From the NCBI RefSeq assembly GCF_028858535.1, contig NZ_JAPMOU010000047.1:1-38514 (forward strand): DNA of 38,514 nucleotides, given 5' to 3'. Position numbers and translations under genes: made by a program. Every line of letters starts with the position of its first letter. Positions within the stretch are counted from its first letter, which is position 1. The notes under the pieces were generated by a model. It searched no databases. It saw nothing but the letters and a program-made list of their open reading frames with translations, and was not told the origin of the DNA. Shown in pieces: positions 1-38,514 of the stretch. Origin of the DNA: Spartinivicinus poritis (GTDB taxonomy: Bacteria; Pseudomonadota; Gammaproteobacteria; Pseudomonadales; Zooshikellaceae).

Positions 1-211
1 ATACTACACCATAACTGGTCTGCAGGTGTCGTGTTGATCGTTCTTTGCTAGGCGAAGAAATGGAGCCATGCCTGTAGTCCAGCCCTTTAAGTCTTCCTCA
101 TCCTGCTAGTCAAGCATTAAAAACTTCGGAATCGAGTAATAGCAGTTTTTTAAGCTATTATTTTCATGAATAAAACAATAGATACTATTGGTATTGGCCT
201 AGTTTGTTTTC
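1..211. other. Leading intergenic stretch
   Basis: I see no supportable gene here. Short open stretches run in from the left edge and stop within about 50 bases. They could be the tail of a gene outside the window, but nothing identifies one. Confidence 0.4.
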
Positions 212-829
212 TTATCTCATTGAGTAGCTTAGAATTTTAGTGTGTTGGCTAGTAGTATATAAATAAGCTGTTAGATTACAGCCTTTTTCACTGTAACCTG
301 ATAATTTTACTTCTCGTGTGATAGTTTCATATACAGTAGCCATGTGATAGTTACCTGTGCAACTATCAAATAAATACATTGTACCATCACCGCTAACATT
401 GAATGCAACAGTGTATCTTTTCTTTTGAGTAAAGGGATATCGTAGCTCTTTTATCTGAAATGCTGTACCGTTTAATGCGTTGCTATGTTTTGATGGAAGT
501 GCGGCGCCTGTTGAATATACCCAGCCATTTAGCTTAATTTGGTTGGTAGAATCATTACTGTTTTTTCTCCTAGCTGCTTCCATTTTGAGAGTCACCGTAT
601 CCACCTCGTTTCCGTCTGAGTCTACCCATTTACCGCCTATGTCGAATATCCATAGACCATGGAGACAACCATAACTAGCACTGGTGCTTCTCCAAGTACC
701 CCAGTTATTTTCAGTGGAATATGGGCAAGTTTTAGCGGCTTGAGAAACAGCCGAAAAACTTAGAGTAGCAACAAGTACTAATGGCAGTTTTACTATTAAT
801 AAAAAATTTAAAGATATATTTCTAAGCAT
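212..829 (-). CDS. Secreted hypothetical protein, 205 aa
   Basis: Unrecognised family. The first 31 residues form a typical Sec signal peptide: a basic start (MLRN), a hydrophobic run (FLLIVKLPLVLVATLSF) and an AxA-type cleavage site near SAVSQAA, so the mature protein should be periplasmic or exported. It contains four or more cysteines (CPYS, YGCL, DSCTG, KGCN), which suggests disulfides, and several aromatic/glycine strands (GWVYSTG, FNVSGDGTMYLFDSC) consistent with a small beta-rich fold. The start is supported by a good ribosome site, AGGAG, about 9 bases upstream on the minus strand. The gene stands alone, with the insertion-sequence remnant upstream of it. Function is unknown; the gene call itself is fairly secure because of the signal peptide and ribosome site. 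Confidence 0.7.
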   Translation of the reverse strand: MLRNISLNFLLIVKLPLVLVATLSFSAVSQAAKTCPYSTENNWGTWRSTSASYGCLHGLWIFDIGGKWVDSDGNEVDTVTLKMEAARRKNSNDSTNQIKLNGWVYSTGAALPSKHSNALNGTAFQIKELRYPFTQKKRYTVAFNVSGDGTMYLFDSCTGNYHMATVYETITREVKLSGYSEKGCNLTAYLYTTSQHTKILSYSMR

Positions 830-1156
830 ATTAATATTCTCCTAAAAGAAGTGAATGCACATAAATCTATGCGGTAAGTACTAATTATCAGGCTTTGCTA
901 GTACGGAAGGCATATAGAAATAGGCTCCTTTACTGTTTATATTGGCTTCGCAAAAAAAATCAAAAATATACAACAAAATGGGCTCGGTTACACTTGGGAC
1001 ACCTAGCCAAATAATTGCTGATTGAATATCAAGCCCTCGAGATATCTTTCGTTATAATGCTTTTATATAGTATGAATGCGTATTATACCAATTTAAGGTA
1101 ATTGATAGCGTGGCTATTGTCTGAAAGCAAAGAGTTTTACGTTTCTTTACATATTA

Positions 1157-1507
1157 CAATACTGTAGACAGTTTTTGGTCTTATAGAGGTAGGTTGAACC
1201 AAAGATAGCAACTGCGAGAATGCGGTTGTCTAAGCCGTATTAACACAGATCACGCAAAAAAGAAGCCATTCATACTCATTTGAATGCTTCATTGGTAGCA
1301 CTGAATTTATTTAAACTAGAAGATCTGCAGTTAAAAGGAGACAAATATTTCAATAGCCTCATGGAAACGCAAGAAATTTAGCCAGCATTTAATGGAAAAA
1401 CTTTTTGATGAGTTAGGGCTGAGTAAAAGTAATAAAAAAGTTGCTCAAGTGTATGAACGGCTAAGCGACTATGGGTCTATTGCTGCATAAAAGTGTCTAC
1501 AGTATTG
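1157..1507 (+). mobile_element. Internally deleted insertion sequence (MITE-like)
   Basis: The left end reads CAATACTGTAGACAGTTTT and the right end, reverse-complemented, reads CAATACTGTAGACACTTTT, so the terminal inverted repeats match at 18 of 19 bases. The first 92 bases (to CACAG at 1248) resemble the element end at 38400-38492 at roughly 80 percent by eye; after that this copy jumps directly to the 3' end of a transposase reading frame. It is therefore a derivative that lost most of its transposase. I found no convincing target-site duplication. The transposase tail resembles IS4-type enzymes, but that assignment is from memory. Confidence 0.75.
1262..1490 (+). pseudogene. Transposase C-terminal fragment, frameshifted
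   Basis: One frame from 1262 encodes EAIHTHLNASLVALNLFKL, and the next frame from about 1341 encodes ISIASWKRKKFSQHLMEKLF and continues to a stop at 1488-1490 (DYGSIAA). A +1 frameshift separates the halves. The segment has no start codon or catalytic core, and sits between the terminal inverted repeats of the element. It looks like the last 70-80 residues of an IS4-like DDE transposase (family from recall). It is not functional. Confidence 0.6.
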
Positions 1508-1540
1508 TTGATGATATACTGCAACGAAAGTGGTTTACAT

Positions 1541-1579
1541 AGCACAGAAGAAGTCAGCTTAACGCTGGCTTACTGTGCT
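1541..1579 (+). terminator. Strong hairpin beside the IS remnant
   Basis: Outer arms AGCACAG/CTGTGCT enclose an inner stem AAGTCAGC/GCTGGCTT with loop TTAAC. It lies 33 bases beyond the right end of the element. No run of T follows, so it is a weak terminator candidate and may only be a structured relic. Confidence 0.35.
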
Positions 1580-1869
1580 CTATTATGGTTAAAACGGCAG
1601 TAAGTAACTCTGGTAAAAGTCTACTTATATGAAAAGGTCTCTGTATTAAAAATCACTGACATTTTTTTATCAGCGGTTGATTTTCCCATTCTGTTATAAG
1701 GTGTGTCTTCTGCTTATTTCTAGCTAGTGTGCTGTCATCTAGTAGGCATTATGGGTAATCGCTAAGTTAGGATAACCGTCAGCTTCTAGAGCAAGCAGCC
1801 GGTTAGCGACCAAAATAGGTTATACTCCTCTTATCAAACCCAGTGGTTGTTTGTATATTGACCATAAAG

Positions 1870-3876
1870 TTAACCAAACTTCAATTCCTCTATCGCTTGT
1901 TCAATTTCAGCGGATTTTTTGCTGACTGCTTTATCAAGTTTATTCATTTCCTGAGACAGTTTTTCAAGTTGATCTTCTTCGTTACTTAAAGTTTTGACGT
2001 AGCGTTGTCTTAACTGTGACTCTTCTGGGGTACTTCCTAATGCTTCAATATTTTTTCTTATCCTATCCTGACCTTTTTCAATTTTCTTTAGTTGATTTAG
2101 TTGTTGTTTGTGTTGCTGTGCTAAATTGGTTTTTTCGGCGGCTAAATTGGCGATAACCTCCAGTTGTTGTTTAATTTCGCTAGAGATTAGTTTTAATTGA
2201 TTGAGAGCCTGAATCTCTTGGTTGGCTATATTAGGAATTTGGATAGCATCGTAACTGCGTTTAGCTTCAACCACTTGGTATATGGTTTGCTGTTTAGCAG
2301 GTAGGGGTATATGAAAACGCCAGTAGTTGTCTGTGGTTTCAATTAAATCGTCAGTATGTTCGCTTAATTCATAACTAAATGGGTGGTCTAGGTAAAGAGT
2401 GGCTGTTTCATTTAGTGTAGAGATTATCGTATATTCAGTAATATATTCTTCACGATAATGCCTGATAATAAGCTGTTTCTGTTTGGTTGCGTGGGTATAA
2501 TGCCGTTCGCTAGTGGTGATTTTTTTCCTGACAGTAACGCCAAGTTCTACTGAATAAGGAATTACCTGCTCGCTGTCAGCTTTCATAGTGCCTAGCATCG
2601 CTTCACCAACGTAATTATCACCTTCAAAAACAGTAATTGGGCCGCCTTCTAAAGTAAGATCTGAAGTATTTTGCAAACAAATACTAGACATTGGATTGAT
2701 ATCTCGAATATCGGCATTAAAAAATAATATTTTATTGGCTGCCATATTGGTCTGTAAAATAGGTACTAATGCTGACCGGCCACGTTCTACATCGACAGGC
2801 TGAGTGATGTCATAAGAAAATAAGTCACCCATTTCCTGATTTTGCGTTTGTATATTAATAGATTGTTCAAAAGCTTTCGCTCTGCTTATAGGTTCAGGAG
2901 CTGCACCTGCCGCGATAGGCTCGGCAGCCGCTGCTGCAAATACTTCCGTATCAGCCCCTGCTAGGTCTAGCATGGCTTCTGGTTCTTCAAGCATTGACTG
3001 GTAGCCTCTTTCTACCAGTGGAGGTGCTGTGACAGGGGCTTGTTCAACAGCAATTTCAGGGCGCTGCCGAAACCTTGGTGTGTAAAGGTCATGAATGAAA
3101 GAAATGGGTAAGCCTGCCACCAATGATAGCTTAATATTACGCCAGTCTTCATCTGTCGTATTATCAATTAATGCCCAGCCTTGTAAAATGGTCAATTGTT
3201 TTTCTGAGTCATTGGAATTGTCTGCATTAGACTGGTTGTCTGGTAATACCAAACGGTAAGAGGTTTTCCAAACCGGTGCTGCCACGACATAAGTAATAGA
3301 TATCTTCCGTTCACCTTTACCCACGGTATAAATGGATAAGCGTTTTTGGCCTTTATTTAAACTGGCCGCAAAAATATCCAGTAATGAATTAAGTTCTTCT
3401 TGAACTGAGTGGTCTTCAATTGTGATTTCGGATAATGCTGATAAACGGTAATGAACAATACCCTTGGTTAAGGTATAAATAGCTAAGTGGGGGACTGACA
3501 GATTGTTGTCATTGGCAATGGGTAGTTCTTCGATACCAATGATTGAACCGGTAATAGCTTGGTTGTCATGGTTGAGTTTAACCTTAACCCCTTTCAGTTG
3601 ATCTAGTAAGCTGGTAATTGCACCTTTTTTAGGAATTTTAATATTGAACTCTGCTAAGCGTTTATCAACAGGCTCTTCACTATCATAGGAAAGTGCACCA
3701 AAAGTACCACCATTAAAATCAAGTGTGGTTAGACTTTTAAGCACATCATTCATTTGTTCCTGCTTAAACGATAGTTGAATTATTTCATTGTCTGTCACCT
3801 GACCATCACGTTGATAGTAGGCAACACCATGTTTAAATAACACGACGCGGGTAATGGGCAACATAAACACATCCAT
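1870..3876 (-). CDS. DUF4139 domain-containing protein, 668 aa
   Basis: The layout matches DUF4139 proteins: an N-terminal beta-rich part (ITRVVLFKHGVAYYQRDGQV), a central DUF4139-type region from about residue 190 (TYVVAAPVWKTSYRLVLPD, GWALIDNTTDEDWRNIKLSL), and a long charged helical tail (about residues 560-668) likely to form a coiled coil. An Ala/Pro/Glu-rich linker (near 300-330) breaks the central domain. There is no signal peptide, so it is probably cytoplasmic. The biochemical role of the family is not established. It follows the MtfA-like peptidase gene by 43 bases on the same strand and is probably co-transcribed. No clear ribosome site precedes the first ATG; a second ATG (MLPITRV) four codons later is an equally good start. 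Confidence 0.75.
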   Translation of the reverse strand: MDVFMLPITRVVLFKHGVAYYQRDGQVTDNEIIQLSFKQEQMNDVLKSLTTLDFNGGTFGALSYDSEEPVDKRLAEFNIKIPKKGAITSLLDQLKGVKVKLNHDNQAITGSIIGIEELPIANDNNLSVPHLAIYTLTKGIVHYRLSALSEITIEDHSVQEELNSLLDIFAASLNKGQKRLSIYTVGKGERKISITYVVAAPVWKTSYRLVLPDNQSNADNSNDSEKQLTILQGWALIDNTTDEDWRNIKLSLVAGLPISFIHDLYTPRFRQRPEIAVEQAPVTAPPLVERGYQSMLEEPEAMLDLAGADTEVFAAAAAEPIAAGAAPEPISRAKAFEQSINIQTQNQEMGDLFSYDITQPVDVERGRSALVPILQTNMAANKILFFNADIRDINPMSSICLQNTSDLTLEGGPITVFEGDNYVGEAMLGTMKADSEQVIPYSVELGVTVRKKITTSERHYTHATKQKQLIIRHYREEYITEYTIISTLNETATLYLDHPFSYELSEHTDDLIETTDNYWRFHIPLPAKQQTIYQVVEAKRSYDAIQIPNIANQEIQALNQLKLISSEIKQQLEVIANLAAEKTNLAQQHKQQLNQLKKIEKGQDRIRKNIEALGSTPEESQLRQRYVKTLSNEEDQLEKLSQEMNKLDKAVSKKSAEIEQAIEELKFG

Positions 3877-3919
3877 TGTGTGAGAGTTATTGGCTTAGCT
3901 ATAGCATATTAGGGGATAG

Positions 3920-4738
3920 TTAATGCTGCCACTCTCTTGGGTCCAACTTATAGAACCCAATTAATTGTTCGAATAGTTCCGGCTGTTCATGGGCCATGGC
4001 ATGAGGTTTTTCAAAAAAAGTTTCTGTCGCAACTGCAAAAAACTCTGCGGGGTTAGTAGCGCCATAATAATCCATTACACTATTATTGCCGTTTTGTGCG
4101 GCTGCTCTTAAACGGTGAAATTCTTCTGCAAATACCTGGGTCCAGACACTATATGACTGATTAATTGCCAGTTGTGGTAAACCATCAGCATAACCATCGG
4201 CTGTATCCAATTGATGAGCAAATTCATGGAAAGTCACATTATGACCGTCATCAGGATATAAACCACCGAACTTCACATCATGCCAGGAGAGAATAATACG
4301 ACCATTTTGCCAGGATTCACCCAACCTTATTTCTGGGGAAACCTGATGAATATCATCAGTATTTTCACCATGCAACTGAAATGAACCGGGGTAAACCAGA
4401 ATAGACTGCAGTTTGTCGTACCAATTATCAGGACGGCCAACCACTAACAAACAAGCTTGAGCCGCGATGGTAACTTTTATCTCATCAGTAATGGTTAGGC
4501 CAGCACAACCATAAAATTTTTTTTGTGCTACAAACAGTAAAATTAACTGATGTAATCGCTGTTTGATCGAGTCAGGTACTTGTTTGTAAAACGAAACATT
4601 TCGCTGTAGATATTGTTGCCATTGAGTGGGGAATGGTTGGTTGATAATTTTTTTAATCTTTTGGCGAGGATAAATCAGTAAATAATAACTTAATCCACCA
4701 ATAAGTAGCAGTGAAGCAAGGGTAAAGCTTAGTAACAT
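3920..4738 (-). CDS. mtfA: MtfA-like zinc peptidase (M90), 272 aa
   Basis: A zinc metallopeptidase of the MtfA (DgsA anti-repressor) family. HEFAHQLD at residues 171-178 supplies the HExxH zinc site, and AEFFAVATETFF (231-242) carries the downstream glutamate used as the third ligand in this family. In E. coli, MtfA binds the glucose repressor Mlc and has aminopeptidase activity; whether this homologue does so is inference. The N-terminus (LLSFTLASLLLIGGLSYYLL) is a membrane anchor, common in marine relatives. Length is close to the family norm of about 265 residues. It is the first gene of a probable two-gene unit with the DUF4139 gene and diverges from the SDR gene. Confidence 0.85.
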   Translation of the reverse strand: MLLSFTLASLLLIGGLSYYLLIYPRQKIKKIINQPFPTQWQQYLQRNVSFYKQVPDSIKQRLHQLILLFVAQKKFYGCAGLTITDEIKVTIAAQACLLVVGRPDNWYDKLQSILVYPGSFQLHGENTDDIHQVSPEIRLGESWQNGRIILSWHDVKFGGLYPDDGHNVTFHEFAHQLDTADGYADGLPQLAINQSYSVWTQVFAEEFHRLRAAAQNGNNSVMDYYGATNPAEFFAVATETFFEKPHAMAHEQPELFEQLIGFYKLDPREWQH

Positions 4739-4865
4739 ATTAGTTCCTTATAAACACTACTTGGTATCTCTGGTTTAGGTATAGATAAGAAGATGGGGTG
4801 TTTTTTTGCTTTTAAAAGGCTGACAGCTATTGCTACCCTGATATAGGGCCTGTTGAAAGGAAATA

Positions 4866-5696
4866 ATGATAATTATGACAAATCCTATGGGGCATTTCCG
4901 TAACAAAGTAGTAGTGATTACTGGGGCATGTGCAGGAATTGGCAGGCAGCTTTGCTTGCGGTTTGCTAAAGCGGGGGCTTGGGTGGCCATGCTGGACTTA
5001 AACCAGGATGAGCTGGATACCATGGTCAATCATTTAGAAAGTCTCAATACCCAGGCGTTGGGTGTAAAGTGTGATGTTGCTGATTGTCAGTCAGTACATG
5101 AAGTCTTCAATCATATTATTGATCACTTTGCAGGTATTGATGTGTTGATCAATAATGCCGGCATTACCCATCGTAGTGCCTTTGTTGATACCGATATTCA
5201 AGTGTTACGACGAGTGATGGAGGTTAACTATTTTGGGGCTGTTCATTGTACGAAAGCAGCACTGCCCAGTTTACTTGAAAGGCATGGTCAATTAATCACC
5301 ATGAGTAGTGTATCTGGGTATGCTCCTTTGTGGCATCGCAGTGGCTATAACGCAAGCAAGCATGCGCTACATGGTTTATTTGATTGCTTACGACTAGAGG
5401 TGGCAGAACAAGGAGTGGATGTCATGCTGGTTTGCCCAGGGTTTACAGCTACAGACTTGAATCGTAATGCTTTGCAAGGTGATGGTGGGATCGATACCCA
5501 CACTTTTTCCTGGCAGGGGCAACTGTCTTCGGCTGTAGATGTTGCTGAGGCGATTTATCAGGGAGCATTGCAGCGGAAGCGGCTGTTGGTTTTATCTAAT
5601 CTCAATAAAAGTGCACGGTTTTTATATCGGCTCTTTCCTTCATTTTTTGAGCGTTATATTGCCGAGAAAATGAGTGGTGTAAATGGTCAGCGGTAA
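4866..5696 (+). CDS. SDR family oxidoreductase, 276 aa
   Basis: A classical short-chain dehydrogenase/reductase, NAD(P)-dependent, substrate unknown. It has the Rossmann glycine motif TGACAGIG (19-26), the NNAG motif (97-99 region), catalytic Ser in TMSSVSG (about 147) and YNASK (Tyr161, Lys165). The C-terminal part (YQGALQRKRLLVLSNLNKSA, then a hydrophobic/basic segment) resembles SDRs that act on lipids or retinol-like substrates. The start at 4866 is supported by AAAGGA five bases upstream; an in-frame ATG three codons later is possible. It opens a plus-strand run with trmH and tesB, spaced closely enough to be one operon. Confidence 0.88.
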   Translation: MIIMTNPMGHFRNKVVVITGACAGIGRQLCLRFAKAGAWVAMLDLNQDELDTMVNHLESLNTQALGVKCDVADCQSVHEVFNHIIDHFAGIDVLINNAGITHRSAFVDTDIQVLRRVMEVNYFGAVHCTKAALPSLLERHGQLITMSSVSGYAPLWHRSGYNASKHALHGLFDCLRLEVAEQGVDVMLVCPGFTATDLNRNALQGDGGIDTHTFSWQGQLSSAVDVAEAIYQGALQRKRLLVLSNLNKSARFLYRLFPSFFERYIAEKMSGVNGQR

Positions 5697-5734
5697 GTAA
5701 AATGTTGCTATTTTGCAGTAGCCACTACAATCTT

Positions 5735-6412
5735 ATGACACCAGAACGCTATCAAAAATACCAACAGACATTAAATCTGCGGCAGCCTGATTTGACTGTA
5801 TTAACCGATCAGGTACATAAACCCCATAACTTATCCGCCATTATCAGGACCTGTGACGCGGTAGGAATTCATGAAATTCATGTTACCCAGCCTAAAGAAG
5901 GCTATCGGGACTTTCGCGGTCGTGCTTGTGGAAGTCAGCGCTGGGTACAGGTTAACTTATATGATGAAGTGACGGATGCTATTACGCAGTTACAACAGCA
6001 GGGGTATGCTATCTATGCTGCGCACTTTTCCGAGCAGGCGGTTAACTTTCGAGATGTTGACTATTGTCAGCCTTGTGCAGTGTTATTAGGAGCTGAAAAA
6101 AAAGGAGTAAGTCCCACTGCGGCAACATTAGCTGATCAGCATATTACGATTCCAATGCAAGGTATGGTGGGATCTTTTAATGTATCAGTTGCTGCTGCGG
6201 TCATTTTGGCTGAAGCACAACGCCAGCGTGAGCAAGCGGGTCTATATAAACACACCAGGCTAAACCAGGGTGTTTATCAGCAGACTTTATTTCAGTGGGC
6301 GTATCCTGAACTGGCTGAGTATTGTGACCAACGAGGGCTGGCTTATCCTGAGTTAGACGAGCAGGGAACATTGATTAACCCGTCGGAATGGTATGCAAAG
6401 GTAAATAACTAA
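5735..6412 (+). CDS. trmH: tRNA (guanosine(18)-2'-O)-methyltransferase TrmH
   Basis: A SPOUT-class methyltransferase that 2'-O-methylates G18 in the D-loop of tRNAs using S-adenosylmethionine. The N-terminus ([20 protein letters not shown], then [19 protein letters not shown]) follows E. coli TrmH closely, with the conserved motif-1 Arg/Asn. The SPOUT knot motifs are [11 protein letters not shown] and [21 protein letters not shown] chose the start at 5735 because alignment with E. coli TrmH (MNPTRY...) begins there, giving 225 residues against 229. An upstream in-frame ATG at 5702, just after the SDR stop, has a slightly better ribosome site (GGTAAG) and cannot be excluded. Confidence 0.93.
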
Positions 6413-6438
6413 TCATAAAGTTGATAGCTGGTATCAGT

Positions 6439-7296
6439 ATGAGTAATGTTCTTGAAAACTTATTAAATTTATTAAAGCTGGAAAAAATAGAAGAAACTCT
6501 GTTTCGAGGCCAAAGTCAGGATTTAGGCTTTCCTAATGTATTTGGTGGCCAAGTCATGGGCCAGGCGTTATCTGCCGCTAAACAAACTGTGCCCGAAAGC
6601 CGGTCTGTGCATTCTTTTCACAGTTATTTTTTACGCCCTGGTGATGCATCAAAACCTATTATTTACGATGTTGACTGTATTCGCGATGGTAAAAGCTTTA
6701 CTACCCGACGAGTGGTGGCTATTCAAAAAGGACGCCCAATTTTCAATATGTCAGCTTCATTTCAGATAGAAGAAAAGGGCTTTGAGCACCAAATGCCAAT
6801 GCCTGAGGTGGCCCCACCGGATGGGTTGATCTCAGAGCTGGAAATGGCTCGCCGTTGTAAGCAAAAAATTCCTGCAAGCTTACGAGATAAATTCACTTGT
6901 GATCAGCCAATAGAAATTCGCCCAGTAACGCCTATTAATTATTTGGCTCCCGAAAAGCGCGAAGCCAAGCACCAAGTATGGTTTAAAGCGATCAGTAAAA
7001 TGCCTGACGACCCAAGGGTGCATAAATATTTGCTTGCTTATGCCTCTGATTTTAGCTTTGTTACCACGGCATTATTGCCCCATGGTGTGTCTTTTTGGCA
7101 GCCTAATATGCAGGTTGCGACGATTGATCATGCGATGTGGTTTCATCGTAAATTTCGTTTTGATGATTGGCTGTTATATTCCATTGATAGCCCATCTGCC
7201 TCAGGTGCAAGAGGGTTGGTAAGAGGTCAGTTTTTTAACCAGGCAGGTGAACTGGTTGCATCCACTATTCAGGAAGGGTTGATTCGGCAACGTTAA
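6439..7296 (+). CDS. tesB: Acyl-CoA thioesterase II (TesB)
   Basis: Hydrolyses acyl-CoA esters of medium to long chain to free fatty acid and CoA. It is a double-hotdog enzyme of 285 residues (E. coli 286). The N-terminus [20 protein letters not shown] and [12 protein letters not shown] follow E. coli TesB nearly residue by residue. The catalytic triad positions are present: Asp in AYASDFSF, Thr/Asp in the [11 protein letters not shown] segment, and Gln in [12 protein letters not shown]. The ATG at 6439 (MSNVLENLL) matches the usual start; an in-frame TTG at 6421 is open but unlikely. The gene is 26 bases after trmH, so probably in the same transcript. Confidence 0.93.
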
Positions 7297-7322
7297 TATT
7301 ATTACTAGGTAATTTAGCCTGT

Positions 7323-7377
7323 GAGAAAGTTTAACTAATTGCTGGCTTTGTAAGTTATTTTTTTAGTTAACTTTCTC
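7323..7377. terminator. Bidirectional terminator between tesB and GNAT gene
   Basis: GAGAAAGTTTAACTAA at 7323-7338 pairs with TTAGTTAACTTTCTC at 7363-7377, a 15-bp stem with one bulged T and a T-rich loop. It lies between two converging genes, and its right arm overlaps the stop codon of the GNAT gene (7367-7369). Confidence 0.65.
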
Positions 7378-7888
7378 TAAAGTTCAAGCCAAATAGACTG
7401 TTAACAGGGGAGTCTTTGGTTTCTTGAATGCTTTTTTCAAATCTTAGCCCAAGCTTGCTAAGCAGTTTAATAGAGGCTTGGTTATCAGGTGAGGTAATGG
7501 CGACTAGCCGTTTAAGTTTTAATGTATTTCGGGCATGATCAATCACTGCTTTAGCAGCCTCAAAGGCATAGCCATGGTTAAAGTATTCAGGAAGAAATCC
7601 ATAGCCAATATCAATATCATCAAGAAAATCTCTTTTAATTAATCCACAAATACCAATGGGAGTATTTTCTTCAAGTGTTTCTACCATATAAAGGCCGATG
7701 CCAATGCGTTGATACATAGCAATAGGGCCATTTAACAGATATTGCCTGGCTGCTTCAATCGAATGAAGTTGCTTATCTCCTACAAATTTCAAAAAAAGCT
7801 CTGTGTTATATAATTGATAGATAAAGCTTGAATCTGCTTCTGTTAACCAGCGGATATGTAGCCTTGGGGTTGTAATGGCGAGTGTCAT
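7367..7888 (-). CDS. GNAT family N-acetyltransferase (RimJ/RimL type)
   Basis: Transfers an acetyl group from acetyl-CoA to an amine. The sequence fits the RimJ/RimL-like Acetyltransf_3 group: TPRLHIRWLTEADSSFIYQL at the N-terminus, GICGLIKRDFLDDIDIGYGF as the core strands, and LKRLVAITSPDNQASIKLL (residues about 125-143), the usual late signature ending in the N-x-x-S-x-x-L-x-x-x-G helix (KLLSKLGLRFEK). 173 residues is normal. The substrate cannot be told from sequence; ribosomal proteins, antibiotics and small amines are all used in this group. The ribosome site is weak. It is 26 bases downstream of a solute-binding-protein gene on the same strand. Confidence 0.85.
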   Translation of the reverse strand: MTLAITTPRLHIRWLTEADSSFIYQLYNTELFLKFVGDKQLHSIEAARQYLLNGPIAMYQRIGIGLYMVETLEENTPIGICGLIKRDFLDDIDIGYGFLPEYFNHGYAFEAAKAVIDHARNTLKLKRLVAITSPDNQASIKLLSKLGLRFEKSIQETKDSPVNSLFGLNFRES

Positions 7889-7914
7889 AGCTGAATAATA
7901 AGTGTATTGTTTGA

Positions 7915-8706
7915 TTATTTATTGTCAGGGCGGTATTTTCCTAACAATACGTCTTCCATGATTTGATCAAGCTTGCCATTAAGAGTCAATACTTTAAGTC
8001 CTTTATTAAACTTTTCTAACCAATACCGTGCTTTAGGACTTTTTTTTGATATTAATAAATACCAGTAAGCTTCACGTATTGGGCGGGGGTGATTGGTGAG
8101 CAAGTCTGTACTGCTACCAGAGAAGTGCTCAGCTAATAGCTCATAGCCAACTTCAGGCTCTATTACAAACAGTTGAATTCGACCTCCTAAGAGTTTATTC
8201 AAATTAATTACATCTGTATTAGCAATATGAACGTCAAAAATATTACTCTCGATGGCTTTTTTCAACCCTTCTCCATAATAATAGCCGCGGGTAACACCTA
8301 GTGTATAACCTTTTAGGTCATCCCAAACCTTCCAGTCAAAAGGCATATCTTTTCTATGAAAAAAAACCGTTCGAAGGGTTAAAACAGGGTCGCTGTATAG
8401 AAAATATTCTTGCCGTTCTTCATTTTTACCCCATAATAAGGTTGCATCCCATTTGCCTTCCTTCGCTTGTTTCATTGCTCTTTTCCATGGATAAAAGCTA
8501 TAGACAACCTTAATATTTTCCAGAGCAAATGCGGCTGATACGATATGCGAGCCAGCACCATAATGACGATAGTTTTGGGACATAAAGGGTGGCCACTCAC
8601 CATTGGTGATTCGAATAACTTCTTCTGCTTGAGAAAATAAGCTACACCAACAGGTAAAAAAAATAAGAGTAGTAGTTTTTGCTCTAAATAGACTACATAA
8701 TATCAT
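7915..8706 (-). CDS. Periplasmic solute-binding protein (SBP_bac_3-like), copy 1
   Basis: A type II periplasmic binding protein, amino-acid-type (SBP_bac_3 / PBPb fold), 263 residues. A signal peptide occupies about residues 1-27 (TTTLIFFTCWCSLFSQAEEV). The mature protein begins IRITNGEWPPFMSQNY, the usual opening strand, followed by WDATLLWGKNEERQEYFLYS and YTLGVTRGYYYGEGLKKA for the second lobe. It is clearly paralogous to the next gene upstream (8822-9607), sharing NGEWPPFMS, GYYYGE and NHP-R-RE blocks. No permease or ATPase lies nearby, so it may serve a distant transporter or a sensor. The ligand is unknown. Confidence 0.82.
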   Translation of the reverse strand: MILCSLFRAKTTTLIFFTCWCSLFSQAEEVIRITNGEWPPFMSQNYRHYGAGSHIVSAAFALENIKVVYSFYPWKRAMKQAKEGKWDATLLWGKNEERQEYFLYSDPVLTLRTVFFHRKDMPFDWKVWDDLKGYTLGVTRGYYYGEGLKKAIESNIFDVHIANTDVINLNKLLGGRIQLFVIEPEVGYELLAEHFSGSSTDLLTNHPRPIREAYWYLLISKKSPKARYWLEKFNKGLKVLTLNGKLDQIMEDVLLGKYRPDNK

Positions 8707-8821
8707 GTTCAGCTCTAAATCATTCTATCAATACCGATGGATAGTCTATGTGGTGAGTAAAGTATAGGCTATTTAAAACTACTACCCATAATATAGGGTA
8801 TAGAGAAAAAGATGATGTAGA

Positions 8822-9607
8822 TCAATTAGAAGGTTTATTTGATGTTGGGCGGTATGTTCCCATGATAACGTTGTCTAATATCTGCTCATACATTCCATTC
8901 TTTTTTAATTCCTTTAGGCCAGTATTAAACGCTGATATTAAGTCAGTTCCCCGATTGATTTTGCGAGAGATAAGAAGGTGAAAGCTGGTTTCTCTGGCAG
9001 GTAAAGGATGATTAGTGATTAGGTTTTTTATACCTACTGGAAAACGTACATTTAATATTTCATAACCAATTTCTGTATCAATCACAAATAAATCAATTTT
9101 TCTAAGCAGTAGCTTTTTAAAATTAGCTATATCTGTTGGTTGGCGTATAACGGATATAATTCCTGCTTCTTCTGCTTTCTTGAAATCTTCGCCATAATAG
9201 TAACCCTTGGTTGCGCCAACGGTTTTACCTTGTAAATCGTTCCAGTCTTTCCAATCAAAAACAGTGTCAACTCGATGAAAAAACACTGTTCGTAAAGTGA
9301 TAACTGGGTTGCTATACAAAAAGAGCTTTTCTCGTTCTTCATTCCAAGTCCAAATGAGTGAGCCATCCCACTGACCTGTTTGTGCGAGCTTAAGGGATTT
9401 ATCCCAAAGGAAAAAGCCATATTGCACTTCGATACCTTGGAGTTTGAATGCTTGAGTCACAATATCAGAGGCTGCACCATAGTGTTTATAGTGTTCTGAC
9501 ATAAATGGTGGCCACTCACCATTAGAAAGGCGTACAGTTTCATTAGCATTTGCTGCTGGATGTAACACCCAAAAGGCACTAAAAACAACGATTGCTAATA
9601 GCTTCAC
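8822..9607 (-). CDS. Periplasmic solute-binding protein (SBP_bac_3-like), copy 2
   Basis: Paralogue of the neighbouring gene, 261 residues. The signal peptide is about residues 1-21 (KLLAIVVFSAFWVLHPAANA). The mature part has VRLSNGEWPPFMSEHYKHYG, then WDGSLIWTWNEEREKLFLYS and TVGATKGYYYGEDFKKAEEA. The start is GTG at 9607, with GAGAG just upstream. Both proteins of the pair keep the same ligand-pocket blocks but differ elsewhere, as expected for an old tandem duplication. 115 bases separate the two genes, enough for a separate promoter. Distant relatives include periplasmic-binding-protein sensors, but no kinase or cyclase domain is attached here. Confidence 0.82.
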   Translation of the reverse strand: MKLLAIVVFSAFWVLHPAANANETVRLSNGEWPPFMSEHYKHYGAASDIVTQAFKLQGIEVQYGFFLWDKSLKLAQTGQWDGSLIWTWNEEREKLFLYSNPVITLRTVFFHRVDTVFDWKDWNDLQGKTVGATKGYYYGEDFKKAEEAGIISVIRQPTDIANFKKLLLRKIDLFVIDTEIGYEILNVRFPVGIKNLITNHPLPARETSFHLLISRKINRGTDLISAFNTGLKELKKNGMYEQILDNVIMGTYRPTSNKPSN

Positions 9608-9820
9608 ATTGCACTCTCAAACTCTCTGGTGCGTTTGCACTTAGTATAGATATAGCCTCATCCCAAATCCTAGCGTTATCTCCATTGCGTAGTTAAAACA
9701 GTTTCAGACTAATAATAGGGTCTGAAAACGTCATGCATAAATATTTGCTTAACATTCGATATTTGTTGTCATACAATCTGCAGTATTCTAAAAACAGTCG
9801 ACATATATAAGGAGTATGCA

Positions 9821-9962
9821 ATGAACCAATTTAGTCAATATTTAGCTTTATTCAGTGCCAAGAATTTTAGATAGGTAGATCCAATATAATCATTGGCTAA
9901 GGACCACTAGGTGTTATTGCTTTTCAACAGGCTGCCAGCATGCCTTCAAAGCAACACCTGGA
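9821..9962 (+). pseudogene. Possible short leader peptide or gene remnant
   Basis: An ATG at 9821 follows AAGGAG at ideal spacing and encodes MNQFSQYLALFSAKNFR before a stop. In another frame, the sequence continues protein-like: IGRSNIII, then a stop, then GPLGVIAFQQAASMPSKQHL. This could be a decayed gene whose start survived, or a true leader peptide with structured RNA after it. I recognise no family. Confidence is low because no homology is visible. Confidence 0.3.
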
Positions 9963-10040
9963 TTGTGTGTTTACCAGAAGGCCAGAGACAGCAAACAATT
10001 TCTTATTAGAGGGCCCTTAAGCTGATGCGATCCTTTTAGC

Positions 10041-10065
10041 CTTGTGTTGCAAGTTTCAACACAAG
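10041..10065 (+). promoter_or_regulatory. Hairpin abutting the BCCT ribosome binding site
   Basis: CTTGTGTTG at 10041-10049 pairs perfectly with CAACACAAG at 10057-10065 around a 7-base loop. AAGGAG, the ribosome site of the transporter, begins at the very next base. Such a placement can modulate initiation. Confidence 0.5.
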
Positions 10066-10077
10066 AAGGAGAGACTT

Positions 10078-11661
10078 ATGATAACAACAAAAAAATTAGA
10101 TTTATTATTACTTGCCACTAGCCTGATGACTGTCAGTACCATTGTAGCTATCCTCACTTTGTTTCCTGAGACTGGTAAATCGGGAGCAAATTATATTTTT
10201 AATTTATTAACGATGATTTTTGGTGCACCAATACTGCTTATTGTTTTTTTTGCTGTAGTGTTTCTTGTCATACTTGGATTTAGTAAATATGGAAATATAC
10301 GTTTAGGTAGTTCTAAACCTGAATACTCCACCTTTAGCTGGGTGGCAATGATGATTTGTGCAGGCTTAGGCTCTGCGACTGTTTACTGGGCGTTTGCTGA
10401 GTGGGCTTATTATTTCACATCACCACCATTAGGAATCGAAAAAGGCACAACTGAAGCCTATGAAATTAGTACGGCTTATAACCTATTCCACTGGGGGGTT
10501 AGTGCCTGGTCTACTTATTGTATTGCAGCATTACCTGTTGCCTATCACTTTCATGTACGCAAAAATCCTGGTTTGAGCTTGTCGGCAGTTTGTTCTGCGG
10601 TGAGGGGGAACAAAGAGATAACCCCTATGTGGCGAAGGCTTTACCGATTAATTGATACAATTTTTATTTTCACCTGTTTTGGTGGGTTGTCTATAACGCT
10701 GGGGGTTTCTGTACCTATGGTGGCAGAAATACTATCTTCTATTATCGGTATTAAACCCAGTTTTGGGATGAACTTAGGTATTATTCTGTTTATATCAGCG
10801 ATCTTTTCTTTAAGTTCATACGTTGGTATTGCTAAGGGAATGGCACGAATTAGCAGTGTGAACACATACCTTGCTCTTGGATTTTGCCTAGCGGTTTTTA
10901 TTATTGGACCCACGCTATACATAACCAAGTCTACCGTAAATGGCTTGGGTACTATGTTTCAAAACTTTATTAAAATGAGCCTATGGACTGATCCAGTTGA
11001 AAGCAGTGGTTTCCCGGAAGGCTGGACAATTTTTTACTGGCTCTATTGGATTACCTATACGCCATTCGTTGCCTTGTTTATTACTAAGGTTTCAAAAGGG
11101 CGTACTATACGTGCAGTCATTACTAATATGTTAGTGAGTGGTAGTGCAGGCTGTTTCTTTTTCTTTGGAGTTATTGGTAACTTTTCACAACATGCCAATA
11201 TCAATGGGTTAGTTGATGTGGCAGGGATGGTTGCTGCTGGTCAAGGCAATCCTGCTATTGTGCAGTTACTAAACACCTTGCCTATGAGTGCAATATTCAT
11301 AGTACTATTTGCTGCAATTTCTATATTGTTTTTAGCAACTACCTTAGATTCTGCGGCATTTACTATGGCTTCTACCGTTACCCGAGGTCTGAAAGAGGGG
11401 GAAGATCCATCACCTATCAATAGATTGTTTTGGTGTATCATGTTGGCTGCTGTGCCATTGGCAATGTTGTTTATTGAAGCCCCTTTAAATACTATTAAAA
11501 CCTGTGCCATCGTAACTTCTATTCCTTTAAGCTTTATTCTTGGCTATATGGTTTATGGTTTTATTAAGTGGCTGAAAACTGATTATGGACATAAAACAGT
11601 TGAGGCAATACTACAAGAGTCCGCTGCTAAATCAAACGAAACTATTTCTGAGCCTGCCTGA
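10078..11661 (+). CDS. BCCT family transporter (betaine/carnitine/choline type)
   Basis: A 12-helix inner-membrane carrier of the betaine-choline-carnitine transporter family, importing a trimethylammonium compound by sodium or proton symport or by exchange. 527 residues from the ATG at 10078, which has AAGGAGAG five bases upstream; an in-frame TTG at 10042 is less likely. Family blocks are visible: EYSTFSWVAMMICAGLGSAT, YWAFAEWAYYFTSPPLG, AYNLFHWGVSAWSTYC and GWTIFYWLYWITYTPF with the aromatic TM8 box, then SKGRTIRAV. The overall pattern is nearer CaiT than BetT, with no long C-terminal osmosensory tail. The adjacent GntR/FCD regulator converges with it and may control it. Confidence 0.92.
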   Translation: MITTKKLDLLLLATSLMTVSTIVAILTLFPETGKSGANYIFNLLTMIFGAPILLIVFFAVVFLVILGFSKYGNIRLGSSKPEYSTFSWVAMMICAGLGSATVYWAFAEWAYYFTSPPLGIEKGTTEAYEISTAYNLFHWGVSAWSTYCIAALPVAYHFHVRKNPGLSLSAVCSAVRGNKEITPMWRRLYRLIDTIFIFTCFGGLSITLGVSVPMVAEILSSIIGIKPSFGMNLGIILFISAIFSLSSYVGIAKGMARISSVNTYLALGFCLAVFIIGPTLYITKSTVNGLGTMFQNFIKMSLWTDPVESSGFPEGWTIFYWLYWITYTPFVALFITKVSKGRTIRAVITNMLVSGSAGCFFFFGVIGNFSQHANINGLVDVAGMVAAGQGNPAIVQLLNTLPMSAIFIVLFAAISILFLATTLDSAAFTMASTVTRGLKEGEDPSPINRLFWCIMLAAVPLAMLFIEAPLNTIKTCAIVTSIPLSFILGYMVYGFIKWLKTDYGHKTVEAILQESAAKSNETISEPA

Positions 11662-11682
11662 CGGGCTCCTTGTACTGTGTTG

Positions 11683-11721
11683 GCTTGCTAGGAAAGGCAA
11701 CCCGCCTTTCACTTAGCAAGC
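11683..11721. terminator. Terminator hairpin between BCCT and gntR genes
   Basis: GCTTGCTA/TAGCAAGC arms (11683-11690 and 11714-11721) enclose GAAAGGC/GCCTTTC. It lies between two converging genes and can serve both strands. Confidence 0.65.
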
Positions 11722-11734
11722 TCTGGTTAATTTA

Positions 11735-12388
11735 CTAGCTATTTTGCTGTAGTTTTTTGCCCAGTTCTGTAAAAGTGGTGACATTCTCTTTGGCTAGTTT
11801 GCCTGCTAACTGAGAATTTCCTTCGCAAATTGCTTTAATTAACTTAATGTGAGTATTTGCACTTTCCTGTGCATCGAAATCCAGGTGGGTCATTTTGATA
11901 AATATTAACAGTTGATTCAAAACACTGCTGTACATCCGCGCCAGTCGTTGACTACCACTTAACGATACAATTAGCTGATGTAGCTTTAGATCATATCTGC
12001 AAATTTCTTCAAGGTTGTCCGGCTGCGTTTTGCACAAATGAGTGTATTTTTCAAAAAAGCTTTTAAGTTCGCTGCTTTTTTCTTCTGTTATTTGTTCTGC
12101 CAGCATTTCAGCAGCCTTACTTTCCAAAGCAACTCTTAAGTGATATATCTCCCAAAGGTCATGCTCAGTAAAAGACACAACTCGCCAGCCAGCGTATGGC
12201 TTTTGAATTACTAAACCTTCGTTCGCCAGGGTGTTAAGGGCCATCCTGATTGTTGTTCGAGATAAGTCTAAATCTTTCGCAAGATTACTCTCCACCAGTT
12301 TTTCGCCGGTAGGATAAGCACCAGAAAGAATTTTTTCTCTTAAATACTCAACTGCTTGCTCTTCAAGGCTTTGTTTTGAAAACATCAT
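11735..12388 (-). CDS. GntR family regulator with FCD domain
   Basis: A FadR-subfamily transcription factor, 217 residues. The N-terminal winged helix spans about residues 5-75 (EYLREKILSGAYPTGEKLVE, then NLAKDLDLSRTTIRMALNTL as the recognition helix and LVIQKPYAGWRVV as the wing). The C-terminal FCD domain runs from about 80 to 210 (DLWEIYHLRVALESKAAEML, then YDLKLHQLIVSLSGSQRL), with the Asp and His of the D-x-x-LH motif usual for metal-assisted ligand binding. Regulators of this type sense small carboxylates or related metabolites. It converges with the BCCT transporter and follows the HD-oxygenase-like gene on the same strand, so it is the natural candidate to control both; this is inference. 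Confidence 0.88.
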   Translation of the reverse strand: MMFSKQSLEEQAVEYLREKILSGAYPTGEKLVESNLAKDLDLSRTTIRMALNTLANEGLVIQKPYAGWRVVSFTEHDLWEIYHLRVALESKAAEMLAEQITEEKSSELKSFFEKYTHLCKTQPDNLEEICRYDLKLHQLIVSLSGSQRLARMYSSVLNQLLIFIKMTHLDFDAQESANTHIKLIKAICEGNSQLAGKLAKENVTTFTELGKKLQQNS

Positions 12389-12756
12389 TCAATAACCTGG
12401 TCTATATGAAAGCTGAGGCCATCTTAAAAATATTTTATACAATACTTGTGATTGTCAGTACTTACCGGGATTACTAGGGTAACTGTCAATTTTCTTGAGT
12501 AGAATTGTATAGGCTATAGCCCAATGCTTCTATCGAAATATAGTGTGTAGGCCAGAAGGTATTGAGTAGGGAACAGATGCTTTAAGGAGAAAACTAATAT
12601 TATATCAGCCAGACTCTAGTAAATGAGGAGTTAACCCGGATATTTTGCTAGATATATCCAATGCTAAAGGCCTTGATTTCACTGGGCTACATGGATTTTC
12701 TCTGTGGAATGATGAAATATTCGGGTTAGAGCCCTGTTAAGCACCTGAGCTATTAA
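12389..12756. other. Intergenic stretch with inverted repeat and protein-like relic
   Basis: 368 bases between the HD gene and gntR. TAACCCGGATATTT (12632-12645) and AAATATTCGGGTTA (12715-12728) are inverted copies with one mismatch and a 69-base spacer. An open stretch on the plus strand in the same place reads VNPDILLDISNAKGLDFTGL and ends EIFGLEPC before a stop; it has no start and could be a gene relic. No ribosome site is seen. Confidence 0.4.
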
Positions 12757-13335
12757 TTAACCATAACGAGCAGTATATTCATGATCAGCTTGTTGGGGGG
12801 AGCTGAAGAAGCGGTGAATCATTGGCTCAAAGAAAGATAGAGGTTTCCAGTTGTAGTTAGGATCAAAGCAATTTTGGTCATACTCCTCACAGAAATGAAC
12901 ACAGTCTTCGAACCATGGTGAGTCTCTAAAAGCATCACGAGCATTAGGGTTTCCACCGCAGTGGTGAGCATAATAGTGAAGTTGGAAAACACCGTGATGC
13001 TTAACTATCCAATAGGTTTTGTCAGACACAAACGGGCGGAGAATAGCGGCTGCCATTTCGCTATGAGACCAAGGCGCTAAATCATCACCTATATCATGAA
13101 CCAGTGCCGCCATAATCATCTCTTCAGTTTCTCCATTATTAAGCGCTCGTGTTGCAGACTGTAAGGAGTGTTCAAGGCGATTAATCGGATAGCCACCTAA
13201 AGTGAATTCCAGTCGCTTTAATGCTTCTATTATACGGTCAGGCAAGCCTGCTCGAAACTTCTCTTCTAAGCTATCCAGGTATTCAAACTCTTCACGGGTG
13301 CCATCGCTCAAGCGTGTAAAGCTAACGGTTTTCAT
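12757..13335 (-). CDS. HD-domain protein, candidate diiron oxygenase (PhnZ/TmpB-like)
   Basis: An HD-fold metalloprotein of 192 residues. Likely metal ligands are His56 (RLEHSLQS), His80-Asp81 (ALVHDIGDD), His91 (PWSHSE), His113/114 (VKHHG) and Asp153 (EEYDQNCFD). Six ligands with this order are typical of mixed-valent diiron oxygenases such as PhnZ, TmpB and myo-inositol oxygenase rather than plain phosphohydrolases; LEHSLQ is shared with PhnZ, and the 24-residue spacing from the first His to HD is the same. TmpB with TmpA converts a trimethylammonium phosphonate to glycine betaine. The neighbouring BCCT transporter and GntR/FCD regulator fit that chemistry, but no TmpA-like partner is in the window. 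The start has AGGAG upstream. The alternative is an HD phosphohydrolase. Confidence 0.75.
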   Translation of the reverse strand: MKTVSFTRLSDGTREEFEYLDSLEEKFRAGLPDRIIEALKRLEFTLGGYPINRLEHSLQSATRALNNGETEEMIMAALVHDIGDDLAPWSHSEMAAAILRPFVSDKTYWIVKHHGVFQLHYYAHHCGGNPNARDAFRDSPWFEDCVHFCEEYDQNCFDPNYNWKPLSFFEPMIHRFFSSPQQADHEYTARYG

Positions 13336-13685
13336 GGTGACTCCTTCTTTTTGTTCTATTGTCTGTTTTCTTTTCTTAGCTCTCTTGCTGCGCTTTGGTA
13401 TTTGTTCTTTTTTCTTCAGTTCTTTACTTCTTTTTTCATTTGTTTGTTGTTGTATTGCTAAGAAAGCACTGATGCAGCCTAACAGTCATCATACCTGTAC
13501 ATGAATTTTTGTCAAACAGTATTCTGTCGACAATTTGGTGTAAGTACCTGCTTTGGGAACGTAGTATTGCAAGGTGCTGTATGACTCTGCACCGTGTCGA
13601 AATAAATTCGTAAACAATATGAAGGAATAGAGCGAGTGGTGAATTAACTTGAGGTAGGTAGAGGATGGAATTTTTCTATTAGTTT
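13336..13685. other. Intergenic stretch, no gene seen
   Basis: 350 bases upstream of the HD gene. The first 130 are strongly T-rich on the plus strand (A-rich in the transcript of the HD gene), and a plus-strand open frame across them is compositional. The remainder shows no gene or clear repeat. Confidence 0.5.
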
Positions 13686-14297
13686 TTATTTCTTAAGCGC
13701 TTTCACCTTGATAAACAGGTTTAGGCAGACAGGGGCTATCTGTTGCCTTTGGATTAATGGTATTAACCCCATGAACATCAATAAGGCGAGTGGTGGCTCT
13801 GAAATAGAGGTTGCCTCTGTTGCACTAAATTGAATTTCTCTGATCTGAAAACGATTAGGAAGTTGAGTTTCTATAGGAAACAACCGAACTCGATTAAATG
13901 GTCCTACTGTATTTGAGTAAGCAATATCATGAGTGTCTACAGCAGTGGGGGATAACAGGTCTTCTTCTAAAGCAACCAGACTAGTGTCGTTATAAAACGC
14001 TAAATTAAATGTAATGATACTATCGTCGTTGACTGCATAGTCATTATAGAGGCGGATTGAGTCGCTTAGATAGTAATTTGAAAAATTAAATTCAATATAA
14101 GCACCTGCTTTATAAGGGTTAACATATACCTGGCTGCTGGTATTACCATCAATAAAACCATTAGCTGAGCCTACGGCAAAAGTCATTCCTGATGCAGTAG
14201 CAGAGTCTGGCGTAATAAGAGCGGCTTGTGCTGTATAAAATGGTATTAAAAACAAACAAGAAAAAACGGCTGTTAGTAAGCGCTTTAATTTGATCAT
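13686..14297 (-). CDS. Secreted protein with PEP-CTERM-like tail, 203 aa
   Basis: A signal peptide (residues 1-25, RLLTAVFSCLFLIPFYTAQA) is followed by a beta-rich domain of about 130 residues, with alternating strands such as AGAYIEFNFSNYYLSDSIRL and FNRVRLFPIETQLPNRFQIR, suggestive of a jelly-roll. Near the C-terminus, SEPPLALLMFMGLIPLIQRQ (167-185) has the shape of a PEP-CTERM sorting signal: proline motif, hydrophobic helix, basic end. Unusually, 17 more residues follow the basic end, and the core motif is SEPP rather than PEP. That may mean loss of the original stop or a false likeness. AAGGA precedes the start. No exosortase is in the window. Function unknown, probably cell surface. Confidence 0.7.
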   Translation of the reverse strand: MIKLKRLLTAVFSCLFLIPFYTAQAALITPDSATASGMTFAVGSANGFIDGNTSSQVYVNPYKAGAYIEFNFSNYYLSDSIRLYNDYAVNDDSIITFNLAFYNDTSLVALEEDLLSPTAVDTHDIAYSNTVGPFNRVRLFPIETQLPNRFQIREIQFSATEATSISEPPLALLMFMGLIPLIQRQQIAPVCLNLFIKVKALKK

Positions 14298-14420
14298 GGG
14301 TTTATTCCTTAGCTGCTGCCAAGTTAGGCGGGTGATTGTATAAACCTATAAATTGGGGGAAAGGTAACTGAACCAAAACCAAATAGTAAATAATACCTTT
14401 GTCTAGCAGTGCTAATTATC

Positions 14421-14452
14421 GACTATTTCTTATATTAGGTGTAAAAATAGTC
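14421..14452. promoter_or_regulatory. Inverted repeat upstream of the MFS gene
   Basis: GACTATTT (14421-14428) and AAATAGTC (14445-14452) are perfect inverted arms 16 bases apart, located between the divergent PEP-CTERM-like and MFS genes. This is a possible operator. The spacer and right arm include TTAGGTGTAAAAATA, which recurs exactly at 16403-16417 before the FMN reductase gene. Confidence 0.35.
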
Positions 14453-14571
14453 AATTAGTTGAAAGGCATCTCTAAAAAAGTTTGGTTGATACAGTACTGT
14501 TATTAGCTGTCAATAAACGGGTATTATTCGCTGAATTTATAATTTATTAGATAAAGCGTAGTAGGTTAGTC

Positions 14572-15807
14572 ATGAAGCAATACACCAAGAAAAATATAAC
14601 AACGATATATTGTGCTCACCAACTTTTACATTGGGCTGCCTTTGGGCTTATTTTACCTGTCATTGTATTGCTTTTTCAAACCAGGGAATTAGGCTTAAGT
14701 GAGATAGGCATAATTATGGCTGTTTGGATTGGTAGTACAGCAATTTTTGAGTTGCCGCTAGGTGGGGTTGCAGATCAATATGGTAGAAAGCTGGTATATC
14801 AACTTTCATTAGTCATTAATAGTATTGGTATTGGTGTTGTATTGATCGCGAATGGTTTTCCACTAATTTTATTGGGTGTTGCTTTATTAGGGTTAGCCAG
14901 GGCAATGTATTCTGGCACGTTAGATGCCTGGTTTTATGATGCTTTTACTAAAGCAGAAGGTGATATGGATTTTCACCAGTCTACCTCTTATGTGGTGTTT
15001 GCTGTCACTGCTGGTTTAGCGATTGGCTCTTTGTCGGGGGGTGTTTTGCCTGAATGGGAATGGTTACAAAGCACATTAAATTTTCAGAGTGAGTATGATG
15101 TTATTTTATTGGTCAATATTATTTTTAATGGCTTGCTACTTGTATTTACATTTCTATTTATTGAAGAAACAGTGAAAGAGGTTCAAGCAGTAAAAGAAAC
15201 AGTTGCAAACCGCTCATTAGGTGCACTTAAATTTTGTTTGAGTCATGATGTAATAAAGTGGCTTTCATTTGCCACTATTTTTTACGGTATTACCTTGTCA
15301 ACGATAGAAGCGTTTTGGCAGCCTCAGTTAAAAAGTGTTTTAAGTGTCGATCAAGATAGTATTTGGATATTTGGGGTTGTATCCAGTGGTTACTTCATTG
15401 TTGCTGGAGTATCTGCATTAGTAGCGCCATTATTGTTGAAAATCCTAAAACAGTCTCATCGGTTTCTCTTGTTTGGTAGCCGTTTTTTGGCTGCACTAGT
15501 GTTATTAATGTTAGCTTTTGCAAGTAGCTTAACCAGTTTTGCTAGCTTTTATTTATTATTCTTTTTCTTATTTACCCTGGGGGTTAGTTCAGCAAGGGTC
15601 ATTATTAGTACCAATACTGATAATAATCATCGCTCAGCGGCACTTTCAGTCTATTCTTTATTATTAACTGGGGGAAGTGTTCTATCCTCAACAGTTTTTG
15701 GTTTTATTGCAGAACAATATAGTATCACCCTGGTTTGGATTGTTTGTGCAGTGCTTTTAATTATGAGCTCATTTTGGTTTATAAGGATGAAACCTTCTCC
15801 AGAATGA
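14572..15807 (+). CDS. MFS transporter, 411 aa
   Basis: A major facilitator superfamily permease with about 12 predicted membrane segments. The loop after helix 2 reads GGVADQYGRKLVY, the MFS motif A (G-x-x-x-D-x-x-G-R-K). Helices 4-5 are interrupted by a short insert (EWEWLQSTLNFQSEYDV). The second half begins near residue 215 after a charged loop (KEVQAVKETVANRS). Length is that of a drug or metabolite exporter of the YdhP/TetA-like classes, but no substrate can be named. It stands alone, with no clear ribosome site, and converges with the GFA gene. Confidence in the family is high and in the substrate none. Confidence 0.88.
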   Translation: MKQYTKKNITTIYCAHQLLHWAAFGLILPVIVLLFQTRELGLSEIGIIMAVWIGSTAIFELPLGGVADQYGRKLVYQLSLVINSIGIGVVLIANGFPLILLGVALLGLARAMYSGTLDAWFYDAFTKAEGDMDFHQSTSYVVFAVTAGLAIGSLSGGVLPEWEWLQSTLNFQSEYDVILLVNIIFNGLLLVFTFLFIEETVKEVQAVKETVANRSLGALKFCLSHDVIKWLSFATIFYGITLSTIEAFWQPQLKSVLSVDQDSIWIFGVVSSGYFIVAGVSALVAPLLLKILKQSHRFLLFGSRFLAALVLLMLAFASSLTSFASFYLLFFFLFTLGVSSARVIISTNTDNNHRSAALSVYSLLLTGGSVLSSTVFGFIAEQYSITLVWIVCAVLLIMSSFWFIRMKPSPE

Positions 15808-15857
15808 GCGGAAAACTAAGGCCCTGAAAGGCGCTGCCTGACGGGCTGTTAGCAAAT

Positions 15858-16229
15858 TTAATTTTTTTCTACCAGAGACTGACCAGCCCCATTAGCAGTG
15901 GCTATGTCTTTTAAATCAAATGGATTAACTCCTTCCAGGCATGCCACATTAACGCCATACAGAGCAGGATTGCTGCGGCGCTGGTGATGAGTGTAAATAC
16001 CACAGGTTTTGCAGAAATAATGTTTGGCTGTATTAGTATTCCATTGATAAAGGCTTAGGTTATCTGCTCCTTTGGTAACGGTTAACTTGTCAAGTGGCAC
16101 GCTGGCTACGATAGCGCCTTTGCGACGGCATAGTGAACAGTTACACCGTCTAAGTTCTTCAAGCCCATTTTCTAATTCAACCTGAAATATGACTTTGCCG
16201 CAGTGACAGGAACCTGTTTTTATTTCCAT
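15858..16229 (-). CDS. GFA family protein (glutathione-dependent formaldehyde-activating-like)
   Basis: A small zinc protein of the GFA/CENP-V fold, 123 residues. The zinc-binding cysteines are visible: SCHCGKV (8-12), RCNCSLCRRKG (about 28-38) and YFCKTCGIYTHH (about 71-82). Family members include the formaldehyde-glutathione condensing enzyme, but most, including this one, have no proven activity. The start has GGAG eight bases upstream. It diverges from the FMN reductase gene across 219 bases. Confidence 0.88.
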   Translation of the reverse strand: MEIKTGSCHCGKVIFQVELENGLEELRRCNCSLCRRKGAIVASVPLDKLTVTKGADNLSLYQWNTNTAKHYFCKTCGIYTHHQRRSNPALYGVNVACLEGVNPFDLKDIATANGAGQSLVEKN

Positions 16230-16448
16230 TATTACTCCATTAATTTTTATGTACTATTATTAATAGCATACAATAACTAGTAACCAATTAGAATTTCTAC
16301 ATGTTGATAAGGAAGTAGTCATGTAGGTTGACCTTTCTACTATTAGTGGATACTTTTATAAAAAATCAGTAAAGCTAATAGTATACCCACCATGAATTAT
16401 TTTTAGGTGTAAAAATAAAGAGTATAGTTAAAGTTAAGGGGAAATATA

Positions 16449-17030
16449 ATGGAAAACAAACCAAAGTTACTAGCCTTTGCTGGTAGTTTGCGGAAAGAAT
16501 CAGTTAATAAAAAGCTGGTTCAAGTAGCTGCAAAAGGAGCCGAGCAAGCAGGTGCTGAGGTTACTTTTATTGATTTAGTGGATTATCCATTACCTATTTT
16601 AAATCAAGACGATGAGCAAGCAAGCGGTGCTCCAGAAAATGCTAAAAAATTGCACCAATTGTTTGCTGAGAGTGATGGTTTTTTATTAGCCAGCCCTGAG
16701 TATAATGGAGGGATGTCAGCAGCACTAAAGAATCTGATTGATTGGTTGTCTCGACCTTCTTCTGGTGAGCCTGCACTGGCTGCTTTTGAAGGTAAAATCG
16801 TGAGTTTGATGAGTGCTTCACCTGGTGGGTTGGGGGGTATCAGGGCATTACCTAATGTTCGGTTTATTCTGGATGGGCTGGGCTGTATTACTTTGCCGAA
16901 ACAATTAGCGTTGAGTAAGGCGTATGAAGCATTTGATGAGCAAGGTAACCTAGTTAATAGTGAACAACAAGAAACGGCACTTCAATTGGGGCGTAATGTG
17001 GTTGATATGGCTAAGAAGTTAATAAACTAA
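16449..17030 (+). CDS. NADPH-dependent FMN reductase (ChrR/YieF-like)
   Basis: A flavodoxin-fold flavoenzyme, 193 residues, that reduces quinones, chromate, azo dyes or free flavin with NAD(P)H. The phosphate-binding loop is AFAGSLRKESVNKKL (residues 9-23), and the flavin-ring contacts are ASPEYNGGMSAALKNLIDWL (about 80-100), both standard for the family. AAGGGGAAA precedes the start by a few bases. Such enzymes normally form tetramers in the cytoplasm and protect against quinone stress. It diverges from the GFA gene, and the 15-base motif at 16403-16417 lies in its promoter region. Confidence 0.9.
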   Translation: MENKPKLLAFAGSLRKESVNKKLVQVAAKGAEQAGAEVTFIDLVDYPLPILNQDDEQASGAPENAKKLHQLFAESDGFLLASPEYNGGMSAALKNLIDWLSRPSSGEPALAAFEGKIVSLMSASPGGLGGIRALPNVRFILDGLGCITLPKQLALSKAYEAFDEQGNLVNSEQQETALQLGRNVVDMAKKLIN

Positions 17031-17074
17031 ATGACTGGGGTGAAGGGAGTTTATTGCTCCTGCCTTGCGCTATT

Positions 17075-17094
17075 TGGTGGTATCCATTCCACCA
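17075..17094. terminator. Hairpin between FMN reductase and HD-fold gene
   Basis: TGGTGG and CCACCA pair around an 8-base loop between converging genes. The stem is short, and no T-run follows on the plus strand. Confidence 0.35.
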
Positions 17095-17207
17095 GGCATA
17101 AACTGCCTTCACACCATCCTTGGTGGTTAGGAATGAAGATAACAATACCTAGAAATCATTCGTGAAGGGTATATTCGCGAAGAGTATATTGGGCACATAA
17201 GGCATTA

Positions 17208-17858
17208 TTACTGGTTTAATAATTGTATTTCTCGCTGAATATTCTCTCTAGCCTGTTGTTCTAGTTGGGCAAAAAACTGTTCGCTAAAATACAATCTTTC
17301 TCGGGTTAAAAAATTCATTAATATTTGTTTTCGACCAGCTTGGTATTTATTTTGGGGTACAAACCAATATTCTTTTCTTATTTGTTGGCAATAGTGTAGA
17401 TAGTTTACCCATTGGCTACCCAGTATGGCTAAGTCAAAGTCTAATAATAATTCAGTGTCTGTTTTATTGATGGGAAATAGATCTGCACTTGGTAAGTGTT
17501 TTTCAGTTGCTAAAATCATGTGTTCAACATCATGGCTAAGTGAACCTAAATGAAGTTTTTCAAGTTCCTTTATGGCTTTTATGGCACTGCGTTTTTCGTT
17601 GTTTTTCCGCCAGGGTAAATAGTAATAATCATGAAAACAGATAGAAAAAAATACTGTTGGTGGCGAGCTGATAGATGACTCATACTGTTGAAAGAGTGAC
17701 AACATCTGCTCAATATGCTTCAGCGTATGATAGTGCCGCCAAGGTTGGCGATATTGCCCAACTAGCTTTTTGAGAGCTTTTTCCGCAACTACGGTGTGCT
17801 TGGAATGGGAGGGTTGGGTATAGCTGAGCCAATAGTCATAAAGCAGATTGTTATTCAT
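17208..17858 (-). CDS. Predicted HD-superfamily metal-dependent protein, 216 aa
   Basis: It belongs to the group of small predicted HD phosphohydrolases often mislabelled as NMDA-receptor subunits. The N-terminal YRQPWRHYHTLKHIEQMLSL gives the H-x-x-x-H start (YHTLKH), and FSICFHDYYYLPWRKNNEKR gives the HD pair followed by the family block for N-E-x-x-S. The middle helix includes MILATEKHLP, with another His, and DTELLLDFDLAILGS, with the acidic ligand. The activity is not known. It diverges from rtcB by about 220 bases, with a small palindrome between (17880-17895). Length matches the family (about 200-220 residues). Confidence 0.8.
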   Translation of the reverse strand: MNNNLLYDYWLSYTQPSHSKHTVVAEKALKKLVGQYRQPWRHYHTLKHIEQMLSLFQQYESSISSPPTVFFSICFHDYYYLPWRKNNEKRSAIKAIKELEKLHLGSLSHDVEHMILATEKHLPSADLFPINKTDTELLLDFDLAILGSQWVNYLHYCQQIRKEYWFVPQNKYQAGRKQILMNFLTRERLYFSEQFFAQLEQQARENIQREIQLLNQ

Positions 17859-17879
17859 ATGTATCTTTATGGATAATTG

Positions 17880-17895
17880 ATCTATCTAAATAGAT
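17880..17895. promoter_or_regulatory. Small palindrome between HD-fold gene and rtcB
   Basis: ATCTAT-CTAA-ATAGAT is a perfect 6-bp inverted repeat in the divergent promoter region and a possible operator. It is short enough to be chance in AT-rich DNA. Confidence 0.25.
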
Positions 17896-18081
17896 ATTGT
17901 TGTGATAGAAGGTGTGTAGAGTCAATGTCATAAGTCAAATAAAATCAATGACTTAGATCTTTGTGTGATTGTTGGCATGGTGCATGCTGTAGGAAACCTT
18001 AAAAGTGTTTTCAGTAAGTTTAAATCAGTAACAACCAGCAACCAGCTGGCAAGCAATTATCTCGATTATTGGAAGTTTATT

Positions 18082-19302
18082 ATGTCATACGAAGTTATCC
18101 ATCAAAAAGGTCAGTCTCCCATCAAGGCATGGACTCGTGGTTTGCCTTTTGAAGAAGCGGCTAAACAACAGTTACATAATATTGCCAGTCTGCCCTTTAT
18201 TCATAAATGGGTAGCGGTAATGCCTGATGTTCATTTAGGTAAAGGCGCGACTATTGGCAGTGTAGTACCTACGTTTGGAGCGGTTATTCCTGCAGCGGTT
18301 GGTGTTGATATTGGCTGTGGGATGATGGCTGTTAAAACCAGCTTGGTTGCTGCTGACCTGCCTGATAATTTATACGGCATTCGACATGCAATTGAAGTGG
18401 CTGTCCCTCATGGAAGATCTGCGCGAGCCAGAAAAGGCAGAGATAAAGGAGCTTGGGGAGAAATACCAAATGATGTCGCACATGCCTGGCAGCCATTAAA
18501 GAAACCTTTTGAGCTATTAGCTGAGCAGCATCATGTATTGCAGCAAACCAATAACATTAATCATTTAGGTACGCTGGGTACAGGCAACCACTTTATTGAG
18601 GTCTGTTTAGATGAAGCTGAAAGCGTATGGTTTATGCTGCATAGTGGGTCTAGAGGCGTTGGCAACCGAATTGGCACTTATTTTATTGAAAAAGCCAAAC
18701 AAGAAATGGAGCGCTGGCATATTCACTTGCCCGATAGGGATTTGGCTTATTTATCAGAAGGCAGTGAGTCATTTGAACAATATGTCGCAGCCGTCGAGTG
18801 GGCGCAACAATATGCTTTTACTAATCGACAAGTCATGATGAAGCGAGTCATTCATGCAGTTCAACAAACATTACAGCGACATTTTTCAGCAGAGTTGTTA
18901 GCTGTCAATTGTCATCATAATTATGTCTCTAGAGAACATCACTATGGTAAAGATGTATTAGTGACTCGAAAAGGAGCTGTTTCTGCTAAAGAGGGACAAT
19001 TAGGTATTATTCCAGGCAGCATGGGAGCAAAATCCTTTATTGTAAGAGGGCTAGGGAACCCGGAAAGTTTTAATAGTTGTAGCCATGGTGCAGGGCGTGT
19101 TATGTCACGAACTAAAGCCAAAAAACTGGTGACAATGGCCGAACATGAAGCTGCAACCAAAGGTGTTGAGTGCCGTAAAGATAAGGATGTGATTGATGAA
19201 ACACCATCTGCTTATAAACCCATTGAAAAGGTAATGAAGGCTCAGGAAGATTTAGTAGAAATCGTCCATACCTTAAAGCAAGTGGTGTGTGTTAAAGGCT
19301 AG
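18082..19302 (+). CDS. rtcB: RNA-splicing ligase RtcB
   Basis: A GTP- and Mn-dependent RNA ligase joining 2',3'-cyclic phosphate (or 3'-phosphate) ends to 5'-OH ends; used in RNA repair. It follows E. coli RtcB along its full length (406 against 408 residues). Metal and active-site blocks are present: AVMPDVHLGKGATIGSV, VGVDIGCGM with Cys79, TLGTGNHFIE, CHHNY, and SCSHGAGRVMSRTKAKK with the histidine that forms the GMP adduct. I place the start at 18082 (MSYEVIHQ), with GGAAG six bases upstream, because E. coli RtcB begins at the equivalent residue (MNYELL). An upstream in-frame open stretch from 17965 has no homology. No rtcA or rtcR is adjacent. Confidence 0.95.
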   Translation: MSYEVIHQKGQSPIKAWTRGLPFEEAAKQQLHNIASLPFIHKWVAVMPDVHLGKGATIGSVVPTFGAVIPAAVGVDIGCGMMAVKTSLVAADLPDNLYGIRHAIEVAVPHGRSARARKGRDKGAWGEIPNDVAHAWQPLKKPFELLAEQHHVLQQTNNINHLGTLGTGNHFIEVCLDEAESVWFMLHSGSRGVGNRIGTYFIEKAKQEMERWHIHLPDRDLAYLSEGSESFEQYVAAVEWAQQYAFTNRQVMMKRVIHAVQQTLQRHFSAELLAVNCHHNYVSREHHYGKDVLVTRKGAVSAKEGQLGIIPGSMGAKSFIVRGLGNPESFNSCSHGAGRVMSRTKAKKLVTMAEHEAATKGVECRKDKDVIDETPSAYKPIEKVMKAQEDLVEIVHTLKQVVCVKG

Positions 19303-19505
19303 TTAATTGGAAAAAATAGCCTTTTTAGCGATATCTGCTTATAAAATATCTTTTTTTAGGAAAAAGGTATTTGGCTTGCAATACCTGTAAATATATTGAT
19401 ACATCTAGGTGTCAGATAGGCATTAGGCGATAATAGTGGTTGCATTGGCTATCACTTTTCCTTGTGAAATAATCAGGACTGCTTATGCATCAATTGTTTT
19501 ATAGA

Positions 19506-19525
19506 TACCTCTATCATTAGAGGTA
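19506..19525 (+). promoter_or_regulatory. Hairpin in the leader of the propeptide-like gene
   Basis: TACCTCTA and TAGAGGTA form a perfect 8-bp stem with a TCAT loop, ending eight bases before the ribosome site TAAGGAAA of the next gene. It could be a leader structure or a terminator of an unseen upstream transcript. Confidence 0.4.
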
Positions 19526-19546
19526 CCCTTTATAAGGAAATAGCCC

Positions 19547-19918
19547 ATGTTGCGCAAAGTAATCTTATTAGTTGGTATCGTATTTGTCGCTATTCAAATG
19601 TCAGTAGGGCAAGCTATCGCAGGGCACAGCTGCTCGTTATCCAGTCAAGATACTGCTCGACTGATTGTGATGTTTAAAACGTTGCAGGATCGCCAAAGCC
19701 CACAAATGTTAGATAACGTCGCAGGTATGGTTGGGCAGCAACAGCTGCAAATTATTCGTCCATTTCAAGAGAAAGGGTTAATTATTTGTGTGGTTGCTTC
19801 AAGCGAGACTGAGCTTGAAGATACCATCAGCAGTCTACAACAGCTACATTATATTAAATATGTAGAGGTAGACCAGCTAATGAAACCTGTTAAACCCAGT
19901 GCCTTAGGCATAAAATAA
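19547..19918 (+). CDS. Exported protein, protease-propeptide (I9)-like, 123 aa
   Basis: A signal peptide covers residues 1-25 (VILLVGIVFVAIQMSVGQAI, cleavage near AIAG). The mature part has the arrangement of subtilisin propeptides and I9 inhibitors: ARLIVMFKTLQDRQ as first strand, a helix, GLIICVVASSETELEDTISS as strand and helix, and HYIKYVEVDQLMKPV, the typical V-E-x-D end of the propeptide. No protease domain follows, so it would act alone as a chaperone or inhibitor of a subtilase elsewhere. The fold assignment is inference from pattern, not proven. TAAGGAAA precedes the start. It converges with the sensor kinase gene, with only five bases between the stops. Confidence 0.7.
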   Translation: MLRKVILLVGIVFVAIQMSVGQAIAGHSCSLSSQDTARLIVMFKTLQDRQSPQMLDNVAGMVGQQQLQIIRPFQEKGLIICVVASSETELEDTISSLQQLHYIKYVEVDQLMKPVKPSALGIK

Positions 19919-19923
19919 CAGGC

Positions 19924-21480
19924 TTAAACTGTGGGGACAGTAAAATAAAAAATAGCGCCACCTTCTGGGTTGTTTTCAAATCGTAACTTACCTCCGTGGG
20001 TCGATATAATCGACTCACAAACAGAAAGGCCAATCCCCATGCCATAACTTTTTGTGGTAAAGAAGGGGTGAAACAGTTTATCCGCAGCGTCCTCTGTTAG
20101 CCCGTGGCCACGGTCAATAACAGATACTTTGACAAATTGATGGCTTTTATCCAACTCTGTTTTAACCCAAACCCCTATATCGCGGGTTTCTCGATCTCCC
20201 ATAGCCTCCATACCATTACGGATCAAATTAAGAGCAACCTGTTGTATTTGTACTGGGTCGGCCTCAATGAGAGGTAATTCATCAGCAAGATCGAGGTGAA
20301 TTTCCATGTTGTTATTGCGAGCATCTACTTCTGCCAATTTGACTACATCGCTGACTAATTTATTACAGTCAACTTTCTCAAGGCAGTGAGCAGGCTTTTT
20401 CACAAAGCTACGGATGCGGGCAATAATGTCTCCTGCCCGTCTGGCCTGGGTGCCAATTTTTTCCAGCGCTTCAGAAAGCGATTCTTTATTTAAAGGATCA
20501 CGCTGAATCATCCGGTTACACACCTGGGCATAATTACAAATGGCAGTTAATGGTTGGTTAACTTCATGAGCAAACCCTGCAGCCATTTCTCCCATAGTGC
20601 TTAGCCGGGAAACATGGGTAAGGCGCTCTTTTTGCTCTTGTAGTTCATCTAGCGCCTTTTGCAGTGCTTCTTCATTTTGCTTGCGTTCAGTAATATCTTT
20701 AAATACTACAACTGCACCAGAAGGGTGGTGATCGGTATTGATTGGCGTGACTGAGTAGGTAACCGGGAAGTGATGGCCATTATGGTGCCAGAACACATCG
20801 TCTTCTATGTGTTGTTCTGAACCATCCTGTAAGGTTTTGAGAATAGGAACAGTATCAGGGTCATTTGGTTTAAGCAGGATATTGATAAGCTCTTTTCCAA
20901 TCAAATCGTCTTCACTAAACCCAGTCATCCGGTTCGCAGCTTCATTGACAAATGTGATACAGCCTTTCTGGTCTAGGCCAAAAATGCCTTCAGTCATGGC
21001 TTCCAGAATACGCTGATTATCAGCTTCTAGCTGCTTATTTCTTTCAGATAGCGCGCGTTCTAGTCGATGAATTTTAAGCTGAGTAGCAACTCGGGCCAGT
21101 ACTTCCTCTGGTTGAAATGGCTTAGAGATGAAGTCAACGGCACCTAGATTGAGCCCTTTTACCTTGTCTTTGGTTTCATCGAGAGCAGATAGAAAAATAA
21201 CTGTTATGCCATTAGTCTCAGCATCGGCCTTAAGCTGTCGGCAAACTTCATAGCCATCAATGCCAGGCATCATGATGTCTAGTAAAATTAATGCAGGTTT
21301 GTTTTTTTGAGCAATTTTAAGTGCGCTTTCACCGTTTTTAGCTACAAGAAGCTTGTAGCCTCGGCCATTCAAGGTTTGTAATAATAGCTGTAAGTTGGTG
21401 GGATTATCATCAACCAACAAAATTTTATCTTCAGCGATATCTTGCTCTGCATGCACACTATTTGGGTTAGTTGCAATCAT
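19924..21480 (-). CDS. Response regulator-PAS-histidine kinase hybrid, 518 aa
   Basis: A cytoplasmic two-component sensor with an N-terminal receiver. REC domain: about 18-135, with acidic pair DD at 24-25, phospho-acceptor Asp68 (LILLDIMMPG) and Lys120. Short coiled coil 137-160. PAS domain about 155-265 (AMTEGIFGLDQKGCITFVNE). HisKA with His305 in GEMAAGFAHEVNQPLTAICN. HATPase: N-box NLIRNGMEAM (418-427), DRGHG (456-460), then GMGIGLSV (480-487). No membrane segment is present, so it reads an internal signal or receives phosphate from another kinase. The EVNQPL type of H-box is that of DctB/FixL-like kinases. No response regulator gene is adjacent. Starts at ATG 21480. Confidence 0.92.
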   Translation of the reverse strand: MIATNPNSVHAEQDIAEDKILLVDDNPTNLQLLLQTLNGRGYKLLVAKNGESALKIAQKNKPALILLDIMMPGIDGYEVCRQLKADAETNGITVIFLSALDETKDKVKGLNLGAVDFISKPFQPEEVLARVATQLKIHRLERALSERNKQLEADNQRILEAMTEGIFGLDQKGCITFVNEAANRMTGFSEDDLIGKELINILLKPNDPDTVPILKTLQDGSEQHIEDDVFWHHNGHHFPVTYSVTPINTDHHPSGAVVVFKDITERKQNEEALQKALDELQEQKERLTHVSRLSTMGEMAAGFAHEVNQPLTAICNYAQVCNRMIQRDPLNKESLSEALEKIGTQARRAGDIIARIRSFVKKPAHCLEKVDCNKLVSDVVKLAEVDARNNNMEIHLDLADELPLIEADPVQIQQVALNLIRNGMEAMGDRETRDIGVWVKTELDKSHQFVKVSVIDRGHGLTEDAADKLFHPFFTTKSYGMGIGLSVCESIISTHGGKLRFENNPEGGAIFYFTVPTV

Positions 21481-21870
21481 AAAAAGCCATCATTCCTATA
21501 ATTCTTTGGCTAGATAGCTTGATTGTGCTTCATGATTGAGGAGCTCTGCAACCTCTTCTCAGCTAAAATGTTTGCCATCTTCTGTTAATAGGGACACTTT
21601 TAATCATCTGGGGGTGCTAGTGAAGGCTGTAGCCAAAGGGGGTATAGCCATGCATCATTTAATGCAGCTAGCACAATCAATATCGTTGTTGTCTTATTTT
21701 TGCGGTTATAATTGCTTGGCAGTGGTAACAAACAGTTGGGGGAATGTGAACCACATGCTGGCTGAAGGTGTGTGAAGTACACCAGCTGTTGGACAGTTGA
21801 CATATAGGTGATGGTTAGCATTAACTGGTAAGCTTATAACAAGTTGCTTCAGGATAATTTAAGTTGCTTT
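21481..21870. other. Intergenic stretch, no gene seen
   Basis: 390 bases between the divergent sensor kinase and RmlD-like genes. Open stretches on both strands (about 75 codons) lack ribosome sites and recognisable sequence. No strong repeat is seen; both promoters should lie here. Confidence 0.5.
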
Positions 21871-22743
21871 ATGAAAGTATTAGTGTTTGGTGGCTCAGGT
21901 CAGGTGGGTCATGAGCTATGTCAACAATTAACTGAACATGGCATCGTTTTTAAAGCACCTAGTCATGATGCTTTGAATATCACTCACAGCAAAAAAGTCA
22001 CTGAGCTGATCAAGAGTTATCAGCCTACTATCGTCGTGAATGCAGTAGGTTATCGGGATTTGATGAAAGCGGAGTCAGAGCCTTCAAGGTGTTTTGCGAT
22101 TAATCGCGATGCTGTAGCGGAAATGGCAAGCGCTTGTAAAAAACATCAGGCAACCTTAATTCATTTATCATCTTATCTGGTTTTTGATGGTGCTAAGGCG
22201 GAGCCTTATACAGAAAAAGATGCAGCTAATCCAAAGGGGGTTTTAGCTGGCAGTCTGTGGCAAGGAGAGCAGCTGATTAGAGAGCGCTGTCCAAATCATA
22301 TTATTTTACGTTTAGGCTGGGTTGTCAGTGCCAGACGATATAATCTGGTTAATACTATCTTGTCTCAGTTAAAGCAAAATCAAGAAGTGTGGGTGGCCTC
22401 TGATCGCCTGGGTAATCCAACCCCAGCAGCAGATGTTGCAGCCGTAATTACTGCGATTCTTTATCAGTTGGACTGTGAAGCAGAGGTGTTTGGTACCTAT
22501 CATTATGGTGGAGTAGAGCCTGTCGCAGAAAGTAAATTTGCTGAAGTATTACTTAATGATGCACTACAGTACGATGAACTCCCATCAGATAAGTTGTTAG
22601 TGAAGGAGTGTGGCCAATTAGACTATTTACCCCATTACTTGAATGCCCGGTTATCGGTTAGCAAAATCCGAGATACGTTTGGGATTCATGCAAAGGCCTG
22701 GCGCCCAGCGATTGCTAAGATAGTGAAAGGGTTTTATGTGTAG
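21871..22743 (+). CDS. RmlD-like sugar-nucleotide-binding protein, catalytic Tyr/Lys absent
   Basis: An extended-SDR protein resembling dTDP-4-dehydrorhamnose reductase (RmlD) and the MAT2B group. The dinucleotide site is VLVFGGSGQVGHEL (3-16). VVNAVGYRDLMKAESEPSRC and AINRDAVAEMA are the usual RmlD-type blocks, and IHLSSYLVFDGAKAEPYTEK is the S-S-x-x-V-F-D-G block. In RmlD the next motif is Y-G-x-x-K-L-x-G-E; here it reads LAGSLWQGEQ, so Tyr and Lys are both replaced by Leu. It therefore probably binds rather than reduces its substrate, or acts as a regulatory subunit. The start at 21871 (MKVLVFGG) is chosen on the fold; an in-frame TTG lies at 21844. No rml operon is nearby. Confidence 0.8.
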   Translation: MKVLVFGGSGQVGHELCQQLTEHGIVFKAPSHDALNITHSKKVTELIKSYQPTIVVNAVGYRDLMKAESEPSRCFAINRDAVAEMASACKKHQATLIHLSSYLVFDGAKAEPYTEKDAANPKGVLAGSLWQGEQLIRERCPNHIILRLGWVVSARRYNLVNTILSQLKQNQEVWVASDRLGNPTPAADVAAVITAILYQLDCEAEVFGTYHYGGVEPVAESKFAEVLLNDALQYDELPSDKLLVKECGQLDYLPHYLNARLSVSKIRDTFGIHAKAWRPAIAKIVKGFYV

Positions 22744-22781
22744 TGGGGGGAGAGTATGGAGCAATAGGGTATTTGTTCACC

Positions 22782-22815
22782 GTTCTTGAAGGGCCATCCA
22801 TGAACCCTCAAGAAC
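22782..22815 (+). terminator. Hairpin after the RmlD-like gene
   Basis: GTTCTTGAAGGG pairs with CCCTCAAGAAC, an 11-bp stem with one bulged A, followed by TAAAAAGG. It lies 39 bases after the stop codon. This is a candidate terminator without a good T-run. Confidence 0.4.
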
Positions 22816-22911
22816 TAAAAAGGCATCCATGCCTTAGTGACCAAACACTCTATTACTCCATACATTCAGATTTGGCGGCGATTGAAGGGTTATTAGGCTG
22901 CACAAATGCTG

Positions 22912-23018
22912 TTCCCCCCTTTGATAAAGGGGGGCTAGGGGGGATTTAGATGGACCAGAGTTATTGAGCCATCAGTGCTTTATTAACATGTAAAAATCCC
23001 CCTTTTTCAAAGGGGGAA
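22912..23018. repeat. Pair of inverted C/G-rich palindromic repeats (REP-like)
   Basis: CCCCCCTTTGATAAAGGGGGG (22914-22934 region) is a 9-bp stem with a 3-base loop, followed by CTAGGGGGGATTT. At 22992-23018, AAAAATCCCCC leads into CCCCCTTTTTCAAAGGGGG, an 8-bp stem. The two units face each other, so the whole region can fold as one long inverted repeat. Such dispersed elements are common in intergenic regions of several phyla. Here they lie between the RmlD-like gene and the 3' end of ompW. Confidence 0.75.
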
Positions 23019-23044
23019 GTTGGATTGAGCTATAGTTTAACTCT

Positions 23045-23713
23045 CTAAAACTTATACCCTAACCCCACCATATAGACCCATGGGTCTAACTCAACATCTA
23101 CTTTAGCTTTGGTATTACCTACTTTAAAGCTAGCCTCAGTATCAATATCGATATACCAAACACTGGCATTGACTAACAGGTTATCAGTCAACTTGTAATC
23201 AACCCCTGCCTCAAACGCAACACCCCAAGAGTCTTTTAATTTTAAGTCATTAAAATTTGCAGATTTATGTTTGCTGGAAAATTCTTCATCAAAGAAAGTA
23301 GTGTAGTTAACCCCTGCTCCCACGTATGGCTGAAGGTCAGCTGCGGTGTCATTGAAATAATATTGCAGAGTTAATGTCGGCGGTAAGTGTTTTACATCCG
23401 CTAGGGAGCCATCTAGATTACCACCATTTTTTAATGAAAGAGTGTGCTCGAATGGTGTTGCCGCTAATAAGCCAATCCCAATATGGTCAGTTAGCATATA
23501 GGTCCCAGTTAAGCCCAGTTGGGTATTGCTGTCTGCCCCTACTGTCATATCAGTTTTGGTCCCACCTAGCTTCACATTACCACTATCTTCATTTGGAGAA
23601 ACAGTTGCTGCACCAGCTCTGACGATAAAATCCCCTTCCTGATAAGCCATTGCAGCTTGGCTAAGAGCTAAACCTAAAATAGCGGTTGTAAATACAGCAG
23701 TAGGTGTACGCAT
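23045..23713 (-). CDS. ompW: OmpW family outer membrane protein
   Basis: An eight-stranded outer-membrane beta-barrel of the OmpW/AlkL type, about 222 residues, which makes a hydrophobic channel for small apolar compounds. A signal peptide (RTPTAVFTTAILGLALSQAA, cleavage at AMAYQ) is followed by the family opening EGDFIVRAGAATVSPNEDSG. Later blocks LGLTGTYMLTDHIGIGLLAA, LPPTLTLQYYFND and LQPYVGAGVNYTTFFDEEFS are characteristic. It ends VYMVGLGYKF, with the C-terminal Phe signal for barrel assembly. I place the start at 23713, because GAGGT lies eight bases before that ATG and inside the coding part of an upstream ATG at 23728. Confidence 0.93.
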   Translation of the reverse strand: MRTPTAVFTTAILGLALSQAAMAYQEGDFIVRAGAATVSPNEDSGNVKLGGTKTDMTVGADSNTQLGLTGTYMLTDHIGIGLLAATPFEHTLSLKNGGNLDGSLADVKHLPPTLTLQYYFNDTAADLQPYVGAGVNYTTFFDEEFSSKHKSANFNDLKLKDSWGVAFEAGVDYKLTDNLLVNASVWYIDIDTEASFKVGNTKAKVDVELDPWVYMVGLGYKF

Positions 23714-23924
23714 AAAAAATGACCTCATTATTCCTTATCGACAGCAACAAAGCGTTAACTGAAATATTAATCGGGGAACAATGTAACAATATTGAGTTAT
23801 ATCAATAGCCAGTTAAAAGGCAGGGGAAATTAAGTAGTTTTACTTATTATCTATAGGCTTTCTGTGTCTAAAAAGTCCACAGTGAACAGTAGATGATCTA
23901 AATTACGAGTAAGGCTATGTTATA

Positions 23925-23945
23925 GTACATACCCTTTGTATGTAC
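23925..23945. promoter_or_regulatory. Palindrome before the 135-aa gene
   Basis: GTACATA-CCCTTTG-TATGTAC is a perfect 7-bp inverted repeat, 27 bases before the start of the next gene and overlapping a -10-like TATAGT (23921-23926). It is an operator or leader hairpin candidate. Confidence 0.45.
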
Positions 23946-23971
23946 TTCACTGAGAAACAAAGTGGATTTCT

Positions 23972-24379
23972 ATGGCAATTAAAATAACAGGTAAAATTGG
24001 TGATTTAGCAGTCGACTTATCAATAGAAGCAACTGATGATTTAAAGGTACTGATTGCTGAGCTAAGTCGTGGTGTGCAGGAAGATAATACCTTTTCAGAG
24101 CAAACTCGAGAAACGGGTGATCGGTCAGTGAAGCTTGATGTGGGTTGTGACAATAAAGGTAGTAAATCAGTTAGCTTCTTTGAAAAATCATTAGATTTTA
24201 TTAAACAGCAGGGAACGGCAACTAATTATCAATTAATTGATTTTCTTGCTGACAATGGTGCAGAAGATGTTGAAATAAAGCGAACCATGATGCGCCTTAA
24301 GCATAGCCATTTGATACAACTGGAAACTATTGCCGGTCCAGGGCAGAGCAGTTATTTAAAGTTTCACTGGCATGGCTGA
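23972..24379 (+). CDS. Hypothetical protein, 135 aa, possible winged-helix C-terminus
   Basis: Unrecognised. The N-terminal half is short, acidic and strand-like (MAIKITGKIGDLAVDLSIEA), then a low-complexity polar linker (near 45-65). The C-terminal half FFEKSLDFIKQQGTATNYQL, IDFLADNGAEDVEIKRTMMR and LKHSHLIQLETIAGPGQSSY has the helix-helix-wing spacing of a small winged-helix DNA-binding domain, although no family match can be claimed. The palindrome at 23925-23945 in its promoter would suit autoregulation. It converges with the ammonium transporter-chemoreceptor gene, 25 bases between stops. The gene call rests on length, codon texture and isolated position; the ribosome site is weak. Confidence 0.65.
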   Translation: MAIKITGKIGDLAVDLSIEATDDLKVLIAELSRGVQEDNTFSEQTRETGDRSVKLDVGCDNKGSKSVSFFEKSLDFIKQQGTATNYQLIDFLADNGAEDVEIKRTMMRLKHSHLIQLETIAGPGQSSYLKFHWHG

Positions 24380-24404
24380 TACTCTCTTTACGAAGTGTAT
24401 CCGC

Positions 24405-26642
24405 TTATTTGGCGACAGCTGCTTTTTCATTACTGTTGCTTACCTGGAACTGGTTGATAATGCCGTGAATCTCTCTAATTAATTCAGATAGTGATGAACT
24501 GGTTTGTTCCGTTTCATCTGCTCTTAAATTACCCTCTTTGGCTAAATGGTTAATTGTTGATAAGTCAGTTTCGATCGTATGAGTAACTTCTTTATAAGTA
24601 TTTAGTTGATTGCAACTTAATTGAGTGAGCTCAGTAATATTTTCAACATTATCTGAAATTCTATTTAATGATTCGCCCATTTGTTTTGCTTGATTAACAC
24701 TCGCACTGGCATTTTCTGCTCCTTGCTCCATTGCTTCTGCCGCTTTGATAGCCCCTGCCTGGATTTTATCGATCATTTGTTTTATTTGTTCAGTTGAGTT
24801 GGATGCTCGCTGGGCTAACTCTCTTACTTCTTCAGCTACCACAGCAAACCCTCGCCCATGCTCACCAGCACGAGCGGCTTCAATACTGGCATTTAATGCT
24901 AATAAGTTAGTTTGATCAGAAATGTCATTAATAGTGTCAGAAATTTGCGAGATTTCATTTGAGTCATTTTTTAATTGGTGAATAACTTCTGCTGCCTCAA
25001 TAACGTCATTGGATAAGGTTTCAATCGCATGAGTTGCCGAGTTAACAATGCTTCTATTTTGACTAGCTTCTTCGCATACCTTTAAAGTCCGCTCGTAAAT
25101 TTCATTAGCATATTCTGTCACTTGATTGGTCATATTTACCATTTCTTGTACAGTGCTTAATACTTTATCAGAATTATACGTTTGGTCTTTAGCTGATTGA
25201 TTCAGGCTTGCACAGGTGTTATTTAGTGACTCTCCCGTTTGGTTTAGTTTGGCTGATGCGCTATTAAGGTATTTTACTGTGTTGTAATAAGAGTCAACCA
25301 AGGTGTTAAATGCTTGGGCAATTTCACCTGCGTCGCTACCTTGCTCAAAAGGTACTCTTGTAGTGAGGTCACCTTCGCCACCTTCTGATTTAGGTAAAAT
25401 AGACTTCATGGCTTGTTTAATTTCAATTAAGCCTGTGGTGGTGCCATGTTCATAAACATTAAGACCCACTCTTTCTGCCTCTTCAGGCACACGCAGAAAT
25501 TTCATATAGCGCATAATGCCAAATAAAATAGCGCCGGTACCAAAGCCCCAGATAAATACGGCAATCACCCCTTGTGCTTGCACAAAAAATTGCTCCCAGC
25601 GATTGGCTATTGGTAATGCGCCATCAGCAGCAACAAAGGCTAATATGAGTGTGCCCCAGGCACCACAAAAACCATGCGAGGCTACCACGTTAACTGGGTC
25701 ATCAATTCTTAACCCTTTTACCATCCACCATTCAAAGCCATAGACTACGACACCAGCTGAAAGTCCAATAAACGCAGCCCCCATTGGATCAACAACTGCA
25801 CATCCTGCGGTAATGGCTACCAGGCCACCAATAATACCATTTAACAATCGAGCGATATAAATTTCTCCCCCATGTAAAAACAGTGAAATTAAAAAACTAG
25901 CCACACCACCTGCTGCTGCCGCCAATGATGTATTGAGAATGATTTTAGCGACATCAGGTGTGGCTTCTAATGTGCTTCCCCCATTAAAACCGAACCAGCC
26001 AAACCATAAAATCAATACACCTATCACAGCCATTACTTGGTTATGGCCTTGCATTCTTACGGTTCTGCCATCTGGATTAAAGCGGCCAAGCCTGGGACCT
26101 AAAATCCATGCGCCAGCCAGGCCTACCCAACCACCTAATGAATGAACGACAGTTGAACCAGCAAAATCAACCATATTTTTTTCAGCAAGCCAGCCACCTT
26201 CTCCCCAGATCCAATGGCCAGAAACGGGATAAATGAATGCACAAATAGCAATGGTAATAATCATGTAAGCAAGAAATCGGATTCGCTCGGCAACAGCGCC
26301 AGACACAATGGTAGCAGCGGTACCTGCAAAGGTGACTTGAAACATAAAAAAAGCAAAGTCCATGGGGGTATCTGCTTCTGATATGGCAAAGTTGCTACTA
26401 CCAAACCAACCACTGACGCTGTCACCAAACATTAGCGCAAAACCAACTAACCAAAATACCACGGTTGCAACCGTAAAGTCGGTGATGTTTTTAAGGGCTA
26501 CATTAATTGTATTTTTGGCACGGGTCAGCCCTGACTCTAAAGCAGCAAACCCGGCTTGCATAAGAAAAACTAAGGCAGCAGCGACCATTAGCCACAGAAT
26601 ATTAATCGTTTGCTGAAGCTCATTAAGTTCGGCGGTTGGCAT
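24405..26642 (-). CDS. Ammonium transporter fused to methyl-accepting chemotaxis domain, 745 aa
   Basis: Two modules in one frame. Residues 1-380 form an AmtB-type ammonium channel with about 11 helices: [18 protein letters not shown] at the start, [20 protein letters not shown] (101-120), the pore histidines His167 (TVVHSLGG) and His323 ([11 protein letters not shown]), and the gate-region Phe ([10 protein letters not shown]). Residues 383-400 ([18 protein letters not shown]) are the Amt C-terminal tail. Then a HAMP-like half ([20 protein letters not shown], 424-443) leads to a receptor signalling domain of about 270 residues. Its hairpin tip is at 566-600, with [20 protein letters not shown] and [15 protein letters not shown]; it would bind CheA and CheW. 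It is probably an ammonium receptor. No glnK is adjacent. The MTase gene lies 213 bases upstream on the same strand. Confidence 0.92.
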
Positions 26643-26780
26643 AATAATGTACTACTTTTTTACTAATGTGTTTCAAAGTAAATATAGGAAAGGAATCAAA
26701 TTATACAACCCAGCTTAGGGTTTATCGAAGTTGGAAACTGTTTATGATGGGAAGTAACTATATTTGCAACGTCTATTTCA

Positions 26781-26852
26781 GGGGTGGGTATAAAGCATAA
26801 TTGCCACCCCTTATATTAATTAGCAACTCAAGGCATTGAAAAAACAATGCCT
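26781..26852. terminator. Two hairpins between methyltransferase and amt-MCP gene
   Basis: GGGGTGG/CCACCCC (26781-26787 and 26804-26810) and AGGCATTG/CAATGCCT with an A6 loop (26831-26852). The second begins three bases after the methyltransferase stop on the minus strand. T-richness follows on the plus side only, so the direction of any termination is unclear. They suggest the two genes are separate transcripts. Confidence 0.45.
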
Positions 26853-26855
26853 GGT

Positions 26856-27476
26856 TTATTTTCGCTCCCATAAACCAATGAATTGAACGCGCTTGGTTAA
26901 TATCCGTTTTGGCCAGCCGTCACAGCCAACAGGATGTTTTAGCTCAACAAGTTTAAAGCCAGCCTTATCAAAGACCTTTAACCATTCCCATTTGTGCTGA
27001 TAATGTAGGGTACTGTTGGTTTGTAGCTTTCGATTGCCGCGGATATCTTCCAGCGCGACTAAAAACCAGCTGGGTAAATGACTGTAGGTATAGTCTTTAA
27101 TAAGACAGTACTGTTTAGTAAGTCGTAATAAGTCTCGAAGGGTTTCTTTAGGATCGCGAGAATGATGAAGTACATCAATTCCACAAGTTAATTCAAACGA
27201 TTGGTTGGGCAAAGGTGCCATTCGGCCATTGTATAAAATAGCATTACGACTAACAGGATGGTGTTGGCGCCAGCGTAACATAGCTACGTCGTCAGTTATT
27301 CCATTTTGAATTAAACCTTGCCCAAACCATTCATCTCCATTACTGAACTCAAGCACATTTTTAAATGGGCTAATGGGTTTAAGTAACTGGTTGCACAGCT
27401 TTAGGGCGTTTGCTTCATGAGGGCTTAGCCGCCTAGCAAAAAGCGGGGCGGGTGCCCTAACTTGATTTGCAGACAT
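26856..27476 (-). CDS. Class I SAM-dependent methyltransferase-like protein, 206 aa
   Basis: It looks like a Methyltransf_11-type fold. Motif I is VLEFSNGDEWFGQGLIQNG (residues about 41-59), which lacks the usual glycine cluster (E/D-x-G-x-G). The later part is typical: NGRMAPLPNQSFELTCGIDV (motif II/III region), LHHSRDPKETLRDLLRL after it and KDYTYSHLPSWFLVALEDIR. The C-terminal WEWLKVFDKAGFKLVEL is the standard helix-strand end of these enzymes. The substrate is unknown; in this group small molecules, lipids and quinones are common. The weak motif I leaves open that it binds SAM poorly. The ribosome site is poor, and the gene seems to stand alone. Confidence 0.72.
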   Translation of the reverse strand: MSANQVRAPAPLFARRLSPHEANALKLCNQLLKPISPFKNVLEFSNGDEWFGQGLIQNGITDDVAMLRWRQHHPVSRNAILYNGRMAPLPNQSFELTCGIDVLHHSRDPKETLRDLLRLTKQYCLIKDYTYSHLPSWFLVALEDIRGNRKLQTNSTLHYQHKWEWLKVFDKAGFKLVELKHPVGCDGWPKRILTKRVQFIGLWERK

Positions 27477-27784
27477 ATTAATATGGTCCTATCCAGTGGT
27501 TATAAAATTTGGCACAACTACAAGAAAAACGAGCTCCCAGTAATAAAACGAATCAGGCAGCAAGTAATGAAAAGTTAAGAAATGCAATGTGATTTTTATT
27601 GTCGTTAAGCAGTCTAACTGATAGATATGGAAAAATGTTGTGATCAAATAGCTAGGTTTGTTTTATGAGTATAATTCATAGTAAATATGAAAGTTAACAA
27701 AAAATTATATAATTATTTCGCTATTTGAGTCTATTTGACTTGATTTGGTAAACTAAATAAAGCCCTTTATGAGAAGGGTTATAA
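27477..27784. other. Intergenic stretch, mostly promoter region
   Basis: 308 bases, very AT-rich, between two minus-strand genes. It carries a terminator for the STAS-like gene (27761-27780) and presumably the promoter of the methyltransferase gene. No reading frame is supportable. Confidence 0.5.
27761..27780 (-). terminator. Terminator of the STAS-like gene
   Basis: On the minus strand, AACCCTT pairs with AAGGGCT across TCTCAT, followed by TTATTTAG. It lies five bases after the stop of the gene at 27785: a good Rho-independent shape. Confidence 0.65.
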
Positions 27785-28147
27785 TTAGCTACATACCCAG
27801 GCTTTCGCTTCATTAAACTGGTGATTTTCAAAAATTTTATACTCACCTGGAATTAAAAAACCAATCATTTGTACCGCATGGCGGATCCACTTTAAATTAG
27901 TAACAATGGCTACTTTTTCCCATGCCTTAAAATGCTTTACTCCTAGTTTTGCATCATCCCAAAGGGCCTGCAGGTCAAATCCCTCAAACTCTTCTCCTAA
28001 TTGATACAACAATCTTACTTTGCCATGGCTGTTTATTTTATCCTCAATAATGGGGATTAAAATGGCGTCATAATCATGGCCTGTGACTTTACCTTTAGCG
28101 ATAACGCCAATCAGGTTATCTGGTAAGTTAGGAATCAGTTCAAGCAT
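27785..28147 (-). CDS. SpoIIAA-like / STAS-SEC14 fold protein, 120 aa
   Basis: It belongs to the SpoIIAA-like (DUF3478, STAS/SEC14) family. The pattern is typical: LPDNLIGVIAKGKVTGHDYD at the start, then IIEDKINSHGKVRLLYQLGE, LWDDAKLGVKHFKAWEKVAI and VQMIGFLIPGEYKIFENHQF, ending EAKAWV. Family members are small cytoplasmic proteins with lipid- or partner-binding folds; none has an agreed function. The open frame extends to 28213, but the family starts at the ATG at 28147 (MLELIPNLP), so I use that. The gene is followed by a clear terminator and is monocistronic. Confidence 0.85.
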   Translation of the reverse strand: MLELIPNLPDNLIGVIAKGKVTGHDYDAILIPIIEDKINSHGKVRLLYQLGEEFEGFDLQALWDDAKLGVKHFKAWEKVAIVTNLKWIRHAVQMIGFLIPGEYKIFENHQFNEAKAWVCS

Positions 28148-28511
28148 ATGTGACCTTGTACTAGAGAGTGTAAATGCGCTTCTTAATGATAGGTATAGTG
28201 TGAAATGAGCCATATCACTAATGTTATGTAAGAATGAGCAATAAAGTGCTCAGGTACACCTTTCGCCTTACTAATAATAGTGAGCTTTGATTGTTAAATG
28301 AACAGATTGTGGCGGTTTTGTTTAAAAGCTGTAGCCTATGCCAACTCTTGGGTATTATCGTAAAGCCATGCGGAATCACGAAATGTGTGGTACGTCAGGA
28401 GATGATGACTCGCTGGTACAATGAGCCTGATTGTTCGTTACAATTGACGCATTAGCAGCTAATAGCATCGAGAGTAACATAACCCCTAAGTTTATGAAGG
28501 AACAATAAAAT
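28148..28511. other. Promoter region of the STAS-like and vgrG genes
   Basis: 364 bases between divergent genes. I see no gene and no strong repeat; the promoters of both flanking genes should lie here, but I could not assign convincing -35/-10 pairs. Confidence 0.4.
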
Positions 28512-30611
28512 ATGACACTTGCAGCTAATCGAAGTCGTTTTACGATTGAAGTTTCAGGGAGTCAGGAGCCATTAAGGGTTATTGGGTTTAAGGGGATTGA
28601 GGCATTATCGGACGTTTATGAGTTTGATGTTGTAGTGGCTTCAGAAAACCCTAACCTCGATACAACGGCTTTTATCAAACAAGCTGCAGCTTTAACCATT
28701 CAGGGGGAGACTAACCCTGGAGAAACAGATTCACGTTTCGTGCATGGCGAAATTTGTCTATTTCAGCAACAAGAAATTGGTAGAAAATTTCATACTTATA
28801 AAATAAGACTTGTACCAAAAATATGGTACTTGCAGCATCGTACTAACAGCCTTATTTTTCAGAATTTAACGGTACCTGATATTATTAAGCAGATGCTTGA
28901 AACTGCGCAAATATCGGGTCAGCACTATCAGTTTAGGCTGACAACCAATTATTCTCCACGTATCTATTGCGTCCAACACCAGGAAACTGATTACCAGTTT
29001 ATCTGTCGTTTAATGCGTGAAGAAGGGATGCATTTTCATTTTGAGCATGACGCTGGTGGCCATAAATTGATCATTGGTGATAATAAGCCAGCCTTTCCTC
29101 AATTAAGTAAAGCGTTGGATTATTACCCTGTTTCTGGCATGGTGCCAGAACAAGATACACTTTACCGGTTATCTTTTAAACGCAAGGCTGGGGTGGGTAA
29201 AGTAGTATTACAGGACTTTAACTTTGAACAACCAGGGTTAAATCTGGCGGTTAATCAAGCAGAAAAACAGCAACAGGCATTAGAGCATTATCACTACCCG
29301 GGAGAGTATGATCTACCTGCTAATGGTGAAAGCCGTGCTAAGCTACAATTGCAGGCATTGCAAGCAGCTCAACGGGAAGTCACTGGGCAGACAAATGCCC
29401 CGCGATTAACAGCTGGTCATCGTATAACAGTGCAACAGCACCCAGTTAAAAAATTAAATCAGGATTATTTGCTGGTTAAAGTTGAACATATTGGCAGACA
29501 GCCACAATCATTAGAGGAAGAAGCGAATGGTAAAGGTTGCCAATATAATAATAGTGTTGTTGCATTACCAAGTGAAATACCATTTCGTAGCCAGGTTGAT
29601 AAAAAAGTTAATCAAATAGCTCATCAGCCTAAAGGCATTCAAACGGCTGTTGTTACAGGTCCAGGGGGGGAAGAAATTTATACAAACGCCCATGGCCAAA
29701 TAAAAGTACAGTATCAATGGGATCGACAAGGGCAATTAAACGAAAACAGCTCTTGTTGGATTAGGGTGGCACAGAACTGGACTGGCCCTCAGTGGGGAAG
29801 TTTAGTTTTGCCCAGAGTGGGCCAAGAGATAATGTTAGATTTTATTAATAGTAACCCCAGTCAACCGATTGTTGCTGGTAGACTATATAATAAACTACAA
29901 CCTGTTCCGTACAAATTACCCATCAATAAAACCCGTACCACCTTAAAAAGCCAAAGCAGTCTTGGAGGTGAAGGTTTTAATGAAATTCGCTTCGAAGATA
30001 AAAAAGGACAAGAGCAGGTTTTTATCCATGGTGAGAAAGAGCTGGATTGGCATGTAAAAAATGAGCAACGAGAGCAAGTAAAATGTAACCGGCATTTAAT
30101 TACCCATGCAGCCCGTTACGAACAGATAAAATCAGAGCAGCATGTGGTGATTAACATGGCAAAACATCTGCAAATAGCTCAATCACAACACCAAACGGTG
30201 GGAAATAATTATCAATTAACCACAGCGACTGCACACTTAGAACAGTTTGGCCAAGAAGCTCATTTAAAAAGTGGGATGAAAATTATTATCGAGGCCGGTA
30301 GTCAAGCCATCTTAAAAGTAGGGGGCGCATTTATTACCCTAGGTAGTGATGGAATAAAAGTACAAGGCCCTTTAGTTCGGTTAAATAGTGGTGGCTCGGC
30401 GAGTAGTGGCTCAGCTATTTCACCTACGTCTGCAATGGCAGCACTGCAGGCTGCTACTGATATTGCGGGTAAAGTGACAGCAGCATTAACCGCAGCCCCC
30501 TCTCAAATGGATAAATTAAATTTTCCTGCATTATGTTCGGGGCAGTTGAATAAAGGCCGTAAAAATGACGCTGCTTTTTGTGAGCAATGTGAACAGGGAG
30601 CAGATAAATAA
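28512..30611 (+). CDS. vgrG: Type VI secretion tip protein VgrG (orphan)
   Basis: The spike protein of the type VI secretion system, 699 residues. The N-terminal gp27-like part (RFTIEVSGSQEPLRVIGFKG, YICRLMREEGMHFHFEHDAG) covers about 1-370. The gp5-like OB domain follows at about 385-470 (NAHGQIKVQYQWDRQGQLNE, then SCWIRVAQNWTGPQWGSLVL and PRVGQEIMLDFINSNPSQPI). The remainder is the needle repeat and a DUF2345-like end (KIIIEAGSQAILKVGGAFIT) with a short Cys-containing tail. GAAGGAAC precedes the start by about 10 bases. No baseplate, sheath or ClpV genes are in the window, so this is an accessory vgrG island. It is followed by an adaptor and an Rhs effector, all on one strand. Confidence 0.93.
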   Translation: MTLAANRSRFTIEVSGSQEPLRVIGFKGIEALSDVYEFDVVVASENPNLDTTAFIKQAAALTIQGETNPGETDSRFVHGEICLFQQQEIGRKFHTYKIRLVPKIWYLQHRTNSLIFQNLTVPDIIKQMLETAQISGQHYQFRLTTNYSPRIYCVQHQETDYQFICRLMREEGMHFHFEHDAGGHKLIIGDNKPAFPQLSKALDYYPVSGMVPEQDTLYRLSFKRKAGVGKVVLQDFNFEQPGLNLAVNQAEKQQQALEHYHYPGEYDLPANGESRAKLQLQALQAAQREVTGQTNAPRLTAGHRITVQQHPVKKLNQDYLLVKVEHIGRQPQSLEEEANGKGCQYNNSVVALPSEIPFRSQVDKKVNQIAHQPKGIQTAVVTGPGGEEIYTNAHGQIKVQYQWDRQGQLNENSSCWIRVAQNWTGPQWGSLVLPRVGQEIMLDFINSNPSQPIVAGRLYNKLQPVPYKLPINKTRTTLKSQSSLGGEGFNEIRFEDKKGQEQVFIHGEKELDWHVKNEQREQVKCNRHLITHAARYEQIKSEQHVVINMAKHLQIAQSQHQTVGNNYQLTTATAHLEQFGQEAHLKSGMKIIIEAGSQAILKVGGAFITLGSDGIKVQGPLVRLNSGGSASSGSAISPTSAMAALQAATDIAGKVTAALTAAPSQMDKLNFPALCSGQLNKGRKNDAAFCEQCEQGADK

Positions 30612-31550
30612 ATGGCTAGGGCATTAAGAGAGCAGCTGTTGGCTTATTTTTCAGATTGCCCGACAGAACGCTGTTATATCGTTTTGGATAGCGCCGGGCA
30701 CCCACAATTACCAGCCAAGTTTTTTGAGTTAGCGGGTGAGTGTGACTATCAGCAGTTTTTACCTAATAGTGCTGATTTACCCAGTGATATTCAACCATTA
30801 ATTATAGAGTTACCTCTGGATATGCAGCACCCATTTTGGCAGTGGCTATTTCAGTTACCTGCCAATGAAGGTGTGTTTTGGCCTATTGCCAGCGGTTTTG
30901 ATAGGGAAACAGTATTGGCACACTTGCGTAGTATGTTGCAAGTGACATTACCAGATGGCAAAAAGGTCAACTTCCGGTTATTTGACCCCAGAGTACTTAG
31001 CCGCTGGTGGCCATGGCAGCAACAATGGCAGGCAGAAGCCTTGGTTGACTTACTAAAACCCATCAGCTGTTGTTGGTTACCTGTAGCCGATGAGTGGCAA
31101 GCTATTCTTAATCCAAAGCCCCACAACCAAATGAGTATTGCGCCTGAATGGTTGATGTTAAGCAAAGACCAGCTGGCTCAGCTAAATAAAGCATCAGATA
31201 AAGTCCTTTTTACTAATACACGTTATCATTTGTACGATTATTATCCACAAGTGTTGGCTGAGTATCATCCTGAATTAATTGATTTACTGATTGATCAAGC
31301 TATTAAAGTAGCACAACAACAGGGAATGAAGTCAGAATATGCTATGACCCAATGGGTCGTATTCATGTTTTCAATGGGGCCAACTTTTTATCAAGACAAT
31401 GCCCTGACTGCTTATTTTTCGGCTTATCAAGAACATCAACATGATAATCAATTAATTGATAACTTAATGGCAGTGCCTGTAGATAAATGGCAACAAGTGT
31501 ATGGGCGTTATAACGCTTCTGGCTGGTTTGCAACACCTGTTAGTGAATAA
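30612..31550 (+). CDS. DUF4123 type VI effector adaptor (Tap/TEC-like), 312 aa
   Basis: DUF4123 proteins load an effector on its VgrG and are not themselves secreted. The N-terminus has the family pattern ERCYIVLDSAGHPQLPAKFF, then LIIELPLDMQHPFWQWLF and EGVFWPIASGFDRETVLAHL with LPDGKKVNFRLFDPRVLSRW, the conserved R-(F/Y)-(Y/F)-D-P-R block. The C-terminal half (about residues 195-312) is helical. The ATG directly follows the vgrG stop codon, so translation is coupled, and the effector gene starts 51 bases downstream. Position between vgrG and rhs is the standard order for adaptor-effector sets. Confidence 0.9.
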   Translation: MARALREQLLAYFSDCPTERCYIVLDSAGHPQLPAKFFELAGECDYQQFLPNSADLPSDIQPLIIELPLDMQHPFWQWLFQLPANEGVFWPIASGFDRETVLAHLRSMLQVTLPDGKKVNFRLFDPRVLSRWWPWQQQWQAEALVDLLKPISCCWLPVADEWQAILNPKPHNQMSIAPEWLMLSKDQLAQLNKASDKVLFTNTRYHLYDYYPQVLAEYHPELIDLLIDQAIKVAQQQGMKSEYAMTQWVVFMFSMGPTFYQDNALTAYFSAYQEHQHDNQLIDNLMAVPVDKWQQVYGRYNASGWFATPVSE

Positions 31551-31601
31551 GTTTACTATTACGCCATAATAGCTTGCTGGCTGATAAGGAAATAAATAGT
31601 T

Positions 31602-34600
31602 ATGTCTGACCTGTCGTCATTTATGCCTACTGCCAATTTTATTGAGTCTATGGTGGATAATGGCAAAAGCCTGTCTAAAGGTGAGCCCAATTCTACTGTT
31701 AAATGCAGTAAAAATAATCATTGGTTAGCGTTAAATTATTGCTATAAAGACCACGATCAAACCCCTGCGGCTAAAGCCCCTTATAGAGTGCTGGTGGATG
31801 GTAATGAAGTGGCATCTGGCACCTTGGATGCTAAAGGCAACGCACGAGAAGAAAATATTCCGCCCGGTAAAGTTGAAGTCATTTACGGTGAAAACCCTGA
31901 TGAAGCTGAAGCAGAGAAATTAAGAAAAGAGTTTGTTGCAGCCCTGGATGGTATTATTAAAGAGCAGGAAGCCAAGAAGCTTTATATGGATGAAGCCCTA
32001 GATAAAGAGGCCTGGTGGAAACAAGGGTTGATTTATACTGGTGCTGCTTTTGAAGGAGTGGGTGATTCAATCACGGGTATTTGGGATATGGCCACCTTTG
32101 CGGCGGATGTGCTGCGTAAAGCCCAAATGGAGTATTTTGATATTCTCAATGCCATTGCAACGGGTGATATCGATAAATTAGAGCGTAAATTAAATACGGC
32201 ACGAGATGAAGGCAATGAAGTTATTGCCGATGCAGTGGAAATCAAAGAATTATTAATTGCTATCCTGGATGACCCAGAAACGCTTAGTTATTTACGCGAT
32301 TTTCCTGGTCGTTATTGGGATGCTTTGCCAGCCGTGGATAAAACCCGAATGGCAAGTGGTGCAATTTTTGACATAGTGGTAGGCATTGTTTTAGCAGCGG
32401 TTTCAGGGGGAGCAGGTGGTGTCGCCATGGCGACCAATATAGCCTCTAAATTAGGCAGCTATGGTAAAAAAGCTATTTCTACCTTGCAGAAATTAGCCAA
32501 AGCCTTGAAAAAAATAAAGCAGCGTAAAAAGTATCATGGTGTTACTAAAGCAAAAAATGACCATATTGTAGAAAATAATCCGAAATCTGGTACCACTAAA
32601 GAAACAGGAAAAATAGATAATAACAAATCCTGCCCAGAAGACAGCAAAGTCTGTAAAGGTGGTGAGCCCATTAGTTTAGTAACAGGGGAAGAACTGCTAA
32701 CTCAGCAGGATTTTGTTATTGATACCCCGTTACCTTTAGAGTGGCACCGAACTTATCGAACAGGGCATATACGTAACACTGGGATAGGTCATGGCTGGAC
32801 CTATCCACTAAGTGAATACTTAAGTTTTTCAGAATGGGAAATTAGTTTATTTAACCATGAAGGTCGGGTTATCAGCTTGCCAGTGATACGTGAGCTAGGC
32901 CAGTATTCAGAAAATACCGCAGAACAACTAACGCTCACTTGGGAAACAGAAGATGTTTATCGGTTATCGGCACCGGATCAGCCGGATAAACTATTTAAAA
33001 AGTCGAATCAAACTGCCCGTTTGCATCGACTAGAAGATGCAGCCAATAACTTTTGGCTATGCCATTATGAAAATGGTTATCTAACCCGCCTGAAAAGTAA
33101 CTGGGGGCGTATAGTCGCGTGCCAATATCAAGGAAGGTTGCTCACTCAATTAGAAGAGTTGCGTTATGATGCTGAAGGGAAAGTTAGCCATCGTCACACT
33201 TTGGTTCGCTATGAATATAATCAGGCAGATGAATTAATAGCTGTTGTCGATCAAGCAGGTAATAAAGAGCAGTTTACTTATAAAAACCATGTTATTACTC
33301 GTCGTATTTTAAAAACTGGATTTAGTTTTTATTTTGAGTGGGATCAGTACAATATTAATGGCCGTTGTATCCACCAATGGGGAGATAATGGTATTTATGA
33401 TTATCGCTTTAGTTGGGATGACGAAAAGAAAATCACCACTTGTACTGATAGTAATGGATGTGTGCGTACTATTTATTACAACGAGCGTGGTCTGGTTGAT
33501 AAGGAAATAGATCCAGAGGGTGGTGAAACTCTTTACCAATATGACGAGCATGGTAGAAAAATCAGTACCACTGATCCCAATGGAGCTGTCACTGAATACC
33601 AATATAACGAGCAGGGGCTGCTTGCTTGTGTCATGGATGCTGAGGGTAACCAGCATCAACTGAAGTATGATGAAGCTGGGCGGGTGACAGCGGTTACTGA
33701 TCCTATAGGTAATAGCTGGTATCGAGAATATAATCGATCAGGATTGCTCACCAAACGAGTAGATCCAGAGGGGAATGAAACCCAAATTGAATATACCGAG
33801 CAAGGCTTACCGAGCAAAATCACCAATGCTTTAGGGCAAGTACGGCTGCTGTTGTGGGATTCTCATGGGGAGTTAATCGCAGAAAAAGATCATGCAGGTA
33901 ATAGCCAAAAATACGCCTATAACCCCCAAGGCCAAATTGTTGCCAGTCAGGATCATAACAAAGCGGTTACCCAATATGAATATAACGCCCTAGGCTTAGT
34001 CAGTAAAATCAGCCAGCCCGATGGTCAAGTGCAGCAGTTTGAGTATAACGAAGCCGGTCAATTGACCCGTTATATTGATGGCGTGGGCCGAGTTACCCAA
34101 TATCAATATGATGGCTTATCCCAAGTCAGAAAGCGGATAGATCCAGCTGGCCAGGCATTAGAATATTTTTATGATAAAGAGCGTAATTTAATTGGCCTAA
34201 AAAATGAAAAGGCTGAAATTTACCGGCTGGCTTATGACAAAAATGAGCGGCTAATTGCTGAGATTGGCTTTGATGGTAGAGAACAGCATTATCAATATGA
34301 TTCGGCAGGACATTTAATTGCCAGTATTGATGGGCCATTAACCGTTTCTAAAACACCAACCAGCAAAAATACAGAGCAATCCACTCAGCAACAAAGCCAG
34401 ACTGGATTAATAACTCAGTTTACTCGCAATAAGCTTGGGCAGTTAATCAGTAAAGTGGCTGCTGATGGTGAAGCCACTCACTTTCAATATGACGGCTGTG
34501 GCCGTTTAATCGCAGCGAAAAATCCTCATCGTGAACTCGCCTTTGGGTATAATAGCCAGGGACATTTAACCCTGGAAAAGCAAGATAATACAGAATTAAA

Positions 34601-36266
34601 GCACCGTTGTGATGCATTAGGTAACCGGGTAGAAACGATTTTACCGAACGGGCAAAAGCTAGGATTTAACTATAATCACCAGCAGTTGTATACCGAAATA
34701 GCGTTAGACGGTAGCCCAATCAGTCAATTAAAGCGAGACCAGGCAGGGCGGGAAATTGCCCGCTTACAAGGTGATACTCTAAGTGAGTTTCAATATGATC
34801 CGATAGGGCGGTTGCAAAAGCACCAAGTATTAACCAAGGGGCAGCAACAACCACTGATACAGCGACAATATGGTTATGATCAAAGTGGTAATCTGAATTT
34901 AATCAGTGACCTGAAAAAAGGGACCACTCGTTTTTATTACGATGCACTGGATCGATTAACCCAGGTTCAAGGGTTTATCAATGAGCAGTTTGCCTTTGAT
35001 CCTGCAAGCAATCTACTGGCTAAAAAAGACAGTTCAGAGCCTGAGCTACCAACCCTAACCAGCCAACAGCAAACCACAGGAAATCGGTTAGCATTCTTTG
35101 GTGATCGCCACTTTGAATACGACAGCCGTGGCAACTTGGTTAAAGAAAAGCGAGGAAGAGAAGGCCGACTTGTTACCGACTATATATATAATGCCCAAAA
35201 CCAACTGGTTAAAGTCAAAAACCAGAAAGGTGAATTTGAGTATAAATATGATGCTTTAGGCCGTCGAATCAGTAAAACCACTCCACAAGGAGAAGTGCAG
35301 TTCTATTGGAATGGCGATGTCCTGTTAAGTGAAGTACGCCCCAAACAGCAAAAGCTGTATATTTATGAACCAGGCAGTTTTAAGCCATTAGCGCAAATCA
35401 TCAATGGAAAAACGTTTTACTACCACCTTGATCATCTAGGTACCCCCCAAGAAATGACCAGTGCTCATGGGGAGTTAGTGTGGTCTGGCCGATATAAAGC
35501 CTATGGCGCCTTAGCATTAAAAGAAGAAGCGCTAGTTGAAAATAATCTACGGTTTCAGGGGCAATACCATGATGAGGAAACAGGGTTACACTATAACCGA
35601 CACAGGTATTACAATCCTTATATAGGTCAATTTATTACCCAAGATCCAATCGGTTTATTAGGTGGAATTAATAATTATCAGTATGCACCTAATCCTGTTA
35701 ATGGGGTTGATCCTTTAGGATTAGAGTGTAAACAAGGAAAAGAACTTGATGATTATAGAAAAGAAAATAATATAGGCTTTGATGAGAATGGTGTATATAG
35801 GGGTAAAATACCTGCAGGTAATAGCCATGTATTTGAAAAAGTGACAAAAGATGATGTTTATGATTTTGATATGCCAGGAAGAACAAAGGGGCATGCAGCT
35901 TCTAAGCATAATGTAAATATAAAAAATCCAAAAGTTTTAGATATATTGAATGAGCCTGAAAATGTATATACTGGTAAAAACAAAAATGGTAATTATGTAG
36001 ATATATACCATAAAAATGGAAGTGTGGTGATAACTGATGCTGGTAATAAGAGAAGTATTATAACAGCTTATGGAAAAGTTGAAGGAGGAAAAAGGGCGAA
36101 ACCAGTTCGAGTAGATCAATGGGAAGATCCTAATTATGAAAGAAATGGCGAAATAAGAGGTTGGGATCATAGTTCTAATGAAAGATATGCAGAAATTGAT
36201 CTAAATGCGAAAGAGAAAAATGTAAGGATTAACAATCCTGATTATCCATTGTTTGAATTAGAGTAA
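31602..36266 (+). CDS. Rhs-repeat polymorphic toxin (type VI effector), 1554 aa
   Basis: Residues 1-345 form an N-terminal part: a small beta domain PYRVLVDGNEVASGTLDAKG (60-79), helices, and a hydrophobic segment 253-283 (IFDIVVGIVLAAVSGGAGG). A PAAR motif is not seen. From 352 (GGEPISLVTGEELLTQQDFV) the DUF6531/Rhs shell begins, with many YD repeats (for example YDEHGRKISTTDPNG). The core ends at RHRYYNPYIGQFITQDPIG, then exactly 18 residues, then DPLG: the known DPxG-X18-DPxG aspartyl self-cleavage motif, cutting after Leu1374. The tip (1375-1554) is a different toxin domain with GHAASKH (1430-1436) and SIITAYGK (1485-1492), possibly a BECR-fold RNase. Its DNA is markedly more AT-rich than the core. 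Confidence 0.93.
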   Translation: MSDLSSFMPTANFIESMVDNGKSLSKGEPNSTVKCSKNNHWLALNYCYKDHDQTPAAKAPYRVLVDGNEVASGTLDAKGNAREENIPPGKVEVIYGENPDEAEAEKLRKEFVAALDGIIKEQEAKKLYMDEALDKEAWWKQGLIYTGAAFEGVGDSITGIWDMATFAADVLRKAQMEYFDILNAIATGDIDKLERKLNTARDEGNEVIADAVEIKELLIAILDDPETLSYLRDFPGRYWDALPAVDKTRMASGAIFDIVVGIVLAAVSGGAGGVAMATNIASKLGSYGKKAISTLQKLAKALKKIKQRKKYHGVTKAKNDHIVENNPKSGTTKETGKIDNNKSCPEDSKVCKGGEPISLVTGEELLTQQDFVIDTPLPLEWHRTYRTGHIRNTGIGHGWTYPLSEYLSFSEWEISLFNHEGRVISLPVIRELGQYSENTAEQLTLTWETEDVYRLSAPDQPDKLFKKSNQTARLHRLEDAANNFWLCHYENGYLTRLKSNWGRIVACQYQGRLLTQLEELRYDAEGKVSHRHTLVRYEYNQADELIAVVDQAGNKEQFTYKNHVITRRILKTGFSFYFEWDQYNINGRCIHQWGDNGIYDYRFSWDDEKKITTCTDSNGCVRTIYYNERGLVDKEIDPEGGETLYQYDEHGRKISTTDPNGAVTEYQYNEQGLLACVMDAEGNQHQLKYDEAGRVTAVTDPIGNSWYREYNRSGLLTKRVDPEGNETQIEYTEQGLPSKITNALGQVRLLLWDSHGELIAEKDHAGNSQKYAYNPQGQIVASQDHNKAVTQYEYNALGLVSKISQPDGQVQQFEYNEAGQLTRYIDGVGRVTQYQYDGLSQVRKRIDPAGQALEYFYDKERNLIGLKNEKAEIYRLAYDKNERLIAEIGFDGREQHYQYDSAGHLIASIDGPLTVSKTPTSKNTEQSTQQQSQTGLITQFTRNKLGQLISKVAADGEATHFQYDGCGRLIAAKNPHRELAFGYNSQGHLTLEKQDNTELKHRCDALGNRVETILPNGQKLGFNYNHQQLYTEIALDGSPISQLKRDQAGREIARLQGDTLSEFQYDPIGRLQKHQVLTKGQQQPLIQRQYGYDQSGNLNLISDLKKGTTRFYYDALDRLTQVQGFINEQFAFDPASNLLAKKDSSEPELPTLTSQQQTTGNRLAFFGDRHFEYDSRGNLVKEKRGREGRLVTDYIYNAQNQLVKVKNQKGEFEYKYDALGRRISKTTPQGEVQFYWNGDVLLSEVRPKQQKLYIYEPGSFKPLAQIINGKTFYYHLDHLGTPQEMTSAHGELVWSGRYKAYGALALKEEALVENNLRFQGQYHDEETGLHYNRHRYYNPYIGQFITQDPIGLLGGINNYQYAPNPVNGVDPLGLECKQGKELDDYRKENNIGFDENGVYRGKIPAGNSHVFEKVTKDDVYDFDMPGRTKGHAASKHNVNIKNPKVLDILNEPENVYTGKNKNGNYVDIYHKNGSVVITDAGNKRSIITAYGKVEGGKRAKPVRVDQWEDPNYERNGEIRGWDHSSNERYAEIDLNAKEKNVRINNPDYPLFELE

Positions 36267-36285
36267 CATTTAAGAGTGGTCAACA

Positions 36286-36711
36286 GTGATAAACATCATA
36301 GATAGTTTTAAAAAAGGGTTACAGTTAAATGAAAAAGATTATCATAATTTTGCATATTTCTTAGTGAACAGGCTTGAAGAAGAAATAGATGTAGAATTGA
36401 AATGTGAGATTGACTCAATTGGAGATGACTTTTCTTCCTTAAGAGTATTTGCTAATCAAAATAAAAAAATACTAGGGAGCATAGACATCACAGTTACTGT
36501 TAATATGGTTATAACTGTTGAAGATGAGTTGATTAAAGGGTATGCAGATATCATGCTTTACTCTCGCCCTAGGAGACTACAAATATTCAATAGTAAGGGA
36601 GATTATATTAGCTACACCTGTAACGAAAAAGAAGGCTTTATCTGGAGAAAAATTGGGTGGGCTATTGATGAATATGGTGACTATGATAACTTTTTAGAAA
36701 GTGATAGCTAA
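36286..36711 (+). CDS. Putative immunity protein for the Rhs toxin, 141 aa
   Basis: Unrecognised sequence, acidic. It starts with GTG at 36286 (AAGAG 10 bases upstream), 19 bases after the toxin stop. Strands such as GSIDITVTVNMVITVEDELI and KGYADIMLYSRPRRLQIFNS and a C-terminal acidic end (WAIDEYGDYDNFLESDS) suit a small beta-rich binding protein. Its composition matches the AT-rich toxin tip, not the Rhs core. Immunity is inferred only from position, size, strand and composition. No signal peptide is present, so it would protect the cytoplasm, which fits a nuclease-type target. Confidence 0.7.
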   Translation: MINIIDSFKKGLQLNEKDYHNFAYFLVNRLEEEIDVELKCEIDSIGDDFSSLRVFANQNKKILGSIDITVTVNMVITVEDELIKGYADIMLYSRPRRLQIFNSKGDYISYTCNEKEGFIWRKIGWAIDEYGDYDNFLESDS

Positions 36712-36898
36712 ATAAAAAGTTTCATTAAGGAAATAAGTATGAGACTCTATGTATAAAATACTGGGTTATAATCAGTTTTTTATTTTACCTTATACCTAAT
36801 TTAAGTGTTATTATTTCCCATGCTTTTTGATACTATGCCCATAAATAGCCTTGAGTTAAAATAAACTCTATGTTCAATAAAGTACTTTAAGAGTAAAA
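36712..36898. other. AT-rich spacer after the immunity gene
   Basis: 187 bases without a gene. It includes a small GAGTT/AACTC hairpin near 36853-36868 and ends at the ADP-ribosylglycohydrolase start. No strong terminator is seen. Confidence 0.4.
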
Positions 36899-37747
36899 AT
36901 GATAGTAGAACTTGCAATTGGTGATGCATACGGTGCTGGTTTTGAGTATGTTAGTAAAAAAGTTGTTAAGGAACATAACAACCTGCAGCAATATATTCAG
37001 CATTCAAGGCATCTTTCCATTAAGCCTGGTTGTTATACTGATGATACCCAAATGAGTTTGGCGATTGCTGAGTTATTAATTGTTGATGATGAGTGGGTTC
37101 CGGAAAATATTGCAAATTTTTTTGTAAATGCTTTTAAACGAGATCCAAGAGAAGGTTATGCTAGTCGTTTTTATCAGTTTTTAACTGATATTAATGATGG
37201 TAAGCAATTTCTTGAGCAAATTAAGCCTTATAGTGATAAAAGTGGTGCGGCTATGCGAGCGGGTCCTATTGGTTTGCTGGCAGATGAAAAGCAGGTTGTT
37301 GAATATGCTACTATTCAAGCAAAAGTAACCCATGATACACCAGGAGGAATTAATTCGTCTGTAGCGGCTGCACTGATGGTACACTATTGCCAATATCAGC
37401 TGGGTGACAAGCAGGATTTAGGAAACTATCTCAAATCTAAGGTACCGGGTGATTGGAATACACCTTGGCAAGGTAAGGTCGGGCATTTGGGAGTTGATGC
37501 TACTCATGCTGCTGTAGCAGCTATTGTTAGCAATCAAGATTTATCAGCTATTTTGAAACAATGCGTTGACTATACAGGGGATGTCGATACCGTAGCCACT
37601 ATAGCGTTAGCTGCTGCATCTTGTAGCCAAGGAGTTAACCAGGACTTACCTGAAGAGTTGTATAGTCGATTGGAAAATAGTCAGTTTGGTTTAAAGTACC
37701 TGCAAAAGCTAGATCAGAAGCTATCAATAGCAATGGGTATTGGTTAA
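36899..37747 (+). CDS. ADP-ribosylglycohydrolase family protein, 282 aa
   Basis: An ARH/DraG-type dimagnesium enzyme that removes ADP-ribose from proteins or other acceptors. The N-terminal block IGDAYGAGFEYV (7-18), the metal site YTDDTQMSLAIAE (46-58) and the second acidic site YTGDVDTVATIALAA (225-239) are all present, as is HLGVDATHAAVAA. It has about the standard length (270-300). No signal peptide is seen. It is on the same strand as the Rhs island but 187 bases after the immunity gene, so possibly a separate unit. DraG-type proteins serve as immunity factors against ADP-ribosyltransferase toxins, but no such toxin is visible here. AAGAG precedes the start. Confidence 0.88.
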   Translation: MIVELAIGDAYGAGFEYVSKKVVKEHNNLQQYIQHSRHLSIKPGCYTDDTQMSLAIAELLIVDDEWVPENIANFFVNAFKRDPREGYASRFYQFLTDINDGKQFLEQIKPYSDKSGAAMRAGPIGLLADEKQVVEYATIQAKVTHDTPGGINSSVAAALMVHYCQYQLGDKQDLGNYLKSKVPGDWNTPWQGKVGHLGVDATHAAVAAIVSNQDLSAILKQCVDYTGDVDTVATIALAAASCSQGVNQDLPEELYSRLENSQFGLKYLQKLDQKLSIAMGIG

Positions 37748-37749
37748 GA

Positions 37750-37848
37750 AATATTAGGGGGCCGCTCTTGTTTTATCCTATTACTTGCTGGTAACAATTC
37801 AGCAAGTAGATGGTTCAAAGGGATAGATACTGAAAGAGCGCTAATATT
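37750..37848. repeat. Nested inverted repeat (structured element)
   Basis: Arms nest in order: AATATTAG/CTAATATT (37750-37757, 37841-37848), CGCTCTT/AAGAGCG (37763-37769, 37834-37840), TATCCTA/AGGGATA-like, and TACTTGCTG/CAGCAAGTA (37782-37790, 37800-37808) around loop GTAACAATT. Four arms in register over 99 bases suggest a palindromic mobile element or a long terminator after the preceding gene. No second copy is seen in the window. Confidence 0.6.
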
Positions 37849-37929
37849 ACTAAAGTGAGCATATTGAAATACAGATTAACTAAACCAGCTCTGACTCTAA
37901 GGATGTACTTTAAAAGTAAGGTTTTTTAG

Positions 37930-38399
37930 ATGAATAATAATTTACTGTTGTTAATGTTATTAGCTTGTTGTTCTTGTTTTCCTTTTGCCCTAATAGCACC
38001 ATATTGAAATTTTTTTGAGTCATGCTAACACTGTGATGTTAACGCAGTTGTCTATGATCCTACTGGACCCTATTTAACGACAGCGGGTAATATCAAATCA
38101 AGGCTATTCAAATGAACAACAGTAATTGCCAAGTGGTCAGAGTGTTAAACTATCACCAAGGAGATGTTATTGGGGTAACTTATTCTCCTGATGGAAAGTG
38201 GGTTACATCAGTATCTAAAGATAGAAATTTAGTACTATTTGAACTTGCGATAAATCAGTTAGTTAAAATCCCTCTTAATATTTATGGTAGTGTTGGAGTG
38301 GTTAAGTTTAGCCCGAAGGGCTAGTTTCTTTATGCTGCAATGGGCTAGGTTTTTGTTAAAGTAGATATATTGAATGAGTTTAATAAGTATTTCTTAATT
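37930..38399 (+). pseudogene. WD40-repeat protein, decayed and cut by IS end
   Basis: An ATG at 37930 begins a signal-peptide-like sequence (NNNLLLLMLLACCSCFPFAL), then in-frame stops at 38005 and 38026. The same frame then reads DVNAVVYDPTGPYLTTAGN, a WD40 blade. After a stop and a frame change, 38112-38324 encodes HQGDVIGVTYSPDGKWVTSV and SKDRNLVLFELAINQLV, then GVVKFSPKG, a second and third blade. A stop (38322), FLYAAMG and another stop follow, and the frame ends at 38399, where the insertion-sequence end starts. At least four stops and one frameshift make it non-functional. The intact parent would be an exported WD40 protein. Confidence 0.7.
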
Positions 38400-38514
38400 C
38401 AATACTGTAGACAGTTTTTGGTCTTAAATTGGTGGGGTTGAACCAAAAATAGAAACTGTGAGAATGCGGTTGTCGAAATCGAATTATCACAGGAATCTAT
38501 CTTTGGAAAGCATA
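38400..38514 (+). mobile_element. Left end of a second insertion-sequence copy
   Basis: It starts CAATACTGTAGACAGTTTTT, the same as the element at 1157, and matches the first 92 bases of that copy at roughly 80 percent by eye (shared blocks GGTTGAACCAAA and GAGAATGCGGTTGTC). It continues beyond CACAG differently, as expected if this copy still holds its transposase, and runs off the end of the window. It lies in the same orientation as the first copy. Confidence 0.8.

Follow-up and report, generated by a model that had tools for sequence, protein, structure and literature searches.

Does one gene of the gammaproteobacterium Spartinivicinus poritis really encode an ammonium channel (Amt) and a chemoreceptor output on the same chain, and what would such a protein sense and report? 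The gene lies in a stretch of 38,514 nucleotides (contig NZ_JAPMOU010000047.1 of assembly GCF_028858535.1), which was analyzed as a whole and is called the window here. The initial annotation had proposed that a single frame joins a complete AmtB-like channel to the cytoplasmic domain of a methyl-accepting chemotaxis protein (MCP), with the pore histidines His167 and His323 and the receptor tip intact, and all of this was confirmed. The frame is open without interruption for 745 codons from its ATG (Table 1). Pfam matched Ammonium_transp (PF00909) to residues 16-402 (E 4e-117, profile positions 1-397 of 399) and MCPsignal to residues 541-687 (E 4e-37). Besides H167 and H323, the alignment contained the Phe gate F105/F219, W146, which pairs with W144 of Ks-Amt5, and the S1 residue S223, and these six residues were invariant in 8/8 Amt-MCP proteins compared. 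The conserved MCP tip was present as well, with its invariant positions between residues 571 and 609. A join of two genes by a frameshift or by sequencing, which the initial annotation had also considered, was excluded, and an assembly artefact of this kind has a practically negligible probability. Nothing was found in favour of an artefact. The same 745-aa protein is encoded at the same locus in the separate assembly of a congener (G002), and other bacteria also carry full-length fusions, including two cases on Roseobacter-group plasmids. We conclude that the Amt channel and the MCP signalling hairpin form a genuine fusion in a single protein.

Table 1. Features of the fusion gene and its upstream region, in window coordinates.
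Feature	Position	Strand	Basis
Amt-MCP fusion gene, 745 aa	24405..26642	-	intact frame, Pfam domains, kept in G002
Amt/Mep/Rh channel domain, residues 16-402, 11 long helices in model	25437..26597	-	Pfam, AlphaFold2 model, Foldseek
Q29-E36 stretch; Q29 and E36 equivalent to Ks-Amt5 Q24 and E31	26535..26558	-	alignment; site from the available part of PMC5764959
N52-D55 stretch; N52 and D55 equivalent to Ks-Amt5 N47 and D50	26478..26489	-	alignment
T111-S114 stretch; T111 and S114 equivalent to Ks-Amt5 T109 and T112	26301..26312	-	alignment
Pore histidine H167	26142..26144	-	alignment
Pore histidine H323	25674..25676	-	alignment
HAMP-like linker, residues ~401-455 (helix 404-415, connector 416-436, second helix from 437)	25278..25442	-	weak Pfam match, linker alignment, model
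MCP signalling domain (Pfam MCPsignal, residues 541-687)	24582..25022	-	Pfam
Kinase-control tip region, residues 562-625, hairpin turn near E588	24768..24959	-	sequence comparison
Sigma-70-like promoter match (10/12) upstream of gene	26700..26728	-	match count of region no higher than in shuffles
Hairpin between fusion gene and upstream methyltransferase-like gene	26831..26852		terminator-like score on + strand

We then considered how the two halves are connected. In the NCBIfam comparison, residues 401-734 aligned with residues 225-558 of the receptor CtpM with zero net gap, at a score far under the model cut-off, and residues 423-734 aligned with the Pseudomonas putida aromatic acid chemoreceptor 6s18 without a gap over 312 residues. 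Because the CtpM alignment opens at residue 401, the receptor part starts directly after the Amt tail. Receptors of the CtpM and 6s18 kind have an N-terminal part consisting of a periplasmic domain and two transmembrane helices. The window protein resembles them from the linker to V734 and differs from them in that an 11-helix channel takes the place of their N-terminal ligand-binding and membrane part.

The linker itself gave a HAMP match, absent from the initial annotation, at residues 407-450, where it stayed below the Pfam threshold (19.8 bits versus a cut-off of 25). Among the 12 Amt-MCP proteins scanned, four had a HAMP match at E <=0.01 (the window protein, L026, L029 and L032) and none reached the cut-off. 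Similarly, two of eight kinase, cyclase or phosphatase fusions (L031 and L009) had a match, both under the cut-off. Across output types, the linker motif GLNxxEHGAxT...DLSxRVxVEPxTExGxIAxxYNxV turns up in varied versions, while the linkers of the Halanaerobiales Amt-MCP proteins differ from this GLNxxEHGAxT type. That several outputs have the motif in common suggests that one Amt-plus-linker unit has been recombined with different outputs.

An AlphaFold2 model, built from 11 Amt-MCP sequences as one chain (mean pLDDT 77.5, pTM 0.54), ordered the protein into the Amt helices, a short helix (residues 404-415), a connector (416-436) and a long helical stretch (437-731), with pLDDT below 50 at residues 399-405 and 419-421. 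This predicted succession of helix, connector and helix, continued by a long helix, is what would be expected of a HAMP-like unit followed by a receptor hairpin. No periplasmic domain was seen in the model. Since the model is a single chain with a pTM of 0.54, the trimer lies beyond its reach. The top Foldseek match was Ks-Amt5 (PDB 6eu6; TM 0.93 by target length, 43% identity), followed by the OFF and ON states of Sd-Amt1 from Shewanella denitrificans (PDB 8qj3, 8qj4 and 8qpf, titled as a receptor) and then by AmtB. Sd-Amt1, the second-best structural match, is likewise a signalling Amt and has a similar linker motif. AmtB, which is controlled by PII (GlnK), has the channel fold in common with the window Amt.

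Ks-Amt5, the Amt-histidine kinase of Candidatus Kuenenia stuttgartiensis, is an ammonium sensor by experiment, as laid out in the available part of its description (PMC5764959). According to this part, it holds two ammonium ions via Q24, E31, N47, D50, T51, T109 and T112, its pore is closed by F27, Y30 and F34, no efficient translocation was reported, and a typical HAMP is absent; combinations of Amt modules with further domains were already on record, for which Tremblay and Hallenbeck 2009 is cited there. In the window protein, five of the seven ligands are identical, T112 is conservatively replaced (S114) and T51 corresponds to F56. The equivalents of Q24, E31, N47, D50 and T109 were kept in 13/13 Amt-MCP rows, and that of T112 was a serine in 12/13. 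All six AmtB rows checked, from the clade of the genome's own AmtB, carried A, L and S where the window protein has Q29, D55 and T111. We nevertheless rejected the Ks-Amt5 site residues as a marker of the fusion: they are common in the stand-alone Amts sampled (Q29 in 51/69, D55 in 52/69), and the site thus marks a wider subfamily. The pore residues F27, Y30 and F34 of Ks-Amt5 correspond to F32, L35 and L39, so that two of the three bulky residues are replaced. Overall, the window protein is like Ks-Amt5 in having an Amt sensor and a signalling output on one chain and in keeping the residues of the pore and the greater part of its internal ammonium site. It is unlike Ks-Amt5 in that its output is an MCP hairpin and not a kinase, in that it has a HAMP-like linker, and in that T51 and two pore-blocking residues were not retained.

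Counting fusions of the same architecture had been suggested in the initial annotation, and genome samples indeed held further full-length cases. We found 14 Amt-MCP proteins, those of the window and of G002 included, in Gammaproteobacteria, Alphaproteobacteria, a spirochaete MAG and Halanaerobiales; 13 of the 14 entered the residue and tree analyses, L135 being left out. With the full protein as query (E 1e-115 or better), at least 3 of 368 other genomes sampled from the class had an Amt-MCP, the remaining two class matches being an Amt-GGDEF and an Amt-kinase, as did at least 1 of 397 other genomes sampled from the phylum; both counts are lower bounds because the samples overlap and at most two candidates were scored per genome. 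Among 55 relatives, at least two had one (G002 and G051), the long Amt frames of G013 and G041 being left out of this count. Five of the best 80 loci in a scan of named genomes were Amt-MCP, from Vibrio sinus, Orenia metallireducens, a Methylobacterium MAG, a spirochaete MAG and Halonatronum saccharophilum. A plasmid scan returned six records covering at least 80% of the query. Three were classified by output, as Amt-MCP in Phaeobacter inhibens and Tritonibacter mobilis and as Amt-kinase on the Vibrio THAF191c plasmid; the other three, one more from Tritonibacter and two more from Vibrio, lie outside this classification. The architecture is rare in the sampled genomes, but not unique. The P. 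inhibens protein (L029 3932-6418), annotated merely as an ammonium transporter, is encoded next to recombinase and transposase genes on a plasmid typed as conjugative.

For the phylogeny we aligned 118 Amt rows, 13 of them MCP fusions, after exclusion of L016, of L001, which duplicates the window, and of rows whose Amt match was weak or short. The other outputs were sorted by regular expressions; the class "HK" obtained in this way included L084, an adenylate/guanylate cyclase fusion by Pfam, and L035, labelled REC/other, is a kinase-receiver, with the MCP labels affected in neither case. In the tree of 68 of the 118 rows, the window Amt and Ks-Amt5 fell into one clade of 35 rows (support 100/97), made up of fusions except for the stand-alone L097 and L011. 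Its outputs comprise 11 MCPs, kinases, GGDEF domains, Pelagibacter frames and a Leptospiraceae adenylate/guanylate cyclase. The window protein belongs to a group of four MCP rows whose sister is an Amt-GGDEF (L027), and the two Halanaerobiales Amt-MCP proteins lie outside the 35-row clade, beside a stand-alone Halanaerobium Amt (100/91). A single clade of all 13 MCP rows was rejected (p-AU 2e-6), and so was a single clade of the 11 others (p 0.0016), in tests whose MCP groups were picked after inspection of the tree. That the MCP rows are not one clade points to more than one origin; within the 35-row clade, non-monophyly is by itself also compatible with one origin followed by later replacements.

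Further Amt fusions were noted along the way. Five Amt frames of 705-761 aa from Pelagibacteraceae form a tight clade (L086 4887-7124 and 2315-4465, L077, L092 and L102), and in the one scanned, L086 4887-7124, a similar linker precedes a SpoIIE/PP2C phosphatase output (E 1e-27). In a Leptospiraceae MAG, L084 3464-5533 combines an Amt with an adenylate/guanylate cyclase domain. L065 4935-6677, the one Amt of its kind scanned, has a PII domain fused at its C terminus; similar Amts of 556-605 aa, mostly from Bacillota, are L063, L075, L096, L098 and L111.

We next compared the gene between congeners. The G002 protein is 90% identical and has the same gene order around it. At a dS above 1, which makes the values rough, dN/dS (NG86) was 0.043 overall, 0.038 for residues 1-400, 0.038 for residues 401-456 and 0.028 for residues 541-691, and YN00 gave 0.086 for residues 457-540. 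The channel, the linker and the tip are under strong purifying selection between congeners. The last 54 residues were the least conserved (74% identity, below the rest of the protein; dN/dS 0.042 by NG86 and 0.122 by YN00), and in the congener G001 both flanks match while approximately 24638-26595 of the window is missing and the remnant is out of frame. Both observations would suit a relic, or an ammonium channel that does not signal and whose receptor tail is decaying. However, the dN/dS of residues 541-691 is not above that of the channel, on which ground a relic was rejected, and the architecture occurs in more than one lineage. We therefore regard decay as very improbable; with intact copies in two of three congeners compared, a deletion in G001 explains its remnant most simply.

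Which machinery could the hairpin address? The genome has 19 MCPsignal matches above cut-off, window protein included, 15 CheW domains and four CheA-type systems: the flagellar one, a Pil-Chp-like cluster that includes a 2193-aa frame, and two more. The flagellar cluster encodes an SRP54-type GTPase (FlhF-like), a ParA-type ATPase (FlhG-like), a sigma factor (FliA-like), a CheY-like receiver, CheZ, CheA, CheB and CheW; no CheR was seen in the stretch of this cluster examined. We measured the hairpin in 14 of the 18 other receptors, leaving out the receptor of contig C27 and three receptors without a detectable tip motif. From the turn to the end there are 147 residues in 11 of these 14, and the window protein has the same 147 residues from the turn to V734, followed by 11 more, a hairpin that we take to be of the 40-heptad class. 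Receptors from two other Che clusters, lying at the second (L130) and within the third (L131, 10904-12433), also align with the window hairpin to their ends. Hairpin length was therefore discarded as a pathway indicator, and it does not single out the flagellar system.

It follows that an ammonium receptor feeding another chemosensory system, either Pil-Chp or one of the two further CheA clusters, and acting on surface motility or gene expression, deserves consideration. We find it rather unlikely: the four CheA-type systems and the matching receptors at two non-flagellar clusters speak for it, but 11 of 14 measurable receptors, which carry no pathway assignment, have this length, more than expected for minor pathways. 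Consensus CheR/CheB methylation sites, scored with what we assume to be the standard consensus, were absent from the window protein in both the strict and the relaxed form. This test is weak, because many control receptors lack sites too (the strict site in 8/14 and the relaxed site in 4/14 of the other receptors scored in the genome).

The surroundings of the gene were searched for further hints. None of the five neighbours scanned was a che, nitrogen or PII gene, and comparison of the start sequences by eye revealed no neighbour common to the gammaproteobacterial Amt-MCP loci. In Orenia metallireducens (L033 4908-12103), NifH-, PII-, PII- and two nitrogenase-type genes are found downstream of the Amt-MCP gene, and in Halonatronum the genes after the fusion encode glutamine synthetase, NAD synthase, an Amt and PII. 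These contexts tie Amt-MCP proteins to nitrogen, but in a separate Amt-MCP lineage. A sigma-54 pattern had 39 matches versus a shuffled mean of 52.9, with one three-mismatch match in the upstream region (+ strand, 26765), and a sigma-28 pattern had 22 matches versus 13.6 in shuffles, with none upstream of the gene. Elsewhere in the window, the intergenic repeat families at 22755-22865 and 22905-23037 have many matches in two congener genomes, and positions 28512-30611 hold a 699-aa frame, by eye a type VI secretion VgrG-like protein, followed by further frames on the same strand.

Elsewhere in the genome, a separate amtB lies beside a frame that is glnK-like by eye. A second signalling Amt, an Amt-PAS-histidine kinase of 832 aa (L003 1474-3972, contig C41), is encoded immediately after a response regulator that carries an HD domain (HD-GYP-like).

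Taken together, we hypothesize that the protein is probably an ammonium chemoreceptor, in which a whole Amt channel has been repurposed as the sensor and forms both the ligand-binding and the membrane part. By analogy with Ks-Amt5, ammonium in the vestibule and at the internal sites of the Amt would change the conformation of its conserved C-terminal tail. This tail continues into the short HAMP-like two-helix linker, which would relay the change to the long MCP hairpin, and the hairpin tip would control CheA through CheW. The likeliest partner would be the flagellar CheA beside the flhF-, flhG- and fliA-like genes, cheY, cheZ and cheB; we prefer it because it belongs to the flagellar system, hairpin length not separating the systems. 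The output would then be swimming towards or away from ammonium, and ammonium uptake would be left to the separate AmtB. We infer the ligand, the direction of the response, the choice of pathway and the driving of a two-fold receptor by a three-fold channel. The symmetry mismatch between a trimeric Amt and a dimeric receptor counts against the ammonium chemoreceptor, as do the missing consensus methylation sites, the scanned neighbours devoid of che and nitrogen genes, the flagellar stretch without a CheR, the phenylalanine at the T51 position and the broken gene of G001.

This modifies two proposals of the initial annotation. That the channel itself is the sensor is in agreement with the model, in which a periplasmic domain is missing, with the clade of Ks-Amt5 and with most of the site residues, and it leaves ammonium as the presumptive ligand. 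The coupling to swimming is in agreement with the flagellar CheYZABW cluster and the separate amtB; flagellar output is nevertheless one of four CheA-type options.

Alternatively, the protein could be a transceptor that still lets ammonium through and informs the chemotaxis machinery of flux instead of binding, in which case cells would sense their own uptake. The intact pore residues and the substitution of the Ks-Amt5 pore blockers Y30 and F34 by L35 and L39 would be compatible with conduction. However, the genome has a separate AmtB, and the clade and most site residues are as in Ks-Amt5, which is not efficient at translocation according to the available part of PMC5764959, and we consider a transceptor rather unlikely.

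A literature search limited to open-licence papers returned no description of an Amt-MCP fusion. The article by Tremblay and Hallenbeck from 2009 reportedly concerns Amt as a sensor and may mention receptors. No Amt-MCP fusion is described in the available parts of PMC5764959, PMC10433425, PMC12918730, PMC6978683 and PMC8534201.

More broadly, and with chances that we consider evenly balanced, these proteins may constitute a class of chemoreceptors that has a trimeric transport channel as its ligand-binding module and has arisen at least twice. In such a class, an odd-fold sensor would drive an even-fold array, and cells would track ammonium by channel occupancy or flux. For example, a trimer of receptor dimers could draw its six chains from two Amt trimers; alternatively, Amt trimers could build a lattice by bridging three dimers. 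Should the protein act as we propose, one could test whether the signal of a channel comes from binding or from flux, how chemoreceptor arrays accommodate three-fold together with two-fold symmetry, and by which route a single unit of Amt and linker became able to drive receptor, kinase, cyclase and phosphatase outputs.
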